Source: Hyphomonas beringensis
GTDB taxonomy: Bacteria; Pseudomonadota; Alphaproteobacteria; Caulobacterales; Hyphomonadaceae
Assembly: GCF_000682755.1 (NCBI RefSeq)
Contig: NZ_AWFF01000109.1
Location: 1 to 64,000, forward strand
Direction: 5' to 3'
DNA length: 64,000 bases
A program made the translations under genes and the position numbers. A model generated the notes under the pieces. The model was not told the DNA's origin, did not search any database, and saw only the letters and a list, made by a program, of their open reading frames with translations. Below, piece by piece: positions 1-64,000 of the stretch (within the stretch, counting starts at the first letter, position 1; the number at the start of each line of letters is the position of its first letter).

Positions 1-91
1 GGATACCCGGATGGTTGCGGCCAGTCCGGATTTAGGTGCTGCCGGACAGGCAAGACCAAATTCGAAACCAGTTTCCAGATGGAGACACCGC

Positions 92-198
92 ATGACCCCC
101 CTCTAACTCCCCCCTTTCAGGGGGGAGAATGCCCCTCAAGCAAGGCGGCTGCTGTCAGCGTCCCTCCCCCTGAAAGGGGGAGGACAGGTGGGGGTCAT
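92..198. repeat. Palindromic intergenic repeat element (MITE-like)
   Basis: The ends are inverted copies: ATGACCCCC at the left and GGGGGTCAT at the right. Inside lies a second inverted pair built on CCCCCTTTCAGGGGG and CCCCCTGAAAGGGGG. The whole stretch is non-coding and can fold into a long hairpin with two G/C-rich arms. There is no transposase. It resembles the short mobile or regulatory palindromes that are scattered between genes in many alphaproteobacteria. Copy number cannot be judged from one window. Confidence 0.6.
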
Positions 199-250
199 AC
201 CGGAATTGCCACCAAAGGCGGTGGGGGTGAGGGGCATGTTCCGGTATGAC
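194..250. repeat. Second inverted repeat abutting the first
   Basis: A perfect 12-bp inverted repeat, GTCATACCGGAA at 194-205 and TTCCGGTATGAC at 239-250, encloses a 33-nt G-rich centre. Its left arm overlaps the right end of the preceding element by the shared GTCAT, so the two palindromes are fused or nested. The stretch 1-91 shows no recognisable gene. An open frame across 1-246 exists, but its composition follows the repeat and looks non-coding. Confidence 0.6.
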
Positions 251-266
251 AGAGACGGCCGCGCAC

Positions 267-298
267 AAAAAAACTCCCCCTTCCAGGAAGGGGGAGTT
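267..298 (-). terminator. Rho-independent terminator of the peroxiredoxin gene
   Basis: A near-perfect palindrome, AACTCCCCCTTCC then GGAAGGGGGAGTT (272-298), is followed on the minus strand by seven T residues (complement of the A run at 267-273). It lies 26 nt past the stop codon of the minus-strand peroxiredoxin gene. Confidence 0.85.
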
Positions 299-323
299 CT
301 GTCGGCTCTTCAACTCATGCCGT

Positions 324-962
324 TTATTTGTTCGGCTGCGGAGTATAGCGCAGATAGGGCTTCACTTCCGTATGGCCTTTCGGGAACAGCTTCTTGATCT
401 CTTCCGGATCGGTCAGGGACGGCACAATGATCACGTCCTCGCCATCCTGCCAGTTGACCGGCGTTGCCACCTTGTGCCCGTCTGTCAGTTGCAGACTGTC
501 GATCAGGCGCAGGATCTCGTCAAAGTTCCGGCCGGCGCTCGGCGGATAGATGATCGAGGCGCGGATCTTCTTGTTCGGGTCGATCACATAGACGGCGCGA
601 ACCGTGACTTTCGGGTCGGCGTTCGGGTGGATCATATTGTACAGCGTCGCCACTTCGCGCTTCGGGTCTGCGATGATCGGAAACTGGACGCTGGTATTCT
701 GCGTCTCTTCAATATCCCTGATCCAGCCCTTGTGGTCCTCAACACTGTCGACCGAGATGACCAGCGCTTTCGCGCCGCGCTTGGCAAACTCGTCCTTCAG
801 CTTTGCTGTATAGCCGAGTTCGGTGGTGCAGACGGGCGTGAAGTCTGCCGGGTGGGAGAAGAAGACAACCCAGTCATCCCCCGCCCATTCGTGGAAGTGG
901 ATGGGGCCTTGTGTTGTCTCTGCTTCGAAGTCTGGGGCGACATCGCCAATAAGAAGGCTCAT
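324..962 (-). CDS. 1-Cys peroxiredoxin (Prx6/AhpC-TSA family)
   Basis: A 212-residue cytosolic thiol peroxidase that reduces hydrogen peroxide and organic hydroperoxides. The peroxidatic cysteine lies in the PVCTTE motif near residue 45, preceded by the FFSHPADFTPVC context typical of the Prx6 class. The C-terminal half carries the Prx6-type arm with a PVNWQDGEDVI-like segment. No resolving cysteine of the 2-Cys type is evident, so an external thiol is expected to recycle it. The ATG has an AGGAG ribosome site about 10 nt upstream, and a strong terminator follows. It is transcribed alone, divergently from the SixA-like gene. Length and motifs are normal for the family. Confidence 0.95.
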   Translation of the reverse strand: MSLLIGDVAPDFEAETTQGPIHFHEWAGDDWVVFFSHPADFTPVCTTELGYTAKLKDEFAKRGAKALVISVDSVEDHKGWIRDIEETQNTSVQFPIIADPKREVATLYNMIHPNADPKVTVRAVYVIDPNKKIRASIIYPPSAGRNFDEILRLIDSLQLTDGHKVATPVNWQDGEDVIIVPSLTDPEEIKKLFPKGHTEVKPYLRYTPQPNK

Positions 963-1089
963 AATGGCTTACTCCTGTCTCTTGATTTCTGCCTTAGAAA
1001 TGGTGCCTAAGAGGGAGTAGACCAATGTGCGACATCTCAAGGTGTCGATCAGATTTTCTAATACCCCCTCCCGGGAAGAAGGAAGCGGA

Positions 1090-1620
1090 ATGAAACGCCT
1101 GATCCTGATGCGGCATGCCAAGACAGAGCCCTGGGGCGAAGGGGTGGATGATTTCGCCCGGGCCTTGACCGAGCGCGGCAAGGAAGATGCCAAGCGCATG
1201 GCGGAGGAACTGGTCGGCATGGGGTGGAGCCCGGAGCGCATCCTGGTCTCCACGGCCCGCCGGGCGCGGGAAACCTGTTCGGAAGTTGCCAAGGTGGTGG
1301 AAGGCGAAAAAGTGCGGCCCATGGAGTCGCTCTACCTCTCAGGCGTACGCGGCCTGGTAGACGCTGTGGCACAGAATGACGGCGCCGGCACCCTCATGGT
1401 GATCGGACACAATCCGGGCCTGCATGATTTTTCGATGGAAATCCTGCGTGAGGGCGGCAGTCTCGACCATCAGGACGCCCGGCGTGTGGTGGAGAAATTC
1501 CCAACCAGTTGCTGCGCTTTGTTCGAGGCTGATGAGAATGGCGCTTTTGTGCCCGTTCATTTCCGCCTGGCAGGCGTGTTGCGGGCAAAGGATTACCGCG
1601 AGGCCGACGCCAGCTCATAA
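1090..1620 (+). CDS. SixA-like histidine phosphatase (phosphoglycerate mutase superfamily)
   Basis: A 176-residue single-domain histidine phosphatase. The catalytic RHAKTEPWG motif sits at residues 8-16, and a second conserved histidine is in MVIGHNPGLHDF near residue 100. SixA removes phosphate from phosphohistidine proteins such as HPr-like phosphocarriers or His-Asp relay domains; the substrate here is not shown by the sequence. I chose the ATG at 1090 because GAAGAAGGAAG lies just upstream; an earlier in-frame ATG at 1027 would add an unrelated 21-residue tail. It is transcribed alone and convergent with the UrcA-family gene. Confidence 0.88.
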   Translation: MKRLILMRHAKTEPWGEGVDDFARALTERGKEDAKRMAEELVGMGWSPERILVSTARRARETCSEVAKVVEGEKVRPMESLYLSGVRGLVDAVAQNDGAGTLMVIGHNPGLHDFSMEILREGGSLDHQDARRVVEKFPTSCCALFEADENGAFVPVHFRLAGVLRAKDYREADASS

Positions 1621-1626
1621 AAGAAA

Positions 1627-1650
1627 CCGCCCTGCTGGGGGGCAGGGCGG
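1627..1650. terminator. Hairpin between convergent genes
   Basis: CCGCCCTGC (1627-1635) pairs with GCAGGGCGG (1642-1650) around a 6-nt loop, starting 6 nt after the stop of the SixA-like gene. There is no clear T tract on the plus strand; on the minus strand the stem is followed by TTTCTT. It probably acts as a terminator in both directions. Confidence 0.6.
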
Positions 1651-1719
1651 CTCAGAATCCTCATCCGGGACAGGTCTTCAGGAGAGGCAGGGGCCGGTCC
1701 CGGTGAGAGATTTGGAGGC

Positions 1720-2028
1720 CTATTTGCTCTCGCGGTAGGCTTCGGTGAAGTTCTCGTTATCGACGTATGCGACAACTTTCTTCATCATGTTTTGCTCGCA
1801 GAGCATCGAAGCGTAGCGCTTTTGGCCCAGATTGAAGACAGACTGTTTCGCAGCGCATTCTTCAGCAACTTGCTCGCTGACTTTGTCGAACTCTGCTTTT
1901 GCACCTTCAGTGGTTTCCAGTTGGGCGCGGTTCAGATCGATTTCCATGGTGAACTCGTCGGAAGCGGCATAGGCCGGAGCAGAGATAGCAGCAGCGGCGA
2001 TGGCGATGGCGGTGATCGTGCGGATCAT
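1720..2028 (-). CDS. UrcA-family secreted protein
   Basis: A 102-residue small exported protein. The N-terminal 22 residues form a signal peptide (hydrophobic Ala/Ile run ending APAYA-A). The mature part has the UrcA-like arrangement: an acidic DLN segment, a helix with paired cysteines (EECAAKQ and SMLCEQ), and a C-terminal helix ending in VAYVDN. UrcA proteins are small periplasmic proteins of unknown function found in Caulobacterales and sphingomonads. An AAGGA ribosome site precedes the ATG. It is the last gene on the minus strand here, after the 60-residue basic protein and a large hairpin. The family call rests on pattern similarity only. Confidence 0.75.
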   Translation of the reverse strand: MIRTITAIAIAAAAISAPAYAASDEFTMEIDLNRAQLETTEGAKAEFDKVSEQVAEECAAKQSVFNLGQKRYASMLCEQNMMKKVVAYVDNENFTEAYRESK

Positions 2029-2087
2029 GACAGGTATCCTTCTTGTGAAATATTTGAGTGATTAGAAAAAAAGAGTGGGGTGAAAGT

Positions 2088-2133
2088 CCGGCGCTGCGGG
2101 GTGGCAGGGGAGACCAGAGGCTCGCAGCGCCGG
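2088..2133 (-). terminator. Long GC-rich hairpin between two small genes
   Basis: A perfect 11-bp inverted repeat, CCGGCGCTGCG (2088-2098) and CGCAGCGCCGG (2123-2133), has a 24-nt loop. On the minus strand it lies just after the 60-residue gene and before the UrcA-family gene, with a run of seven T about 15 nt beyond the stem. It could end the upstream message or protect the downstream one. Confidence 0.45.
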
Positions 2134-2145
2134 TAAGGAGGCCGG

Positions 2146-2328
2146 TTAGTGGGCTTCGCGGCGGGCGAAGCGGCGGCGGCGACGAACCAGCAGGTTTTGG
2201 CGAACCTCCGCTGTGACATCATTTGCCGGCCGGCTCCGGAGGGTTGCCTCGCCGGTGAACATGGCCATGGCCATTACACCTGCTGGGGCGGCGGTTTCGA
2301 TGTCACTCTGACGGGCGCGGGGGATCAT
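2146..2328 (-). CDS. Small hypothetical protein with Arg-rich C-terminus
   Basis: A predicted 60-residue protein beginning MIPRARQSDIETAAPAG and ending in a very basic tail, VRRRRRFARREAH. I do not recognise the family. The start at 2328 is supported by AGAAGGA about 10 nt upstream; an alternative start 14 codons earlier lacks that spacing. The A/T-rich upstream region with two identical 10-bp repeats suggests a regulated promoter. The polybasic end could bind nucleic acid or phospholipid head groups, but that is a guess. The upstream ribosome site is the main reason for calling it real. Confidence 0.5.
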   Translation of the reverse strand: MIPRARQSDIETAAPAGVMAMAMFTGEATLRSRPANDVTAEVRQNLLVRRRRRFARREAH

Positions 2329-2409
2329 GATTTTAATTCCTTCTAGCTGGTTGGTTGATGTCCTTGGCAAGTCATCTCTGCCGCCGACACAAACAATCTA
2401 GGTCAGGAA

Positions 2410-2440
2410 TTATCGAAAATCAATAACTTTTTATCGAAAA
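2410..2440 (-). promoter_or_regulatory. Direct repeat TTATCGAAAA, 21-bp period
   Basis: TTATCGAAAA occurs at 2410-2419 and again at 2431-2440, exactly two helical turns apart, in an A/T-rich stretch upstream of the minus-strand 60-residue gene. A palindromic ATATCGATAT follows near 2481. Face-to-face direct repeats are typical of binding sites for a dimeric or tandem-bound regulator. The regulator is unknown. Nothing else is visible in 2329-2538. Confidence 0.4.
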
Positions 2441-2538
2441 ATGATAAATACCAGTCTTTTCAAGGCGCTGGAGTTTGTTGAATATCGATATGGTGCCATA
2501 TGGCAAGGGATCAAGACCAATTAAATCGACGTCATAAC

Positions 2539-2567
2539 AAAAAAATGAGCCGGAAATTCCGGCTCAT
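2539..2567 (-). terminator. Rho-independent terminator of the photolyase-like gene
   Basis: ATGAGCCGGAA (2545-2555) and TTCCGGCTCAT (2557-2567) form an 11-bp stem. On the minus strand it is followed by a run of seven T (complement of the A run at 2539-2545). It lies 30 nt beyond the stop codon of the photolyase-like gene. Confidence 0.85.
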
Positions 2568-2597
2568 TCTGGCTGCAGACAGGTTCTGAGACCGATT

Positions 2598-4154
2598 CTA
2601 GAGATCCAGACTCATTTGAAGGGGGGCTGATTTTGGAGGGGGGCGGTGCAGGCGAGAGCTGGGCCGAGGAGATGGGGGAGGCCGGAAAGACCGCCCAGGA
2701 GGCTCTGCCTTCAGGATCGGATTGGCTGACTTTACCCGCGCCGCTTTAGGGGAAAACCGGCTGCGTGCTTCGCGGGCAGCGGCCATATGATCCACCATAC
2801 GCATGGGATAGGTCTGGCCCAGAACGATACCCGCCTCTGCGAGTTCGGATTTGGGAGCATCCCAAGGGGCATGAATATGCCTGTCAGACAAAGCCGCAAG
2901 TTCTGGCAACCAGCGACGGATGAAAATACCCTCCGGGTCCAGGGTAAGAGACTGGCGGACAGGATTTGGAACATAGGCGCCCTTGTCGGGAGCGATTCCG
3001 GGAAGTTTGCGGGCCTGTGCATAAAAAGAGGCTGGATCAAAATCGACGCAGAGCCTGGCCAGCTGCCGTGCAGGCTCTTCCGGATGAAGCCAGAGATGTG
3101 CTGAGTTAAAGGAAAGCAGCAGACCCATAAGGCTTGGTTCCAGCCTGCCAGTCTCCCGCAGGCATCTCATGCTGGCGTCCAGAAGGGGGAAGCCTGTTCG
3201 GGCATGTAACACGGTTTCCAAATGGGCGTTTCCGGCCCCGGTCTTCTGGCGATCATGAGTATCGACGGGCAGAAAATGGCGCTGCCCGCTTACGCTTGTG
3301 CGTTCAAGGGCAGCCTGAACATCCAGGCTGCGCTGCTGAAGCGTATCCGCATAGGCTGACAGGGACATGGCAAAAACAGTGTCACCATCTTCCAGCAGGG
3401 CGTGGCGGCTTTTTGCTATACCCTGCCAGATCTCTCTGGCGGACAGTGTGCCAAAGGCGAGATGGGCGGATAGATCAGGATCAGAGAACATGCGCTGAGA
3501 GGCAGACAGGTTCGGTTTGCCATAGTCTCTGCCGCCACCTGACAGGAAACGTCTCAATTTGAGGACGGCCTGCATTCTGCCTCCAGCCGAGCGGTCAGGG
3601 CAGGCATCTGCAGCAAGGCCGAAATCTTCTGCATCTGGCCAGTCTTCCGATTTGACGCCATGAGCAGACAGCGTCTCCGGTGCTGCCACACGCTTATTCT
3701 GCATGCTGGCTTCCCAAAGCGCCTGCCAATTGTCTTTCCGGGTTGCACTGGCAGGCATGCCAGGTGGAGTTTGAATGCGTAGGGGAATGCCCGCCTTCAG
3801 CGCCCAGGCCTGAACCTGGCGATCCCGGGCAAGTTCTGCTTCACGCCCGGTTACGGCGTGTGCGTGAATGGCGGCGATGCCGTGATCACGATGAAGCTGT
3901 GAGAAGACCTCCGCAGCGGGGCCAGTGCGCAGGCACAGCGAGCTGCCGCGTTTGCGCAGGGCGCTGTCGAGATCAGCAAGGCTCTCAAGTAGAAAGTCAA
4001 ACTGCCGTGCGGACGTCTCCTGCGGAGACCATATATTGGGTTCAAAGATGTAGAGCGGCAAGACGGGGCCGGATCCTGCGCTGGCCGCGGCCAGGGCGGG
4101 ATGATCATGCAGGCGCAAATCGCGCTGAAGCCAGATGACCTGTAGATCGCTCAT
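2598..4154 (-). CDS. Divergent photolyase/cryptochrome-family flavoprotein
   Basis: A 518-residue protein. Residues 1-150 form the Rossmann-like photolyase domain beginning VIWLQRDLRLHDHPAL. The C-terminal alpha-helical FAD domain has recognisable landmarks: TGFPLLDASMRCLRETG, SFNSAHLW, FIRRWLPEL and the late segment YPMRMVDHMAAAREA. In class I photolyases the region after the MR..L..TG motif normally contains HNR and a W-x-W segment. Here these read EPS and ARKLPG, so lesion binding and the electron-transfer chain may differ. The last 45 residues are a Pro/Arg-rich tail. I chose the ATG at 4154 because MSDLQVIW is the usual photolyase beginning; 4172 is possible. It could repair cyclobutane dimers or act as a light sensor. 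Confidence 0.82.
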   Translation of the reverse strand: MSDLQVIWLQRDLRLHDHPALAAASAGSGPVLPLYIFEPNIWSPQETSARQFDFLLESLADLDSALRKRGSSLCLRTGPAAEVFSQLHRDHGIAAIHAHAVTGREAELARDRQVQAWALKAGIPLRIQTPPGMPASATRKDNWQALWEASMQNKRVAAPETLSAHGVKSEDWPDAEDFGLAADACPDRSAGGRMQAVLKLRRFLSGGGRDYGKPNLSASQRMFSDPDLSAHLAFGTLSAREIWQGIAKSRHALLEDGDTVFAMSLSAYADTLQQRSLDVQAALERTSVSGQRHFLPVDTHDRQKTGAGNAHLETVLHARTGFPLLDASMRCLRETGRLEPSLMGLLLSFNSAHLWLHPEEPARQLARLCVDFDPASFYAQARKLPGIAPDKGAYVPNPVRQSLTLDPEGIFIRRWLPELAALSDRHIHAPWDAPKSELAEAGIVLGQTYPMRMVDHMAAAREARSRFSPKAARVKSANPILKAEPPGRSFRPPPSPRPSSRLHRPPPKSAPLQMSLDL

Positions 4155-4282
4155 GGAACAAATATAGAACATCGTTCTGTGCTTGTCCAGTTTTATTGAG
4201 AAATACGCATTTCGTTACGGTTTCGAAACAAATTCAACTCCTGGTTTCTTGAGCCCTGTTCTTTTTCAGCTTTCTTGGAAGA

Positions 4283-5704
4283 ATGGGTGCTGATGGATAT
4301 GACATGCTGGAGCCGGAACGGCTTCGCATCAGAGAGGGGCTGGCTGAACCGCGACCTGACAGTGCGCGGGCGCATGAGGCTGCCAATGGGTTTCCGGACC
4401 GCTTTGCGGACATGTCGGCAAGGTCAGGCCTGACAGGCTGGCAACGCCAGACCGCGCGCCAGATTTTCTGCGTTCTCGGAATAGGGGGGCTGGTCGCGCC
4501 GGGGCTTGTCTGGAACGGTCTTGGCTTGGCAGGGCTTGTCCTGTTCTGCGCGATCCTGTTCTACCGTTTTGCACTTGTCCTTTATGGCCGCGGCCGGCAG
4601 CCCGAGGCGGAGTATGCCTCATCGGCGGAGTTCCTGCCGGTCTACACCCTTCTGATCGCATTGAAGGATGAAGCGGCGGTTGTTCCACAACTTGCCCGGC
4701 AAATTTGTGGGTTTAACTATCCGCAGGATCGGCTGGATGTGAAATTGCTGATCGAAACGGGCGATGAGTCTACACGTGATGCGATCAGAGCGCAGGTCTG
4801 GCCAGACGGCACAGAGCTGTTGGTGCTGCCGCCAGGCATGCCGCGCACGAAACCGCGCGCGCTCAACTATGGACTGTCGCGTGCCCGAGGCACTTTCGTT
4901 ACCGTCTATGATGCGGAAGATCGGCCAAGCCCTGTGCAATTGATCGCAGCGGTTAGCCAATTCAGCCGCGAGCCATCGCTTGCCTGTGTGCAAGCGCCGC
5001 TTGTGGGCATGCCCAAGACGCAGGCCTGGTTGGCGCAGCACTGGGCGCTGGAATATGCGATCCAGTTCAACCGCATAATGCCAGCGCTGGCGCGCCTGGG
5101 CGCCCCGATTGCGTTGGGCGGCACCAGCAATCATTTCCGCCGGTCCGCACTGGAAGAGGTTGGCGGATGGGATGCGTGGAATGTGACGGAAGATGCAGAC
5201 CTTGGCCTGAGATTTGCGCGTCAGGGCATGAGGGTCGGGGTCATCACGCCGCCGACGCTTGAGGCGCCGCCGGAGAGATTTCATATCTGGCAGGGCCAGC
5301 GGTCGCGGTGGCTGAAGGGCTTCCTGCAGACCTGGCTGGTGCTGATGCGCCGCCCGGTCTCAGCTGTTCGCGAGATGGGCCTTGCGGGCTTTATCTCGAT
5401 GCAGCTGACATTGGGGGCCTCCATACTGTCTGCCTTCACGCATTTGCCATGGTTGATCTGGTGCCTGATCTGTGTTGCCAGCCCGGCGTTGAATCTGGGG
5501 CCGCTCAGTTGGTCCATTCTGGTGGCGACTTATGGCATGGGAGCAGTCTCTGCCTGGCTGGTTCCTCGCGGTGTTATGCGGGTGCGGTTTGTCGATGTGC
5601 TCACATTGCCGCTCTATTGGCCGCTGCAGTCCGTCGCCATGGCGCGCGCGGTCTACAGCCTGATCAAAACACCCCATTACTGGGTCAAGACACCCCATGA
5701 ATAG
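4283..5704 (+). CDS. BcsA-like processive glycosyltransferase, family 2
   Basis: A 473-residue inner-membrane GT2 enzyme. There is a cytosolic N-terminus, two close membrane helices around residues 60-100, a GT-A catalytic domain, and three or four helices at the C-terminal end (about residues 360-455). The catalytic signature is complete: YDAEDRP (DxD-type), TEDADLG (TED base) and QRSRWLKG (Q-x-x-R-W). That set marks enzymes that elongate and export a beta-linked polysaccharide. There is no PilZ domain and no BcsB neighbour, so the product may be an exopolysaccharide or holdfast-type polymer rather than cellulose. GGAAG lies just before the ATG; a second ATG at 4304 is possible. Confidence 0.88.
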   Translation: MGADGYDMLEPERLRIREGLAEPRPDSARAHEAANGFPDRFADMSARSGLTGWQRQTARQIFCVLGIGGLVAPGLVWNGLGLAGLVLFCAILFYRFALVLYGRGRQPEAEYASSAEFLPVYTLLIALKDEAAVVPQLARQICGFNYPQDRLDVKLLIETGDESTRDAIRAQVWPDGTELLVLPPGMPRTKPRALNYGLSRARGTFVTVYDAEDRPSPVQLIAAVSQFSREPSLACVQAPLVGMPKTQAWLAQHWALEYAIQFNRIMPALARLGAPIALGGTSNHFRRSALEEVGGWDAWNVTEDADLGLRFARQGMRVGVITPPTLEAPPERFHIWQGQRSRWLKGFLQTWLVLMRRPVSAVREMGLAGFISMQLTLGASILSAFTHLPWLIWCLICVASPALNLGPLSWSILVATYGMGAVSAWLVPRGVMRVRFVDVLTLPLYWPLQSVAMARAVYSLIKTPHYWVKTPHE

Positions 5705-5827
5705 CCCGTCGCGTATAAGGGTTTGGACTGTAAAACCGGGTCTTTATGTCGTAGGGTTAGCGCTTGGCGGGACTGGATCCTGGGCCTAAGGTCCAAGGGT
5801 GTTCCGACGCCTCTTCAGGAGACCGCT

Positions 5828-7042
5828 ATGGCTTATGATGAATCTGTTGATCTGGAGCAATTCCGTGCCGAGACGCGTGAATGGCTTGAGAAAAACTGCC
5901 CCCCTTCAATGCGCACCCCCATGAAAGATGACGAAGTCGTCTGGGGCGGCAAGCGCGAGACCTTCAAGAACCCAGATTCCAAGGTCTGGCTTGAAAGAAT
6001 GGCCGAGAAGGGCTGGACGGCCCCGCAATGGCCGAAGAAGTATGGCGGGGGTGGCCTCAGCCCGGCGCAAGCCCGCGTGCTGCAGCAGGAAATGAGCCGC
6101 ATCAAGGCGCGCCAGCCGCTGTTCTCTTTCGGCCTCTGGATGTTTGGTCCTGCGCTGCTGGAGTTTGGCAATGAAGAGCAGAAGATGCGCTTCATTCCGG
6201 ATATCGTCCATGGCCGCACGCGCTGGTGCCAGGGCTATTCCGAGCCGGGCGCGGGCTCTGACCTCGCTGACCTGCAGACGCGCTGTGAAGACAAGGGCGA
6301 TCATTATCTGATCAATGGTCAGAAGGTTTGGACGTCTTACGCCGACAAGGCCGACTGGATCTTCTGCCTCGTGCGGACTGACACCAGCGTGAAGCATGAA
6401 GGCATCAGCTTCATCCTGTTCGACATGGAAAGCGAAGGCGTCGAAGCGCGCCCGATCAAACTGATATCCGGTGAAAGCCCGTTCTGCGAAACCTTCTTCA
6501 ATGATGTGAAGGTGCCAAAAGACCAATTGGTCGGAGAAGTGAATGGCGGCTGGCAAATTGCCAAACGCCTGTTGCAGTTCGAGCGCTCGTCCATTTCGGC
6601 CGGCGGCTTTGGTGGCACGGGGGGCTCCGGCATTCTGGGGCCGGAAGACTATGCCAAGCAGCATATCGGCACCGATAGCGATGGCCGTCTGCTGGACGGG
6701 GATCTGCGCGGCCGCATTACAGACCACAAGATGTATGCCAAGGCATTCAGCCTGACCGTTCAGCGTCAGGCCGAACAGGCAAAGGCGGGCCAGGCGGTCA
6801 GCCACACGGCATCCATCCTGAAATATGGCGCTGCCAAGATGAATCAGGATCGCCACGAATTGCTGATTGAAGCGCTGGGTACGGAAGGTCTCGGCTGGCA
6901 GGGTGAAGGCTTTGACCCGGCTGCCAAGAAGGTCACGCGTCAGTGGCTACGCTCGAAGGGCAACTCGATTGAGGGTGGCACCAGCGAGATCAACCTCAAT
7001 GTCATTTCAAAACGCGTTCTGGGTTTGAAAGACCACAAATAG
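5828..7042 (+). CDS. Acyl-CoA dehydrogenase (larger subunit type)
   Basis: A 404-residue FAD enzyme that introduces the alpha-beta double bond into acyl-CoA. Visible motifs are WCQGYSEPGAGSDLA, INGQKVWTSYADKADW and the C-terminal SIEGGTSEINLNVISKRVLGL. These are typical of the FadE17/26-like group found in actinobacteria and alphaproteobacteria, which often act as hetero-oligomers of two different subunits. The partner is probably the second dehydrogenase at 7365. The start at 5828 has CAGGAG upstream; the longer frame from 5723 lacks one. The operon continues with a small membrane protein 2 nt later. Confidence 0.93.
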   Translation: MAYDESVDLEQFRAETREWLEKNCPPSMRTPMKDDEVVWGGKRETFKNPDSKVWLERMAEKGWTAPQWPKKYGGGGLSPAQARVLQQEMSRIKARQPLFSFGLWMFGPALLEFGNEEQKMRFIPDIVHGRTRWCQGYSEPGAGSDLADLQTRCEDKGDHYLINGQKVWTSYADKADWIFCLVRTDTSVKHEGISFILFDMESEGVEARPIKLISGESPFCETFFNDVKVPKDQLVGEVNGGWQIAKRLLQFERSSISAGGFGGTGGSGILGPEDYAKQHIGTDSDGRLLDGDLRGRITDHKMYAKAFSLTVQRQAEQAKAGQAVSHTASILKYGAAKMNQDRHELLIEALGTEGLGWQGEGFDPAAKKVTRQWLRSKGNSIEGGTSEINLNVISKRVLGLKDHK

Positions 7043-7044
7043 CC

Positions 7045-7368
7045 ATGTCGCCCGCGCACGCTTCTCTCATCTATCTGGGGCTGCCCTTTCTGGCAGGGTT
7101 TGCCGTTCCCTTCTTCCGGGGACGGCCCCTGTTTCAGTACAGCCTCTGGATTGCGGCCTCTGCTTTCACCATCAGCCTCACTTTCCTGTGGGTGAGTGGG
7201 GCAGGGGGCCGTGCAGACATGATTGATCCGCTGACTGTGACGGCTGCGATTGCCTTCTGGGCGATTGCCGGTCTGGTAGGGGTCCTCGTTGGCCGGGAAG
7301 CTGCTGCGGTGCGTCGTGACGCCAAGAACACAATAGAAAAACGTAAGGCTTCGGAGATATTCAGATGA
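7045..7368 (+). CDS. Small inner-membrane protein within the acyl-CoA dehydrogenase operon
   Basis: A 107-residue protein with three hydrophobic segments at about residues 8-24, 30-50 and 65-83, then a basic cytosolic tail (RREAAAVRRDAKNTIEKRK-like). I do not recognise a family. The gene starts 2 nt after the upstream dehydrogenase stop and overlaps the downstream dehydrogenase by the ATGA junction, so the three are translated as one unit. That placement is the main reason for believing it is real. It could anchor the two dehydrogenases near the membrane, but this is inference only. Confidence 0.72.
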   Translation: MSPAHASLIYLGLPFLAGFAVPFFRGRPLFQYSLWIAASAFTISLTFLWVSGAGGRADMIDPLTVTAAIAFWAIAGLVGVLVGREAAAVRRDAKNTIEKRKASEIFR

Positions 7369-8501
7369 CATTCCTTCTGACAGAAGACCAGGAAATGCTG
7401 CGGGAAACCGCGATGACTTTCGCGCGTGACGAACTGCCGATCACGCATCTGCGCAAACTGCGCAATAGCGGCGCAAACGGGGTGGACCCGGAAACCCGCC
7501 AAAAGCTGGCAGAGCTCGGCTTCTTTGGCGTGATCATTCCGGATGAGCCAGGCGGTGAACATTTCGGGCTGGTCGGTCTGGGCCAGATTCTGGAAGCGCA
7601 AGGCCGCACGCTGGCCGCCACGCCGGTGATGCAGACCGCGCTGATCGCGGCGAGCGCCTTGCAGCTGGGTGGCAGCCCGGCGCAGCAGGCTGAATGGCTG
7701 CCCAAGATTGCAGGCGGCGAGACCACGTTCGCACTGGCCATGGACGAGAGCGCTCACTTCAACCCGCTAGGTGTTGCCACCGAAGCGGAGCGCAATGGCC
7801 AAGGCTACACGCTGAACGGCATGAAGCGCTATGTGCCGGATGCGCATCATGCAGACATGCTGATCGTCGTGGCACGCACCTTTGGTGAGGCAGGCGACCG
7901 TCACGGCCTCAGCCTGTTCCTGGTGCCGGCTGATGCGAAGGGTGTTTCCATTCAGGCGCTGAATACGGTCGACTCCCATGGCGCGGCACATGTGACACTG
8001 GAAGATGTGATGGTGCCGGAAGACGCATTGATTGGCGCCGCCGATCAGGGCGCTGATGTGTTGGAGCCGGTGCTGGACCGCGCCGCCATTGGCCAGGCCG
8101 CCGAAATGCTGGGCAGTGCCCAGGCTGCGTTCGAGATGACGCTGGAATATCTGCAGAACCGCAAACAGTTCGGGCAGTTGATCGGCTCGTTCCAGGGGCT
8201 GCAGCATCGTGCTGCGAAAATGTTCACCGAGCTTGAGATGACGCGGTCCTGTGTCGCCGCCGCACTGTCGGCTGTCGATGAAGGCAAGGACAATGTCGCC
8301 GAACTGGCCAGCATCGCAAAGGCCCGCGCCAGCGAGCTGGTGCACCTCGTCTCAAACGAGTGCGTACAGATGCATGGTGGTATCGGTATGACCGATGAGG
8401 CCGATCCGGGCCTGTACATGAAGCGGGCCCGCGTGCAGGAAGCCATGTACGGCTCTGCCAGCTGGCACCGAGACCGGTACGCTCGCCTGAGCGGGTATTG
8501 A
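7365..8501 (+). CDS. Acyl-CoA dehydrogenase (second subunit type)
   Basis: A 378-residue acyl-CoA dehydrogenase. It has the N-terminal helical domain (LTEDQEMLRETAMTFARDELP), a central beta domain with a shortened substrate loop, and the C-terminal helical domain containing NRKQFGQLIGSFQGLQHRAA and QMHGGIGMTDEADPGLYMKRA. It differs clearly from the first dehydrogenase and probably forms a hetero-oligomer with it, as in sterol side-chain and branched-chain acyl-CoA oxidation. It overlaps the small membrane-protein gene by 4 nt. A symmetrical terminator follows. Confidence 0.92.
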   Translation: MTFLLTEDQEMLRETAMTFARDELPITHLRKLRNSGANGVDPETRQKLAELGFFGVIIPDEPGGEHFGLVGLGQILEAQGRTLAATPVMQTALIAASALQLGGSPAQQAEWLPKIAGGETTFALAMDESAHFNPLGVATEAERNGQGYTLNGMKRYVPDAHHADMLIVVARTFGEAGDRHGLSLFLVPADAKGVSIQALNTVDSHGAAHVTLEDVMVPEDALIGAADQGADVLEPVLDRAAIGQAAEMLGSAQAAFEMTLEYLQNRKQFGQLIGSFQGLQHRAAKMFTELEMTRSCVAAALSAVDEGKDNVAELASIAKARASELVHLVSNECVQMHGGIGMTDEADPGLYMKRARVQEAMYGSASWHRDRYARLSGY

Positions 8502-8525
8502 TCGGAAATTATTCCGGGTAAAGAA

Positions 8526-8556
8526 AAAGCCGGGAAGACATTGTCTTCCCGGCTTT
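8526..8556. terminator. Bidirectional terminator
   Basis: AAAGCCGGGAAGACA (8526-8540) and TGTCTTCCCGGCTTT (8542-8556) form a perfect 15-bp stem, flanked by A residues on the left and T residues at its right end. It sits between the convergent acyl-CoA dehydrogenase and DUF2853 genes and serves both strands. Confidence 0.9.
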
Positions 8557-8574
8557 CCTGTATCTGGTGGGCGC

Positions 8575-9003
8575 TTAGCCTTTCAGCACGGACCCTTTCT
8601 TCAGGGCCTTGGCGATAAGGTAGTACATGACCGGGCGGTGCTTAGCGCGCACGGACTTGCCATATTTTGCAACGGCATCCGCGATAGCGGCATCGGCTTT
8701 TGCCTCATCCGTAACGCCGAGCTTCTTCGCAATGAAGCCCTTCTTGACGCGGGCCAATTCTTCCTTGTCCGAGGCGGCAACAGTGGCCGTATCAGATTTG
8801 TAGATGGTTGGGCCGCAGGCTTTGACCGCTGCGTCGAGCAGGGCCATGTCGGAACGGGTTTCACCAACCTTCTCTTTCAGATCGGAGATATACTTCTCCA
8901 TCAGGACTTCTTTGGGAGAAGGCGCCTTGGCTGGCTTTGCGAGTTTCGGTGCTGCGGACTTCTTCGGCGCAGCGGCTTTTTTGGCTTTGGTTGCTTTTGC
9001 CAT
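8575..9003 (-). CDS. DUF2853 protein with Lys/Ala/Pro-rich N-terminal extension
   Basis: A 142-residue protein. Residues 32-142 match the DUF2853 pattern: KYISDLKEK, LLDAAVKACGPTIYKSDTATVAASDKEEL, VKKGFIAKKLG, and the ending KYGKSVRAKHRPVMYYLIAKAL. The function of this small helical domain is unknown. The first 31 residues are almost entirely Lys, Ala and Pro (KATKAKKAAAPKKSAAPK), like the tail of bacterial histone-H1-like proteins. DNA or RNA binding is therefore possible but not shown. It is a single gene convergent with the acyl-CoA dehydrogenase operon. Confidence 0.85.
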   Translation of the reverse strand: MAKATKAKKAAAPKKSAAPKLAKPAKAPSPKEVLMEKYISDLKEKVGETRSDMALLDAAVKACGPTIYKSDTATVAASDKEELARVKKGFIAKKLGVTDEAKADAAIADAVAKYGKSVRAKHRPVMYYLIAKALKKGSVLKG

Positions 9004-9291
9004 GGGAGGGTCTCCTCAATGGGCCCGGCGGACGGGCGTGATTTTCATTTACGCAGCTAACTATACGAATCAATTTGAAACGCGCCCGCACATTGCCTTG
9101 TTTTTCCACAGGGCGCCAACCCTTTTTATTCGGATGGTCTGTATTGCAAAGTATCAGTATAAAGATGATATGCTTGATCTTTGCATTTGCATGTCTCTTG
9201 CAGGCCTTGTTTTCACCGTTGTCATTGATTGACCTCGGCTGCCAGGTGCCTCAAAGCATCTTGCGGCAAAACAATGAAGGACAAGGCTGAT

Positions 9292-9474
9292 ATGTTCCGG
9301 CATGTGCCCTGTACACTCATCAGTGTAATTGCAGTTATCTGCGTTTCCTTCTGGAGCGCGTGCATAAGACTAGTCCGTCTGGATATGCGGGCAGGATTTG
9401 CGTTCATGTTGGAGGCTGGTGTCATGGCGCGTGCGTATGCCTTCTTACCGAAGAGGCTGAAGGTAGCAGAATGA
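9292..9474 (+). CDS. Possible small membrane protein coupled to the DUF4105 gene
   Basis: A candidate 60-residue protein, MFRHVPCTLISV..., with one hydrophobic segment at residues 8-24. AAGG lies 6 nt before this ATG, and its stop overlaps the next ATG in an ATGA junction, which suggests translational coupling. I do not recognise a family, and the reading could be chance. If it is not real, 9004-9470 (467 bases) holds only the promoter regions of the two flanking genes; I see no RNA gene or strong hairpin there. Confidence 0.42.
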   Translation: MFRHVPCTLISVIAVICVSFWSACIRLVRLDMRAGFAFMLEAGVMARAYAFLPKRLKVAE

Positions 9475-10292
9475 AAACTATGGCGGTTCTGTTGGCGCTG
9501 GCCTGCGCGGGCCTTGTGTTTGCGATAGCTGTGGTCGCGAAACAGCCGCGGCATGACCGTAACTGGCAGCCGCACCTTTCGCGGCTACCGCGCATTGTTC
9601 TGGCGGAGGGCGTTTTCCAGATCGATCCTTACCGGGACTGGTCCTATCCTGCCGGAGGTGAGCCTGTGCAGGCATGGGGTGAACTGCCGCCGCATCGTAT
9701 CGAAGATGTCCGCAATGCCTGGTTCGTTGTTGAGCCGCACCCCGGCCAGCCCCTTATGGCGCACACTCTGGTGCTGTTTGAATTCGCAGATGGGGACCTG
9801 ATTGGCCTGACGGTTGAGGCGCGCAAGCAGGCAGGGGAGACATATTCTATTGTTCGCGGTGCGCTGAACGGGTTCGAGCTGATCTATCAGTGGGCGACGC
9901 CAAGGGACTTGCTGGCGCGGCGTGCAGTATACCTCAACAAGGAATTGTACCTTTATCCGCTGGTCCTCAGCCAGGAAGAGGTGGAAGCCTATCTCTCTGC
10001 ATTGCTTCAGCGTAGCCAAGGCATCGAGGCGCATCCGCGTTTCTACAATACGCTGACATCAAATTGCACAAATGAACTGGCCAAGACAGCGGGGCTCGAC
10101 TGGAATCCTGCTTTCATCCTGACCGGTGGGGCGGCTGCTGCACTTTACAGGATGGGGCGGATCAAGGGGCAGGGGTCTTTCGAGGACGTGCGGCAGTCAG
10201 CGCGAATCGATCCGGAGGTTCGCGCATTGGCGGATCTGGCGGATGCCGAGTTTAATGCAAGGCTGCTTTCTGATCGCAAAGGTGGAACCTGA
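9471..10292 (+). CDS. DUF4105 / Lnb-N-like periplasmic protein
   Basis: A 273-residue exported protein. The first 22 residues are a signal or anchor segment (LLALACAGLVFAIAVV). The body has features of the DUF4105 domain, now linked to the N-terminal periplasmic part of the lipoprotein N-acyltransferase Lnb. A histidine lies in MAHTLVLFEF and a cysteine in FYNTLTSNCTNELAK, the likely catalytic pair. A role in lipoprotein or lipid acyl transfer in the periplasm is plausible from the family, but the membrane half of Lnb is absent. I chose the start at 9471 because of the ATGA overlap and AAGG upstream; the longer frame from 9360 has no ribosome site. An independent trehalose operon follows. Confidence 0.72.
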   Translation: MKTMAVLLALACAGLVFAIAVVAKQPRHDRNWQPHLSRLPRIVLAEGVFQIDPYRDWSYPAGGEPVQAWGELPPHRIEDVRNAWFVVEPHPGQPLMAHTLVLFEFADGDLIGLTVEARKQAGETYSIVRGALNGFELIYQWATPRDLLARRAVYLNKELYLYPLVLSQEEVEAYLSALLQRSQGIEAHPRFYNTLTSNCTNELAKTAGLDWNPAFILTGGAAAALYRMGRIKGQGSFEDVRQSARIDPEVRALADLADAEFNARLLSDRKGGT

Positions 10293-10420
10293 TGCGCGCG
10301 CGCCTATTACTTGTCCTGTGACTATTAATCAGGCACGTCCGGTGTTTCTGCAGGTGGGCATCTCCGCTTGCTTGGGCTTGGCCGGACTGATGCGCTAGCT
10401 ATCAGGGGACAGGATGGGCA

Positions 10421-11815
10421 ATGACAGAAGATGATGAAAAACAAGGGTCACGGCTGATTGCCGTGTCCAATCGCACGGCAGCGGGCCAGGAAAGCCGGGC
10501 AGGCGGTCTGGCGGTGGCGCTGTGGGATACGCTGGCAGATATGAATGGCTTGTGGATCGGCTGGAGCGGCCGGATCATAGACTATCCCAGCAACCGGGCG
10601 AAATCGTCTCATGAGGACGGCGTTGAATTCGCGATAACTGATTATTCGCGCCACCAATATGATGGCTTCTATCTGGGCTATTCGAACAGCGTTCTCTGGC
10701 CGGTCATGCATAACCGGATTGATCTGGCCGTATTCGACTCGGAATATTTCCGCTTCTATGTCGAGATCAACGAAAAGTTCTCAGACATTGTGAGGCGCAG
10801 GGCGCAGCCGAATGACATGGTCTGGGTCCATGACTACCATTTCCTGCTGTTGGGCGACATGCTGCGGGAAGACGGCTGGAACGGCCGCTGCGGGTTTTTC
10901 CTGCACATTCCATTTCCGGCGCCGGAAGTTTTCCGCGCCATTCCGGAACATAGGCGGCTGGCCCTCGGCCTGTGCGCCTATAATGTGGTGGGCCTGCAGT
11001 CCGGCAAGGACCTCGCCAATCTGGCCCAGTACCTGGAAGAGGAATTTGGCGCCGAGGAATTGCCGGATGGCCGGTTCCGCGTTGAGGGTAGAACTGTGCG
11101 GCTGCTGCATTGCCCGATCGGGATTGATACCGAAGGCTTTGCCCGCGCAGCGCTGGAAGAGCCAGCCAAGAAAGCGGCCCACAGCCTGTCCAAATTCCTG
11201 GGCGACCGCGACCTGGTGATCGGCGTTGACCGTATGGACTATTCCAAAGGCCTGCCGCAGCGCTTTGAAGGCATGGCGGAGCTGTTCGACCGCTATCCTG
11301 AAGTGCATGGCAAGATATCCTTCACGCAGATCGCGCCGCCGTCGCGCTCTGTTGTGGAAGAGTATGCACATTTGCGCCAACAGCTGGATGCCTTGTCAGG
11401 GCGGATCAATGGCGACTATGGGGATCTGGACTGGATTCCCATTCGCTATCTGGCGCGGGGATATGATCGGGAACAGATTGCCGGCCTGTATCGTCTGGCC
11501 AAGGCGTGTCTTGTCACGCCGCTTCAGGATGGCATGAATCTGGTTGCGAAGGAATTTGTTGCCGCGCAGGACCCGGAAGATCCTGGCGTTCTAATCCTCT
11601 CTCAGTTTGCAGGCGCGGCAGAACAGATGAAGGAGGCCCTGATTATCAATCCGTATGACAGTGCATCCATCGCAGATGCCGTGAAGCGTGCCATAGACAT
11701 GCCGGTGGAAGAACGCCAGCAACGCTGGCAGAGTTTGTACCGAAACCTTATTGAGCAGGACATCAATTGGTGGCGCGAGAGATTTATGGCTGAGTTTGAG
11801 GCGATCCCTGTATGA
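10421..11815 (+). CDS. otsA: Trehalose-6-phosphate synthase (GT20)
   Basis: A 464-residue cytosolic enzyme that joins UDP-glucose and glucose-6-phosphate into trehalose-6-phosphate. Landmarks in order: AGGLAVALWDTL and WIGWSG (N-terminal substrate loop), SNSVLWPVMH, WVHDYHFLLL, FFLHIPFPAPEVFRAIP, DRMDYSKGLPQR, TPLQDGMNLVAKEF and LSQFAGAAEQM. All are conserved as in OtsA. Length is normal. An AGGGGACAGG segment precedes the ATG. The gene overlaps otsB by 4 nt, and the three-gene unit otsA-otsB-GH15 is evidently one operon, usually associated with osmotic or desiccation stress. Confidence 0.96.
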   Translation: MTEDDEKQGSRLIAVSNRTAAGQESRAGGLAVALWDTLADMNGLWIGWSGRIIDYPSNRAKSSHEDGVEFAITDYSRHQYDGFYLGYSNSVLWPVMHNRIDLAVFDSEYFRFYVEINEKFSDIVRRRAQPNDMVWVHDYHFLLLGDMLREDGWNGRCGFFLHIPFPAPEVFRAIPEHRRLALGLCAYNVVGLQSGKDLANLAQYLEEEFGAEELPDGRFRVEGRTVRLLHCPIGIDTEGFARAALEEPAKKAAHSLSKFLGDRDLVIGVDRMDYSKGLPQRFEGMAELFDRYPEVHGKISFTQIAPPSRSVVEEYAHLRQQLDALSGRINGDYGDLDWIPIRYLARGYDREQIAGLYRLAKACLVTPLQDGMNLVAKEFVAAQDPEDPGVLILSQFAGAAEQMKEALIINPYDSASIADAVKRAIDMPVEERQQRWQSLYRNLIEQDINWWRERFMAEFEAIPV

Positions 11816-12540
11816 GCAAGACAGATATGGCGCCGCCTGCGCTGGGACCTGATGTGGCCTTGTTCCTCGATTTCGATGGAACCCTCACGCCGCTGCAGGA
11901 TGATCCGGATGCGGTGTTTTTGCCGGATGGTATGGATCGCGTGATTCTGGGGCTGGCAGACAAGTTGGAAGGCGCGCTGGCTGTGCTGTCCGGACGTGAT
12001 CTAACAGATCTGTCCCGCCGGGTTCCGGAGGGGCTCTGGCGGTTTGGCAATCACGGGCTGAGGTCAGCAGAGCCCGGCATGGCTCCGGATGAGAATATTC
12101 CTGAGGCGCCGGCCAGTCTGGTCTCGGCCATCCGGGACGCTATTTCTCCTCATGACGGCGTGCGACTTGAAATCAAGGGGCCTGTCCTGGCCATTCATTA
12201 TCGCGCGGCCCCAGACAAGGGCGACATGCTGACGGATGAATTGACGGGCGTGCTTTCAGGCTTTCAGGATTATTCCCTGCAATCTGGGAAAATGGTTCTC
12301 GAAGCCAAACCGAATGGTGCCAATAAGGGCATCTGCCTGGAGCGCGTAATGTCACTTGATAACTTTAAGGGCAGGGTGCCGGTCATGATCGGAGATGACC
12401 GAACCGATGAAGACGCCTTTGCGATGGCAGGCAAGCAGGGCGGCTGGTCTGTTAAGGTGGGAGAAGGGGAGACCTGTGCAGACTACAGGCTGCCTGACCA
12501 TCAGGATGTGATTGCGTATTTGAAGAGAGAATTGGGGTGA
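11812..12540 (+). CDS. otsB: Trehalose-6-phosphate phosphatase (HAD superfamily)
   Basis: A 242-residue HAD phosphatase that releases trehalose. The nucleophile motif FLDFDGTLTP is at residues 18-27. The second motif is VLSGRDLTDL, and the acidic motif is MIGDDRTDEDAF near residue 195. The cap-domain substrate segment FGNHGLRS is also present. It overlaps otsA by ATGA at its start and the GH15 gene by GTGA at its end, indicating strict co-translation. Confidence 0.95.
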   Translation: MSKTDMAPPALGPDVALFLDFDGTLTPLQDDPDAVFLPDGMDRVILGLADKLEGALAVLSGRDLTDLSRRVPEGLWRFGNHGLRSAEPGMAPDENIPEAPASLVSAIRDAISPHDGVRLEIKGPVLAIHYRAAPDKGDMLTDELTGVLSGFQDYSLQSGKMVLEAKPNGANKGICLERVMSLDNFKGRVPVMIGDDRTDEDAFAMAGKQGGWSVKVGEGETCADYRLPDHQDVIAYLKRELG

Positions 12541-14309
12541 CCATGAGTCTGGACCTTGGGGTTATCGGCAATGGCACGATTGCCGGCCTGATCAATTCAC
12601 GTGGGGACTATCAATGGTTCTGCCTACCCAGATTTGACGGGCAGCCGGTGTTCAACCAATTGCTGGGCGGCAATGGCACCTTCAATGTCTGGATGGAAGG
12701 CCTGGCAAAGCGTAGCCAGACCTATGATCGCAACACGGCAATCCTGCGTACAAGGATGGAATCTGAAGATGGCGCGATTGTCGAGATTGTCGATTTCGCC
12801 CCGAGGTTCGAACACAAGGGGCGCATGTTCCGCCCGGCCAGCATCGTTCGCCGATTTGAAGTGATTGCAGGCTCTCCGCAGCTGCGCATTTCGATGCGGC
12901 CGGAAACCGATTGGGGTGGGCGTCAGCTTCGTCCTATTCGCGGTGTCAATCATGTCCGCTTTGTGGATGACGAGTTTGCTTTCCGAGTGACAACGGATGC
13001 GCCGGTTTCCTATATTCTCTCTGAAACGACTTTCATTCTTGATCGCGATACGACCTTCATTTTGGGGGCGGATGAATCCCTGACGGATTCCCCCGGTGTG
13101 ATCGCGCGCGACTGGGAAGAGCGCACGCGGCAATATTGGGCAAAATGGGCACGCGGCCTGGCTGTCCCCTTCGAGTGGCAGGAAGAAGTCATCCGCGCCG
13201 CCATCACGTTGAAGCTCTGCGTGTTCGAAGAAACAGGCGGCATCGTGGCCGCACTCACAACCTCTATCCCGGAACATGAGGGATCCTCCCGGAATTGGGA
13301 CTATCGCTATTGCTGGATCCGGGATGCCTATTTCACTGTGACGGCCCTGAACCGGCTGTCCGGCATGGGGACGCTGGAGCATTATATGCGCTGGGTGCGA
13401 AACATCGTGGCGCACTCAAAAGGCGGGCACATACAGCCCGTCTATGGCATCGGTCTGGAAGCAGATCTGTCTGAAGACATGGCACCGCACCTGCCGGGGT
13501 TCCGTGGTATGGGGCCTGTCCGGCGCGGCAATCAGGCGGCAGAGCATGTCCAGCATGACGTCTATGGTCAGGTCCTGCTAGGCGTTGCGCAATCCTTCTT
13601 TGACAGGCGCCTGCTCTCACAGCCTGGCATAGCCGAATTCGAGCAATTGGAGCCTGTGGGTGAACGCGCCTTTGCGGTTTACGACACGCCCGATGCGGGC
13701 ATCTGGGAGTTCCGCACCATCGCGCATGTGCACACGTCTTCCGCCATCATGTGTTGGGCGGCGTGTGACAGGCTGGCCCGGATCGCGGAAAGCCTGGGTC
13801 TTGAGGCGCGTCAGAAGTATTGGAGCGAGCGCGCGAGCATTATTCATGCGACCATTCTGGAGAAGGCGTGGAACCCGGAGATCGGGGCCTTCACCGCGGC
13901 CTTCGGCGGCGAGGACCTGGATGCCTCAGTCCTCCTGATGGCGGAGATTGGTTTCCTGCCAGCTTCCGATGAGCGCTACATTGGCACGGTCAACGCCGTC
14001 GACCGCGACTTGCGTGAGGGCAACCATGTCTACCGCTACAAGGTGGAAGATGATTTCGGGAAGCCGAAGACCGCTTTCACAGCCTGCACATTCTGGTTCA
14101 TTGATGCTCTATATCGTGTTGGTCGGGTGGATGAAGCGCGGGCGATGTTCGAGTCCGTGCTGTCGGCCCGCAACCATGTTGGCCTGTTGTCTGAAGACGT
14201 TGATCCGGAGACCGGCGAGCTGTGGGGAAATTATCCGCAAACCTATTGTATGGTCGGAATCATCAATTCTGCCGCTTTATTGAGCAAGCCTTGGGCAGCG
14301 GTGACATAA
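12537..14309 (+). CDS. Glycoside hydrolase family 15 (glucoamylase/trehalase-like)
   Basis: A 590-residue enzyme. An N-terminal beta-sandwich begins LGVIGNGTIAGLINSRGDYQWFCLPRFD. It is followed by the (alpha/alpha)6 barrel with SSRNWDYRYCWIRDAYFT and the late EDDFGKPKTAFTACTFWFIDAL. Proteins with this layout hydrolyse alpha-glucans, and some act as trehalases, which would suit its place directly behind otsAB. The sequence does not decide between these. A GTG at 12537 overlaps the otsB stop; an ATG at 12543 is an equally good start two codons later. No signal peptide is seen, so it acts in the cytosol. Confidence 0.9.
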   Translation: MTMSLDLGVIGNGTIAGLINSRGDYQWFCLPRFDGQPVFNQLLGGNGTFNVWMEGLAKRSQTYDRNTAILRTRMESEDGAIVEIVDFAPRFEHKGRMFRPASIVRRFEVIAGSPQLRISMRPETDWGGRQLRPIRGVNHVRFVDDEFAFRVTTDAPVSYILSETTFILDRDTTFILGADESLTDSPGVIARDWEERTRQYWAKWARGLAVPFEWQEEVIRAAITLKLCVFEETGGIVAALTTSIPEHEGSSRNWDYRYCWIRDAYFTVTALNRLSGMGTLEHYMRWVRNIVAHSKGGHIQPVYGIGLEADLSEDMAPHLPGFRGMGPVRRGNQAAEHVQHDVYGQVLLGVAQSFFDRRLLSQPGIAEFEQLEPVGERAFAVYDTPDAGIWEFRTIAHVHTSSAIMCWAACDRLARIAESLGLEARQKYWSERASIIHATILEKAWNPEIGAFTAAFGGEDLDASVLLMAEIGFLPASDERYIGTVNAVDRDLREGNHVYRYKVEDDFGKPKTAFTACTFWFIDALYRVGRVDEARAMFESVLSARNHVGLLSEDVDPETGELWGNYPQTYCMVGIINSAALLSKPWAAVT

Positions 14310-14399
14310 GTCTGCACATTAGTGTACAGCGCAGTTGGCTGAAACGCACCGCGGAATGCTTTGATTGAACCAATCTGACAGCTGTGCGTTGGTGAGTAG

Positions 14400-15830
14400 A
14401 TGGCGAGTGATGAAAATTTTTTCGACGAGATGCGCGGGAGGGGGGACGGCGTACGGGCCCCTTATTCTGACTATTGTGCGTGGCTGGAGAACAGAACAGC
14501 CAATGCTCTTCTGAAGAAGTCGCGCGACGCGCAGACTTTCTTCCGACGGACCGGCATTACTTTCAATGTTTATGGTGAGACCGAAGCGGACGAACGCCTG
14601 ATCCCGTTTGACCTTGTTCCGCGTATTATCGGGGCAGGGGAGTGGGCTCAGCTGACCCGCGGTATCGAACAGAGGGTGAAGGCGATCAATGCCTTTCTCT
14701 ATGATATCTATCACCGTCAGGAAATTGTGCGTGCCGGGCGTATTCCCGAACATCTGATTAGCCAGAATGATGCCTTTCTTCCCCAGATGATTGGCTTCGA
14801 TCCACCGGGCAGCATCTATACACATATTGTCGGTGTCGACCTTGTTCGCACCGGCCCGAATGAGTTCTTTGTGCTTGAAGACAATGCCCGCACACCCTCT
14901 GGTGTCTCCTACATGCTGGAGAACCGGGAAACGATGCTGAAGATGTTTCCCGAGCTTTTCTCCCAGGTGCAGGTAGAGAGAGTTTCCAGTTATCCTATGG
15001 CGCTGCGCAAGTCTCTGGAGCGGTCTGCGCCTGCAGCAACCCGCGACCGTCCGACCGTCGCGGTGCTGACCCCGGGCATTCATAATTCCGCCTATTTCGA
15101 ACACGCTTTTCTGGCGGATGAGATGGGAGTGGAACTGGTTGAGGGGCATGACCTTCATATCGTCGACGGTCGGGTCGCCATGCGCACAACGCAGGGCTAT
15201 GAGCCGATTGATGTCCTCTATCGCCGCATCGATGATGATTTCCTGGATCCGCTGAATTTTCGGTCTGATTCCATGTTGGGGGTCGCCGGAATTATGGATG
15301 CCTACAGAGCCGGCAACATCACGATTGCAAATGCTCCGGGTACGGGCATTGCTGACGACAAGGCGATCTATTCATACATGCCGGACATTGTAGAGTTCTA
15401 TACGGGGCAGAAGCCCTTGTTGCAGAATGTTCCAACCTGGCGCTGCGCCGAGAAGGATGCGCTCGCTTATGTGCTGGAGCATCTGGAAGAGCTTGTTGTC
15501 AAAGAAGTGCACGGCTCTGGCGGATACGGCATGTTGGTTGGGCCGGCCGCCAGCAAGAAAGAGATTGCGGCCTTCCGGCAGAAGCTGAAGGCCAAACCAG
15601 CGAATTACATCGCGCAGCCAACACTGGCGCTTTCCACGGTGCCTGTACTGACGCGCGCTGGTTTGTCTCCGCGCCATGTAGACTTGCGGCCCTTTGTTCT
15701 GGTGTCGCCGGAGGGCGTTAATGTGACGCCCGGTGGGCTGACCCGAGTGGCCATGAAGAAAGGCTCTCTGGTGGTCAATTCCAGCCAGGGCGGCGGAACT
15801 AAAGACACTTGGGTGCTGAAGGGAGACTAG
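14400..15830 (+). CDS. Circularly permuted ATP-grasp protein (Anbu cluster)
   Basis: A 476-residue protein of the circularly permuted type 2 ATP-grasp family (formerly DUF404/DUF407). Typical segments include FNVYGE, FEVLEDNARTPSGVSYMLENR, NAPGTGIADDKAIYSYMPDIVEFY, and VVKEVHGSGGYGMLVGP (ATP-binding lysine and glycine-rich loop). The family is predicted to form amide bonds and make an unknown peptide or peptide tag. It is the first gene of a conserved four-gene cluster with an alpha-E protein, a transglutaminase-fold protein and the proteasome-like Anbu. The 90-nt gap from the GH15 gene probably contains its own promoter. Confidence 0.93.
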   Translation: MASDENFFDEMRGRGDGVRAPYSDYCAWLENRTANALLKKSRDAQTFFRRTGITFNVYGETEADERLIPFDLVPRIIGAGEWAQLTRGIEQRVKAINAFLYDIYHRQEIVRAGRIPEHLISQNDAFLPQMIGFDPPGSIYTHIVGVDLVRTGPNEFFVLEDNARTPSGVSYMLENRETMLKMFPELFSQVQVERVSSYPMALRKSLERSAPAATRDRPTVAVLTPGIHNSAYFEHAFLADEMGVELVEGHDLHIVDGRVAMRTTQGYEPIDVLYRRIDDDFLDPLNFRSDSMLGVAGIMDAYRAGNITIANAPGTGIADDKAIYSYMPDIVEFYTGQKPLLQNVPTWRCAEKDALAYVLEHLEELVVKEVHGSGGYGMLVGPAASKKEIAAFRQKLKAKPANYIAQPTLALSTVPVLTRAGLSPRHVDLRPFVLVSPEGVNVTPGGLTRVAMKKGSLVVNSSQGGGTKDTWVLKGD

Positions 15831-15833
15831 GCC

Positions 15834-16775
15834 ATGCTAGGCAGAACTGCCGCGGGTCTTTTCTGGATGGCCCGATATATGGAAAGAGCGGAGAATACGG
15901 CGCGCCTAATTGAGGCAGGTTTCCGTATGGCTTTGACGCGTGCCGAGGCAGGCGAAGAGGAGTGGGGGTCCGTCATTACGGCGGCCGGTTGCCGCGACGC
16001 GTATCTGGAAAAGCATGAGACGATACGGGCGGACAAAGTGATTGACTTTGTCCTCAGGGATCGGAGCAATCCGGTTAGTGTCATGGCGACATTGCACACC
16101 GCCCGCGAGAATGCGCGGATGACCCGCACAGCCCTGACGCGGGAGATGTGGGAATCCATAAATGACTTCTGGATAACAACAAAGGAGGCGCTGCGCCGTG
16201 CGCCGTCGGAGGCCGACTTGCCGGAAGTGCTGAATCTGATCCGCCAGCAAGGGGCGCAGGTGCGGGGAACAACGGCGGGCACCATGCTGCGCAATGACAT
16301 CTATAACTTCATTTTCCTGGGCGTGATGATTGAGCGGGCCGATAGCACTGCCCGTATTCTGGATGCGAAGTATTATGTCCTTCTGCCGTCCAGCGCATCA
16401 GTCGGGTCTTCTCTGGACAATGTGCAGTGGGAAATGATCTTGCGATCTGCTTCTGCAGAGAGGGCATTTCAATGGCTGCATGGCGGCAAGATCACCCCGA
16501 TGGCGATTGCAGATTTTCTGATATTTGACGCACGTCTTCCACGGTCGCTTGCCTATTGTTATGATACGATCAGTCTTCAGTTAGAGGGGCTGTTCAGTCA
16601 GTATGGGCAAAGAATGCCATCACATGATCTGGCAGAGGCTCTGGAGGCGCGGCTGACCGCTACTTCCATCAAGGATGTCTTCCGTGACGGGCTGCATGAA
16701 TTCCTGACGGACTTCATGGGTCGCAATGGCGCACTGTCTTACCAGATCGTGCAAGACTACAGGTTCATGGAGTGA
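15834..16775 (+). CDS. Alpha-E domain protein (DUF403, Anbu cluster)
   Basis: A 313-residue, nearly all-helical alpha-E domain protein. It begins LGRTAAGLFWMARYMERAENTARLIE, the strongly conserved opening of the family, and contains ARENARMTRTALTREMWE and SAERAFQWLHGG. Its biochemical role is not established; it always travels with the circularly permuted ATP-grasp protein and is assumed to act in the same pathway. It starts 3 nt after the ATP-grasp stop with GGGAGA upstream, and the transglutaminase gene starts 4 nt beyond its stop. Confidence 0.93.
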   Translation: MLGRTAAGLFWMARYMERAENTARLIEAGFRMALTRAEAGEEEWGSVITAAGCRDAYLEKHETIRADKVIDFVLRDRSNPVSVMATLHTARENARMTRTALTREMWESINDFWITTKEALRRAPSEADLPEVLNLIRQQGAQVRGTTAGTMLRNDIYNFIFLGVMIERADSTARILDAKYYVLLPSSASVGSSLDNVQWEMILRSASAERAFQWLHGGKITPMAIADFLIFDARLPRSLAYCYDTISLQLEGLFSQYGQRMPSHDLAEALEARLTATSIKDVFRDGLHEFLTDFMGRNGALSYQIVQDYRFME

Positions 16776-16779
16776 AGCA

Positions 16780-17580
16780 ATGCGCCTGACTGTAGATCAT
16801 ACAACCACATATACTTATGAGCGCGGTGCGAGTTACGCGCTGCTTCAGGTGCGCAAGCGGCCACAGAATCTGCCGTCGCAATCCATCCTGTCCTGGGATC
16901 TGGCTCTCGATGGGGCTCGTAAGGAAGTCAGCTACTCCGATCATCACGGCAATCTTGTTGATCTGGTCTCTCTTGATCCGGGCGCAGAGCGCGTGGCGAT
17001 CACCTACAGAGGAGAGGTCGAAACGCATGATACTGCGGGGGTGTCTGGGGCGCACAACCAGCTGATCCCACTCTGGCTATATGAGCGGGCAACCAAACTG
17101 ACCTCGGCGGGGAAAGAAATCCGCGCCTTGGCGGGCCGCTTCCCGGATGCATCTCCCAAGGATGTGAATGTTCTGCACGATCTCATGGCAGCAATCGGCG
17201 ACGCGATAGCCTATGAGACAGACACGACTGACGCGGAGACCGATGCAGAGGAGGCGCTGAAACAGGGCCGAGGCGTCTGCCAGGACCATGCGCATGTCTT
17301 CATCGCAACGGCGCGGTTGCTCGGCTTCCCGACGCGCTATGTCAGTGGCTATCTGATGATGATGGACCGTATCGAGCAAGAGGCCGGCCATGCCTGGGCC
17401 GAGGCATGGGTCGACGGGCTCGGTTGGACGGGCTTTGATGTGTCTAACAAGATCTGCCCGGATGCGCGTTATATTCGCGTGGCCACGGGACTCGACTACA
17501 GAGACGCCGCGCCCGTGCGAGGCCTGTTATATGGGGCTGAACGGGAAAATCTCGTAGTATCCATTCAAGTACAACAGTAA
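16780..17580 (+). CDS. Transglutaminase-fold cysteine peptidase (Anbu cluster)
   Basis: A 266-residue protein with the bacterial transglutaminase-like N-terminal domain (LTVDHTTTYTYERGASYALLQVRKRP) followed by the papain-like catalytic core. The triad is visible: Cys in GRGVCQDHAHVFIATARLLG, His in GHAWAEAWVDGLGW and Asp in FDVSN. Members are predicted to cleave or form peptide bonds in a cytosolic pathway; there is no signal peptide. I chose the ATG at 16780, 4 nt after the alpha-E stop. The upstream frame overlapping the alpha-E gene by 50 nt is less likely. Confidence 0.93.
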   Translation: MRLTVDHTTTYTYERGASYALLQVRKRPQNLPSQSILSWDLALDGARKEVSYSDHHGNLVDLVSLDPGAERVAITYRGEVETHDTAGVSGAHNQLIPLWLYERATKLTSAGKEIRALAGRFPDASPKDVNVLHDLMAAIGDAIAYETDTTDAETDAEEALKQGRGVCQDHAHVFIATARLLGFPTRYVSGYLMMMDRIEQEAGHAWAEAWVDGLGWTGFDVSNKICPDARYIRVATGLDYRDAAPVRGLLYGAERENLVVSIQVQQ

Positions 17581-17613
17581 GATGACAGCTGGTTTTCTGC
17601 GGAGGGATTCGGA

Positions 17614-18345
17614 GTGACGTATTGCGTTGCTTTACGGCTTGATCGTGGCCTTATCTTCATGTCTGACACACGCACGAATGCGGGCGTCGATAATGTCTCA
17701 AAGTTTCGCAAGATGTTCACCTGGGAAAAGCCGGGCGAGCGTGTGATCACGATTTTGACGGCAGGGAATTTGGCGACCACCCAAGCGGTGATCAGCCTTC
17801 TGGACGAGCGCCTCAAGGCACCCGAGGATCGTAATCCCAGCATCATGGCTGCAACCACCATGTTTCAGGTGGCCAATCTGGTGGGTGATACGCTGAAGGA
17901 AGTTATCCGCACGCAAGGGTCTGATGGCCCGGAATCGGAATCCCCCTTTGGGGCGACAATGATTGTTGGCGGACAAATTGCGGGTATCGGCCCGCGTCTT
18001 TTCCTGGTCTATCCGGAAGGCAACTTCATCGAAGCCAGCGAAGAGACGCCCTTCTTCCAGGCAGGGGAGACCAAATATGGACGCCCCATTCTGCTGCGCG
18101 CCTATAACCCGAAGATGACGTTCGAAGAGGCGATCAAGCTGCTCTACGTGTCCTTCGACTCGACGCTGAAGGCGAATTTGTCTGTTGGGATGCCTCTGGA
18201 TCTGCAGACTATCGAAACGGATGCGTGCAAGGTTGCGGCCCAGCGCCGTGTGGAAGAGAACGACCCGTACTTTACAACCATCTCCTCACGCTGGGGAGAT
18301 GCGTTGAAGCTCGCCTTCAATTCCCTGCCGGATTACGAATTCTAG
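17614..18345 (+). CDS. Anbu: ancestral proteasome-like beta-subunit peptidase
   Basis: A 243-residue Ntn-hydrolase of the proteasome/HslV superfamily. After initiator-Met removal the chain begins with Thr (TYCVALRLDRGLIFMSD), the expected nucleophile, with no propeptide. The acidic SDTRTNAG and the lysine in SKFRKM complete the active site. Anbu particles are open, helical or ring-like and their substrates are unresolved. The start is GTG with GGAGGG about 8 nt upstream. It ends the four-gene cluster and lies only 7 nt from the convergent ATP-grasp gene. No partner unfoldase is in the window. Confidence 0.93.
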   Translation: MTYCVALRLDRGLIFMSDTRTNAGVDNVSKFRKMFTWEKPGERVITILTAGNLATTQAVISLLDERLKAPEDRNPSIMAATTMFQVANLVGDTLKEVIRTQGSDGPESESPFGATMIVGGQIAGIGPRLFLVYPEGNFIEASEETPFFQAGETKYGRPILLRAYNPKMTFEEAIKLLYVSFDSTLKANLSVGMPLDLQTIETDACKVAAQRRVEENDPYFTTISSRWGDALKLAFNSLPDYEF

Positions 18346-18352
18346 CTCAGAC

Positions 18353-19312
18353 CTAGACGACTTCCGGCACATTCTGGCGGTAAAGTTTGCGGGCAAGCTC
18401 AACGCGGGCCAAAGCGTCCATGCCTTCAATGTCTGCTTCCAGGGTTGCATTCAGCAGCGGGCGGATGCCGATCCTGTTCGCAATCTGGATGGCGAGGCCC
18501 GGACGGGCGTTCAGTTCCAGAAGCAGGGGACCTTTCCCCTTGTCCAGAACGATATCGGCGCCGAGATAGCCGAGCCCGGTCACATCATAGGCCTTGGCGG
18601 CCATTTCCAGCATCGTGTCCCAGTGCGGCACCGAGAAATTCTTCAGTGGGTTCGCCGTGTCCGGGTGAATGTCGGTCGTCTTGCCATTCTGCATCCCGCT
18701 CAGCGTCTTGCCTGTGACGAGGTCCAGGCCGACGCCGACGCCGCCCTTGTGGAGGTTGGCCTTGCCGTCTGACTCTGCGGTCGGCAGGCGTACCATCGCC
18801 ACAGCAGGGATGCCGCGTACAACGATGATCCGGATATCCGGAACGCCGCCGAACGAGATCGGATTGAAGATCTCGTCAAACTTCACGCGGTATTCGAACA
18901 TGGCCACATCCGGCTGGCCGCTGAGGCTGTACATGCCGGAGAGGATATTGTTCACGTGAAAGCGGATGTCTTCCAGCAGGGCGCGCTGACCATTTGACCG
19001 GCGCCACCCGCCGCGCATCGGCTCCATGAGGACCTGGATGCCATTCCCCTGTGAGCCATTGGCCGGCTTGATGACCACACCGTCCGGCTTGTCCAGATAG
19101 GATTCCAGATGGCGCATATGAAACGGGTTGGCGATCACGCCATACAGTTCCGGTGTGGGGATACCAGCGGCCATGGCAAGCCGCTTGGTTTCCCGCTTGT
19201 CGTCCACCAGACGGATCAGACGGCGCGGATTCAGTTCATTGACGAGGCGCAGATTCCGCTCGTTGATCCCGAGCAATCCGGCACGCCGCAATGCCCGATA
19301 GCGCCCAATCAT
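18353..19312 (-). CDS. Alpha-L-glutamate-ligase-like ATP-grasp protein
   Basis: A 319-residue ATP-grasp protein of the RimK-related group. It begins with LGINERNLRLVNELNPRR and contains PDGVVIKPANGSQGNGIQVL (ATP lysine and glycine-rich loop), LGADIVLDKGKGPLLLELNARPGLAIQIAN (metal-binding Glu and Asn) and GGVGVGLDLVTGKTL. The group is predicted to add amino acids, such as glutamate, to a peptide or protein end. It is the last gene of a minus-strand operon. Its start overlaps the stop of the 7-helix transglutaminase gene by ATGA, so the two products are made together. Confidence 0.92.
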   Translation of the reverse strand: MIGRYRALRRAGLLGINERNLRLVNELNPRRLIRLVDDKRETKRLAMAAGIPTPELYGVIANPFHMRHLESYLDKPDGVVIKPANGSQGNGIQVLMEPMRGGWRRSNGQRALLEDIRFHVNNILSGMYSLSGQPDVAMFEYRVKFDEIFNPISFGGVPDIRIIVVRGIPAVAMVRLPTAESDGKANLHKGGVGVGLDLVTGKTLSGMQNGKTTDIHPDTANPLKNFSVPHWDTMLEMAAKAYDVTGLGYLGADIVLDKGKGPLLLELNARPGLAIQIANRIGIRPLLNATLEADIEGMDALARVELARKLYRQNVPEVV

Positions 19313-20841
19313 GTGCGCGTATCCAGCTCGCGGAAGCGGATCAGCTCGCTAAGGCGCAGGCCCGTATATTTGCCCGTCAGCAGGCAGATCGCCATGATCA
19401 CGAGGAGCAGTTCGGGGAAGTTGAACATGAAATATTCAACTGTTGGATTGGTCATCACCAAATAGGCGGCCGACGCAACCAGCAGGCTGCCCACCCCTTG
19501 CTTGATGGCATCCGTGGCTGAGTATTCCTCCCACACAATCGACATCCGTTCGATTGTCATCGTCAGGATGACCATCGGGAACAGGGAGATGGAAAGGCCT
19601 ATGCGCTGCCCTGTATTCGACATCAGCTGCGCCACGACAGCCATACAGATGACAATGAAAACGACCACCGTTGCCAATCGGGGCACAAGCAGCAGTTTGA
19701 GTCTCTCAAGATAGAAGCGGACGGCCAAACCCAGAGCAATCAGGGCCGTAAACAGGATGATGCCGTTCAGCAGGGCGGTCTCGCGGAAGGCGATCCCGAT
19801 CAGCACGGGCATAAAGGTGCCCAGTGTTTGCAGGCCGATGAACTGGCGCAGGAAGACCAGCATCAGAATACCGACGGGAATGGTGACGATCACCTGGTAT
19901 ACGAGCTGTGTCGTAATGGGCAGGCGGCTGAAGCCGAACCATTGCATGGCAGAGCCTTCATCGCGCGCGACGCGCTGCGCGACATCAGCGACGGCAGCAT
20001 TCACAGGCTCGATGCTGACTTGCAGGTCCAGATCGGAAATGCCCTCCGCGCGGATGAAGTCATCCGTCCCGTGCCAGATCGTGAAGAACTCTTCCGGGTC
20101 CAGGCCGGGGAAATAGCGATGGTCAGCGCCATCAGCATAGTATTCCAGCCAATGGTGAATTTCGGCGCGGCGACGGGCCTGGTCCAGATAGACACCATTT
20201 GCTACGCGCGCCGGGATGCCCTGCGCCGTCAGCACATCGCGGGCGAGCGCCAACCGGCTGATGGAGGATGGAAGGGTGGGGGAGAGGAGAGCTTCGACCT
20301 CGTCTACATCTTCATCCACAAAGATTTCCTGCAGGACGAGATCGGCCAGGGATTCATCATCCGCCGAGCGTCGCCGCAGATCGGTCGACCAGACGAGGAA
20401 GGCTTGGCGCTCAAGGTCATTCTCGGTTTCCGGTGCAGCGCGTTGCAGCTTGCGATGCATGCCTTCGGGCAGCGGTGTGCTTTCGGTTTCCCCAACCAGC
20501 CTGGCCCGATAGCGCAGCACCTTGCGGTCATTCGGATACCGGTAGGTCCAGATCGCCGTACGGCCTTCAGCGGATTTGTTATCCAGGCGCAGACCGAACG
20601 CACCATTATAGAATTGTTCCTGGGAAACCCGTCTGCTCTCACTATTGGAAGGAATGAAGGTTTCCAGCCTGACGGGCTGATTGTTGGTGTCAAAATCCAG
20701 ATAAATCTCAAAGTCCCACGTCGTGGTGCGCGCACCGGGCGACAGGGGATAGTCGTATCTCACCACTTTCGTGGCAAAGATGCTCAGCCCGATAATTGTC
20801 AGCAAAAGGGCGAGCAGACGGGTGTGGGTGAAACTATTCAC
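19309..20841 (-). CDS. Inactive transglutaminase fused to transmembrane helices
   Basis: A protein of about 510 residues. One membrane helix is at residues 8-25. A periplasmic region follows that includes a transglutaminase-like domain (LARDVLTAQGIPARVANGVYL), which appears to lack the catalytic cysteine. The C-terminal part has about seven hydrophobic helices (residues 320-500). This is the known inactive-transglutaminase/7TM family, which always accompanies the RimK-related ATP-grasp and a retropepsin-like protease. I prefer the GTG at 20841, which overlaps the upstream stop by 8 nt; a TTG at 20871 is the alternative. It probably serves as the membrane sensor or scaffold of the set. Confidence 0.88.
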   Translation of the reverse strand: MNSFTHTRLLALLLTIIGLSIFATKVVRYDYPLSPGARTTTWDFEIYLDFDTNNQPVRLETFIPSNSESRRVSQEQFYNGAFGLRLDNKSAEGRTAIWTYRYPNDRKVLRYRARLVGETESTPLPEGMHRKLQRAAPETENDLERQAFLVWSTDLRRRSADDESLADLVLQEIFVDEDVDEVEALLSPTLPSSISRLALARDVLTAQGIPARVANGVYLDQARRRAEIHHWLEYYADGADHRYFPGLDPEEFFTIWHGTDDFIRAEGISDLDLQVSIEPVNAAVADVAQRVARDEGSAMQWFGFSRLPITTQLVYQVIVTIPVGILMLVFLRQFIGLQTLGTFMPVLIGIAFRETALLNGIILFTALIALGLAVRFYLERLKLLLVPRLATVVVFIVICMAVVAQLMSNTGQRIGLSISLFPMVILTMTIERMSIVWEEYSATDAIKQGVGSLLVASAAYLVMTNPTVEYFMFNFPELLLVIMAICLLTGKYTGLRLSELIRFRELDTRT

Positions 20842-21361
20842 GGGCGTCTTTTTCGCAGCTGCCTTCGGCAATGAAGGTGGACGCAGAGTCCACTAGAATA
20901 CGGGAAGCCATGAATTCACGGCCGACGAGAAAGTCATATTCGAAATCCTCCCGGTCTGCGAGGTTGACTTCGGCGAGTCCCTTCACGCCGCCAATGCACA
21001 GCGGCAGGTGAATAACGGGACGGCGGATCGTGCCGCCCTTCTTCAACTTGATAAGGGCAAAACGGCGGACGTTCTGATCGTAGCGAACTGTGCGCCCATT
21101 CTTTCCGATCAGGCGAAAGCGCACCCAGTCATCCTTGCCGGATTTCTTGTAGATATGTACGTCGCGGGCGAAGACAGAGCTGGAATCTGCCCCCGTATCC
21201 AGCTTGCCCTTCATTTCCAGGTCCAATTTACCGACATAGACATTCTCGACATATCCCATGACGGCGGAATCGCTGGTGCGGTCATCGCTGTCGGCATTCG
21301 CGGCAGTGGCCGTCATGGATGCGAGGGCCGCTGCAGCCAAGAGATGTTTCAAGTTCTTCAC
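20834..21361 (-). CDS. Retropepsin-like aspartic protease, periplasmic (RimK-associated)
   Basis: A 175-residue secreted protein, first gene of the minus-strand operon. Residues 1-23 are a signal peptide (LLAAAALASMTATAANA). The mature domain has the aspartic-protease signature KGKLDTGADSSSVFARD and the later hydrophobic flap-like segment DFLVGREFMASRILVDS. The family has been annotated as an ATP-dependent zinc protease, but the D-T-G-A motif fits a retropepsin fold that would act as a dimer. Its partners are the 7-helix protein and the ATP-grasp ligase. The start is GTG with AAGGA upstream. Confidence 0.85.
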   Translation of the reverse strand: MKNLKHLLAAAALASMTATAANADSDDRTSDSAVMGYVENVYVGKLDLEMKGKLDTGADSSSVFARDVHIYKKSGKDDWVRFRLIGKNGRTVRYDQNVRRFALIKLKKGGTIRRPVIHLPLCIGGVKGLAEVNLADREDFEYDFLVGREFMASRILVDSASTFIAEGSCEKDARE

Positions 21362-21844
21362 GCAGGCGTTTCCTTGTTACCTTGGTGTTCCGTTGATGCG
21401 GCTTTTCCCGGTCACTAGCATGCCGGTTTGGGACACGATAGCTGAGTGGTTCACTAGGGGTTCCCAATCCGGGACGCAAGAGTGGTTACTCCCTCTCAGA
21501 CCCGTATAGCCAAGCTTCGGAAATACTGATTTCATGGCAATTATAAGGTCAAGCCGAGGCGCCTCCGTGGTGCGCGTCTTGCATGTATTCCTGCAGGATG
21601 CGTTTGATGCGCCTTCCTGAAACAATGCATACGTAAAATAGATTTATGAAATAAATCTACTGCGGGTTGCTTTGTGGAATTTGGGGGATAAGCTTCTGAT
21701 CAAAGCTGACTATTGGGCGGGCTTTGATCCCAGAGATGTCACGTATTTTGGTGAATTTCTGGAATGGGGGTTCCACGAGGGGTGATAGTTGCGTCTAGTC
21801 TAGATGGTTCGAAGAAATCGAATCTGGTGTGAGCGAGAAGGCTT
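21362..21844. other. Long intergenic region ahead of the lipid-synthase operon
   Basis: This is 483 bases with no convincing gene. Short frames exist on both strands, but none has a ribosome site or a recognisable product. It must hold the divergent promoters of the retropepsin operon (left) and the pfaD-led operon (right). The right half is A/T-rich and contains the palindrome described separately. I saw no tRNA or riboswitch-like fold. Confidence 0.6.
21639..21659. promoter_or_regulatory. Operator-like palindrome upstream of the lipid-synthase operon
   Basis: TAGATTTAT (21639-21647), a 3-nt GAA spacer and ATAAATCTA (21651-21659) form a perfect 9-bp inverted repeat in A/T-rich DNA, about 185 nt before the pfaD-type start. 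This is typical of a dimeric repressor site or an overlapping promoter. Only one copy is seen in the window. Confidence 0.5.
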
Positions 21845-23353
21845 ATGGGGTACTCAGGCGAGCAGCTTCTCTCCCGTTTGCGGGAAGAAGTCTGTGTCGA
21901 TGAAAATGCAAGCCCGGACGGGAAAGGGGAGAGGCGAATCTGCTTTCCTCCGATCTATCCTGAATGGCTGGGGGACCGGGCGTTTGCAGAGGCGCATGGT
22001 GCACGCTTCAATTATGTTGTCGGCGAAATGGCGCGAGGCATTGCCACGCCGCGCATGGTGATCGAGGCGGGCCGGTGCGGCTGTGTTGGTTTTTATGGCA
22101 GCGCTGGGCTACAGCCTGACACGATTGATGCGGGCCTGAGTGAGATCAAATCGGCGCTTGGGCCGGATCAGGTTTCCTGGGGTGCCAATCTTATCCACTC
22201 TCCGCAACAGCCCGGATATGAGGCCAAAGTTGTCGACCTTTTTCTGGAGCGAGGCGTGCGCCGGCTGTCGGCCTCTGCCTATATGCGCCTGTCTCCGGAC
22301 GTGGTGCGATTTACGGCTCTGGGACTGAGCCGCACCAAAGATGGCAGCATCGTACGCGCCAACCATGTCTTCGCCAAAGTCTCCCGCGCTGAGGTGGCCG
22401 AGCAATTCATGGCACCAGCACCTGAAAACATTCTCAGGACCTTGGTTGCAGAGGGGCGCATCAGTGAGGCGCAGGCAGATCTGGCTGCGCAGGTTCCTGT
22501 TGCACTGGATATCACGGCGGAAGCCGATAGTGGCGGCCATACGGATAACCGGGCTGCGGCCCCGCTGTTTTCCTCCCTGTGTCTTGCGCGTGACCGTGTG
22601 ATGGAGCGTTCAGGAATAGACGCCAACACGATCCGCATCGGCCTCGGCGGCGGCATTGCAACTCCGCACGGGGTTGCCGCAGCCTTCCAGATGGGCGCGG
22701 CCTATGTGCTGACGGGCTCGATTAATCAGGCGGCGATTGAGTCCGGACTGTCAGAGCGCGCGCGCCATTTGCTGGCCAAGGCGGGCCCGGCAGATGTGGC
22801 GATGGCGCCTGCAGCGGACATGTTCGAACAAGGGGTTGAAGTTCAGGTTCTGAAGCGCGGAACCCTTTTTGCGATGCGGGCTCGCAAGCTGCATGCGTTT
22901 TATCGGTCTGGCGCATCCTATGAGACGATGAGTGCGGAAGATCGCAAATGGCTGGATGGCGTTCTGGGAGAGCCTTTCCCTGCAGCCTGGCAGCAGACCC
23001 GCGCCTATATTCAGAAAGCCAATCCGAAAGAAGCCGCACGCGCCGAGACAGACGGCAACAAGCGTCTGGCGCTGGTGGCGCGGCGATACCTGTTCATGGG
23101 GGCGCAATGGGCGCGCGATGGCGCGGAAGACCGTGTTTCTGATTACCAGATCTGGTGTGGTCCGGCGCAGGGAGCATTCAATGAGTGGGTGGCGGGGACG
23201 TTTCTTGAGCCGATCGAGAACAGGACCGTACGCCAGATGGCTCTCAATCTGATGGAGGGGGCGGCGCATCTCTCCCGCGCGGGTCAGATGCGGGCCTGCG
23301 GAGTGTCTGTTCCGCCAACAGAGTTTTCTTTCAAGCCGCGACACTTCCTGTGA
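21845..23353 (+). CDS. pfaD: PfaD-type enoyl reductase (NPD/FMN barrel)
   Basis: A 502-residue trans-acting enoyl reductase of PUFA-type lipid synthases. It is an FMN TIM barrel related to nitronate monooxygenase. Visible landmarks are ARGIATPRMVIEAGRCGCVGFYGSAGL near the N-terminus, WGANLIHSP, LDITAEADSGGHTDNRAA (FMN/active-site loop) and IGLGGGIATPHGVAAAFQMGAAYVLTGSINQA. The C-terminal helical extension (DYQIWCGPAQGAFNEWV) is specific to PfaD rather than to general nitronate monooxygenases. It is the first gene of the operon, and its stop overlaps a GTG near the start of the PfaA-type gene. Having the reductase first is unlike the common pfaABCD order. Confidence 0.93.
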   Translation: MGYSGEQLLSRLREEVCVDENASPDGKGERRICFPPIYPEWLGDRAFAEAHGARFNYVVGEMARGIATPRMVIEAGRCGCVGFYGSAGLQPDTIDAGLSEIKSALGPDQVSWGANLIHSPQQPGYEAKVVDLFLERGVRRLSASAYMRLSPDVVRFTALGLSRTKDGSIVRANHVFAKVSRAEVAEQFMAPAPENILRTLVAEGRISEAQADLAAQVPVALDITAEADSGGHTDNRAAAPLFSSLCLARDRVMERSGIDANTIRIGLGGGIATPHGVAAAFQMGAAYVLTGSINQAAIESGLSERARHLLAKAGPADVAMAPAADMFEQGVEVQVLKRGTLFAMRARKLHAFYRSGASYETMSAEDRKWLDGVLGEPFPAAWQQTRAYIQKANPKEAARAETDGNKRLALVARRYLFMGAQWARDGAEDRVSDYQIWCGPAQGAFNEWVAGTFLEPIENRTVRQMALNLMEGAAHLSRAGQMRACGVSVPPTEFSFKPRHFL

Positions 23354-23382
23354 CGCGCAAGGGTAATGAGGAACGCAATCAC

Positions 23383-26300
23383 ATGACATGCAGGTCTGCC
23401 ATTCCTGTCGCCATTGTGGGCATGGGCGCGATCTTTCCGGGCAGGGGGGATGTAACCGGCTTCTGGCGCGATATCATGGAAGGGCGGGACCTGTTGTCAG
23501 ATGTTCCTGCCAGCCACTGGCTGATCGAGGATTATTATGATCCTGACCCAAAGGCGCCCGACAAGACGTATGGACGTCGTGGCGGCTTCATAGACCCGCA
23601 GGCTTTTGACCCTGTGACTTTTGGCATTCCACCGAAAGCCATGCAGGGGACGGATTCCGCCCAGCTGCTTGCCCTGATAGCTGCGCAGATGACGCTTGAA
23701 GATATTGAACGCGACAGCAAAGGCCTCATAGACCGTAGTCGGACCAGTGTCGTCCTCGGCGTGGCTTCGGCAACGGAACTGACCGCGCACATGGCAGGCC
23801 GTCTTCAGCGCCCTGCCTGGGTCAATGCCATGCGAGACGCGGGCCTTGCGGAAGACGAGGTTCAGGACATCGCGGGCCGGATCGAAGCACATTATGCCGA
23901 GTGGCAGGAAGCCACATTCCCTGGCCTATTGGGGAATGTCGTAGCCGGGCGGATTGCAAACCGTCTGGATTTGGGCGGCAGCAATATGGTGACGGATGCA
24001 GCTTGCGCGTCCAGTCTCGCAGCGCTGCACATTGCCCTGAATGAGCTGCGCCTTGGCGATAGCGACATGGTCCTGACCGGCGGCGTTGACGCGCTGAACG
24101 ACATCCTGATGTATATGTGCTTCTCCAAAACGCCGGCATTGTCGCCAACAGGAGACTGTCGGCCCTTCTCGAATGAGGCGGATGGCACGATGCTCGGCGA
24201 AGGCGTGGGCATGCTGGCCCTGAAGCGTCTTGAGGATGCCGAGCGGGATGGGAACACGATTCACGCTGTTATCCGCGGCATTGGTGCGTCTTCGGATGGC
24301 AAGGGTACGGCCATATATGCGCCCGTTCCCGAAGGACAGGCCAAGGCGCTGAAGAGGGCTTATGAGCAGGCGGGATATGGTCCCGATGCTGTCGATCTGG
24401 TTGAGGGGCATGGCACCGGCACGCGCGCCGGGGATAAAGCCGAACTGGATGGCCTGCATCTTGTCTTCGGAGAAGGGGCAGAAGCGCCATGGTGTGCGCT
24501 AGGCTCCATAAAATCCCAGATAGGCCACACAAAGGCAGCGGCGGGGTCCGCAAGTCTGGTGAAGATGGTCAATGCACTAAGCCGCAAGGTTTTGCCGCCG
24601 ACGATCAAGATTGAAGAGCCTGCCGATGTTATCAAGGACAGCAAGGTATTCTATCTGAATACTGAGCCGCGGCCCTGGGTTAGCCCATCAAAGCGGCCCC
24701 GCAGGGGCTCCGTCAGCTCCTTCGGATTTGGCGGCAGCAATTTTCATGTGACGCTGGAAGAGTATGTTGGCGAACAGGCGGTGCGGCCATATCGTGTGTT
24801 GCCTGCGGAACTGTTCCTGTTCTCCGCAGAGACGCCTGATGCTCTGGCGGCGCAGATCAGGTCCGTATGCCGTGAGATGCCGGAAGCCGATCTGGCCATG
24901 CGTGCGTCGCATACGCATGATGACTTTGAGGCAAAGGCTGGGGCAAGGGCTGCGATCATCGCGGAAAGTCCGGCTGACCTGGTCAGCAAGGGCGCTGCCT
25001 TGGCGGGCCAGATCGAGGCCGGGGAAATTGGTACGCGGCCGCTGAAGCAGGATTGCGCAGCCTCTCTCGCTCCGGCGATTGAAGGCAAGATGGCTTTCAT
25101 GTTTTCGGGGCAGGGCAGCCAGTATGTCGGAATGGGGAGCGATCTTGCGATGGCTTTCCCGGCGGCTCGTGAGATTTGGGATCGCGCCGCCGGTCACAAG
25201 CGAACGGGCGACCTACGCCTCGACCGCCTGGCCTTTCCGCCCACTGCGTTCGACCAGTTGGACTTTGGGACGCAGACCCAGCGGCTGACGGAAATGCAGC
25301 ATGCCCAGCCCGCCATCGCGGCCGTGGCGCTGTCCCAGCTTGCTCTACTGGATGTGCTGGGCCTGAAGGCAGATATGGCGGCCGGCCACAGTTTCGGTGA
25401 AATCATGGCCCTGCATCAGGCAGGTGTCATGGATATTGATACGGCCCTGACTGTATCTGCAGAACGCGGCGCCCATATGGCCGAAGCCGCAAGTGCGTCT
25501 GAAGGTGCAATGCTGGCCGTACAAACCGATGCGGAGACAATAGCGGGGCTTGTAGACAAAACCGGGCTGTCCGTCGTGCTGGCAAATGACAATGCGCCAG
25601 ATCAAATTGTGTTGTCCGGCGCAGTTGAGGCCATTGAAGCCGCGCAACAGGCTTGCGTAGCGGCTGGCTTCAAGGCGCGGCGCCTGCCTGTGGCCACAGC
25701 CTTTCATTCGGAAATCGTAGAGGGGGCTGTCTCGCCGTTCGCCAAAGTGTTGGCAAAGCAGAAACTGCGGAGCCCCAAACTGGATGTCTATGCGAATGCC
25801 ACCGCGAGCAAATATGCCTGCAAGGTGGCTGAGCTGCCTGACTTTATCTCCGGCCAGCTGGTTCAGCCTGTGCGCTTTCGGGAGCAAGTCGAGGCGATGC
25901 ATAGGGCGGGCGCACGGATCTTCGTTGAGATCGGTCCGGGGTCTGTCGTGTCAGGTCTTGTCGGGAATATCCTGCAGGACAAGGAGCATCTAACAGTATC
26001 GCTGGATCACAAGCGGCGTAATGGTGTGAACCAATTCCTGGCAGCCGCAGCCACGCTGGCCGTGTCGGGCATTTCCCTGGACTTCGGAAAGCTGTTTGAG
26101 GCGCTTCCGCCCCAGCCAGAAAAACCGGCGCCCTCAAAACATGCCGTTATGATCTCAGGGGCCAATTACAAGAAACCCTATCCTCCTGAAACAGGGGCGG
26201 CCGGAAAGGCTGCACCGAACCCCCGAAACTTAGCGCGCGAAACTGCGCCAGCCCCCAGACCAGCCCTTCCAGAACAGACAGGCTCTTCTCCCATGACCAA

Positions 26301-27267
26301 AGCTACTCCTCCTGCTCATTCTAACTCTGCCCCGGGAGAGCCGGCCACGAGCACGGTGCCCGCAACCGTTTCGGATCGGATCATTTCAGAAATGTCCGTG
26401 CGGCATTCTGAATATATGTCTGCCATGACGAGTGCGCATACGGCCTTCCTGAGTGTGGCAGGGCAGATTGCTGGCGTGGCAGGGCACCAGCCTTCTGCGC
26501 CGCCACCGCCCCCGGCTGCGCTTCCAGCCCCAGTTTCTGCACCTGCGCCGGCGCCCACCCCGAGTGGGCGTCCGAATGGAAGCTATATGGCTGAGCAGCC
26601 ATCCATGCCTGTGCCAGCTTCGTTACCTGCTCAACCTGCTGCACAAACGACGCCTTCTGCCCCGCCCGCAGCGCCTACGCCTCAGCCAGCTGCAGCGCAG
26701 ATGCCTGCACCTGCCATGAATGGAGACTCGTTGGGGCTGGTGAGGAGCATCATCGCGGAAAAAACTGGGTATCCGGAGGATATGCTGGAAGTCGACATGG
26801 ATCTTGAGGGCGAGTTGGGTGTTGATTCCATCAAGCAGGTCGAAATCCTGTCGACAATTCGTGAGCGCATTCCGGCGCTTCCGGAAATCGACCCTGAGCA
26901 ATTGGTCGAGTTGCGTACCATTGCTGCCATTGCCGATATGATCGATGGCGCGGATATTGGCGCCACGCCCCGCCCGAATGGAGCTGGTGATCCATCTACT
27001 ACTATGCCGGCTGCTGAATCGTCCCCAGCCCCTGCGGGAGGTGTGAGCGCCGATATAGTGCGTGCCCTTATTGCGGAGAAGACTGGCTATCCGGAAGACA
27101 TGCTCGAAGACGATATGGATCTTGAGGGGGAGCTTGGTGTCGACTCCATCAAACAGGTCGAGATTCTGTCTTCCCTGAGAGATCAGTATCCGGACTTACC
27201 TGAGGTGGATCCGGAAGAGTTGACGGAACTCCGAACGATCCGGGCGATTGCCGATTTTTTCAGATAA
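23383..27267 (+). CDS. pfaA: PfaA-type PUFA-synthase subunit: KS-AT-ACP-ACP
   Basis: A 1294-residue multidomain lipid synthase. The ketosynthase (residues 5-465) has Cys208 (DAACASSL), His343 (VEGHGTGT) and His382 (SQIGHTKAA). The acyltransferase (about 570-890) has Ser670 in AAGHSFGE and a downstream His in ATAFHSEI. A long Pro/Ala-rich linker follows. Two near-identical acyl-carrier domains carry phosphopantetheine serines at 1149 and 1255 (LGVDSIKQVEIL). It stops right after the second carrier, where a canonical PfaA would continue into a ketoreductase; that domain lies in the next frame, apparently joined by a -1 frameshift. I prefer the ATG at 23383 (GAGGAA upstream) over a GTG at 23350. 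Confidence 0.92.
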   Translation: MTCRSAIPVAIVGMGAIFPGRGDVTGFWRDIMEGRDLLSDVPASHWLIEDYYDPDPKAPDKTYGRRGGFIDPQAFDPVTFGIPPKAMQGTDSAQLLALIAAQMTLEDIERDSKGLIDRSRTSVVLGVASATELTAHMAGRLQRPAWVNAMRDAGLAEDEVQDIAGRIEAHYAEWQEATFPGLLGNVVAGRIANRLDLGGSNMVTDAACASSLAALHIALNELRLGDSDMVLTGGVDALNDILMYMCFSKTPALSPTGDCRPFSNEADGTMLGEGVGMLALKRLEDAERDGNTIHAVIRGIGASSDGKGTAIYAPVPEGQAKALKRAYEQAGYGPDAVDLVEGHGTGTRAGDKAELDGLHLVFGEGAEAPWCALGSIKSQIGHTKAAAGSASLVKMVNALSRKVLPPTIKIEEPADVIKDSKVFYLNTEPRPWVSPSKRPRRGSVSSFGFGGSNFHVTLEEYVGEQAVRPYRVLPAELFLFSAETPDALAAQIRSVCREMPEADLAMRASHTHDDFEAKAGARAAIIAESPADLVSKGAALAGQIEAGEIGTRPLKQDCAASLAPAIEGKMAFMFSGQGSQYVGMGSDLAMAFPAAREIWDRAAGHKRTGDLRLDRLAFPPTAFDQLDFGTQTQRLTEMQHAQPAIAAVALSQLALLDVLGLKADMAAGHSFGEIMALHQAGVMDIDTALTVSAERGAHMAEAASASEGAMLAVQTDAETIAGLVDKTGLSVVLANDNAPDQIVLSGAVEAIEAAQQACVAAGFKARRLPVATAFHSEIVEGAVSPFAKVLAKQKLRSPKLDVYANATASKYACKVAELPDFISGQLVQPVRFREQVEAMHRAGARIFVEIGPGSVVSGLVGNILQDKEHLTVSLDHKRRNGVNQFLAAAATLAVSGISLDFGKLFEALPPQPEKPAPSKHAVMISGANYKKPYPPETGAAGKAAPNPRNLARETAPAPRPALPEQTGSSPMTKATPPAHSNSAPGEPATSTVPATVSDRIISEMSVRHSEYMSAMTSAHTAFLSVAGQIAGVAGHQPSAPPPPPAALPAPVSAPAPAPTPSGRPNGSYMAEQPSMPVPASLPAQPAAQTTPSAPPAAPTPQPAAAQMPAPAMNGDSLGLVRSIIAEKTGYPEDMLEVDMDLEGELGVDSIKQVEILSTIRERIPALPEIDPEQLVELRTIAAIADMIDGADIGATPRPNGAGDPSTTMPAAESSPAPAGGVSADIVRALIAEKTGYPEDMLEDDMDLEGELGVDSIKQVEILSSLRDQYPDLPEVDPEELTELRTIRAIADFFR

Positions 27268-27286
27268 GGGGCGGCGGAACGCCGCC
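27255..27286 (+). promoter_or_regulatory. Candidate programmed -1 ribosomal frameshift signal
   Basis: The heptamer T TTT TTC (27255-27261) is in the register of the PfaA-type frame and has the X-XXY-YYZ form. An 8-nt spacer that contains the TAA stop follows. Then comes a hairpin: GGCGGCG (27270-27276), loop GAA, CGCCGCC (27280-27286), seven G-C pairs plus a possible G-U. A one-base back-slip would read CAG at 27261 and continue without a stop through a Pro-rich linker into the KR domain. The result would be a 1777-residue KS-AT-ACP-ACP-KR protein. A missing T in the homopolymer, through mutation or sequencing error, is the competing explanation. Confidence 0.6.
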
Positions 27287-27341
27287 TGCGTTCTCCCGCC
27301 CCCTTGCTGATGCCCCACCTCAGCCAGAGTATCAGAGCCGT

Positions 27342-28715
27342 GTGAGAGTGGTCTCGCTTCAGCCTTGCGGCAGTATGGGGCAGGGAAGCCCCCTCCAGGA
27401 TTTGGGGATGATCTCTGTCACCGATGGTGCACCTGACTTGGCGTCTGGCCTGCTTCAGGCCTTGCGGGAAGCTGGCGCTAAAGCTTGCCCGCAGAGCAGC
27501 TCCGAAGCTGCGAATGCGCCATGTGTCATCATTACCGAGGGGGTGAGTGAGGAGGCAATCTCCGACCGCCACTGGCAAGTTCTCGAAGCCTGCAGGGGCC
27601 TGCGGCAAGACGGCCGTAGATTGATCCTGCTAGAACGCGCGCAGGCAGATGAGATAATACGCCTCTCCGGATTGCAGGGGCTGTCCAGAACATTGTCCCA
27701 GGAATGGCCCGATACGGATGTCATAGCGTGGTCGCTTGAGGGGCGTGGAGAGGGCGACGTTTCCAGCGTCATTCAGGCGCTGTCGGAGGGCTTTGGAAAT
27801 GTCGTCTTTGACGGGCAGCAGGCGTATGAGTTGGCGGTCATGGGCGCTCCTGTCCAGCCTCGGCGTGCGCAGAGTGAACGGAATGTCTGGTTCGTTTCTG
27901 GCGGCGGGCGTGGGGTTACAGCCTCCTGTGTCAGTCGCCTGGCGCAGATGCAGCCCGGCTCGGTGTTCCTCTTGGCGGGGCGCTCTCCGATTGTGGAGTG
28001 GCCGCAGCATCTGCCCCCGGCGACGGATATCAAGTCACTGCGAATGGCTCTGATACAGGATGCCAAGGCTCGCGGCATGAAGCCCGCCTTGCCGGAGATC
28101 GACAGACAGGCAAAAACCTTGCTCGCCAGTGCGGAAATCCGTGAGACTCTCGGCGCCATTGAGCGCGCAGGCGCTAGGGCCATTTATCTGACTACGGATG
28201 TGTCTGATGAGGATGGTCTGCGCAAGACGTTGCAGGATGTCACCGGGCAATATGGTCCGGTCACGGGGCTGGTTCATGGGGCCGGTGTTCTGGCGGACAG
28301 TCTTGCCGTCAGGAAGACGCCGGAAGAGTTACGGCGCGTCTTTCGCCCGAAAGTCGAAGGCCTACAGAACATTCTTGCTTGCCTGGATGTGTCCCGGCTT
28401 CGGCATGTTGGTCTGTTCTCGTCGGCTGCGGCTGTGTTCGGCAATGTTGGGCAGAGTGACTATGCGATGGCCAATGCCTGGCTGAATGCCGTAGCATGCC
28501 AACTGTCGCATCAACTGCCGGAAGCTGTCGTGAAGAGCTTCTGCTGGGGGCCGTGGGAAGGGGGCATGGTGGACGAGACACTGGCCACCCATTTTGCCCA
28601 GCGCGGTATCCAGTTGATTGGCCTGGAAGACGGGGCACAAATCTTTGCGGATCAGATCCTTTTCGGTGACCCCAGTGAAACAGAACTGGTTATTGGGGAT
28701 GAGTGGACATCATGA
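27342..28715 (+). CDS. Ketoreductase region of PfaA-type synthase, in the -1 frame
   Basis: A 457-residue open frame holding the PfaA ketoreductase module. A degenerate N-terminal half (structural pseudo-KR) is followed by a short-chain-dehydrogenase core with VSGGGRGVTASCV (NADPH loop), GLVHGAGVLADS, and FSSAAAVFGNVGQSDYAMANAW (Ser and Tyr of the catalytic set). It would reduce the beta-keto group on each elongation cycle. The first possible start, GTG at 27342, has no ribosome site, and the frame is open upstream to the end of the carrier domains at 27261. It is therefore better read as the C-terminal part of the PfaA-type protein than as a separate gene. Its stop overlaps the next ATG. Confidence 0.85.
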   Translation: MRVVSLQPCGSMGQGSPLQDLGMISVTDGAPDLASGLLQALREAGAKACPQSSSEAANAPCVIITEGVSEEAISDRHWQVLEACRGLRQDGRRLILLERAQADEIIRLSGLQGLSRTLSQEWPDTDVIAWSLEGRGEGDVSSVIQALSEGFGNVVFDGQQAYELAVMGAPVQPRRAQSERNVWFVSGGGRGVTASCVSRLAQMQPGSVFLLAGRSPIVEWPQHLPPATDIKSLRMALIQDAKARGMKPALPEIDRQAKTLLASAEIRETLGAIERAGARAIYLTTDVSDEDGLRKTLQDVTGQYGPVTGLVHGAGVLADSLAVRKTPEELRRVFRPKVEGLQNILACLDVSRLRHVGLFSSAAAVFGNVGQSDYAMANAWLNAVACQLSHQLPEAVVKSFCWGPWEGGMVDETLATHFAQRGIQLIGLEDGAQIFADQILFGDPSETELVIGDEWTS

Positions 28716-31700
28716 CAGGCATTTGCCGGTTTGAACCCATCGCGATCGTTGGCCAAGGCTGTGTATTGCCTGACGCATTGACGCCGGACGCCCTCTGGAA
28801 AATCGTGCGTGATCGGCAGATTGTCTATGGGCCAGTACCATCACGCCGCCTTGCGGGCGCGTCTTCGGGGCGACACAGGCCCTATGTTTCGGGGCTGGTC
28901 GAGGGCTTTGATACAGTCTTTGACCCGGAACGTATTCCGGAGGCTTATCGCGCAGCTGTTATGTCTGACCCCGTCTGTGCTTGGCCTGTCCATGCGGCGA
29001 TGGAGGCGTGGCAGGATGCGCGGGCTGCCCGTTCACGCCGCGCCAAGACGGGTGTGTTCGTCGCTAATCTGTCTTATCCCAGTGCGGCGCATGCGGCATA
29101 TGCCGCGTCTGTCTGGTCCGGTGAAACCCCGGGCACGCCTGAAAGTGCTTTCAATTCTGCCTTGCCAGCCCGGCTGATCTCCCAAGTGTTGGAGCTGGGC
29201 GGACCGGCATTCTCGCTGGACGCAGCTTGTGCCTCTTCCCTCTATGCGCTGGAGATAGCCTGTCGCCGCTTGCAATCACGCCAGCTCGATTATGCCGTCG
29301 TTGCGGCTGTGAATGCGGCAGATAATCTGATCCTGCATATCGGCTTCGATGCCCTGAAGGCTCTGAGCCCGTCGGGGACATCCAGGCCTTTCGTGAAGGG
29401 GGCAGATGGTCTCGTCCCGTCTGAGGGCGCTGTTTGCGTTGTGCTGAAGCGGCTGAGCGACGTTACACGCCGCGACAAGGTGTATGGCGTTATTCGCGGG
29501 ATCGGCCTGTCGAATGATGGACGCAGGAAAGGCCTGCTTGCTCCGTCTGGGGAGGGGCAGCTTGAGGCGATGCGTCAGGCATATGCGATGTCCGGGATTT
29601 CTCCGGAAAGCCTTTCATATCTTGAATGTCACGCCACGGGCACACCGACTGGCGATAGTGTGGAGCTGCTTGCCTCAGCGCAAATGTTCCAGAGGGATGA
29701 AGACCTGCCGATCGGTTCCCTTAAAGCGAACACAGGTCATTTGATCACGGCGGCCGGCCTTGCCAGTGTCCTGAAGATGACATCTGCTTTCGAGCATGGA
29801 GTTCTGGCTGCCACTCCCATAGACGGAAACCTGATTGAGTCTGCCAAGGCATCAGGCCTGAGAGTCATTCAGCAGGAAGAAACCTGGCCTGAAGGACCTC
29901 GCCTCGCAGGCATCAGCAATTTCGGTTTTGGCGGAAACAATGCGCATTTGATTCTGGAGCAACATACCCCGACAAAAAACCAGATTCAGGTGAAGCTGCC
30001 GGAACCTTATGACGGCGACATTGCGCTTGTCGCAACAGGCCTGCTGGCCGGTCAGGATCGTGGGAATGAGGCAGTGCTACGCAGGCTGATGAATCACCCT
30101 TTGAAGCCGTCCGGACCCTGCCGAAAAATTGGTGCAGATGCCGCCAGTGCCCGAACGCCGCCCAGAGACCTAGAGGAGGCGGAGCCCCATCAATTGGCTA
30201 TCCTGGATGTTGTGCAGGAGGCTTTGGCTTCTGCCGGTGACATTGATGAGGGGCGCACAGGCGTTTTTGCGGCAATGGGTTGTGCGGCAGATTCTGCGCG
30301 CTGGCTGCTGCGGGAAAGGCTTGCCAGTCTGGTTGGTGCTGCGGGGACCGCTAAAATCGCTGAGATACAGAACCGTATTGCGCCCGCTTTAAGCGCAGCC
30401 ACAGTGCTGGGCGCCATGGCCAACATGACGGCAAACCGGCTGACCTATGCGAAAGACTATCACGGCATGGGCTTTTCCGTTTCGGCGGATGCGGCATCCG
30501 GTCTGGCGGCGCTGGATCTTGCGCTTGAGGCCCTGCGTAATGGGACAATTGATACAGCCATTGTTGCAGCTGCTGACTTTGCTGCCGAGCCTGTCAGGGC
30601 CGGGGCTTTGTCGGATATGCAACTGACAGACTGTCCGGCAGATCAGGCCGCCGCCATCATTCTGAGGCGTGCGGAGGATCTGCCATCTGCAGACCCCTCG
30701 CATTTGGGGAGTGTGAAGGGCGTATCCTGGAAGGCGACATTGGACAGTGCGCCAGCTGCTCTCAGATGTATTTATGGATACGCGCCTTGCGCAGACATCG
30801 TCTTCCGCTTGGCTGTGGAGGCTCAATGTGCTGCGCGTGGGCTGAAAATTACCGACGAAGGCGCGATACCGGATCTGGCGGGTGCGAGTAGGAGTCTGCA
30901 CATCGGCGTACAAGAGACGGCGGTGAATGCTGCAGGCTATGTCGAGTTCCTGCCTGCGGCGCAGCGTGTCGTTGGAGACCCTCTCAGGCCCGCGCCATAT
31001 ATGTTCTGGACTGCAGCCAAAGACCGGGACGCCCTGGCCGTGAAGATCGCAGCAGGGAAAACCGGAGGACGCGGTGCCTGCCGCATCGCGCTGCTGGCGT
31101 CTTCCGCAGAGGAGTTGGAAGCCAAAAAGGCAGAGGCACAAGTATTTCTGTCCCGGGGGGGAGTGCCTTCCGCAAAGGGCATGTACTTTGGCGAAGGCAA
31201 GGCAGAAGGCGAATTGGCCTTCATGTTTACGGGCTCTGCCGCCGTCTATCCCAGGATGGGCCGAGGTCTACTGATGGCCTTCCCGGAACTACGCGAGAAA
31301 TTATCCGGGTTGGACAAGGCGCAGGAGATTGCCCCTCTGCTGATGCGCTCCAGGCTCAGCGAATTTGAGCAATTATGTGCAGGTACACTGATCAGTCAGG
31401 CCCATGCGATTTTGCTGCTGGATATATTGGGCATTAAGCCGCATGCGGCCTTGGGGCTGTCGCTGGGCGAGAGCAATGCGCTGTTTGCTTTCGGCTTCTG
31501 GGATGATCCGGGGGCTTTGCTGGACGAGATCTCCGATGCTGCGATGTACGAACGTCATCTCGGGGGTGACTTTGAAACAGCGCGTGAGGCATGGGGGCCC
31601 AATGTCCCTTCCGATTGGAGCAATTGGCGCGTACAGGCCCCGCTGGAAAATGTGCGGAGAGAGGTTGCTCGCCAGGCCGGCGTGGAAATCACGATCATTT

Positions 31701-34700
31701 ATTCTGATCACGACTGCATGATTGGCGGCCCTTCCGAGGCCTGCCGTAGGGTCTGCGAGGCTTTGGGGCGTGGATCCGGCGCAAAGATGCACCAGAATTT
31801 GATCGTGCATGCAAAGGCCATGAAACCCTTTGAGGAAACCTGGCGCAAATTGCACACGCGCAAAGTCCATGCTGGCCCGAAAGTGCGTCTCTATGCCAAT
31901 GCTGTGAATGCGGCCTATGCACCTGACAGCGAGACGGTTGCGGACATGCTGACTCGTCAGGCTGTCGATACGGTCGACTTTCCCAAGACAGTCCTTCAGG
32001 CCTGGGAGGATGGTGTGCGGACATTTGTCGAGCTGGGGCCCCGCGATACACTGACCCAGTCATTACACCGCATCCTGAAAGGCAAACCCTTTACCGCTGT
32101 TGCGGCAGACAGGATCGAGACCTCTGATCTTGCGCAAATGGCTGAACTGGCCAGCGTATTGTTTGCTGAGGGGCGCCAGGTCCGCATGAAGCAAATTGAC
32201 ACTGCGCTGTCTGAGGCACGGGCCAATGCGTTGCCGCGACCGGAAAAATGGTCTGTCACGCGGGATGTGCCCTATGCGCAGCCAGCTGTCCCTGAGCTGG
32301 CCCGGTGCGTGGCTCTGCCATGCGCGCCGCAGCGTCCACCTTTTAGCTATCCGAAAGCTGAGCCTGTTACTCATTCAGATGGTTTTGTTGCTTTTCCCCC
32401 GCCACCAAAGGACAGGCCATTACCGCATCCGAGAAAAGTTGTGAGCGGGCGAGAGCCTTTGCTGAAGCGTTCGCCCTGTGGTCCGTCCTGGGACTATGAG
32501 GCAATTGACGCGTCTGCGCGCGGAAAGATGTCTGATCTTTTCGGGGAGGACTTCCGGCAACAGGATAGATATGCCCGACAGGTACGCCTGCCTGCACCAC
32601 CCTTGTTACTGGTGGACCGCATTACCGGCATAGATGCAGAGCCGGGGATTGAAGCCAAGGGAGTGATTTGGACTGAAACAGATTTGAGTCCGGATCAGTG
32701 GTTCATCCATGATGGGCGGATCAGACCGGGGCCGCTGATAGAGTGCGGTCAGGCAGACCTCACGCTGATTGGCTGGATGGGCGCGGATTTCCGCAATCAG
32801 GATGAGCGTGTTTACCGTCTGTTGGGGTGCGAGATCACTTTCCATGAGGGTGGGCTGCCTGAGCCTGGCGATACACTTCGCTTTCAAATCGAGATCACCG
32901 GTCACGCCAAGTTGGCGGATGTCCGAATGTTCTTCTTCCAGTATGATTGCTATGTCGGAGACCGGCCTGTTTTCTCGGTCCGAAATGGCCAGGCGGGCTT
33001 TTTCAGCGATGCAGAACTGGCCGCAGGCAAGGGAGTTGTCTGGTCGCCTGAACAAGACGGTCCGCCTACGGCAGAGGCGAGGTCTTTCAAAGCGGAGCAG
33101 GCCAGTGCAAAGAGGGCATTCTCGCGGAAAGACCTCGATGCTTTCCGCCAAGGGGATGTTTATGCCTGTTTTGGGGATGGGTTCGAGCTTGCGGCCGCGC
33201 AGTCCCGGCCGGCTCATCTGCCAGACGGCAAGCTGGATTTATTCGATAATGTGGAGATATTTGATCCCAAGGGCGGCCCATGGGGCAGGGGGTATCTGAA
33301 GGCGCGTGCAGCTGTCGCGGCTGACATGTGGTTCTATGATGGCCACTTCCATGAAGACCCGTGCATGCCTGGAACCCTGATGGCTGAGGCGGCCGTACAG
33401 GCGATGGAGTTTTACGCGGCGGCCGCAGGGCTGGCGCTTGAGCGCGATGGGTATGTTTTTGAGCCTGTGCCCGGACATATGGCGCAGTTCATATGCCGCG
33501 GCCAGGTCATTCCTGATCAGGCCCATGACCTGACATATGAAGTCTTCATTGATGAGATCATTGATGGAGATACGCCGGAAATCTATGCGGCCCTACTGGC
33601 AAGTTCGGACGGCAAGAAAGTGTTCTACTGCCCCCGGTTCGGCTTGCGCCTCAGGCGCACCTGGCCTGTGCCAAGACAGGACAAGCAACCTCGCCGTATC
33701 GGCCCACAACAGGAAAGCCGGGGGGACTATGCTGCTTTGCTGGATTGCGCGAATGGCGCGCCATCGGCTGCCTTTGGAGACATGTATAGGCGGTTCGATC
33801 ATGAGGGCATCGTGCCGAGATTGCCGCAGCCGCCTTATCATATGATGACGCGTGTCATGCAGGTCTCCACCCGGCCGGGCGTTCAGGAAATTGGTGCAGC
33901 GGTACGGTGTGAATATGATATTCCTCCGCAGGCGTGGTATTTCCAGGACAATGGCAATGGCGCCATGCCTTTTGCTGTGCTGTCTGAAATTGCCCTTCAG
34001 CCATGTGGCTGGCTGGCCAGTCATTGCGGCTTTGCCCTGTCTGGCGCCCTCAAATTTCGCAATCTTGAAGGCGAGGGGCATCTCTACAGGGAAGTTTTCC
34101 CGAAGGACGAGATGCTTGTGATTGAGAGCCGCTTGTCGAGTTTTTCGCGAGTCGGCCCAATGACGATCGTATCCTTTGATGTTGCCGTATCTTGCAAGTC
34201 GGATGAAAAAGTTTTGGATCTGAAGACGCAGTTTGGCTTCTTCCCGTCCGGCGCGCTGGCCCGTCAGGCAGGTCTTTCTGACAAGCCGCACTTCAGCTCA
34301 GCCTATGCTCTGCCGTCCAAGGCCGTCGTTGTGGAAGATGAGCAGGCCTTGCTGGCGCGTGGCCAGCTTTGCATGCTGGATGGTGTTGATCATTTTGATC
34401 CGAAGGGCGGCGAGGTGGGGCTTGGCCTGATCCGCGGACGACAAGCGGTCGATCCGCATGCCTGGTACTTCAAGGCTCATTTCTATCAGGATCCGGTCCA
34501 ACCTGGCTCTCTTGGGCTCGACGCGCTGGCGCAATTGTTGGCGAGGGCCATGCTGCTCAAAGGCCTACACGCCAACATGGCCAAGCCGAGATTTGAGACG
34601 CTTGCGAGCGACCGCCCCGTGAAGTGGAGCTATCGTGGTCAGGTCACCCCGGACAAGAAAGAGGTGGTTACCGTGATGGAAATCATTGCGATTGACCATC

Positions 34701-34804
34701 AGGAAGGCCGTGTCGTTGCAACCGCGCGCGGCAGTCTCTGGCGGGATGATTTGCGCGTCTATGAGGTCGCGGAGATGAGCCTCGCCCTCGTCGACGTATC
34801 CTGA
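28712..34804 (+). CDS. pfaC: PfaC-type PUFA-synthase subunit: KS-CLF-AT and two DH didomains
   Basis: A 2030-residue synthase. The active ketosynthase has Cys173 (DAACASSL) with ECHATGT and KANTGHL. A chain-length-factor-like KS has the active Cys replaced (SADAASGL, about residue 592). An acyltransferase follows with Ser917 in GLSLGES. Four hot-dog folds complete it. The first is a pseudo-DH (WFIHDGRIRPGP). The second is an active FabA-type DH with His1545 (DGHFHEDPCMPG). The third is a pseudo-DH (WYFQDNGNGAMPF), and the fourth an active DH with His1923 (KAHFYQDPVQPG). The AT in this position replaces a separate PfaB. No acylglycerol-phosphate acyltransferase follows. The start ATG overlaps the KR stop by 4 nt. 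No PfaE-type phosphopantetheinyl transferase is in the window. Confidence 0.92.
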   Translation: MTGICRFEPIAIVGQGCVLPDALTPDALWKIVRDRQIVYGPVPSRRLAGASSGRHRPYVSGLVEGFDTVFDPERIPEAYRAAVMSDPVCAWPVHAAMEAWQDARAARSRRAKTGVFVANLSYPSAAHAAYAASVWSGETPGTPESAFNSALPARLISQVLELGGPAFSLDAACASSLYALEIACRRLQSRQLDYAVVAAVNAADNLILHIGFDALKALSPSGTSRPFVKGADGLVPSEGAVCVVLKRLSDVTRRDKVYGVIRGIGLSNDGRRKGLLAPSGEGQLEAMRQAYAMSGISPESLSYLECHATGTPTGDSVELLASAQMFQRDEDLPIGSLKANTGHLITAAGLASVLKMTSAFEHGVLAATPIDGNLIESAKASGLRVIQQEETWPEGPRLAGISNFGFGGNNAHLILEQHTPTKNQIQVKLPEPYDGDIALVATGLLAGQDRGNEAVLRRLMNHPLKPSGPCRKIGADAASARTPPRDLEEAEPHQLAILDVVQEALASAGDIDEGRTGVFAAMGCAADSARWLLRERLASLVGAAGTAKIAEIQNRIAPALSAATVLGAMANMTANRLTYAKDYHGMGFSVSADAASGLAALDLALEALRNGTIDTAIVAAADFAAEPVRAGALSDMQLTDCPADQAAAIILRRAEDLPSADPSHLGSVKGVSWKATLDSAPAALRCIYGYAPCADIVFRLAVEAQCAARGLKITDEGAIPDLAGASRSLHIGVQETAVNAAGYVEFLPAAQRVVGDPLRPAPYMFWTAAKDRDALAVKIAAGKTGGRGACRIALLASSAEELEAKKAEAQVFLSRGGVPSAKGMYFGEGKAEGELAFMFTGSAAVYPRMGRGLLMAFPELREKLSGLDKAQEIAPLLMRSRLSEFEQLCAGTLISQAHAILLLDILGIKPHAALGLSLGESNALFAFGFWDDPGALLDEISDAAMYERHLGGDFETAREAWGPNVPSDWSNWRVQAPLENVRREVARQAGVEITIIYSDHDCMIGGPSEACRRVCEALGRGSGAKMHQNLIVHAKAMKPFEETWRKLHTRKVHAGPKVRLYANAVNAAYAPDSETVADMLTRQAVDTVDFPKTVLQAWEDGVRTFVELGPRDTLTQSLHRILKGKPFTAVAADRIETSDLAQMAELASVLFAEGRQVRMKQIDTALSEARANALPRPEKWSVTRDVPYAQPAVPELARCVALPCAPQRPPFSYPKAEPVTHSDGFVAFPPPPKDRPLPHPRKVVSGREPLLKRSPCGPSWDYEAIDASARGKMSDLFGEDFRQQDRYARQVRLPAPPLLLVDRITGIDAEPGIEAKGVIWTETDLSPDQWFIHDGRIRPGPLIECGQADLTLIGWMGADFRNQDERVYRLLGCEITFHEGGLPEPGDTLRFQIEITGHAKLADVRMFFFQYDCYVGDRPVFSVRNGQAGFFSDAELAAGKGVVWSPEQDGPPTAEARSFKAEQASAKRAFSRKDLDAFRQGDVYACFGDGFELAAAQSRPAHLPDGKLDLFDNVEIFDPKGGPWGRGYLKARAAVAADMWFYDGHFHEDPCMPGTLMAEAAVQAMEFYAAAAGLALERDGYVFEPVPGHMAQFICRGQVIPDQAHDLTYEVFIDEIIDGDTPEIYAALLASSDGKKVFYCPRFGLRLRRTWPVPRQDKQPRRIGPQQESRGDYAALLDCANGAPSAAFGDMYRRFDHEGIVPRLPQPPYHMMTRVMQVSTRPGVQEIGAAVRCEYDIPPQAWYFQDNGNGAMPFAVLSEIALQPCGWLASHCGFALSGALKFRNLEGEGHLYREVFPKDEMLVIESRLSSFSRVGPMTIVSFDVAVSCKSDEKVLDLKTQFGFFPSGALARQAGLSDKPHFSSAYALPSKAVVVEDEQALLARGQLCMLDGVDHFDPKGGEVGLGLIRGRQAVDPHAWYFKAHFYQDPVQPGSLGLDALAQLLARAMLLKGLHANMAKPRFETLASDRPVKWSYRGQVTPDKKEVVTVMEIIAIDHQEGRVVATARGSLWRDDLRVYEVAEMSLALVDVS

Positions 34805-34891
34805 TCCCCTAGGGCGTTTATGATCTGAAGATTAGGTTACTCACTGCTTCGCAAGAACGACAGGTAGGCAGGCTATTGTCACCTGCATATT

Positions 34892-34916
34892 ATTATGGCA
34901 CTTGTTGTGTCATAAT
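34892..34916. promoter_or_regulatory. Operator-like palindrome, TGACAC-N5-GTGTCA type (copy 1)
   Basis: ATTATGGCAC (34892-34901), five bases, then GTGTCATAAT (34907-34916) form 10-bp arms with one mismatch. It lies between the PfaC-type stop and the DsbA-fold gene. The half-site and the 5-nt spacing match a second palindrome at 39680-39700 ahead of the sulfatase. Both probably bind the same TetR-type repressor, encoded at 37352. Confidence 0.6.
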
Positions 34917-34967
34917 TTGAGTGCGTGGAGTTTATGCCAATCGGAGGATCTGGATGAAGAGGCAGTC

Positions 34968-36269
34968 GTGTCACTGAGAGCGGCCATCATGTCGCGCATT
35001 GCGCGGTATCTGACCTCTTCTGAAAGATTGGCGGCGGCCCGCGCCAAAGCGGAGAGACGTCGAGTGGCAAAGGGAGAGGCGCATTTGGTGGAGTACTTTC
35101 ATGATACAAGTGATCCGTATTCCTATCTTGTCTCTCAAATCCTCGTGGAATTTGCACGGCGCTATGATGTGGATCTAAAGATCCACCTGGTTGCGCCGCC
35201 TCCAGACTGGGCTGCTCCAGAACGGGAGCAATTGGCTGCCTGGTCGCGCCTGGACTCACACAGACTGGCGGAAAAGGCGGGGCTGAACTTTCAGGATCCG
35301 GGCATAACGCCTCCTGCCGAAGAGATAGAACAGGCCGAGGCTGAGCTTCTGGACGCGTTGAAGACAGGAGCTTTCGTGCAGCAAGCTGCACGGATTGGGG
35401 GGACGCTGTGGGGAAGGGGCTTGTCTGGAAATGACAAGCCCCTTCGAGAAGACGTCGCCGCCGGAAAGGTCGATGGCAGCGCACGGCGTGAGGCGCTGGG
35501 GCATTACCTTGGCGCGACGTTTCATTATGCGGGCGAGTGGTATTGGGGGCTGGACCGCTTGCACTATCTGGAGGCGCGGCTGCGTGCGCTTGGCGCAGTA
35601 AAGCCGGGCTGCCCGGAGACGCCTATTTTTGTGCCCCCGGTTTGCCCCGCGTCTGATGTTTCTAATCGTGTTCCGGAGGGTACAGAGCTTCAGTATTATC
35701 TCTCGTTTCGAAGTCCCTACACATACATTGTCGCTGAGCGCGTGAAGGCCTTGGCAGAGTCTTATGGAGCGCGCCTGAGATTAAGGTTTGTCTTGCCCAT
35801 GGTGATGCGAGGTCTGCCCGTGCCGCGCATGAAGGGGATGTACATAACCAAGGACACTGCGCGGGAAGCCCGCCGCCTGGGTGTTCCGTTTGGCAAGATT
35901 GCTGACCCCGTGGGCGAGCCGGTTGAACGTGGATATTCGCTCTTGCCCTGGGCCATATCAGAGGGAAAGGGCTTTGAGTTCTGTCTCAGCTTCATGCGGA
36001 ACGTCTGGTCTGAAGGCGTTGATGCGGGCAGCGCGAAGGGTATGGAAGTTATCGTCAAGGAAGCAGGCCTAAACTGGAAACAGGCCAGCAATATCATGGG
36101 CAATGATGACTGGCGAGCAGAGGCGGAGGCTAACCGCGCCGAGATGTCGGAGTTGGGGCTTTGGGGCGTCCCAAGTTTCAGGGTTGGTAATGTCTATACA
36201 TGGGGGCAGGACCGTTTGTGGGTCATTGAAGACGAGCTCAAAAGGCTCGCAAGGGGGAATAAGTCATGA
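34968..36269 (+). CDS. Tandem DsbA-fold protein (2-hydroxychromene-2-carboxylate isomerase-like)
   Basis: A protein of about 433 residues made of two thioredoxin-superfamily DsbA-like domains. The first starts near HLVEYFHDTSDPYSYLVSQIL, the second near LQYYLSFRSPYTYIVAERV. In both, the catalytic CxxC is replaced by a Ser/Asp-Pro-Tyr motif, as in glutathione-dependent 2-hydroxychromene-2-carboxylate isomerases and kappa-class glutathione transferases. It ends with the usual LWGVPSFRVGN segment. An isomerase or GSH-transferase role is plausible; the substrate is unknown. Start choice is uncertain: GTG at 34968 with AGAGG upstream, or ATG at 34989. It overlaps the next gene by ATGA. Confidence 0.8.
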   Translation: MSLRAAIMSRIARYLTSSERLAAARAKAERRRVAKGEAHLVEYFHDTSDPYSYLVSQILVEFARRYDVDLKIHLVAPPPDWAAPEREQLAAWSRLDSHRLAEKAGLNFQDPGITPPAEEIEQAEAELLDALKTGAFVQQAARIGGTLWGRGLSGNDKPLREDVAAGKVDGSARREALGHYLGATFHYAGEWYWGLDRLHYLEARLRALGAVKPGCPETPIFVPPVCPASDVSNRVPEGTELQYYLSFRSPYTYIVAERVKALAESYGARLRLRFVLPMVMRGLPVPRMKGMYITKDTAREARRLGVPFGKIADPVGEPVERGYSLLPWAISEGKGFEFCLSFMRNVWSEGVDAGSAKGMEVIVKEAGLNWKQASNIMGNDDWRAEAEANRAEMSELGLWGVPSFRVGNVYTWGQDRLWVIEDELKRLARGNKS

Positions 36270-37351
36270 AGCTGTTTGTTCGTTTGCTGATATTTGTGGG
36301 GGCTCTAATCTGTCTTGGGATTGGCGGCTATCAGCTATTCAAACCGCAACTGGCAGAGATGGCCTTTCGGAAAGCTGTAAAAGCAGGGGTCGGTGTTGAC
36401 CGGTCCGAGACTCTACCCGACGGGCTGCATGTCTTTGTCTGCGGCGCCGGCACGCCGCTGCCGGATCCGAAGCGTTCCGGCGCATGCTTGGGGGTTTTGG
36501 CTGGCAGCAAGGCTCTGGTGATTGATGCTGGTTCCGGTGGATCTCGTAATCTGACGCGCATGGGTTTCCCACTTTCGAAAGTCGACCATGTCTATCTGAC
36601 GCATCTGCATTCAGATCACATGGACGGCCTGGGTGAGTTGCTGATGCAGGCTTGGGTAAATGGCCAGCGTGATGAGCCACTGCCGGTTTCCGGGCCGAGA
36701 GGCGTTGACGAAGTCATTGATGGCTTCAATCAGGCTTATCGAATCGATGGACAGTTTCGCACGGCTCATCATGGTGTTGATATTGCCAATCCGGCAGGCC
36801 GTGGCGGCGAAGGAGACGTTATCAGCCTTCCTGCAGGGCCGGGCAGTCAAGCCATAGTATATGAGGACGGCGACCTCACCATAACGGCCTACAGCGTGAG
36901 TCACGCGCCCGTGGAGCCTGCTTTCGGATACCGGATCGATTATAAAGACCGCTCCGTATCGATCAGCGGAGACACGATTTACGACCCGAATTTGGTCGCA
37001 AACTCAAGGGACGTCGATCTCTTGTTCCATGAGGCGCTGAACCCTGAAATGGTCGGCGTGATGCGCGACGCTGCAAAGGCTCGTGGGCAGGACCACATAG
37101 CGCAAATCATGGATGATATTCTGACGTACCATGCCACGCCCCTGGATGCGGCGCGCGCCGCAAAAGAGGCAAATGCCAGACAGCTGGTCTTCTACCATAC
37201 GATCCCGCCCATGCCGTCTAAGGTATTGTACGGAGTGTTCACAAAGGGTACGCGGGACATATATGACGGTAAGATCACTGTGTCTGAAGATGGCATGATA
37301 TTCAGCCTGCCATCAGGAACAGACAAAGTGGAGATGACAAAAGGGTTCTAG
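36266..37351 (+). CDS. MBL-fold metallo-hydrolase, membrane-anchored (RNase Z-like group)
   Basis: A 361-residue metallo-beta-lactamase-fold hydrolase with an N-terminal membrane helix at residues 5-24. The metal site HLHSDHMDG lies in LTHLHSDHMDGLGELL, with further ligands in SVSHAPVEPAFGYR (His), ISGDTIYDP (Asp) and VFYHTIPP (His). The arrangement resembles the RNase Z/arylsulfatase-like branch, but the helix points to an envelope enzyme rather than tRNA processing. It overlaps the DsbA-like gene by 4 nt and directly abuts the TetR gene, so all three are one operon. Confidence 0.88.
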   Translation: MKLFVRLLIFVGALICLGIGGYQLFKPQLAEMAFRKAVKAGVGVDRSETLPDGLHVFVCGAGTPLPDPKRSGACLGVLAGSKALVIDAGSGGSRNLTRMGFPLSKVDHVYLTHLHSDHMDGLGELLMQAWVNGQRDEPLPVSGPRGVDEVIDGFNQAYRIDGQFRTAHHGVDIANPAGRGGEGDVISLPAGPGSQAIVYEDGDLTITAYSVSHAPVEPAFGYRIDYKDRSVSISGDTIYDPNLVANSRDVDLLFHEALNPEMVGVMRDAAKARGQDHIAQIMDDILTYHATPLDAARAAKEANARQLVFYHTIPPMPSKVLYGVFTKGTRDIYDGKITVSEDGMIFSLPSGTDKVEMTKGF

Positions 37352-37954
37352 GTGACCAAGACTGGCCAGACACTTGCAGCCGGCGAAAAGGCCGATGGCC
37401 GCCGCCAGCGTAGCGAAAGAAGTCGGGCGCAAATCGTCGACGCCATGTTCGCCCTCATACAGGAAGGGGACATGTCCCCTAGCGCGGCCAGCGTTGCAGA
37501 GCGCGCCGGTGTTGGCCTCCGAACCGTATTCCGCCATTTTGAGGATATGGATAGCCTGTATGGCGAGATAGCTGAGATCATCACTGCGGAGGTCATGCCA
37601 AAAGCAAAGGCCCCGTTTACGGCCCCTGACTGGAGGGGCAACCTGTCCGCTCTGATCAGCCGGCGCGCCGAGATCTACGAAGAGATTTTCTCGATGCGTG
37701 TGTCTGCCAATCTCAGACGCTTTCAGTCTCCCTTCCTGATGGAAAAATACTACAGCACGCTGGAAATGGAGCGCGCGACGCTTCAGGCTATGCTGCCGGA
37801 TACCATTGTGAAGGATAAGGTTCTGTTTGCCGCAGTCGAAGCGGCCGTTGCCTTCCAGACATGGCGTCGCCTGCGTCAGGATCAGAATCTGGATGTGCCG
37901 GAGGCAGAGAAAGTGGTGCGGCGCATGACGGACGCGCTTCTGACGGATTACTGA
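37352..37954 (+). CDS. TetR-family transcriptional regulator
   Basis: A 200-residue regulator. The N-terminal helix-turn-helix is AASVAERAGVGLRTVFRHFEDMDSLYGEI (residues about 47-75); the rest is the helical ligand and dimer domain. It begins with GTG immediately after the MBL stop codon. The two TGACAC-N5-GTGTCA-like palindromes, before this operon and before the sulfatase, are the obvious candidate targets. That would make the system autoregulated. The ligand is unknown. Confidence 0.9.
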   Translation: MTKTGQTLAAGEKADGRRQRSERSRAQIVDAMFALIQEGDMSPSAASVAERAGVGLRTVFRHFEDMDSLYGEIAEIITAEVMPKAKAPFTAPDWRGNLSALISRRAEIYEEIFSMRVSANLRRFQSPFLMEKYYSTLEMERATLQAMLPDTIVKDKVLFAAVEAAVAFQTWRRLRQDQNLDVPEAEKVVRRMTDALLTDY

Positions 37955-37987
37955 TCTGCCGACACTGGATACCGATACCGGGCGATA

Positions 37988-39661
37988 TCAGTTTGCCCAC
38001 CAGACATATTCATCACCATCTACGGCAATCTCTGCACCGGTCTTGTCGATCGCGACAGGTGTCTCGATTGTGTAGGGATAGAGTACCGGAACGGCGCCCT
38101 CCTGATGCTTGCGTATCAGGGCTTCCAGCTCGGCAAGTTTTTCTGGTTCGCGCTGTGACAGGTCACTTTGTTCTGTAGGATCATCCGCGAGATTAAACAG
38201 CCAGGTCTTTTTCTGGCGGCCATCGACTTGCAGCTTCCAGTCGCCAGCGCGCACCACCTGATAGTAGCCACTTTGCCAGTAAAGGGCGCCATCGGCGCGG
38301 TCGAATTCACCTGATCCAGTGGCAAGAGGCAGAAGGTCCAGTCCGTCAATTTCGATCCCGTCAGGCGGTTCGGTGCCGGCGGCTGCGGCCAGTGTCGGCA
38401 TGACGTCAATATGCGCCACAGGAGTCTCAACGACCGTGCCTGGGGCAATGCGCGCTGGCCATTTCATGAAGAGGGGAACGCGAATGCCACCCTCAAACAG
38501 AGTGATCTTCCACCCTCTATAAGGCTGGTTGATGTCGGGTAGGCCGATATAGCCCGCGCCGCCATTGTCGCTGGACAAGACGATGATCGTGTTGTCGGCG
38601 AGACCTTCATCTTCCAGCTTGTCCATGACCTCGCCTACGCTGCGGTCAATGGCTCTCACCATGGCGGCATAGACCCTTAAGCGGTGAGGCTGGATATCGC
38701 CCACTGCGTCGTAATCCTCTCGCGTAGCCTGCAAGGGTGTATGCACGCCCCAATGCGCTAGATAGAGGAAGAAAGGTCGGTTCCTGTTGGCTTCGATCAC
38801 CTTCTTGGCCTCATCCGTCCAGTAGTCAGTCAGATATCCGCCGGGTTCGAACAAATCCCCTGAATTGTACGAGGTGGCATACTGCGCGCGCGCCCACAGG
38901 AATTTGTCGATTGGGTCAAAGTCCAACTCGGCATTCACCACGTCTGGGTCATCCTTGGGCAGATAGAACATGTTCTCCATATTCAGGCTTTCATAGAAGC
39001 CCTGAGATATGGCGCGGGACTCCTCATTCTGCCCCAGATGCCATTTGCCGATATGAACGGTATGATATCCTTGCGCCTGAAGAACCTCGGCCAGGGTGAC
39101 CTCCGTTCCTGGTAGGCCCTGTTCTGCATAGGGAAGAGCTGTCTTTGCTGCCTCCTTGTTGTAATCAAGCGGGGGAAGTGTGCCGCGCGCCTCATCATTT
39201 GCAAACATTGATACAATACGTCCCATACCTGCCGGGGTCGGGGTAAACTCAAACCCTGTCCGTGTCGGATATCGGCCGGTCAGCAACATGGCTCGTGAAG
39301 GAGCGCACGTGCCGCTACCGGAATAGGCCTGAGAGAAGATCGCGCCTTCGCGCGCCAACCTGTCGATGTTCGGCGTCGGGACCAGTCCTCCGGCAACGCC
39401 CCCTCCGAAGGTGGAGATGTCATTGATTCCAAGGTCATCAATCAGGATGAAGACGATGTTTGGGGGACGGTCCTGAGCGGGCTCGGTGGCTGTTTCAGGC
39501 CCCGCCTGCCATGTTATCGTTTGGTTCGGCGCGACGTCCATCCTGTCCCGACTGGTAACAAGCTTCAAGATGATCGCCTTGCGATTGAGATAGGTGAGGC
39601 TAACCGCGCTTGTAAGAATGATTGCCAGAGCCGTGCACATTATCAATAATCTGTTGCTCAT
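37988..39661 (-). CDS. Sulfatase (formylglycine-dependent, arylsulfatase-like)
   Basis: A 557-residue exported hydrolase with an N-terminal signal or anchor helix (residues 5-24). The metal-binding start of the domain is NIVFILIDDLGINDIS. The catalytic cysteine is in GTCAPSRAMLLTGRYPTR, the C-x-P-S-R signature converted to formylglycine. Further landmarks are VHIGKWHLGQ and LSSDNGGAGY. The maturase is not in the window. The closest likeness is to arylsulfatases that act on small or oligosaccharide sulfate esters. It faces the DUF4345-like gene across a short regulatory region with a palindrome, which links its control to the TetR operon nearby. Confidence 0.92.
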   Translation of the reverse strand: MSNRLLIMCTALAIILTSAVSLTYLNRKAIILKLVTSRDRMDVAPNQTITWQAGPETATEPAQDRPPNIVFILIDDLGINDISTFGGGVAGGLVPTPNIDRLAREGAIFSQAYSGSGTCAPSRAMLLTGRYPTRTGFEFTPTPAGMGRIVSMFANDEARGTLPPLDYNKEAAKTALPYAEQGLPGTEVTLAEVLQAQGYHTVHIGKWHLGQNEESRAISQGFYESLNMENMFYLPKDDPDVVNAELDFDPIDKFLWARAQYATSYNSGDLFEPGGYLTDYWTDEAKKVIEANRNRPFFLYLAHWGVHTPLQATREDYDAVGDIQPHRLRVYAAMVRAIDRSVGEVMDKLEDEGLADNTIIVLSSDNGGAGYIGLPDINQPYRGWKITLFEGGIRVPLFMKWPARIAPGTVVETPVAHIDVMPTLAAAAGTEPPDGIEIDGLDLLPLATGSGEFDRADGALYWQSGYYQVVRAGDWKLQVDGRQKKTWLFNLADDPTEQSDLSQREPEKLAELEALIRKHQEGAVPVLYPYTIETPVAIDKTGAEIAVDGDEYVWWAN

Positions 39662-39679
39662 AGGGGCCCTCGCAAATAT

Positions 39680-39700
39680 ATTGACACATTAAATGTCAAT
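39680..39700. promoter_or_regulatory. Operator-like palindrome, TGACAC-N5-GTGTCA type (copy 2)
   Basis: ATTGACA (39680-39686) and TGTCAAT (39694-39700) are perfect 7-bp arms. Aligned as TTGACAC-N5-ATGTCAA it shares half-site and spacing with the palindrome at 34892-34916. It sits in the 74-nt divergent promoter region between the sulfatase and the DUF4345-like gene, within range to control both. Part of it also resembles a -35 box (TTGACA). Confidence 0.65.
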
Positions 39701-39735
39701 AGTAGCGTGAGGCGTCAAGAAGGGGAGGAAAGAAT

Positions 39736-40113
39736 ATGATTTGGCTGGGACGTATATGTACGGGGCTTGTGTTCCTGTTTTCACTGATGATGGCGGGAAT
39801 GGCCTTCGTGTCACCGGACCGCATGGCGGAAACCTTGGGGCTCGGCGCAGTAACAGGGCTGGGACAAAACACAGTGAGGGCAGATATGGGGGCCTTTTTC
39901 CTGGCGAGCGTTATTGGCGCTGGCGGGGCTCTGTTTAAAGGCAGGATAACCTGGCTTTGGCTGCCAATTATGCTTTACGGGCTCGCTGTCACGGGGCGAT
40001 TTCTTGGGCTTGTGGTCTCCGGTGTGCCGGAAGGTGTGGCGCAGCCCATTATCATCGAACTTGTGATCGTGGCGCTTTCGGTGATTGGCCTACGGTTCTC
40101 CCGTCCGAATTGA
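39736..40113 (+). CDS. Small membrane protein, DUF4345-like
   Basis: A 125-residue integral membrane protein with four hydrophobic helices (about residues 4-26, 50-68, 72-90 and 100-118). The segment TVRADMGAFFLASVIGAG resembles the DUF4345 family, whose function is unknown. GGGGAGG precedes the ATG. It is divergent from the sulfatase and shares its palindrome, so it is probably induced together with it. Family assignment is moderate. Confidence 0.65.
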   Translation: MIWLGRICTGLVFLFSLMMAGMAFVSPDRMAETLGLGAVTGLGQNTVRADMGAFFLASVIGAGGALFKGRITWLWLPIMLYGLAVTGRFLGLVVSGVPEGVAQPIIIELVIVALSVIGLRFSRPN

Positions 40114-40134
40114 CCCGTCAACGCCACTAAGCGA

Positions 40135-41880
40135 TCACCTCTTTACTGTCGGCAGATTAACCGATCCGCCATAGAGCGTCTGGCGGGCGATGGCTGGGGC
40201 GGCGATTTCGCTCCAGACGCCGGACTTGTTTGGATGCGGCGGGAAAGCGGGAAAGTTTGAGGACGAAATATCCAACCTCAACCGTGAGCCCGGGGATAGT
40301 GTCCAGTCAATCGGGACAAGGTCGAAGGCGAGAGCGGTGCCAGCGGCTGCTGAAGAGGGGCGGTAGGTCTGTATGTCGTCGCGAATGTTGAGCACGCGGC
40401 CATCCTCGAAGACTTCTGAGATTTTCACTGTGAAAGCGGTTTCGGGTGCATCGGTCTGAACGTCGAGTGAAACCTCGATGCCTCCGGCGATGTGAAGTCC
40501 GGTGTCAAAGGGCTTGCTCAGGAATGAGAGGATGTCATCTCGTTCGCATGCCGTCTGGCCCTGGTCAGCAATGGCTGGTGGGGCGATGTTCGGATTGAGC
40601 AGGAAGGCCCCGCCATTGGTCTCGACTGGGTTCGCCGGGTCGTAGGTGTATTGCGCCACGGCCTCAGACGATGACGGAGCGGTCTCATCGAGGCTTCCCC
40701 CGCACGTCGCGGATCGGTCGAGCTGAGACAGGTGGAGTTGAAGCGGCTGGCGTTCGGCGGGAGGCCAGGAGGATGCAGTCTCCCAGCGGTCGGCGCCGTT
40801 TTCATAGTAGATGACGGGGTGTCGCAACGTTTCGGGGAGGGGAACGCCTTTCAGGTGATGGTCGAGCCAGGCGAGGGTCGTCTCGAACCCCTGGAAGCGT
40901 TTGTCAGTATAGTTCAGCTCATTGGTTAGCCCGCCATGCTGTCCGGGCTGGATCAGAAGAAGGCTGTCGGCGCGGTTCGGCAGGTCGTCCACCCGGTTCA
41001 GGGTGCCTTCCAGGAAGAAGTCATGCCAGCGGGCAATCCAGAGCACGGGCACTTGGACGGAGAGATAGGACTGGTCAATCTGGCGGTAGAAGTCCTGCTG
41101 CCAGTAGGGATCGGTCCTGTCGGGGTGGGCGATATAGTCCGCATAGGACGGCCAGGCGCCCATGAAGAGGTCTTTTGGGGCATCCTTTGCCGGGCGCACA
41201 GGGACAACGGTTTCCAGCCACTGTTCGGTGGCGTCTTCCTTGTCTTGTAGGGGATGAAAGATTTCCGCAGACCAGAGCCCGGCAATGCCCTGCGTAAAAT
41301 GGCTCCCGCGATAGACCATGTCATAGAACCCGCCATGCGAGGTTGTCGGGATGATTGTCTTCACCTCAGGGGGCAGACGGTCCGCAACGGCCCACTGGAC
41401 CAGTCCGAGATAGGAACCGCCGACGAGGGCAATCTCGCCGTTCTGGAAGTCCTGCTCTGTCAGCCAGTCGAGTGTATCGGTGCCGTCATCGGCTTCATGT
41501 TTCAGCGGGTACCACTCGCCTTCGGATTCGCCTTGTCCGCGAACGTCCTGATGGACGCAGGCATATCCGTATCTGACGTAATAGTGGCAGGTCAGGTATT
41601 TCTGGAACTGGTAGGCGTCGCGCACAAGGAGCGTTGGCCAGGGGCCGTCGCCGTCAGGTGTGTAGATGCGGGTCGACAGTTTCGTGCCATCCCGCATGGT
41701 GACCCATTCTGTCTCGACAGAGAAATCCGTATTTCGAAAGGCAGGGCGCGGGCCGATCAACTCCTTTGTGAAATGGTCGATCGCCCTTCGGCCCAGCGTC
41801 TGCCGGAAGGCGAAGCCGGTCATGGTGAGAAGGACGACAAGCGCCATCGCGCCGACGAGAATTTTTTGCCAGAGTTTCAT
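40135..41880 (-). CDS. CocE/NonD-family alpha/beta-hydrolase (peptidase S15 fold)
   Basis: A 581-residue hydrolase with an N-terminal signal or anchor helix (LVGAMALVVLLTMTGFAF). The alpha/beta-hydrolase core begins WVTMRDGTKLSTRIYTPDGDGPWPTLLVRDAY, with the oxyanion segment VHQDVRGQGESEGEWYPL. The nucleophile is in LVGGSYLGLVQW (G-G-S-Y-x-G). The C-terminal jelly-roll domain ends SRLRLDISSSNFPAFPPHPN, as in cocaine esterase and X-Pro dipeptidyl-peptidase. It probably cleaves an ester or amide in the periplasm. It starts 8 nt after the GH106 stop and is the distal gene of the same minus-strand operon. Confidence 0.9.
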   Translation of the reverse strand: MKLWQKILVGAMALVVLLTMTGFAFRQTLGRRAIDHFTKELIGPRPAFRNTDFSVETEWVTMRDGTKLSTRIYTPDGDGPWPTLLVRDAYQFQKYLTCHYYVRYGYACVHQDVRGQGESEGEWYPLKHEADDGTDTLDWLTEQDFQNGEIALVGGSYLGLVQWAVADRLPPEVKTIIPTTSHGGFYDMVYRGSHFTQGIAGLWSAEIFHPLQDKEDATEQWLETVVPVRPAKDAPKDLFMGAWPSYADYIAHPDRTDPYWQQDFYRQIDQSYLSVQVPVLWIARWHDFFLEGTLNRVDDLPNRADSLLLIQPGQHGGLTNELNYTDKRFQGFETTLAWLDHHLKGVPLPETLRHPVIYYENGADRWETASSWPPAERQPLQLHLSQLDRSATCGGSLDETAPSSSEAVAQYTYDPANPVETNGGAFLLNPNIAPPAIADQGQTACERDDILSFLSKPFDTGLHIAGGIEVSLDVQTDAPETAFTVKISEVFEDGRVLNIRDDIQTYRPSSAAAGTALAFDLVPIDWTLSPGSRLRLDISSSNFPAFPPHPNKSGVWSEIAAPAIARQTLYGGSVNLPTVKR

Positions 41881-41888
41881 GTCTCGTC

Positions 41889-44800
41889 TTACTCGCTGTC
41901 AGTGGGAATTGGCGGCGTTTGCGCTGACGCCAGGAAGTCGAGCTGAACAGGGCCGAAGAGCCCCATTGGCGCGAGCTCCTCTTGTTGTGGCAGGACCTGC
42001 TCGAGGAGTGGCACGCCCGCGAGCGCCTTGCCGACGAGTTCATTGCGCCTCGGTGGTTTGATGGTGAGCACCAGCGTGTTGCGGCCGGGCTGCAGAGCGT
42101 CGCCGAGATCGATCGACATGGGGACAAGGCCTGCCGGCGGAAAATCCTTGCCGTTCACACGAACCTGAACCACGCCCTCGACACGGCCAAGAGAAAGCCT
42201 CGTCCGGCAGGGGCAGGGCGCGGCCGTCTCAAGCTCAAATGCCGTTGAATAGATGAGCGGCTGATCGGCATGCCTGAACCCTTCGACGGTTCGAAGGTCC
42301 CGCAGTGATGTCTGGTCGTCCAGCGTGAACCCGCCAGATTTGATCGTCCATGGGCCGCCAATCTTTATCGATTTGAGGATCGCGCCCGGCGCAGGGCCAG
42401 TGCCGGAGATCGCCTCATCAGAGAAGATCAGGAAACGAGACTGAAGGCCTGCTAGGTCGACCTCATACGTGCCTGTCTCTGTTGGGGCAGCATCCCATGC
42501 AATGCCCCTAGCGGCGTCGAACCAGTAGGCATGGGCATGTTTACTCGCAGGCACGGCGATGGCGGTCCGCCGGTCGCGCGACTGGTTGACGAGAAAATGA
42601 ATTTCTGTCCCGGCGGTGAGATAGCGGGCGTAATGTCGGACTGCCTCGTTCTGGTCGAGGAGCAGCGCCGGGGCCAGCCAGTCGATAAGCTCTTTGGGCC
42701 TTGATGGCCGGCCACTTGAGGCGAGCGCTGCAGCGGTTTGGGCAATCCAGGCGTCGTTCTCTTCGAAGTTCAGGAAGCCGGGCTGGCGTCTTGGGGGGGC
42801 GCCCCAGATGGTCACCCGATCTGCCATGTCTGCTGTCTCAGTCAGGGTGGCGAGCGTCGTGCGTTCGATCCAGGGAGCGTCCGCAATCAGGATGCGCACA
42901 CTTTCATCTGTAGCCGGATCAAGACGGGCGATGCCATCATCGTTGATCCAAGACCAAGTTACGCCGGCTTGGTTCAATTGCTCGATCAAAGGCCGGACCT
43001 GTTCCAGCCAGCGCAAGCGCGGGTCGATCAGGTCTTCCGGAGCGCGGTCCGGCAGCTTGCTGAAGGGAATGCTGATCGGCTCGTCCCGCTTCGCCTGCGA
43101 TTCGCCGGGGAGGGCCCCCATGAACAGGAACTCTTCTGAAAAGACGTCGGAATCCTCGATCTGATGCGGGAAGCCAAGAAACGGATAGTAGATGAAAAGG
43201 TCGGAGCGTTGATGGCCCGCTTTCAGAAGCGACTGAGCGCGCGTGATGTAGGCATTCATTTCGGGCAGCACTTCCCAGATCGGAGAGGCAGGCCCGTAAT
43301 TGCCCGAGAAATTGCTGTCATTCTCCGGCCCGGAGAAAGGGTACCAGCCCAGATCGCCAAACTCTTCTTTGTACGCGTCATCGTGCGGCACATAAGGGAT
43401 GCCGTGATAAATGATCTGGTTCACGCCGCTCAGGAAAAGCTTGTCGGCTGCTGCCTTTATTTGCGCCGGAGAGACGGCATAGGCGAGCTTGTACCACACA
43501 AAGGCCTCGGCCGAGACAACCGGCCTGCCATAGATTTCCGCGCCTGAAGTCGCGAGCTTGAGGGCGTATTCCGAGCCACCCGCGAAGAGCTGCTCGGTCT
43601 CAGGCATCGTGTTCTGCCCCATGGCCGCCAGGACGTCGAAATCAGATCCATATGTCTGCGCCTTTGAGACAAGGCCCCGTGCTTCTGCCCAATCCGCACT
43701 GGCCTTGGCGAAGCGCTCAATGATCAGATCTGACACCGTTTTCTGATAGTCGTGGCGAATCCGCTCATCATTTTGGTCCAGATGGAAGTCGGGCGCAGGT
43801 TGTTGGCGCCCAACTTCTGTCAGGAAGAAATTGTCGCGGGCTGGGATGAAGATCGCCGGCAGATGGGGCGTGAGGTCATATCCACGGCGCTTGCGGAATT
43901 CTTCAAGGATGTCGACCGAGCCGAGCCGATCCAGCTTGAACTCGAGACTGTCATTGAAGAAACCCATGAAGGGGTCGCCATAGAACTCGTCCAGTCCTGT
44001 GCGTGCGCCATAAGCATAGCCATAATGGCCAGAGACGATGTCCGCATCGAGATGATCGATAACATAACCGCTCTGCTTCGACGCGATGAGCGTCGGCGCT
44101 TCGCCAGCCGGCTGGGCGTAAATTGCCATAATCGCCCAATCGCCATCCGGCGCGTCCCAGTTGATCCGGCCGTCATCGACAAAGCCCGTAAGCTGCACCA
44201 CGGACTGGGGTACAAGACTAACGGTGTTGGTCACGTCCAGCGGATTGGATGCATGCTTGCCATCCCTCACTTTGGCGGCCAGCACAGCCAGTAATTGCCG
44301 CTCCTCAGGGACAAAATTCGACAGATCTGCGCCGAAGAAGATCTCTCCGACAGCCATCGCAACGTCGTTGTAGCGGGGCTCTGGTGCGGGCAGGTCAATG
44401 TCGATCAGGCGGCCGCCTTTAACGTGCTTTTCGGCGTAGCGGATTTCCTTCATACCTTCGGTTACCGGAACTTCTGGGCCGCCAGCGGGCCAACCGCTGA
44501 GATGGTTCAGGTAGACCTGCATGTCCAACTGCCTGGCGCAGGACATGACTCGGCTTAGCGTCGTGTAGTAATCTTCGCTGTCGAAGCTGTTGATGCTGGC
44601 CTGCCAGGTCTCGTCCTCAATGATGGCGAGGCCCGCATTGAAAGGCTGTATCTCGACCCCGCCAAAACCGGCATCATGCAGGTCTGCCAGCTGGGTGCAG
44701 GCCGTATCCGCGTCCACGTCGCCGCCAGGCCACCACCAGCGCGTCCACGGCCGGGTCTCGCTGTTGAGCAGAGCATCGTCGGCGAAGGAGGAAATTGACT

Positions 44801-45005
44801 GGGGATTGTAGAGTTGCGGTGGCGCCTGCGGCGCGAAATCCTCGTCCAGATATGCTGTCAGCGAGGATGGGGCAGGATCAGCCGCCGGCGGCGTCATTGC
44901 CGACTTGATGCGCTGCTGGGTCAGGAAATATCCGGCCACAGCGGCGCAGACTGCCAGTCCAAGGAGGACGGCAAGTCCGATACCGGTCCATTTCAGAATG
45001 CGCAT
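41889..45005 (-). CDS. GH106-type alpha-L-rhamnosidase, membrane-anchored
   Basis: A 1038-residue glycosidase with an N-terminal helix (residues 6-28, IGLAVLLGLAVCAAVAGYF). The catalytic part opens with TRPWTRWWWPGGDVDADTACTQLADLHDAGFGGVEIQPF and later carries VSAEAFVWYKLAYAVSPAQIKAAADKLFLSGVNQIIYHGIPY, both typical of GH106. The C-terminal end is a beta-sandwich of the GH2 sugar-binding type (RVNGKDFPPAGLVPMSIDLGDAL). GH106 enzymes release terminal alpha-L-rhamnose from plant or algal polysaccharides and from glycosides. A GAGGAGGAA ribosome site precedes the ATG. The acyl-CoA ligase lies 30 nt upstream in the same operon. Confidence 0.85.
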   Translation of the reverse strand: MRILKWTGIGLAVLLGLAVCAAVAGYFLTQQRIKSAMTPPAADPAPSSLTAYLDEDFAPQAPPQLYNPQSISSFADDALLNSETRPWTRWWWPGGDVDADTACTQLADLHDAGFGGVEIQPFNAGLAIIEDETWQASINSFDSEDYYTTLSRVMSCARQLDMQVYLNHLSGWPAGGPEVPVTEGMKEIRYAEKHVKGGRLIDIDLPAPEPRYNDVAMAVGEIFFGADLSNFVPEERQLLAVLAAKVRDGKHASNPLDVTNTVSLVPQSVVQLTGFVDDGRINWDAPDGDWAIMAIYAQPAGEAPTLIASKQSGYVIDHLDADIVSGHYGYAYGARTGLDEFYGDPFMGFFNDSLEFKLDRLGSVDILEEFRKRRGYDLTPHLPAIFIPARDNFFLTEVGRQQPAPDFHLDQNDERIRHDYQKTVSDLIIERFAKASADWAEARGLVSKAQTYGSDFDVLAAMGQNTMPETEQLFAGGSEYALKLATSGAEIYGRPVVSAEAFVWYKLAYAVSPAQIKAAADKLFLSGVNQIIYHGIPYVPHDDAYKEEFGDLGWYPFSGPENDSNFSGNYGPASPIWEVLPEMNAYITRAQSLLKAGHQRSDLFIYYPFLGFPHQIEDSDVFSEEFLFMGALPGESQAKRDEPISIPFSKLPDRAPEDLIDPRLRWLEQVRPLIEQLNQAGVTWSWINDDGIARLDPATDESVRILIADAPWIERTTLATLTETADMADRVTIWGAPPRRQPGFLNFEENDAWIAQTAAALASSGRPSRPKELIDWLAPALLLDQNEAVRHYARYLTAGTEIHFLVNQSRDRRTAIAVPASKHAHAYWFDAARGIAWDAAPTETGTYEVDLAGLQSRFLIFSDEAISGTGPAPGAILKSIKIGGPWTIKSGGFTLDDQTSLRDLRTVEGFRHADQPLIYSTAFELETAAPCPCRTRLSLGRVEGVVQVRVNGKDFPPAGLVPMSIDLGDALQPGRNTLVLTIKPPRRNELVGKALAGVPLLEQVLPQQEELAPMGLFGPVQLDFLASAQTPPIPTDSE

Positions 45006-45034
45006 GATCTATTCCTCCTCGCCGGTCTCCGGCA

Positions 45035-46828
45035 TCAAAGCCTGACCGTTCCCGCCTCGATCTGTTCAATGTCTGCGGCTGTTATGGGTCTGTAGGTTTC
45101 GGCTGAAGGATCAATGATCCACACATCCTGATGTCCGGGCGATGGCAAATAGGCCTGGCGCACGAGATCGACCTTGCGAAATTTCATCGTGCCGGTGACT
45201 TGAAGGTCGGGAAGCACGCGCAGGAAGACCGGTCTGGCATAGGCTGGCAAGGCCTGCATGACGTGCCGGTAGAGACCATCCATGTCCGGGGCACCGGACA
45301 CGGACATGGCGGCCATTCCTGCCCGGCCCTCGGCGTGCGGAACTTCCACACCGTACACGTTGGGCATCGTGACGAAGTCGCACTTTGCCAAGACTTCCTC
45401 AACCTCGCTGGTCGACACGTTTTCAGACTTCCAGCGAAATGTATCGCCTAGCCGGTCGACGAAATAGAAGTAGCCGTCTTCATCCTGCCTCAGCAGGTCG
45501 CCCGACCGGAACCAGGCATCCCCATGTTCGAAGACGTTCCTCAGGACCTTCTTCTCGGTCGCGGCTTTCTCGTTATAGCCATCAAAGCGCCAGCGGGAAT
45601 CGGCCTCCTCGATCTTTCCAACGGCTTCGCCCGGTATCCCAGCGGGCACCTCACGACAAAGCCCCTCGACGGTGCGCCGAACCTCGGCGGTTGTCGGATC
45701 GACATCGATCAGACGGACGGGCATGCGGTCCTTGATAATGGGCGGAATCCTGCCAACTGCACCCGGGCGCGAATCGAGGTTGATCAGCGAGATGTTGCCC
45801 TCGGTAGAGCCATAGAATTCTATAATCTTCTTGAGGCCCGTGCGGGCGGTGAACTCCGTCCAGATATCGTGCCGCATGCCGTTGCCGAAGGCGCACCGCA
45901 ATTGGTGATCGCGTTCCAGTGGGGAAGGCGGGTTCTTCATGAGATAACGGCCAAGTTCTCCCACATAGACGAACATTGTCGCCTTGTAGTCGTGCACATC
46001 CTGCCAGAACTGGCTCGCTGAGAATTTACGGCGCAGGACGACAGCCGCACCGCTCAGGAGGGCCGTCCCCACACCGCAAAGCCCGGTCGTGCCGTGATAT
46101 AGAGGGAGCGTTTCATAGATGCGGTCGCCGGGGCCAGCGCCGGTCGCATCGATGAAGCCCGACATCATCGTGAGACAGCGGGCGTGGCTCATCCTTGCCG
46201 CCTTTGGCAGGCCGGTTGTGCCAGAGGTGTAGATAAGAAGCGCGATGTCCTTGCCCGTCAGCCCCTGCCGCGCGGACCACGCCGGACGATGTGCCGGCAG
46301 TGCTGCGAGGGCCTCCTCGGAAAGGTCGCCCCTGCCAAGGATGCTATGCGTCACCGTGCTGTCGAGTTCTGATTGGATGTCGCTGACGGCGCTGCTGAGC
46401 GCGGCATCACTGATGACGGCATTTGAGCCCGCTGTTCGCAGGCAATGAAGAAGTCCGTCCCCTTTCAGATTGTTGTTTATCAGGGCCGCGATGATGCCGA
46501 GCTTTGACAGGCCGAACCAGATAGCAATGATGTCCGGATGGTTCTCCAGAAACAGGGAGGCCGTATCGCCTTTCTTCAGGCCTGACGCCGTCGCCCAGGC
46601 CGCAAAGCGGTTCGCGCGTGCTTCAAGTTCGGCATAGGTGAGTGTCTGTCCCTCAAAGAAAAAGGCAGGGTTTCCCGCATGCCTGTCGAAACTGGCTTCC
46701 AGCAGGTCGGGAACGAGGATGTCGGCCTCCGGTCCGAAGGCCTTCGTTCGGTTGTCAATTTTTTGCAGGCCTGAAAGATAGATGAAGTCGCTTTTCAGCC
46801 TGTTCCATAAGCCAAGTTTGCCTGTCAT
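45035..46828 (-). CDS. FATP-like very-long-chain acyl-CoA synthetase
   Basis: A 597-residue AMP-forming ligase. The P-loop is ALLIYTSGTTGLPKAARMSH, the acyl/AMP motif is IEFYGSTEGNISLINLDSRPGAVGRIP, and the late hinge is DGYFYFVDRLGDTFRWKSENVSTSEVEE. The YGSTEGN form marks the fatty-acid-transport-protein/VLACS branch, which also activates sterol and bile-acid side chains. In this island it may activate a carboxylate released from the aglycone. I chose the start at 46828, which has GGAAGG 7 nt upstream; the longer frame to 46906 does not. It is the first gene of the minus-strand operon, behind an ATTCC-N4-GGAAT palindrome. Confidence 0.92.
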   Translation of the reverse strand: MTGKLGLWNRLKSDFIYLSGLQKIDNRTKAFGPEADILVPDLLEASFDRHAGNPAFFFEGQTLTYAELEARANRFAAWATASGLKKGDTASLFLENHPDIIAIWFGLSKLGIIAALINNNLKGDGLLHCLRTAGSNAVISDAALSSAVSDIQSELDSTVTHSILGRGDLSEEALAALPAHRPAWSARQGLTGKDIALLIYTSGTTGLPKAARMSHARCLTMMSGFIDATGAGPGDRIYETLPLYHGTTGLCGVGTALLSGAAVVLRRKFSASQFWQDVHDYKATMFVYVGELGRYLMKNPPSPLERDHQLRCAFGNGMRHDIWTEFTARTGLKKIIEFYGSTEGNISLINLDSRPGAVGRIPPIIKDRMPVRLIDVDPTTAEVRRTVEGLCREVPAGIPGEAVGKIEEADSRWRFDGYNEKAATEKKVLRNVFEHGDAWFRSGDLLRQDEDGYFYFVDRLGDTFRWKSENVSTSEVEEVLAKCDFVTMPNVYGVEVPHAEGRAGMAAMSVSGAPDMDGLYRHVMQALPAYARPVFLRVLPDLQVTGTMKFRKVDLVRQAYLPSPGHQDVWIIDPSAETYRPITAADIEQIEAGTVRL

Positions 46829-46967
46829 CAGTGCGCCTTCCGGTTCAATAGCGACCAAGGTGCATTTTTCTGAGCCGCGGGATTGTCCAGAGGGCTGCGC
46901 CACCAATCGTGTCTATAAGTCTCAGAAAATAATAGCAATTTCTGTTTCCCTCGCAGTGGGTAATTTA

Positions 46968-46981
46968 ATTCCATTTGGCAT
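46968..46981. promoter_or_regulatory. ATTCC-N4-GGAAT operator-like palindrome (site 1)
   Basis: ATTCCATTTGGCAT has one mismatch from the perfect palindrome. It lies in the 315-nt divergent region between the acyl-CoA ligase and the sugar transporter, on the ligase side. The rest of this region (46829-47119) contains no gene that I can support. Confidence 0.6.
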
Positions 46982-47041
46982 TTTTTTTAAGTGTCTAATG
47001 CGGGAAATGGGGGTTTGTCCAGCGCATTGGGCTTGATTTAA

Positions 47042-47055
47042 ATTCCAATTGGAAA
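47042..47055. promoter_or_regulatory. ATTCC-N4-GGAAT operator-like palindrome (site 2)
   Basis: ATTCCAATTGGAAA lies 74 bp from site 1 (seven helical turns) and on the transporter side. It has one end mismatch. The pair could allow looping by a repressor that controls both divergent operons. Confidence 0.65.
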
Positions 47056-47119
47056 CATTTTGCGCCGCAACCAAGCGGGCGCTGCACGTCGGCGCTGATA
47101 CGAAACAGGGGAGGATTGA

Positions 47120-47146
47120 AATGGCGACATTGGGTGGCCTGCGATG
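47120..47146 (+). CDS. Possible 8-codon leader minigene coupled to the transporter
   Basis: A strong GGGGAGG site stands before an ATG at 47120 that opens an 8-codon frame, MATLGGLR, whose stop overlaps the transporter start as ATGA. The transporter itself has no comparable ribosome site, so its translation may depend on termination at this minigene. It could also mark an alternative start that was lost through an indel. Confidence 0.4.
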
Positions 47147-48559
47147 AGCATGCTCGACCAGCATGGATATGCGGCCCGTTCTGCACCTCAGCTCGGTTTC
47201 GGCCGACGACTCGGCTTCGGGGTCGGTGATTTCGGGATCAATGTTTTTTGGAACATGACGAACTTGTTCGCCATGTTCTATTATACCGACGTCATCGGCA
47301 TATCGAACACGACGGCCGGTCTGATCATCTTCGGCGCCATGCTCTGGGACACGATCACCGACCCGGTTATCGGTGTCGTCGCTGAGCGGACGAGGACCCC
47401 TGTCGGGCGTTTCCGTCCTTATCTCTTCATCGCTGCAATCCCGCTGGGGATATCCTTTGCGCTCATGTTCAGCGTTCCGATGGCTGCAACAGGGGCTGCG
47501 GCGACCTTCGCATTTGCCACTCAACTGATCTTCCGGACATTCTATACGCTGGTGGGCGTACCCTACAGCTCGCTCTCGGCACGGATGACCCAGGATTCGG
47601 ATGAGCGGGGCGCGCTTGCCGTGCACCGGATGATGTTTGCGACAATCGCCGGCATCGTGATCGCTGCGTTCACACGCGATGGCGCCGCCGTGCTGGGCAA
47701 TGGCGACCTGCATGACGGATTCCGTAGCGTCTCTGTGCTCTATTCCTTCATCGGCGTCGCAGCCATTCTCGTCTGTGCCATCTCCACCCGTGAGCCATCG
47801 CCGGGAGAACCGGGCGGCGAGATCAGACCAGAGCCGCGCATCCGGGATATACTGCGCATGCTGAGGCATAACTCGGCCTTCTGGACCGCTTTCGCCATCA
47901 TCCTGGTTGGAATGAGCGGCGCGACGATCTCCAGCAAGGCGGTGCTCTACTATCTGAAATACAATCTCGGCGCCGAGGAGCTGACAGGCGTCACTTTGCT
48001 GGCGGTCGCGGTGACGATCATGCTGGCAGTGCCGTTCTGGGGCGCGCTTTCAAAGCGCATTGGCAAGCGCCAGGTCTGGGCTTGCGGCTGTGCGATAGCC
48101 GCCATTGCAACCTTGTCTCTCTGGTTCAATCCTTTCGAGTCGCCCGTTTCAGTGATCCTCATCCTGACATTTGGCGCTCTTGGATCGTCGGCGAACTATT
48201 TCAGCACCTGGTCCACTCTGCCTGACACGGTCGAGTTCGGGGAGTGGAAAACGGGTATCAGGTCTGAATCCACGATCTTCGGTGCCGTTGCCTTCGCGCA
48301 GAAGCTCGCGCTCGGCTTTGCGACTCTGATCGCTGGCCTTCTGCTCGATGGGTTCGGATATGTGGCCAATGCCGAGCAGACGCCGCTCGCTCTGACCGGC
48401 CTCAAGATCATGATCTCGATCATCCCCTTCTGCACCGCCATCATCTGTCTGGTCCTGGTGCTCACCTACCGCCTCGACCAGCAGTTCCATGCCCGGATTG
48501 TCCAGGAAATTGCGCGGCGTCGAGAAAACAACCCAGTTGAAAGTGAGCAAGATGCGTAA
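47144..48559 (+). CDS. GPH-family sugar:cation symporter (MFS)
   Basis: A 471-residue inner-membrane transporter with twelve hydrophobic helices. Motifs typical of the glycoside-pentoside-hexuronide (MelB/XylP) group are present: FGVGDFGINVFWNMTN, AMLWDTITDPVIGVVAERTRTPVGRFRPYL (cation/sugar loop) and GAALWGALSKRIGKRQ-like MFS loops. It probably imports a mono- or oligosaccharide, or a glycoside, released in the periplasm by the neighbouring hydrolases. Co-transcription with the GH3 gene, whose start lies inside the end of this gene, supports this. Upstream it has the coupled leader frame and an operator-like site. Confidence 0.9.
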   Translation: MSMLDQHGYAARSAPQLGFGRRLGFGVGDFGINVFWNMTNLFAMFYYTDVIGISNTTAGLIIFGAMLWDTITDPVIGVVAERTRTPVGRFRPYLFIAAIPLGISFALMFSVPMAATGAAATFAFATQLIFRTFYTLVGVPYSSLSARMTQDSDERGALAVHRMMFATIAGIVIAAFTRDGAAVLGNGDLHDGFRSVSVLYSFIGVAAILVCAISTREPSPGEPGGEIRPEPRIRDILRMLRHNSAFWTAFAIILVGMSGATISSKAVLYYLKYNLGAEELTGVTLLAVAVTIMLAVPFWGALSKRIGKRQVWACGCAIAAIATLSLWFNPFESPVSVILILTFGALGSSANYFSTWSTLPDTVEFGEWKTGIRSESTIFGAVAFAQKLALGFATLIAGLLLDGFGYVANAEQTPLALTGLKIMISIIPFCTAIICLVLVLTYRLDQQFHARIVQEIARRRENNPVESEQDA

Positions 48560-50648
48560 CCAACATTCCGACTTTAACGAAACCCTGGATGACCAGCTTG
48601 AGAAGGAGCTGGACGACATCATAGATCAGCTGACGCTGGAGGAAAAAGTCTGGATGATGTCCGGACACGATTTCTTCAAATACTTCTTCGGCGAAGATAA
48701 TCGCCAGTTCGGCCAGCGCACCTATCAGGCTGGAAGTGGCTGCGAGAGGCTCGGAATCGACCCCCTATTGTTCAGCGATGGCCCACGAGGTGTCAGAAGC
48801 AAGCGCCCGACTACGACGTTTCCGGTCAGCATGGCGCGCGGCGCGACGTGGGATACAGAGCTGGAACGCCGCATCGGAGATGCCATGGGGATCGAGGCGA
48901 GGGCGATCGGAGTGAGGTTGTCTGGCGCCATCTGCATCAACCTGCTTCGCCATCCGGGTTGGGGGCGCGCCCAGGAGACCTATGGTGAGGACCCGCATCT
49001 GCTCGGTGAAATGGGCGCCGCGCTCTGCGAAGGCATCCAGGCGCACAATGTGATCGCCACGGTAAAACACTATGCCCTCAACAGTATCGAGAACTCCCGC
49101 TTCAGAGTGAACGTCAAAGCCAGCGAGCGAGTGATGCGTGAGGTCTATCTACCGCACTTCAAGCGCGTCCTGGAAGCCGGGTGCGCTTCAGTCATGAGCG
49201 CCTATAATAAGGTGAATGGCGACTATTGCGGTCATAGTCGGCACTTGTTGAGGGACATCCTGAAAGAGCGGTGGGGCTTCAAGGGCTTCGTCCATTCCGA
49301 CTGGGTCAAAGGGGCCTATGGTGCAGACGCCGCCGAGGCAGGACTGGATGTAGAAAATCCCGAGCCGATATTTTTTGGAAAGAACCTGATCACGGCCGTC
49401 AATGAAGGCGAGGTGTCGCACTGGGCGATCAACGATGCTGTGCGTCGTATCCTGCGGACCCAGTTCACATTCTGCCGTGCTGAAGACGATCGCGCTTATG
49501 GCGAGGAAGACATTGCCTGCGAAGCGCATCGGCAGTTGGCGCGGGAAGTCGCCGAAAAGAGCTTCGTCCTCCTCAAGAATGACAGTCTGCTTCCGCTCGA
49601 GGCCTCCAGACCCATGACAATCGCCTGTTTTGGCCCCCTTATGGACGTGGCGAACCTTGGCGACCATGGGTCCAGCAGGACGATCCCGCCTTATGTCTTC
49701 ACACTCCTGGAAGGGCTGAAAATCCGGGCCGGCGATCACATCCGGATCGTTCATCATGACGGCACAGACCATGAGCGTTCGCGCGCGCTTGCCCGCGAGG
49801 CGGATGTCTGCATCGTCGCGGCCGGCTTTACCTGGGAAGATGAAGGCGAATTCATCCCCGGCAATGAGGCCATGGAAGGTCTCGATAGCGAAAAGAAGAT
49901 GGACTCGCGCGGCGGCGACCGGGATCAGCTTCGCCTGCTCGATCGCGATGAATACCTGATTGACCGGATCTGTGCTGACAATCCTAACACGCTGGTTGCG
50001 ATCATGGCGGGAAGCGCCGTGACGATGGAAACCTGGAAGCACAAGCCCGCGGCCATCATGATGGTCTGGTATCCCGGCATGGAAGGGGGCACGGCTTTCG
50101 CGCGTGTGGTATTTGGCGATGTGTCGCCGAGTGGCAAACTCCCGTTCACGATCCCGCAGGATGAGCGCGACCTGCCATTCTTTGATCCGAATGCCGACGA
50201 GATCGAATACGACCTCTATCATGGCTACACATTGCTGGCGGAATCGCAGAAAAAGGCCGCGTTCCCATTCGGGCATGGCCTCAGCTATTCGAGCTTCGAC
50301 TATGGCGCGACGAGAAAAGTAACTGCCGGGGGCAAGATCCACTTTGAGGCCGAAGTCACAAATACTGGAACGTGCAAGGCCGATGAGGTTGTCCAGTTCT
50401 ATGTCGGCTTCTCAAGCAGTCAGATTGACCGGCCTGCCTTCCTGCTGAAAGGCTTCAGGCGGGTGTCCCTTGCCCCCGGAGAGGTGGCCGTCGTACGTTT
50501 TCAGATGGACAGCTCTGACCTTGCCTATTTCGATGAGGCGTCCGGTAACTGGGCCATAGAGGCGATCGACTATACAGCCCATATCGGCCCTGACAGCGTG
50601 AGCGCGCTTAAGCAGGGTGTTGCTTTCCGGGCAGACGAGATTGTCTAG
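48552..50648 (+). CDS. GH3 beta-glycosidase (cytosolic)
   Basis: A 698-residue family 3 glycoside hydrolase with no signal peptide. The (beta/alpha)8 domain contains GRAQETYGEDPHLLGEMG, TVKHYALNS and the nucleophile aspartate in GFVHSDWVKGAYG. The second alpha/beta sandwich contains YPGMEGGTAFARVVFGDVSPSGKLPFT. The C-terminal fibronectin-III-like domain starts near the F-G-H-G-L-S-Y segment. It would release beta-linked glucose or xylose from sugars or glycosides imported by the adjacent symporter. It overlaps that gene by 8 nt. A start upstream at 48489 is unlikely. Confidence 0.93.
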   Translation: MRNQHSDFNETLDDQLEKELDDIIDQLTLEEKVWMMSGHDFFKYFFGEDNRQFGQRTYQAGSGCERLGIDPLLFSDGPRGVRSKRPTTTFPVSMARGATWDTELERRIGDAMGIEARAIGVRLSGAICINLLRHPGWGRAQETYGEDPHLLGEMGAALCEGIQAHNVIATVKHYALNSIENSRFRVNVKASERVMREVYLPHFKRVLEAGCASVMSAYNKVNGDYCGHSRHLLRDILKERWGFKGFVHSDWVKGAYGADAAEAGLDVENPEPIFFGKNLITAVNEGEVSHWAINDAVRRILRTQFTFCRAEDDRAYGEEDIACEAHRQLAREVAEKSFVLLKNDSLLPLEASRPMTIACFGPLMDVANLGDHGSSRTIPPYVFTLLEGLKIRAGDHIRIVHHDGTDHERSRALAREADVCIVAAGFTWEDEGEFIPGNEAMEGLDSEKKMDSRGGDRDQLRLLDRDEYLIDRICADNPNTLVAIMAGSAVTMETWKHKPAAIMMVWYPGMEGGTAFARVVFGDVSPSGKLPFTIPQDERDLPFFDPNADEIEYDLYHGYTLLAESQKKAAFPFGHGLSYSSFDYGATRKVTAGGKIHFEAEVTNTGTCKADEVVQFYVGFSSSQIDRPAFLLKGFRRVSLAPGEVAVVRFQMDSSDLAYFDEASGNWAIEAIDYTAHIGPDSVSALKQGVAFRADEIV

Positions 50649-50714
50649 CGCAGCGGCTCGTTATACCTACCTTAGAAGTAAGCTACATCATTGATGAAGC
50701 CTTGAGCGACCATA

Positions 50715-51377
50715 ATGAGTAAAAATAAGGACGAGATGGCGAACTCCAAGGCATCTTCCAAACCCAAGGCAAGAAAACCGGTTCAGGCACGGGCTGCTGA
50801 AACGCGCGCCCGGATTCTCGACGTGGCTTATGAGGTCTTTGCCGAGAAGGGCTATGACACGGCCAATACACGCGACATCGCGGCGGCGGCTGGCGTCACC
50901 CACACAACTATCCGCTATCACTTCGGTTCGAAGGATGAACTTTGGCGCGAGACGGTTCGGCAGATGTTTCAGCGCGCCGCAGAAGAACTCGCTTTCTCAA
51001 CGGCTGAGCAGGACCTGTCGGCCAAGGATCGGCTGAAACTGTTCTTGCGCAAGTACATCTATTATTGCGCCCGCAATACCAACCACGCGCGGATCATGAT
51101 TGCTGAATCTGTGCGGGGGGGTGAGCGGCTGGACTGGATGGCGGAGAATTTCATCCGCCCCAGCCACGAGACGATCAACAAGGTTTCCAGCGAACTTCCG
51201 GCCGAACGTCTATCCGGGGTTTCGTCGGTTTCCCTGCTCTACATCGTCGTCGCCATGTGCCAGCTTCCCTTTGTCCTCTCGAAGGAAGTCAAGTCGCTGT
51301 ACGACATCGAGATGACATCGACGGACGCCATAGAAGCGCATATCGAAGCCGTCACATCGCTGCTTTTTGCCAAATAA
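50715..51377 (+). CDS. TetR-family regulator of the glycoside island
   Basis: A 220-residue regulator. After a basic 25-residue extension, the helix-turn-helix is ANTRDIAAAAGVTHTTIRYHFGSKDELWRETV (residues about 55-86), followed by a helical ligand domain with a QRAAEEL-type start. It stands between the two groups of ATTCC-N4-GGAAT palindromes and is the only transcription factor inside the island, so it is the likely reader of those sites. This is inference from position. It is transcribed alone, 66 nt after the GH3 gene. Confidence 0.9.
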   Translation: MSKNKDEMANSKASSKPKARKPVQARAAETRARILDVAYEVFAEKGYDTANTRDIAAAAGVTHTTIRYHFGSKDELWRETVRQMFQRAAEELAFSTAEQDLSAKDRLKLFLRKYIYYCARNTNHARIMIAESVRGGERLDWMAENFIRPSHETINKVSSELPAERLSGVSSVSLLYIVVAMCQLPFVLSKEVKSLYDIEMTSTDAIEAHIEAVTSLLFAK

Positions 51378-51420
51378 TTCGGCTTTCAAGCTATGCGTGC
51401 TCCGGCCTCGCCATGCTCCT

Positions 51421-51756
51421 TTATCCGTCGGAATTGATAGCCTTAAACGCCTCCTCCGCCTCCGCGATTCTTGCGTCAGTGATTCCACCGTCGGAATATG
51501 GCTGAAGCTGACGGAGGCTCAGGGCTTTAAACTGATCGAAGGCCGCATGGTCTGTCAGCGTCGGAAAGATGCGATCGAGTACCTCTTTGGCCTGCGGATC
51601 CGATACAATTGCCGCAATCGGAGAGTTGGCAGAAAAATGCTCTTGTGTTGCTTCCAACGCGCTTTTGTCAGTGTCTCCCGTGTCTCCCGTGTCGGCCATG
51701 GATGGCATGCTCGCAAAGACGAGAGCGCCGAGAATGAGACTAAGTCGTGAATACAT
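51421..51756 (-). CDS. Small secreted protein resembling a glycosidase C-terminal helical domain
   Basis: A 111-residue protein with a clear signal peptide (LILGALVFASMPSMA). The mature part FSANSPIAAIVSDPQAKEVL then TLRQL-like SLRQLQPYSDGGITDARIAE resembles a short helical segment that is often attached to the end of hydrolases in Caulobacterales and sphingomonads. Here it stands alone. It lies 33 nt downstream of the GH43 gene on the same strand and is probably co-transcribed. Its role is unknown; perhaps it is a detached accessory domain. Confidence 0.65.
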   Translation of the reverse strand: MYSRLSLILGALVFASMPSMADTGDTGDTDKSALEATQEHFSANSPIAAIVSDPQAKEVLDRIFPTLTDHAAFDQFKALSLRQLQPYSDGGITDARIAEAEEAFKAINSDG

Positions 51757-51789
51757 GATGTTGCTCCTCTATATGTTGGAATGGTCTGA

Positions 51790-53505
51790 TCAGCGCGGGT
51801 CAGCCTCGGCATAGAGGCCGAAAGTTGCGCCAACGAAGCCGCCAGCGACCCGGGTTGAGAGCATCTTGCCGTCGAGGCCTGTTGCGAGTTCTGTCCACGC
51901 AGTGCTGCCAGGCGCGCGGAAGGCAAAATCGTATTTGTCCTTTCGCGCTGTGATCTTCAGCTCAGCTGTTTTGCCTGAGAAGGGCGCGGCTGCGATGATG
52001 TCTCCTTTGGCGGGAGTATCGGCGCCCTCGCGTTTGCGCAGGACGATTTCGCACATTCCGTCTTCTGAGACCGTCAGGCCGAGCGCGTAGAAATAGTCGT
52101 CGCTCTGAAGGATGGCGAGGCCGGCCTCGTCACCTGGATTTTCGGGGCTGAATGTGACCTGCGTGGTGGCGACAGCATTCTGATGCTGCTGGCGGCGGCC
52201 GAGATAGGAGGGCTGGGTGCCGGAGCCAAGCTCGACAGGGCGCGCTTCAAGCTCAAGGGCGCCGTCTTCAAGCGTCCACCAGTCGGATGCCGGCACACGC
52301 AGCGTCATCCAGTGCAGTGGCAGCTCATCTTCGTCAAAGTCTTCGCGGAGCGTAAAATTGCCGGACATGGGAGCGTGCTCGCCGATGCTGCCGAGAGGCG
52401 CCGGGCGGGTGTCCATCCTGTAGTGCACCTCTTCCTCGCCTTCGAGAATGACCGGCCAGCCATCCTTCCATTCGACCGGCATCAGGAAGGTCTCGCGGCC
52501 AGTATTGTAGAAGTCGCCTTCATAGGGGCGCACGCCGAGGAAGGTCGCCCACCAGTCGCCATTGGCATCCTGGACAAGATCAGCATGGCCGACAGACGTG
52601 ATCGGGTTTGGCCGGTCTTCCGGCAAGTGGCGCTGGGTTAGGATGGGATTGTTTTCGTAGGGCTCGTACGGCCCTGTCAGCTCCTTGGAGCGGAGGACGA
52701 CCTGCGAATGGCCGACCGCGGTGCCGCCTTCGGCTGCGCTGAGATAATACCAGTCGCCGACATGATAGATGTGCGGGCCTTCGATCCAGAACGGCTTGTC
52801 TTCAGGACGCACGCCACCATTGATGAGAACGATTGGATCCGAGATGGACTGGAAGTTTTCCGGGTCGACCTGCCTGAGCCAGATGGCGCGATGGCCGTCA
52901 TAAGTGGAGCCGCCGGGCGGTGCATCATTGTTCATGATCCAGACCGAACCGTCCTCCTCAAAAAAGAGCGATGGATCGATCCCGCCGACTTCAGGCAGCC
53001 AGATCGGGTCTGACCATGGGCCCGCAGGGTCGGTGGCGGTGACCACGAAATTGCCGCCGCAGAGGACACAAGTCGTGGCGACGTAGAATGTGCCGTCATG
53101 AAACTTGATCGTCGGCGCGAAGACACCGAGCGAAAGGCCAAGCCTGTCAAAGTCGAGCATGTCCTGCCGATCGATAACGTTGCCGATCTGCTCCCAGTGA
53201 ATGAGGTCCTTGCTGTGAAAGACGGGGATTCCGGGGAAGTAGGCAAAGGTTGAATTGACGAGGTAGTAACCGTCCGGACCACGGGTGACGCTTGGGTCGG
53301 GATAGAAACCGGCGATTACTGGATTGAGATAGCCCTCGGCCGGCGGACCGCCGCTAAAGGCTGGATCATCGCCGGTATATTCGAACCAGTCGAATGACGC
53401 CGTGAGCGCTTTGGGCTTATCGGTCATTTTATCTTCGGACGAAGCAGACAGGCAGGCTGCAAGCGCAAGCGGAACGATAGCCGCGATGATGACTTTCGGG
53501 TCCAT
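51790..53505 (-). CDS. GH43 lipoprotein: beta-xylosidase/alpha-L-arabinofuranosidase
   Basis: A 571-residue exported lipoprotein (lipobox LALAAC near residue 18). The five-bladed propeller has its catalytic base in NPVIAGFYPDPSVTRGPDGYYLVNSTFAYFPG, a modulating Asp in GGIDPSLFFEEDG, and the general acid Glu in FWIEGPHIY. The C-terminal beta-sandwich (about 380-571) is the GH43 C2-type domain that shapes the xylosidase active site. It would trim terminal xylose or arabinose at the outer or periplasmic surface. GGAGGGAAG precedes the ATG, and an ATTCC-N4-GGAAT palindrome lies about 60 nt upstream. Confidence 0.92.
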   Translation of the reverse strand: MDPKVIIAAIVPLALAACLSASSEDKMTDKPKALTASFDWFEYTGDDPAFSGGPPAEGYLNPVIAGFYPDPSVTRGPDGYYLVNSTFAYFPGIPVFHSKDLIHWEQIGNVIDRQDMLDFDRLGLSLGVFAPTIKFHDGTFYVATTCVLCGGNFVVTATDPAGPWSDPIWLPEVGGIDPSLFFEEDGSVWIMNNDAPPGGSTYDGHRAIWLRQVDPENFQSISDPIVLINGGVRPEDKPFWIEGPHIYHVGDWYYLSAAEGGTAVGHSQVVLRSKELTGPYEPYENNPILTQRHLPEDRPNPITSVGHADLVQDANGDWWATFLGVRPYEGDFYNTGRETFLMPVEWKDGWPVILEGEEEVHYRMDTRPAPLGSIGEHAPMSGNFTLREDFDEDELPLHWMTLRVPASDWWTLEDGALELEARPVELGSGTQPSYLGRRQQHQNAVATTQVTFSPENPGDEAGLAILQSDDYFYALGLTVSEDGMCEIVLRKREGADTPAKGDIIAAAPFSGKTAELKITARKDKYDFAFRAPGSTAWTELATGLDGKMLSTRVAGGFVGATFGLYAEADPR

Positions 53506-53563
53506 GCAACACTTCCCTCCCTGAGAAGAACGGCACTTTTATCTTGCCTCGACGAGCAAATAA

Positions 53564-53577
53564 ATTCCGTTTGGAAT
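53564..53577. promoter_or_regulatory. ATTCC-N4-GGAAT operator-like palindrome (site 3)
   Basis: ATTCCGTTTGGAAT is a perfect palindrome in its arms. It lies in the 303-nt divergent region between the GH43 and carboxylesterase genes, on the GH43 side. No gene is seen in this region. Confidence 0.7.
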
Positions 53578-53691
53578 TTTTTATTGTCTAGAACGCAGAA
53601 TAGGGGCTTGTCCAGCCCTATGAGTCTCATCCTCAGCCCCCGTTTTCGGCGCCATTTTTATAGGGACGGCAATTTCACCTTGCCAAAAATA

Positions 53692-53722
53692 ATTCCATAT
53701 GGAATTTAATTCCAATCGGAAT
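53692..53722. promoter_or_regulatory. Twin ATTCC-N4-GGAAT palindromes (sites 4 and 5)
   Basis: ATTCCATATGGAAT (53692-53705) and ATTCCAATCGGAAT (53709-53722) are both perfect in their arms and 17 bp apart from start to start. They lie about 90 nt before the carboxylesterase start. Together with site 3 they cover both divergent promoters. Confidence 0.75.
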
Positions 53723-53808
53723 GTAAAAGCATGAGCGCATAGTTGTGCAGGTTCCGGTGGGAGAGAAGCCACGTCCGCCTCAGGGCGGCCAAGAGGGGAT
53801 CAGCACGC

Positions 53809-55620
53809 ATGGCAAGCAATTTGAAATGGATGGTTCTGGCAGGACTATTCCTGGGCGCAGCGGCATGTTCGTCAGGTCGCCCTGACTATGCAATTCCGGA
53901 GCTCTCCGACGAGACACGGCTGTCGATCGCTCAGGGCAGTCTCATCGGGACGAAGAATGAAGAGACGGGCGCGCGCGCCTGGTACGGTATTCCCTTTGCG
54001 GCCCCGCCAGTCGACGATCTCAGATGGAGAGCCCCCCGCGCGCCGTCCGCCTGGGACGGCATCCTTGAGGCCAATAACAAGTACTCAGCGTGTCTCCAGT
54101 ATAATGAACGTCCGATCCTTCCTGGAAAAAAGGGTGACCTCGTCGGGAGTGAGGACTGCCTTTACCTGACGGTCTGGGCGCCCGGCAAGACGCCTGCCGA
54201 GCCGCTGCCTGTCATGGTCTGGGTCCATGGTGGCGCGAACACGACCGGCTATGCTGGCTTCGACGACTTTGGTCGTCTTGCAGAGCAGAACGATGTCATC
54301 GTGGTTGCGCTGAACTACCGGCTCGGGCCCATGGGCTGGTTTGCGAATGAGGCGATCCGCGAGTCCGCACTCGAGCCGCTCGATAAGTCCATGAACTTCG
54401 CGCTTCTGGACATCATCCGCGGGCTGGACTGGGTCGGCGAAAACGTGGAGGCCTTCGGGGGCGACCCCGATCTCATCACGCTGTTTGGTGAATCTGCCGG
54501 CGGCTTCAATACGGCCGCGCTGATGATGTCGCCTCTGGCAGAGGGGAAATTCCATCGCGCGATTGTGCAGAGTGCAGGCTTCAACGTCTTTTCGATGCAA
54601 GAGGCGGAAACCGGTCCGAAGGACCCCAGTCACAGGCGCGGCACGTCATCGGCAGAAGCGATCGAGCAACTTAAGACGACCGGTGCCCTGCCAGCCGATC
54701 TTTTGCCTTCCGACCCGGATTTTGCCAAACGCATTAGAGCTCTCCCCGCGCAAACGGTCTTCGAAGCCTATCGCACCATACACCAGGCCAACGCACTGGG
54801 TGGAGAAATTGGTCCGATAGACAATACAGCGGACGGTATTCTTATTCCTGAAGCCTTCGCCGAACCCGGCAATGAGGAGCGGATTCTCGCGACCGATGTG
54901 CCTCTCATTATTGGCACGAACCGGGATGAAGCGCTTGTCGCTGGCCTCGGGAGCGAGCTGTTTACAACCAAGTCCTTAGGTCTGATCCCGAAGCCAAGGG
55001 ACAAGGATGCTTATGCCGCCCATGGCGGCTATCCGAGCCGGCTCTGGCAGGTGCTGGGGGTTCAGGAACCTGCAAAGGCCCGATCCAGCGCACTGGACTC
55101 GCCTGTCTTCACCTATCGCTTCGACTGGGACGAGGAAGGCAGCCACTACTTCACGGACATTTCCACTCTTGTTGGCGCGGTCCACGGACTGGAAGTCAGC
55201 TTTCTGAGCGGGGAATTCTCGGTTCCCGACGCCGATGACAAACTGTTCTTCAAGGACGCGACCAAGGCTTCACGAACCCGTCTCTCGAGCGAAATGATGT
55301 CCTACTGGGCTGAATTTGCGCGCGCCGGTCATCCTGGAAGCGGCACGCAAGAGGATCTGCCGGAGTGGCAGGCCTATGGAGACGAAACGTCTGCTGGCGA
55401 AAGCCTCATCTTCGATACGCCTGCTGATGGCGGGGTGAGACTGTTGCGCCTCGAAGACGATGTCGAAAGCCTTCTTGACGAGTTGCGCATAGATCCGCGC
55501 CTCTCAACCGACGAGCAGCGCTGCGCGACAGCCGACCTGATGATCGAGATCGCCAAGAGCCAGGGCGTCGCGCTCGATCCGTTTCAAAAAACAAAAAACA
55601 CATTCTGCAAAAAACCATAG
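53809..55620 (+). CDS. Carboxylesterase type B lipoprotein
   Basis: A 603-residue exported lipoprotein (lipobox FLGAAACSSG at about residue 20). It has the cholinesterase-like fold: the oxyanion loop PVMVWVHGGANTTGYAGF, a nucleophile serine in TLFGESAGGFNTAALMM, and a late histidine near LVGAVHGLEVSFL. The family cleaves carboxylic esters; here it probably removes acyl groups from the incoming glycoside. I chose the ATG at 53809, which has AGAGGGGA upstream and directly begins the signal peptide. It is the first gene of the plus-strand operon with the TonB receptor. Confidence 0.92.
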   Translation: MASNLKWMVLAGLFLGAAACSSGRPDYAIPELSDETRLSIAQGSLIGTKNEETGARAWYGIPFAAPPVDDLRWRAPRAPSAWDGILEANNKYSACLQYNERPILPGKKGDLVGSEDCLYLTVWAPGKTPAEPLPVMVWVHGGANTTGYAGFDDFGRLAEQNDVIVVALNYRLGPMGWFANEAIRESALEPLDKSMNFALLDIIRGLDWVGENVEAFGGDPDLITLFGESAGGFNTAALMMSPLAEGKFHRAIVQSAGFNVFSMQEAETGPKDPSHRRGTSSAEAIEQLKTTGALPADLLPSDPDFAKRIRALPAQTVFEAYRTIHQANALGGEIGPIDNTADGILIPEAFAEPGNEERILATDVPLIIGTNRDEALVAGLGSELFTTKSLGLIPKPRDKDAYAAHGGYPSRLWQVLGVQEPAKARSSALDSPVFTYRFDWDEEGSHYFTDISTLVGAVHGLEVSFLSGEFSVPDADDKLFFKDATKASRTRLSSEMMSYWAEFARAGHPGSGTQEDLPEWQAYGDETSAGESLIFDTPADGGVRLLRLEDDVESLLDELRIDPRLSTDEQRCATADLMIEIAKSQGVALDPFQKTKNTFCKKP

Positions 55621-55632
55621 GGAGGAACCAAA

Positions 55633-58293
55633 ATGGGAAAGAATGCACGGCTGCTTGGCCGGATCACATCGGTATCGGTATACGCGCTTTGTGCCGGAGC
55701 CATGGCCTTCGCACAGGATGCGGATCCGGGCGCAGAGACGGTTGAAGAGGCCGATGAAACGCGAACGCTTGAAACGGTTGAGGTAAAGGCCTTCACCGGT
55801 ACGCTGATCAGGGGTGTCGCGCCCACAGGAACAAACACCCTCTCTATCGACGAAGACCTGATCGAGGCAATCGCGCCAGCCTCATCAAATGACTTGCTGG
55901 CAAATGTCCCGCAGGTCACGAACGCGTTCAATACGGCGCCAACCCCGGGCGCGACGATCGCCAACCCGTACAACAGGCCCAATCTCAGAAATCTCGGAGC
56001 GTCCGGCGGAGCGACGACGCTCGTTCTACTCAATGGACAGCGCATGGTCGGCACCGGTGTGCTGCAAACATCGCCTGATCCATCGACCATTGCACCCAGC
56101 GTCCTCGGCAATGTCGAGATCGTGCTTGATGGTGGCTCGTCCATCTACGGGTCCGACGCAATCGGGGGGGTCATCAACTTCATTCCTCGCAGCGAAGTGG
56201 ATGGTATTGAACTCTCGGTGCGTGAAGGCTTTGGAGATGAGTTTGACTCCACCAATGCGTCTGTCCTGGCCGGCCAGAGCTGGGATGGCGGCAATGTCTA
56301 TCTAGCCTACAATTACAACCAGCATGACGACATCTTCGGGCGTGACCGGGACTATGTTTTCCAGGATCACACGGCGCGCGGCGGGACCGACTACCGCAGT
56401 GTGAACTGTTCGCCCGGCACAGTCATCGCGAATGACATTCCCTTTGCCCTGCCGACCTTCACGGTCGGAGCAAACCTGTGCGATGAAACGGATGTCCTGA
56501 CGATCTATCCAGAGCAGAGAGACCACCGCCTCTTTGGCAAATTCACCCAGGACCTCAGTGACACGCTGACATTCGAACTATCCGCCTACTCCTCCGACAG
56601 GGAAACAGTCCATCAGGGACAGGGGGCCGGCGTAGGTACGGGCGTTCGCGGACAAGGAATGATCACGGCGGCCAACCCATACTTCCAGAGCATCTTCGGC
56701 GAGCAATCGCAGACCGTCACATTCTCTTATGAGGATGTTTTCGGGCCAGCACTGGAGAGCAGCGTGGACCTGTCGGCCTGGATGGTGACCCCGCAGCTTA
56801 CCTGGGATTTCAGTGAGACTTGGCAGTTGAAACTGTCTGCCAATTACGGGCGAAGCGACAATGTGGTTCGAACAAACCAGATCAACGCCCTTGCCGAAGC
56901 CGCGGCGCTCGCCGGAACGACGCCGGAAACGGCGCTCAACCCCTATAATGTCAGCGCCACGAACCCGGCTGTTCTGGCCGCCATCGGTGACTTCCAGGTC
57001 TATGGAGACAGCGAGCAGGAGTTGCTGCAACTGAAAAGCGTTGCGGACGGGACGCTGTTCAGCCTGCCGTCGGGCGACGTGAAACTGGCCGTCGGTGCAG
57101 AGTTCATCGAGGAAAAGATTGATGCGTCGCAAGGGCAGGGGCCTCGCCAGGCCCTCGAGCTTTTCTCCGCCGGTTCCTCGCGCGACATCTCATCGGTGTT
57201 CGGTGAGGTCCTGTTTCCGGTCTTCGACAGTGAGACTCTCGGCAGCCTTAATGCCTCTGTCTCGGCACGCTATGACAGCTATAGCGATGTGGGCGATACA
57301 ACGAACCCGAAGATCGGCTTCACCTACAAGCCGACAGCCGACGTCGCCATTCGCGGTAGCTGGGGGACCTCGTTCCACGCCCCGTCGCTGGCCGACACCG
57401 GAAATTCGGTTGATACGCGGATACAGGTCTTTCCGATCAGTCCTTTCCTGGCGCCAGGCGCGGCACCCACCGACTACTTCCGCCCGACGGTTGCCATCGC
57501 TGGTGGTAATCCGGATCTAAGGCCCGAAGAGGCGGAGACCTATTCGCTTGGCATGGACTGGACTCCGATGAGTGGCGGGCTCGAGGGGCTTATGGTCTCG
57601 CTGACCTATTTCAATGTCGAGTTCACCGACCAGATCGCAGTCCTTCCGGTCCTCGAGCCAGGCTTCTTCTCGATCGCGGCCTATGAGCCTTTCTACACGA
57701 TCAATCCGACACTGGCCGATGCGCTCGCTGTGGGAGAAGGGCTTCGTGTTGAAAACGCTCCGAGCCTTGAGGCCCTGTTCTTTGCGACATCGCCCTATCT
57801 GCTCGTCGATGTACGGCGCAGAAATCTGGGCTCAGTCAAGACCGACGGGCTCGATTTTGGTGTCAGCTACACGAAAGACACCAATATTGGCGAACTTCAT
57901 GGCGGCGTCTGGGGCACATATACGCTAAGCCGCGACATACAGGCTGCGCCAGGAACCGCGAGCGTCGATGCGCTCGAATTCGGCGTCAGCAGACTGCAGC
58001 TGGTCGCAGACCTCGGCTGGTCAATGGGCGACTTCGAAGCCTCTCTTCGGGCGAACCACAGCGCAGGCTTTGACGCATCGGAAACCGGCGATGTCGGCAG
58101 CTTCACGACGGTCGATCTGACCGGACGTTGGACCTTGCCCGGCAATGACAGCTGGCGCGGCGATACCGTGCTCAGCCTCGGCGTCGACAATCTTCTTGAT
58201 GAAGAGCCGCCATACTTCGACGACATCGACGGTTACGCGAATGGGTCGACCCTTGGAAGGGTTATCTATCTCGGTCTCAAGCAGACATTCTGA
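55633..58293 (+). CDS. TonB-dependent outer-membrane receptor
   Basis: An 886-residue receptor with a signal peptide ending near AGAMAFAQ-D. The plug domain (about 50-190) contains NDLLANVPQVTNAF, RPNLRNLGASGGATTLVLLNGQRMVG and DGGSSIYGSDAIGGVINFI. The C-terminal beta-barrel ends in RVIYLGLKQTF with the terminal Phe. It should import the island's substrate across the outer membrane, powered by TonB-ExbBD from elsewhere. GGGAGGAACC precedes the ATG, and the gene lies 12 nt after the carboxylesterase. A terminator-like hairpin follows its stop. Confidence 0.95.
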   Translation: MGKNARLLGRITSVSVYALCAGAMAFAQDADPGAETVEEADETRTLETVEVKAFTGTLIRGVAPTGTNTLSIDEDLIEAIAPASSNDLLANVPQVTNAFNTAPTPGATIANPYNRPNLRNLGASGGATTLVLLNGQRMVGTGVLQTSPDPSTIAPSVLGNVEIVLDGGSSIYGSDAIGGVINFIPRSEVDGIELSVREGFGDEFDSTNASVLAGQSWDGGNVYLAYNYNQHDDIFGRDRDYVFQDHTARGGTDYRSVNCSPGTVIANDIPFALPTFTVGANLCDETDVLTIYPEQRDHRLFGKFTQDLSDTLTFELSAYSSDRETVHQGQGAGVGTGVRGQGMITAANPYFQSIFGEQSQTVTFSYEDVFGPALESSVDLSAWMVTPQLTWDFSETWQLKLSANYGRSDNVVRTNQINALAEAAALAGTTPETALNPYNVSATNPAVLAAIGDFQVYGDSEQELLQLKSVADGTLFSLPSGDVKLAVGAEFIEEKIDASQGQGPRQALELFSAGSSRDISSVFGEVLFPVFDSETLGSLNASVSARYDSYSDVGDTTNPKIGFTYKPTADVAIRGSWGTSFHAPSLADTGNSVDTRIQVFPISPFLAPGAAPTDYFRPTVAIAGGNPDLRPEEAETYSLGMDWTPMSGGLEGLMVSLTYFNVEFTDQIAVLPVLEPGFFSIAAYEPFYTINPTLADALAVGEGLRVENAPSLEALFFATSPYLLVDVRRRNLGSVKTDGLDFGVSYTKDTNIGELHGGVWGTYTLSRDIQAAPGTASVDALEFGVSRLQLVADLGWSMGDFEASLRANHSAGFDASETGDVGSFTTVDLTGRWTLPGNDSWRGDTVLSLGVDNLLDEEPPYFDDIDGYANGSTLGRVIYLGLKQTF

Positions 58294-58298
58294 TCAGG

Positions 58299-58331
58299 TG
58301 CGGGGCGCCCATGCGGGGGCCCCGCAGTCTT
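58299..58331 (+). terminator. Terminator-like hairpin after the TonB receptor
   Basis: TGCGGGGC (58299-58306) pairs with GCCCCGCA (58319-58326) over a 12-nt loop, followed by GTCTTTT. It may end or attenuate transcription before the monooxygenase gene, which starts 28 nt later with its own strong ribosome site. Confidence 0.6.
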
Positions 58332-58358
58332 TTGCACAAGCGGAAGGAGGAAAGCAGC

Positions 58359-59861
58359 ATGCCATTTGATCGTACGCATGAGGATGTTCTCGATGTGCTC
58401 ATCCTTGGGGCTGGTCTGTCGGGGATCGGCTGCGCCGCCTATCTGAGCCGGGAGCTACCCGTCAAGACCTGGCGTATCCTGGAGATGCGAGATGACCTTG
58501 GAGGCACGTGGGATCTCTTCCGCTATCCCGGCATCCGGTCTGATTCAGACCTCCACACCTTTGCCTATGATTTCAAACCCTGGATGAGTGACAACTCCAT
58601 AGCGGACGGTCCGGAGATCAAGGCCTACATCGCCGAAACAGCGGCGGACTATGGCATTCAGGACAAGATCCACTTCGACCGGAAAGTGGTCTCCTGCGAT
58701 TGGTCTTCGGATGAGGGCTTATGGACCATCAAGACCGATGCGACCGACGGAAGCGGCCGGGAAACATGGCGCGCGCGCTGGATATTCTCCGCGACCGGCT
58801 ATTATGATTATGCGCAAGGCTACAGGCCGGACTTTCCAGGCGAAGAACGTTTCCAGGGCCCAATTATCCATCCCCAGGACTGGCCCGAAACTCTCGATCA
58901 TTCCGGCAAAACAATCGCGGTCATCGGATCGGGCGCGACCGCTGTGACGCTGCTGCCTTCGCTTGCCGCAGATGCCGCGCACGTTGTGCAGATCCAGCGC
59001 ACGCCGACCTATGTCGTCCCGGTGCCGAAGCAGGATCCGCTCGCGAAATTCCTGCGGCCGTGGCTGCCGAAGAACTGGCGGCACGCCATTCTTCGCCGAA
59101 AGAATATCATCCGTCAGCACATCTTCTTCACGCTGTGCCAGCGATACCCGAAGATGATGCGCGGCTTCATCCGCAAGGCCAATTTGAAACGCCTGCCCGA
59201 AGACTATGCCGTCGACCGGCATTTCAATCCGCCCTATGACCCTTGGGACCAGCGGCTTTGCGCCGTTCCGGACGGGGATCTTTTCCGATGTCTGCGCGCT
59301 GGCCGCTGCTCCATTGTGACGGGCCAGATCCAGACTTTTGCCGAGACCGGCATAGAGATGGAAGATGGTACACGCGTCGAGGCCGACATCATCGTGACCG
59401 CAACCGGGCTGAACCTCAAACTTATGGGCGGGGTCGAATACCGCGTGGACGGAAGGCTTGTCGACTGGGCAGACCACCTCGTCTTCAAGGGCATGATGCT
59501 GGACGGCATCCCGAACTTCGTCATGGCGATGGGCTACACCAACTCGTCCTGGACGCTGAAAGTTGGCCTCATCTGCCAGTATTTTTGCCGACTGCTTTCA
59601 GAGATGGACCAGCGAGGGATGGGCATCTGCGTCCCTCTGCGCCCTGACAAAGACATGGAGCTGCGCCCGCTTCTCGATTTCAAGGCCGGATATGTCCAGC
59701 GCTCGGTCGATAAACTTCCGCGGCAAGGCGATGCCTTTCCGTGGCAGATGACCTTCGACTATGACGAGGACAAGAAGATGATGCGCAAGGGCCGCGTTGT
59801 AGAGCCGGAACTGCGCCTCTCACCTCTCCCTCAGCCTGAAGCGATGGAGGATAAATTATGA
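58359..59861 (+). CDS. Type I Baeyer-Villiger monooxygenase (flavin-containing)
   Basis: A 500-residue FAD/NADPH enzyme. The first dinucleotide fold is VLILGAGLSGIGCAAYL. The Baeyer-Villiger fingerprint is exact: FQGPIIHPQDWP (F-x-G-x-x-x-H-x-x-x-W-P). The second fold, AVIGSGATAVTLLPSLA, follows directly. The segment FRYPGIRSDSDLHTFAY is typical of ketone monooxygenases acting on bulky substrates. It would insert oxygen next to a ketone, making an ester or lactone. GGAAGGAGG precedes the ATG at 58359. Its stop overlaps the next start by ATGA, pairing it with an alcohol dehydrogenase. Confidence 0.92.
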   Translation: MPFDRTHEDVLDVLILGAGLSGIGCAAYLSRELPVKTWRILEMRDDLGGTWDLFRYPGIRSDSDLHTFAYDFKPWMSDNSIADGPEIKAYIAETAADYGIQDKIHFDRKVVSCDWSSDEGLWTIKTDATDGSGRETWRARWIFSATGYYDYAQGYRPDFPGEERFQGPIIHPQDWPETLDHSGKTIAVIGSGATAVTLLPSLAADAAHVVQIQRTPTYVVPVPKQDPLAKFLRPWLPKNWRHAILRRKNIIRQHIFFTLCQRYPKMMRGFIRKANLKRLPEDYAVDRHFNPPYDPWDQRLCAVPDGDLFRCLRAGRCSIVTGQIQTFAETGIEMEDGTRVEADIIVTATGLNLKLMGGVEYRVDGRLVDWADHLVFKGMMLDGIPNFVMAMGYTNSSWTLKVGLICQYFCRLLSEMDQRGMGICVPLRPDKDMELRPLLDFKAGYVQRSVDKLPRQGDAFPWQMTFDYDEDKKMMRKGRVVEPELRLSPLPQPEAMEDKL

Positions 59862-60706
59862 GCGGCATCTTCAAATCGCGGGTCGCTGTCGTCACAGGGG
59901 CAGGGAGTGGCATCGGCCGGGCACTGGCGATAGAACTGGCCCGCCGCGGCGCACGCCTCGCCCTGAGTGATATTAACGGCACCGGTGTCGCCGAGACCGC
60001 CGATATGGTCGCCAATGTCGGCGCCGAGGTCGATCATGCGGTCCTCGACGTTTCCGACCGCGCCGCTTTCGCCAGATATGCCGATGCGGTCCTTGAGCGT
60101 TTTGGCGGTGTGAACCAGCTCTTCAACAATGCCGGCGTTGCCCCGCCGAATACCACCTTCCAGAACACCCCCGCAGATGTGTTCGACCGGATCATGGCCA
60201 TCAATCTGGACGGCGTGCTGACCGGCACGCGGCTCTTCCTGCCGCATATCATCGCCAGTGGCGACGGGCATGTGGTCAATATTTCCAGCCTCAACGGCTT
60301 TATGGCGCAGCCGCACATGTCGCCCTATGTGACCAGCAAGTTCGCCGTGCGGGGGTTTTCCGAATGCCTGCGGATGGAGATGCTGCACGAGAACCTGCCT
60401 GTAGAGGTCACCGTCGTCCTGCCAGGGGGCGTCGCCACCCAGATTGCCTCGAACAGGGCGGCCGAAATCGAAAAGCTTCCACCTGAAAAACGGGAGGCTG
60501 CGCGCGAGCGTTTCAAGGTCTATCAGGAAAAGCTTCTGACAATGCCTGCCGAAACTGCCGCCCGTGAAGTCCTCTCGGGCATGGAGCGTGGCAAGCGCCG
60601 CATCGTGCTGACCAGCAAAGCAAAGAACCTCGACCGTCTCGTGCGCCTCCTGCCCGAAGGCTACGTCAAAATCGTCGTACGCCAGATGAAAAAGATGTTT
60701 AGTTGA
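59858..60706 (+). CDS. Short-chain dehydrogenase/reductase
   Basis: A 282-residue classical SDR. The NAD(P)-binding loop is TGAGSGIGRALAIELARRGA, then NNAGVAPPN, the catalytic Ser in VNISSLNGF, and Tyr-x-x-x-Lys in MSPYVTSKFAV. The C-terminal extension (LDRLVRLLPEGYVKIVVRQMKK) is common in membrane-associated acetoin/steroid-type SDRs. Coupled by ATGA to the Baeyer-Villiger enzyme, it probably oxidises a hydroxyl to the ketone that the monooxygenase uses. It is the last gene of the island. No strong terminator is seen in 60707-60895. Confidence 0.92.
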   Translation: MSGIFKSRVAVVTGAGSGIGRALAIELARRGARLALSDINGTGVAETADMVANVGAEVDHAVLDVSDRAAFARYADAVLERFGGVNQLFNNAGVAPPNTTFQNTPADVFDRIMAINLDGVLTGTRLFLPHIIASGDGHVVNISSLNGFMAQPHMSPYVTSKFAVRGFSECLRMEMLHENLPVEVTVVLPGGVATQIASNRAAEIEKLPPEKREAARERFKVYQEKLLTMPAETAAREVLSGMERGKRRIVLTSKAKNLDRLVRLLPEGYVKIVVRQMKKMFS

Positions 60707-60895
60707 GAGCGTAGCCCTTCCTGGATTTGTACCCGGGAAAGATCGATCGATGCAGATAGAAGTCCTCTGCGAATGCAAGACGCGTGGTGCCGTGGTTTCC
60801 CTGGGTCCTGAAACTGGCATCTTCATTCGAAATTGCTGGAATTCCCCGTTGACGCCACCGGGATCAGCCTATACATCGGCGCCTTCCGATCCCGT

Positions 60896-60982
60896 GCCCA
60901 GATGGCGGAATTGGTAGACGCGCTACGTTCAGGTCGTAGTTCTCGCAAGGGAGTGGAGGTTCGAGTCCTCTTCTGGGCACCA
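60896..60982 (+). tRNA. tRNA-Leu (anticodon CAG)
   Basis: The acceptor arm GCCCAGA (60896-60902) pairs perfectly with TCTGGGC (60972-60978), then discriminator A and an encoded CCA. The D loop has the usual GG and the anticodon stem is CTACG/CGTAG. The loop TTCAGGT gives anticodon CAG at 60930-60932. A long class II variable arm (TCGCAAGGGA region) and T-loop TTCGAGT complete a leucine tRNA that reads CUG. Confidence 0.96.
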
Positions 60983-61166
60983 GGGATTTCTCGCCAGTAT
61001 GGTTTGAGAGCGCTTCTTCGAGCATTCAGGTTCTTATGCTTTCGCTTACTGAGCCGAGAGGTGAGCCCGTCATGTACACAGGTGAGGCAAATCCGCTAAA
61101 AGCGCCTGCGAAGCGCTCTGGCAATGGCGCAATTTTATGCTTGAGTCCTGAAATGCCCGGGGAAAC

Positions 61167-62147
61167 ATGAAACACGATCAGGTTTACAGGTTCTCCGTCG
61201 CGCCCATGATGGACTGGACCGACCGGCATTGCCGGTCGTTTCACAGGTGCCTGTCCAAACGCGCGCTGTTGTGGACGGAGATGGTCACCGCCGATGCGGT
61301 TATCCATGGAGACCGCGAACGTCTGATCGGGTTCTCAGAGGCAGAGCACCCTCTGGTGCTGCAGCTCGGCGGAAACGAGCCGGCCAAGATGGCCGAAGCA
61401 GCCAGCATCGCCGAAGCCTTTGGCTATGATGAGATAAACATCAATTGCGGTTGTCCGTCGGACCGCGTCCAGTCCGGAGCGTTTGGCGCGTGCCTGATGG
61501 CCCAGCCGGATACGGTGGCGGAATGTGTCAGTGCGATGCAGGCGAGCGTGGCCATTCCGGTGACGGTCAAGTGCCGCATCGCGATTGATGATCTGCCGGC
61601 AGAAGAAACCCTGTTCAGCTTTGTTGAAAAAGTCAGTGCAGCGGGCTGCGATGTGTTCACCGTGCATGCGCGTAAGGCTTGGCTGAAGGGGCTGAGCCCA
61701 AAGGAAAACCGGGAGGTGCCACCTCTGGATTATGGCCTCGTCTCAAAGTTGAAGAGCGCGCGTCCGGACCTGACCATCCTGCTGAATGGTGGCATTCCGA
61801 CAATCGAAGCCTGCCAGCAGCATCTGGAGGAATTTGATGGTGTCATGCTCGGGCGCGCAGCCTATCAGACGCCGGCGATCCTGGGCGAGGTCGACGCCGC
61901 TCTTTATGCGGATGGCGCGCCCGTTTCGCCTTTTGATGCCATCGAAGCCTACAAGCCTTATATGGCGGCGCGTTTGCAGGAAGGCGTGGGATTGCATGCA
62001 ATGACCCGGCACATGCTGGGCCTTTTCAATGGCCGGCCTGGCGCGCGGCTCTGGCGCCGCACCTTGTCTGAGCTGGCGCCAAGGGCTGGGGCGGGTCTGG
62101 ATGTTCTGGACAAGGCGTTGGAAGCGGTATCCCTTCAGCGCGCATAA
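61167..62147 (+). CDS. dusA: tRNA-dihydrouridine(20/20a) synthase
   Basis: A 326-residue FMN enzyme that reduces uridine 20 (and 20a) in the D loop of tRNA. It starts with VAPMMDWTDRHCRSFHR. It has the FMN barrel segments LQLGGNEPAKMAEAA, the catalytic cysteine region INCGCPSDRVQSGAFGACLM, TVKCRIAIDD, and the A-group signature HARKAWLKGLSPKENREVPPL. Length and motifs match DusA. It lies 184 nt after the tRNA gene on the same strand; nothing else is evident in that gap. Confidence 0.95.
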   Translation: MKHDQVYRFSVAPMMDWTDRHCRSFHRCLSKRALLWTEMVTADAVIHGDRERLIGFSEAEHPLVLQLGGNEPAKMAEAASIAEAFGYDEININCGCPSDRVQSGAFGACLMAQPDTVAECVSAMQASVAIPVTVKCRIAIDDLPAEETLFSFVEKVSAAGCDVFTVHARKAWLKGLSPKENREVPPLDYGLVSKLKSARPDLTILLNGGIPTIEACQQHLEEFDGVMLGRAAYQTPAILGEVDAALYADGAPVSPFDAIEAYKPYMAARLQEGVGLHAMTRHMLGLFNGRPGARLWRRTLSELAPRAGAGLDVLDKALEAVSLQRA

Positions 62148-62233
62148 GTCCTGTTTCGATTTTCATTAATTTTTGTTCTTTATTTGTTCGAGTTTAATTG
62201 TTAACCTCTGGTTTAGACGAACTGGGGGTTGCG

Positions 62234-63802
62234 ATGGTTTGCCGGGTTACGACATTTGCATTTGAGGGCGTGGACGCCCAGCCTGTCGATGTGCAGGTGC
62301 AGATGACCAGCGGCAATCCGGCCTTCCATGTTGTTGGCTTGCCAGACAAGGCGGTGGGGGAAAGCCGGGAAAGGGTGCGCGCGGCCTTCGCATCTCTCGG
62401 ACTTGCCATGCCTCCCAAGCGTATCATCGTGAATCTCGCACCAGCTGACCTGCCCAAGGAGGGCAGCCATTACGACCTTGCCATTGCGTTGGCTATTCTG
62501 GCGATGATGGGCGTAGTGCCCGGGGACCAGCTTGAAGGATATGCGGCGATTGGTGAACTTTCGCTGGATGGGACATTGGGGGAAACGCTGGGCGTGTTGC
62601 CGGCGGCCATGGCGGCTGAGGCTATGGATCTGCAATTGATTTGTCCACAGATCTGCGGGGCAGAGGCCGCCTGGGCCGGAGGAGGGGTGATTGCGGCTCA
62701 CGGCCTGATTGCTTTGATCAACCACTTTACAGGCCGGTCTGTGATTGCCCCGCCCAAGCCGGGGGAGCTTGCGGAGGAATCAAGCGGACCTGATTTGCGA
62801 GATGTGAAAGGGCAAGAGGGCGCAAAGAGGGCACTTGAGATCGCGGCAGCCGGTGGGCACAATCTGCTTTTCTGTGGTCCGCCCGGGTCTGGCAAATCCA
62901 TGCTGGCGCAGCGTCTGCCGGGTTTGTTGCCGCCTCTCTCCGCGCGGGAGTTGCTGGAGGTTTCGCAGATACAATCCGTTGCCGGATTGCTTCAGCGCGG
63001 ACGCCTGTCCCGGAAGCGGCCTTTCCGCGCGCCGCACCACTCTGCGTCCATGGCTGCTCTGGTGGGCGGCGGCATCAAGGCGAAACCGGGAGAGGTCTCG
63101 CTGGCACACCATGGCATTTTGTTTCTGGATGAGTTGCCGGAGTTTTCGGCAACGGTTCTCGACAGTCTTCGGCAACCGCTTGAGGCAGGGGAGGCTGTTG
63201 TGGCGCGGGCAAATCGCCATGTGCGCTATCCCGCCCGGTTCCAGCTGGTCGCTGCAATGAATCCCTGCCGATGCGGGGGAGGGCCGGGCGCGGCTGCATG
63301 TCGTCGCGGGCCGCGCTGTGCGCAGCAATATCAGGCGCGTTTGTCGGGTCCGTTTCTTGACCGGATCGACATTTATTATGACACGCCGCCGGTTACGGCT
63401 GTGGACCTGACCTTGCCGACACCGGCTGAAGGAACGGAAGAGGTGCGCAAAAGGGTCAGCCGGGCTCGTGAAATTCAGTCTGAACGGTTCAGTGAGGTGG
63501 TTAGCGATACGTGCCGGCCCGTAAATGCCGATGCGCCTTTGCCGGAACTGGAGAAGCATGCCGCTCCGGATGAGGCTGGCGCGGCCTTGCTGCGGCAGGC
63601 AGCCGAGCGTCTGAGCCTAACGGCCCGGGGGTATAGCCGGGTTCTGAAAGTCGCCAGAACGATTGCGGACCTGGAAGGGGCAACATCTGTGCGCAGGCTT
63701 CATGTGGCAGAGGCATTATCCTATCGGCACAGGCCGCCTGGCATGCCCGAAGCCTCCATGAGCGCCGTGTCTCAGACGGCGTCAGCCAGCCATTCCGGTT
63801 AA
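62234..63802 (+). CDS. YifB/ComM-type Mg-chelatase-like AAA+ ATPase
   Basis: A 522-residue protein with an N-terminal Lon-protease-like domain (VQMTSGNPAFHVVGLPDKAVGESRERVRAA). The AAA+ core has Walker A GPPGSGKSML and Walker B ILFLDELPEF, with a C-terminal Mg-chelatase-type helical domain containing RGYSRVLKVARTIADL. ComM, the studied member, is a hexameric helicase that promotes branch migration during natural transformation. I chose the ATG at 62234, with GGGGG upstream, over an in-frame earlier start. It stands alone after dusA. Confidence 0.93.
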   Translation: MVCRVTTFAFEGVDAQPVDVQVQMTSGNPAFHVVGLPDKAVGESRERVRAAFASLGLAMPPKRIIVNLAPADLPKEGSHYDLAIALAILAMMGVVPGDQLEGYAAIGELSLDGTLGETLGVLPAAMAAEAMDLQLICPQICGAEAAWAGGGVIAAHGLIALINHFTGRSVIAPPKPGELAEESSGPDLRDVKGQEGAKRALEIAAAGGHNLLFCGPPGSGKSMLAQRLPGLLPPLSARELLEVSQIQSVAGLLQRGRLSRKRPFRAPHHSASMAALVGGGIKAKPGEVSLAHHGILFLDELPEFSATVLDSLRQPLEAGEAVVARANRHVRYPARFQLVAAMNPCRCGGGPGAAACRRGPRCAQQYQARLSGPFLDRIDIYYDTPPVTAVDLTLPTPAEGTEEVRKRVSRAREIQSERFSEVVSDTCRPVNADAPLPELEKHAAPDEAGAALLRQAAERLSLTARGYSRVLKVARTIADLEGATSVRRLHVAEALSYRHRPPGMPEASMSAVSQTASASHSG

Positions 63803-63839
63803 ATGAATGCTAAAGGCTTTGGGATAGGCCCTTGTCGAT

Positions 63840-64000
63840 ATGACAGATGCGCCAGATTCCCCTCCATCCGCCTCCAAGCCGGAAGATACATTTCTGGCGA
63901 CAGCCAGCCATGAGATCCGCACGCCCCTGAATGGCATCCTCGGGACGGTTTCCCTTCTTCTTGAGACAGATCTCGCACCAGCCCAGCGTGAATATGCCGA
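63840..64000 (+). CDS. Sensor histidine kinase, N-terminal part (runs off the window)
   Basis: Only the first 53 codons are present. After a short Pro/Ser-rich start comes the dimerisation and phosphoacceptor helix [18 protein letters not shown], with the phosphorylated histidine at residue 24. An H-box this close to the N-terminus means no membrane or input domain lies before it. Such proteins are often hybrid kinases with receiver domains behind the ATPase. The rest is outside the window. Confidence 0.85.

Follow-up and report, generated by a model that had tools for sequence, protein, structure and literature searches.

The gene of a PfaA-type secondary-lipid synthase in Hyphomonas beringensis very probably contains a canonical site of -1 programmed ribosomal frameshifting (probability roughly 0.93), at which the ketoreductase (KR) encoded in the -1 frame would be added to a KS-AT-ACP-ACP chain. 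The layout of such sites is a heptamer of the form X XXY YYZ with a stimulatory structure about 5-9 nt downstream. What the sequence itself shows is the pair of frames, the heptamer and its spacing, a stem, and the conservation of all of these.

Gene cluster and ACP/KR junction

The window analysed here is the whole stretch of 64,000 nt at positions 1 to 64,000 of contig NZ_AWFF01000109.1, and its relevant features are collected in Table 1. Pfam detects KS, AT and two ACPs 5' of the junction and KR 3' of it, and GAGGAA is located just 5' of the PfaA-like start ATG at 23383. The order KS-AT-tandem ACP-KR with pfaD and pfaBC as neighbours is that of PfaA/secondary-lipid (PUFA-type) synthases; the synthase is PUFA-type by domain architecture, which does not fix the lipid product. 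We labelled the first gene of the cluster PfaD-like from its position and domains, and the CLF of the PfaBC-like gene was assigned from the second ketoacyl-synt stretch. The last two reading frames overlap in an ATGA, the ATG of the PfaBC-like gene lying on the TGA of the KR frame.

Table 1. Features of the synthase cluster and of the junction (window coordinates)
Feature	Position	Strand	Basis
PfaD-like enoyl reductase, first gene of the cluster	21845..23353	+	ORF; Pfam FabD_helical_ins, weak NMO
PfaA-like 0-frame ORF, KS-AT-ACP-ACP	23383..27267	+	ORF; Pfam
Slippery heptamer T TTT TTC, in the register for a -1 shift	27255..27261	+	sequence; family junctions
6-nt spacer, one codon plus 0-frame stop TAA	27262..27267	+	sequence; same length in 55/55
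Predicted stimulatory stem-loop	27268..27302	+	folding; covariation among relatives
Lower stem	27268-27274/27296-27302	+	
Upper stem	27276-27282/27288-27294	+	
Loop	27283-27287	+	
-1 frame: disordered linker of ~22 residues, then complete two-part ketoreductase	27255..28715	+	
PfaBC-like gene, KS-CLF-AT-DH3 by Pfam order	28712..34804	+	

At the junction the 0 frame reads GCC GAT TTT TTC AGA TAA, and the TAA (27265-27267) follows directly after the second ACP. From 27204 on, the -1 frame stays open until the stop at 28713-28715; its first ATG/GTG/TTG in the window is the GTG at 27342, and no Shine-Dalgarno (SD) core is present there. The original prediction had proposed -1 recoding at this site from a PfaA-type frame that ends right after its second carrier domain, a KR encoded next in the -1 frame, a T TTT TTC in the correct register, a -1 frame open from the heptamer into KR and a first KR start, a GTG, that lacks a ribosome site. 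These observations are borne out by the ORFs and by Pfam, and the proposal itself gains support from the heptamer, the KR frame and the stem of the relatives.

Heptamer, stop and frame are conserved among relatives

The relatives provided 55 readable junctions from three genera (Hyphomonas and close relatives, Hyphomonadaceae). U UUU UUY is kept in the same register in 55/55, as the original prediction would have it, and the stop 6 nt after the heptamer and a GGG directly after the stop likewise recur in every one of them. The identity of the stop varies over the family (TGA in 21, TAG in 19 and TAA in 15 junctions), and the heptamer is U UUU UUU in most relatives and U UUU UUC in the window. 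The joint recurrence of heptamer, spacing, stop and GGG is more than chance.

The first Phe codon of the heptamer is TTT in all 55 junctions, with TTC outnumbering TTT 340:93 upstream in the same ORFs; TTT is not rare in the PfaA ORF of the window (14 TTT, 21 TTC). The Asp codon preceding the heptamer is GAT in 53/53, against comparison counts of GAC 892:GAT 552. The fixed wobble bases of Asp and Phe point to conservation beyond the need of the protein.

KR lies in the -1 frame, open throughout, at 54/55 junctions, and PfaA and KR were found in one uninterrupted frame at none of the 55. Alignment gaps in the -1 frame are of 3 nt only, third-position bias in the linker is 0.34 versus 0.20 and 0.17 (47 non-independent pairs), and KR is conserved over its length in a protein alignment of 15. 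The exception is Hyphomonas sp. L-53-1-40 (L008/L046), in which a deletion in stem and linker displaces KR from -1; downstream of the deletion a stop ends the shifted frame after at most 11 codons, yet the KR ORF stays open. This locus is either damaged or mis-assembled, or its KR is expressed otherwise.

A stem-loop recurs directly after the stop

In 45/47 distinct windows a stem-loop with compensatory changes forms 6 nt downstream of the heptamer, within the distance expected of a stimulatory structure. Its energy is -27.3 kcal/mol in the window and -25.2 in the near relative L002. The hairpin drawn in the original prediction (27270-27276 with 27280-27286; seven G-C pairs, a GAA loop and an 8-nt spacer) reaches -13.8 kcal/mol in the window; in L002 it loses a pair and scores -10.1. 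With half the folding energy of the recurring stem, and weakened in L002, this 7-bp hairpin was rejected; of the prediction, a conserved stem right after the stop is retained, and the hairpin as drawn and its spacer are not.

In the recurring stem 95.4% of cells are paired versus 52-59% when it is slid, and changes on both sides occur in 4 of 8 stem pairs; for further pair types the count does not exceed that of shuffles (183/500). Mean folding energy is -25.4 kcal/mol at the junction versus -7.8 to -13.9 at 36 neighbouring window positions, with individual folding z-scores < -2 in just 29/47 windows. When 105 family genomes were searched with a covariance model built from 49 of the sequences it then finds, 54 of them gave a hit at the junction with E <= 7.5e-7. 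The deletion strain gave a weak hit (0.024), and no other site scored below 0.1. Rfam gave no match at E <= 1 for 26900-27700.

Two other roles for these elements were considered. An intrinsic terminator was rejected, since on the + strand the T-run lies 5' of the stem and none is present 3' of it. An SD-stimulated shift was rejected as well; an upstream SD-like stimulator, which is optional, was found at 0/55 family junctions (SD core of at least 4 nt).

Other routes to a KR-bearing product

The same fusion would arise if RNA polymerase added a U at the T-run, so that part of the mRNA encoded it directly. A T-run is present at all 55 junctions, and runs of A9-A11 occupy the same boundary in other phyla. 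However, the family runs are T6 (17/55) or T7 (38/55) and never longer, short of the roughly nine or more A or T of a slippage site, and many bacteria show selection against slippage once a run reaches nine A or T (PMC1088944). The fixed 6-nt spacer and covarying stem moreover fit a ribosomal stimulator. We consider such transcriptional slippage improbable in Hyphomonadaceae.

Even less probable is a separate KR protein, initiated at a start codon of its own or by ribosomes that re-initiate once PfaA has terminated. For other lineages a split pfaA has been reported as a pair of genes (PMC3098273), and own initiation is possible at some loci since 35/54 offer an ATG/GTG/TTG no later than residue 31, in most cases where a conserved Val is encoded. 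An SD core with a start codon within KR residues 1-60, however, was found at just 2/54 loci, and in 13/54 the first predicted KR strand (30-37) is already complete before any ATG/GTG/TTG occurs. The start position is not conserved, and a separate KR leaves the heptamer, the wobble bases, the spacing and the stem unexplained.

That the T-run reflects a sequencing error, a pseudogene with a fresh frameshift mutation or a phase-variable site has a negligible probability: homopolymers are error-prone and can be phase-variable (PMC3711429), and the GeneTack authors class many frame transitions this way, but an error in a single assembly cannot explain a register and a -1 KR frame kept throughout the family as given above, one-contig assemblies (G006, G010, G020, G027, G039, G040, G061) included, with no locus in one frame and KR conserved over its length.

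The same boundary is split in other lineages

ACP and KR are in one frame in all nine other alphaproteobacterial loci examined. In a SAR324-phylum set and three cyanobacteria the same ACP/KR boundary is split, also into -1, at A9-A11 runs, which are present in 22/30 SAR324-phylum loci. Four loci of this set are in one frame yet carry an A10-A12 run; transcriptional slippage or phase variation fits these as well as ribosomal shifting. A KR tree sets the Hyphomonadaceae split apart from the SAR324/cyanobacterial A-run split (in this tree L057, from the same genome as L180, is labelled fused although an A12 run is present). From sequence, the U-heptamer and A-run splits can be read as dnaX-like convergence.

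The split alone is no evidence of recoding, because several split loci have no slippery run. Those of the phylum-wide set are L143 (KR frame overlapping by 337 nt) and L145 (ATG directly after the stop); others are the cyanobacterial L206 and L208 (ATG at +23), Acidimicrobiales L077 and Persicobacter psychrovividus L222, whose relative L223 is fused.

Discussion

In the frameshifting that we propose, the stem-loop 6 nt ahead would make ribosomes reading GAT TTT TTC pause while their P- and A-site tRNAs occupy U UUU UUC. Unslipped ribosomes would reach the stop one codon on, and the KS-AT-ACP-ACP chain released there would include the whole second ACP; those slipped back by one base would bypass the stop, read the flexible linker and add the ketoreductase. 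The heptamers U_UU.U_UU.C and U_UU.U_UU.U shift at >0.1% in E. coli even without a stimulator (PMC4066793). We infer that slipping occurs here at some rate and that both KR-less and KR-bearing PfaA are used, their mix setting the number of KR per KS/ACP. The shift rate would also set the dose of PfaBC, because the KR stop lies on the pfaBC start and coupled translation would come from shifted ribosomes only. That a stem-dependent shift rate might respond to temperature is pure speculation.

It is fairly probable that the ACP/KR boundary of Pfa-type synthases is a recurrent recoding point, separately invented, at which KR-less and KR-bearing subunits adaptively fix reductase stoichiometry. Recoding would be ribosomal, by U UUU UUY and a stem, in Hyphomonadaceae, where the shift would also fix the dose of the coupled PfaBC. 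In the SAR324 phylum, some cyanobacteria and one other pseudomonadotal genome it would proceed by A9-A11 slippage, either of polymerase or of ribosome. Since distant lineages split the same boundary at different slippery sequences, the question of KR dosage in iterative synthases is directly testable.

Few cellular genes are well-supported examples of -1 frameshifting, dnaX being the standard one; the remainder are largely mobile elements. A literature search on frameshifting or slippage with polyketide, fatty-acid and PUFA synthases, outside of which most subscription journals lay, returned no report of recoding, judged by titles and the opening lines of abstracts. If frameshifting is confirmed, fatty-acid and polyketide-type megasynthases can be programmed mixtures in which some chains carry all domains and others lack one, and this would change the view of their stoichiometry, product control and heterologous expression. 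Such genes are split in annotation, where the PKS appears without KR and the reductase as an orphan.

The fused PfaA of Shewanella, Vibrio, Photobacterium and further genera shares the domain order KS-AT-ACPn-KR and a homologous KR, but has ACP and KR in one uninterrupted frame. The split pfaA genes of Type D and Type H secondary-lipid synthases are divided after the ACPs, with KR coded apart and pfaBC fused; Shulse and Allen 2011 (PMC3098273) described them as two genes, and the word 'frameshift' is absent from the main text of that paper. A plasmid collection searched for Type H relatives yielded 12 records, none with >80% of the query. Transposases of the IS3 and IS1 families resemble the PfaA junction in their slippery heptamer, a hairpin few nt downstream and a longer -1 fusion (PMC4066793; PMC3711429); they differ in being mobile elements with mostly A-rich heptamers, whereas here a chromosomal biosynthetic gene carries U UUU UUY. 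The dnaX gene uses a -1 frameshift in E. coli and A9 transcriptional slippage in Thermus thermophilus (PMC1088944). Its shifted product is short and an SD-like stimulator is present, whereas the shifted product of PfaA would be long, no SD was found and the gene encodes a lipid megasynthase. In both cases one gene would give two products differing in their C-terminal domain set, with a U/A slippery run and downstream stem in one lineage and an A9 run in another, the same end being reached at the level of the ribosome or of the polymerase.

Conservation of the proposed frameshift junction in Hyphomonadaceae

In the window, the PfaA-like KS-AT-ACP-ACP frame and the ketoreductase (KR) frame meet at the slippery heptamer T TTT TTC (27255-27261), where a programmed -1 frameshift had been proposed to join both products. 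The earliest ATG, GTG or TTG of the KR frame is the GTG at 27342, and at 28712-28715 the KR stop and the PfaBC start overlap as ATGA.

Features of the Pfa-like gene cluster in the window
Feature	Coordinates	Remarks
PfaD-like reductase gene	21845-23353	first in cluster
PfaA-like KS-AT-ACP-ACP	23383-27267	ends GCC GAT TTT TTC AGA TAA
Ketoreductase (KR)	to 28715	frame -1 relative to PfaA, open from 27204
PfaBC-like KS-CLF-AT-DH3 gene	from 28712	

The genomes of the family were searched for KR, and 57 of 105 matched at E <= 1e-60. Two of these (G014, G017) were left out because their contigs end short of the junction; the remaining 55 junctions were read, 38 from the genus of the window and 17 from two other genera, one including Henriciella marina (L053). 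The junctions bore out the proposed heptamer: all 55 junctions contain TTTTTT followed by T (n = 38) or C (n = 17) in identical register, then one further codon, a stop codon (TGA 21, TAG 19, TAA 15) and GGG, and KR lies in the -1 frame in 54 of them. The exception is L008 (L046; genome G012, Hyphomonas sp. L-53-1-40), where a deletion hits the distal stem arm and the linker; the -1 frame closes 11 codons past the stop, and the KR beyond is in the 0 frame. At this locus the signal is naturally broken or altered, and KR is displaced from -1.

Since the aligned KR proteins are only 42-79% identical to that of the window, the frameshift signal has outlasted much protein change. The first Phe codon of the junction is TTT in 55/55 cases, versus TTC 340 and TTT 93 for Phe further upstream in the retrieved portions of these ORFs; because the bias in the window's own PfaA ORF is mild (TTC 21, TTT 14), this argument rests on the family and not on the window genome. 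The preceding Asp is GAT in 53/53, versus a background of GAC 892 and GAT 552, the sequences being related and not independent trials.

A conserved stem-loop follows the heptamer

The downstream structure was confirmed in part: a stem with compensatory changes is conserved (27268-27302), but the hairpin of the original prediction (27270-27276 with 27280-27286, GAA loop) has half its stability. The junction alignment comprised 49 distinct sequences, with L008 left out, and its gaps are of 3 nt only, as expected if the -1 frame codes. RNAalifold paired columns 14-19 with 43-48 and added an inner helix; 95.4% of the 392 cells counted are paired, compared to 52.3-59.2% when the pairs are slid by 1-3 columns. 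Double-sided changes occur in 4 of 8 pairs (37 cells vs 9.8 in shuffles), and the number of further pair types is not unusual (11 vs 10.2 in shuffles). When 47 distinct 45-nt segments were folded singly, 45 gave one two-part stem starting exactly 6 nt past the heptamer, those without it being L008 and L029; folding z-scores averaged -2.5 and were below -2 in 29/47. Mean folding energy was -25.4 kcal/mol at the junction and -7.8 to -13.9 at 36 other positions (-180 to +360), a contrast to be read with the caveat that GC likewise peaks at the position giving the lowest mean energy. A covariance model built from the 49 sequences hit the junction in 54 genomes of the family at E <= 7.5e-7 and in G012 at 0.024, with no other match below 0.1 in the 105 family genomes. 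A match to Rfam was not obtained for the junction region.

With heptamer, spacing, stop and GGG kept in every readable family junction and the stem conserved, the sequence comparison upholds the programmed frameshift as the very probable reading: the family junction bears a genuine -1 frameshift signal, conserved and classic in layout.

Translation of KR and a possible link to pfaBC

Start codons were surveyed at 54 loci. In 2 of them, a start codon accompanied by an SD core of at least 4 nt occurs within the first 60 KR residues; the first start codon falls beyond residue 31 at 19 loci, beyond residue 37 at 13 and beyond residue 60 at 6. In the AlphaFold model of KR (15-sequence alignment, mean pLDDT 86.4), residues 1-22 are disordered and the first strand spans residues 30-37; top Foldseek matches are two-part PKS ketoreductases (5ktk, 2fr0). 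Since the first start at 13 loci lies beyond this strand, a free KR begun at a canonical start would there be partly without its fold. A start codon at or before residue 31 is present in 35/54 loci, in many cases a GTG that encodes a conserved Val; the codon of this Val varies (19 GTG, 11 GTA, 3 GTT and 1 GTC at 34 loci with the Y...VR motif), so there is no selection for a start here. Linker residues 17-29 differ by 0.20, 0.17 and 0.34 at the three codon positions (47 related pairs, overlapping), and this third-position excess indicates that the linker is protein-coding in -1.

The downstream KS gene, placed by motif, starts -5 to +5 nt from the KR stop in 44 of 52 loci, 23 of these 44 with an overlap of one base type (ATGA/GTGA); at 8 loci the motif did not find it, and 2 more were cut by contig ends. 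Because such near-contact of a stop and the next start is usually read as translational coupling, the shift rate may limit PfaBC too.

Origin of the signal and splits in other lineages

Homologues beyond the family were found in 3 genomes by an order-wide and in 4 by a class-wide search; ACP and KR share a single frame at 9/9 outgroup loci (those seven, G1036 from the phylum set and Azospirillum L224). In a KR tree of 96 selected sequences, 17 of them family members, built by a quick method and with many weak branches, the split loci of the family form one clade (SH-aLRT 90) adjoining a fused alphaproteobacterium (L153). One gain of the signal in the ancestor of these family genera would be the simplest history. 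Across the tree, split versus fused requires 7 changes, and splits at A-runs are placed apart from the family clade.

A SAR324-centred phylum search matched 30/52 genomes, and the best place per genome was considered (L158-L187, L067, L079, L081, L083, L095). In twenty-two the boundary is split: a run of A9-A11 (A9 in 12) is closely followed by the 0-frame stop, and KR occupies the -1 frame. Four are in one frame yet have A10-A12, one is unsplit and lacks a run, L181 has A10 and a -1 frame that closes after 213 codons, and two are cut by contig ends. The cyanobacterial order search matched 22/120 genomes at 28 places: the Pfa-like synthases L188, L189 and L190 (= L054 genome) are split between ACP and KR into -1 at A9 (GCTGAAAAAAAAACT); L206 and L208 are split without a run, four are fused, and 19 are stand-alone KR genes or not resolved. 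At L211 and L118, an A9 run immediately precedes the stop of a cyanobacterial ORF that encodes ACP, although the matched KR gene is ~1 kb further on. In a pseudomonadotal family (6/74 matched), L217 (L144) is split into -1 at A10, four are fused and one is not resolved; this split is isolated, the other resolved members all being fused. On Persicobacter psychrovividus plasmid pPP1 (L222), KR is split into -1 without a slippery run, whereas Persicobacter sp. JZB09 (L223) is fused; the split in L222 may be genuine or an error. Polymerase slippage, a ribosome shift or phase variation may each account for the A-run splits.

Comparison with known recoding

The portions consulted of PMC3711429, PMC5009743, PMC3098273, PMC4066793 and PMC1088944 report no case of recoding in fatty-acid or polyketide synthases, and within these no earlier report was found for the kind of gene bearing the -1 signal, a Pfa-type lipid synthase. 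GeneTack assigns its one 'Polyketide cyclase' cluster, a +1 case, to translational coupling (PMC3711429), and in Shulse and Allen the parts of a split pfaA are treated as separate genes (PMC3098273). The ACP|KR boundary parallels dnaX, which uses a ribosomal shift in E. coli and A9 polymerase slippage in Thermus (PMC1088944), in that it carries a probable U-run shift in the family and A-runs in other lineages.
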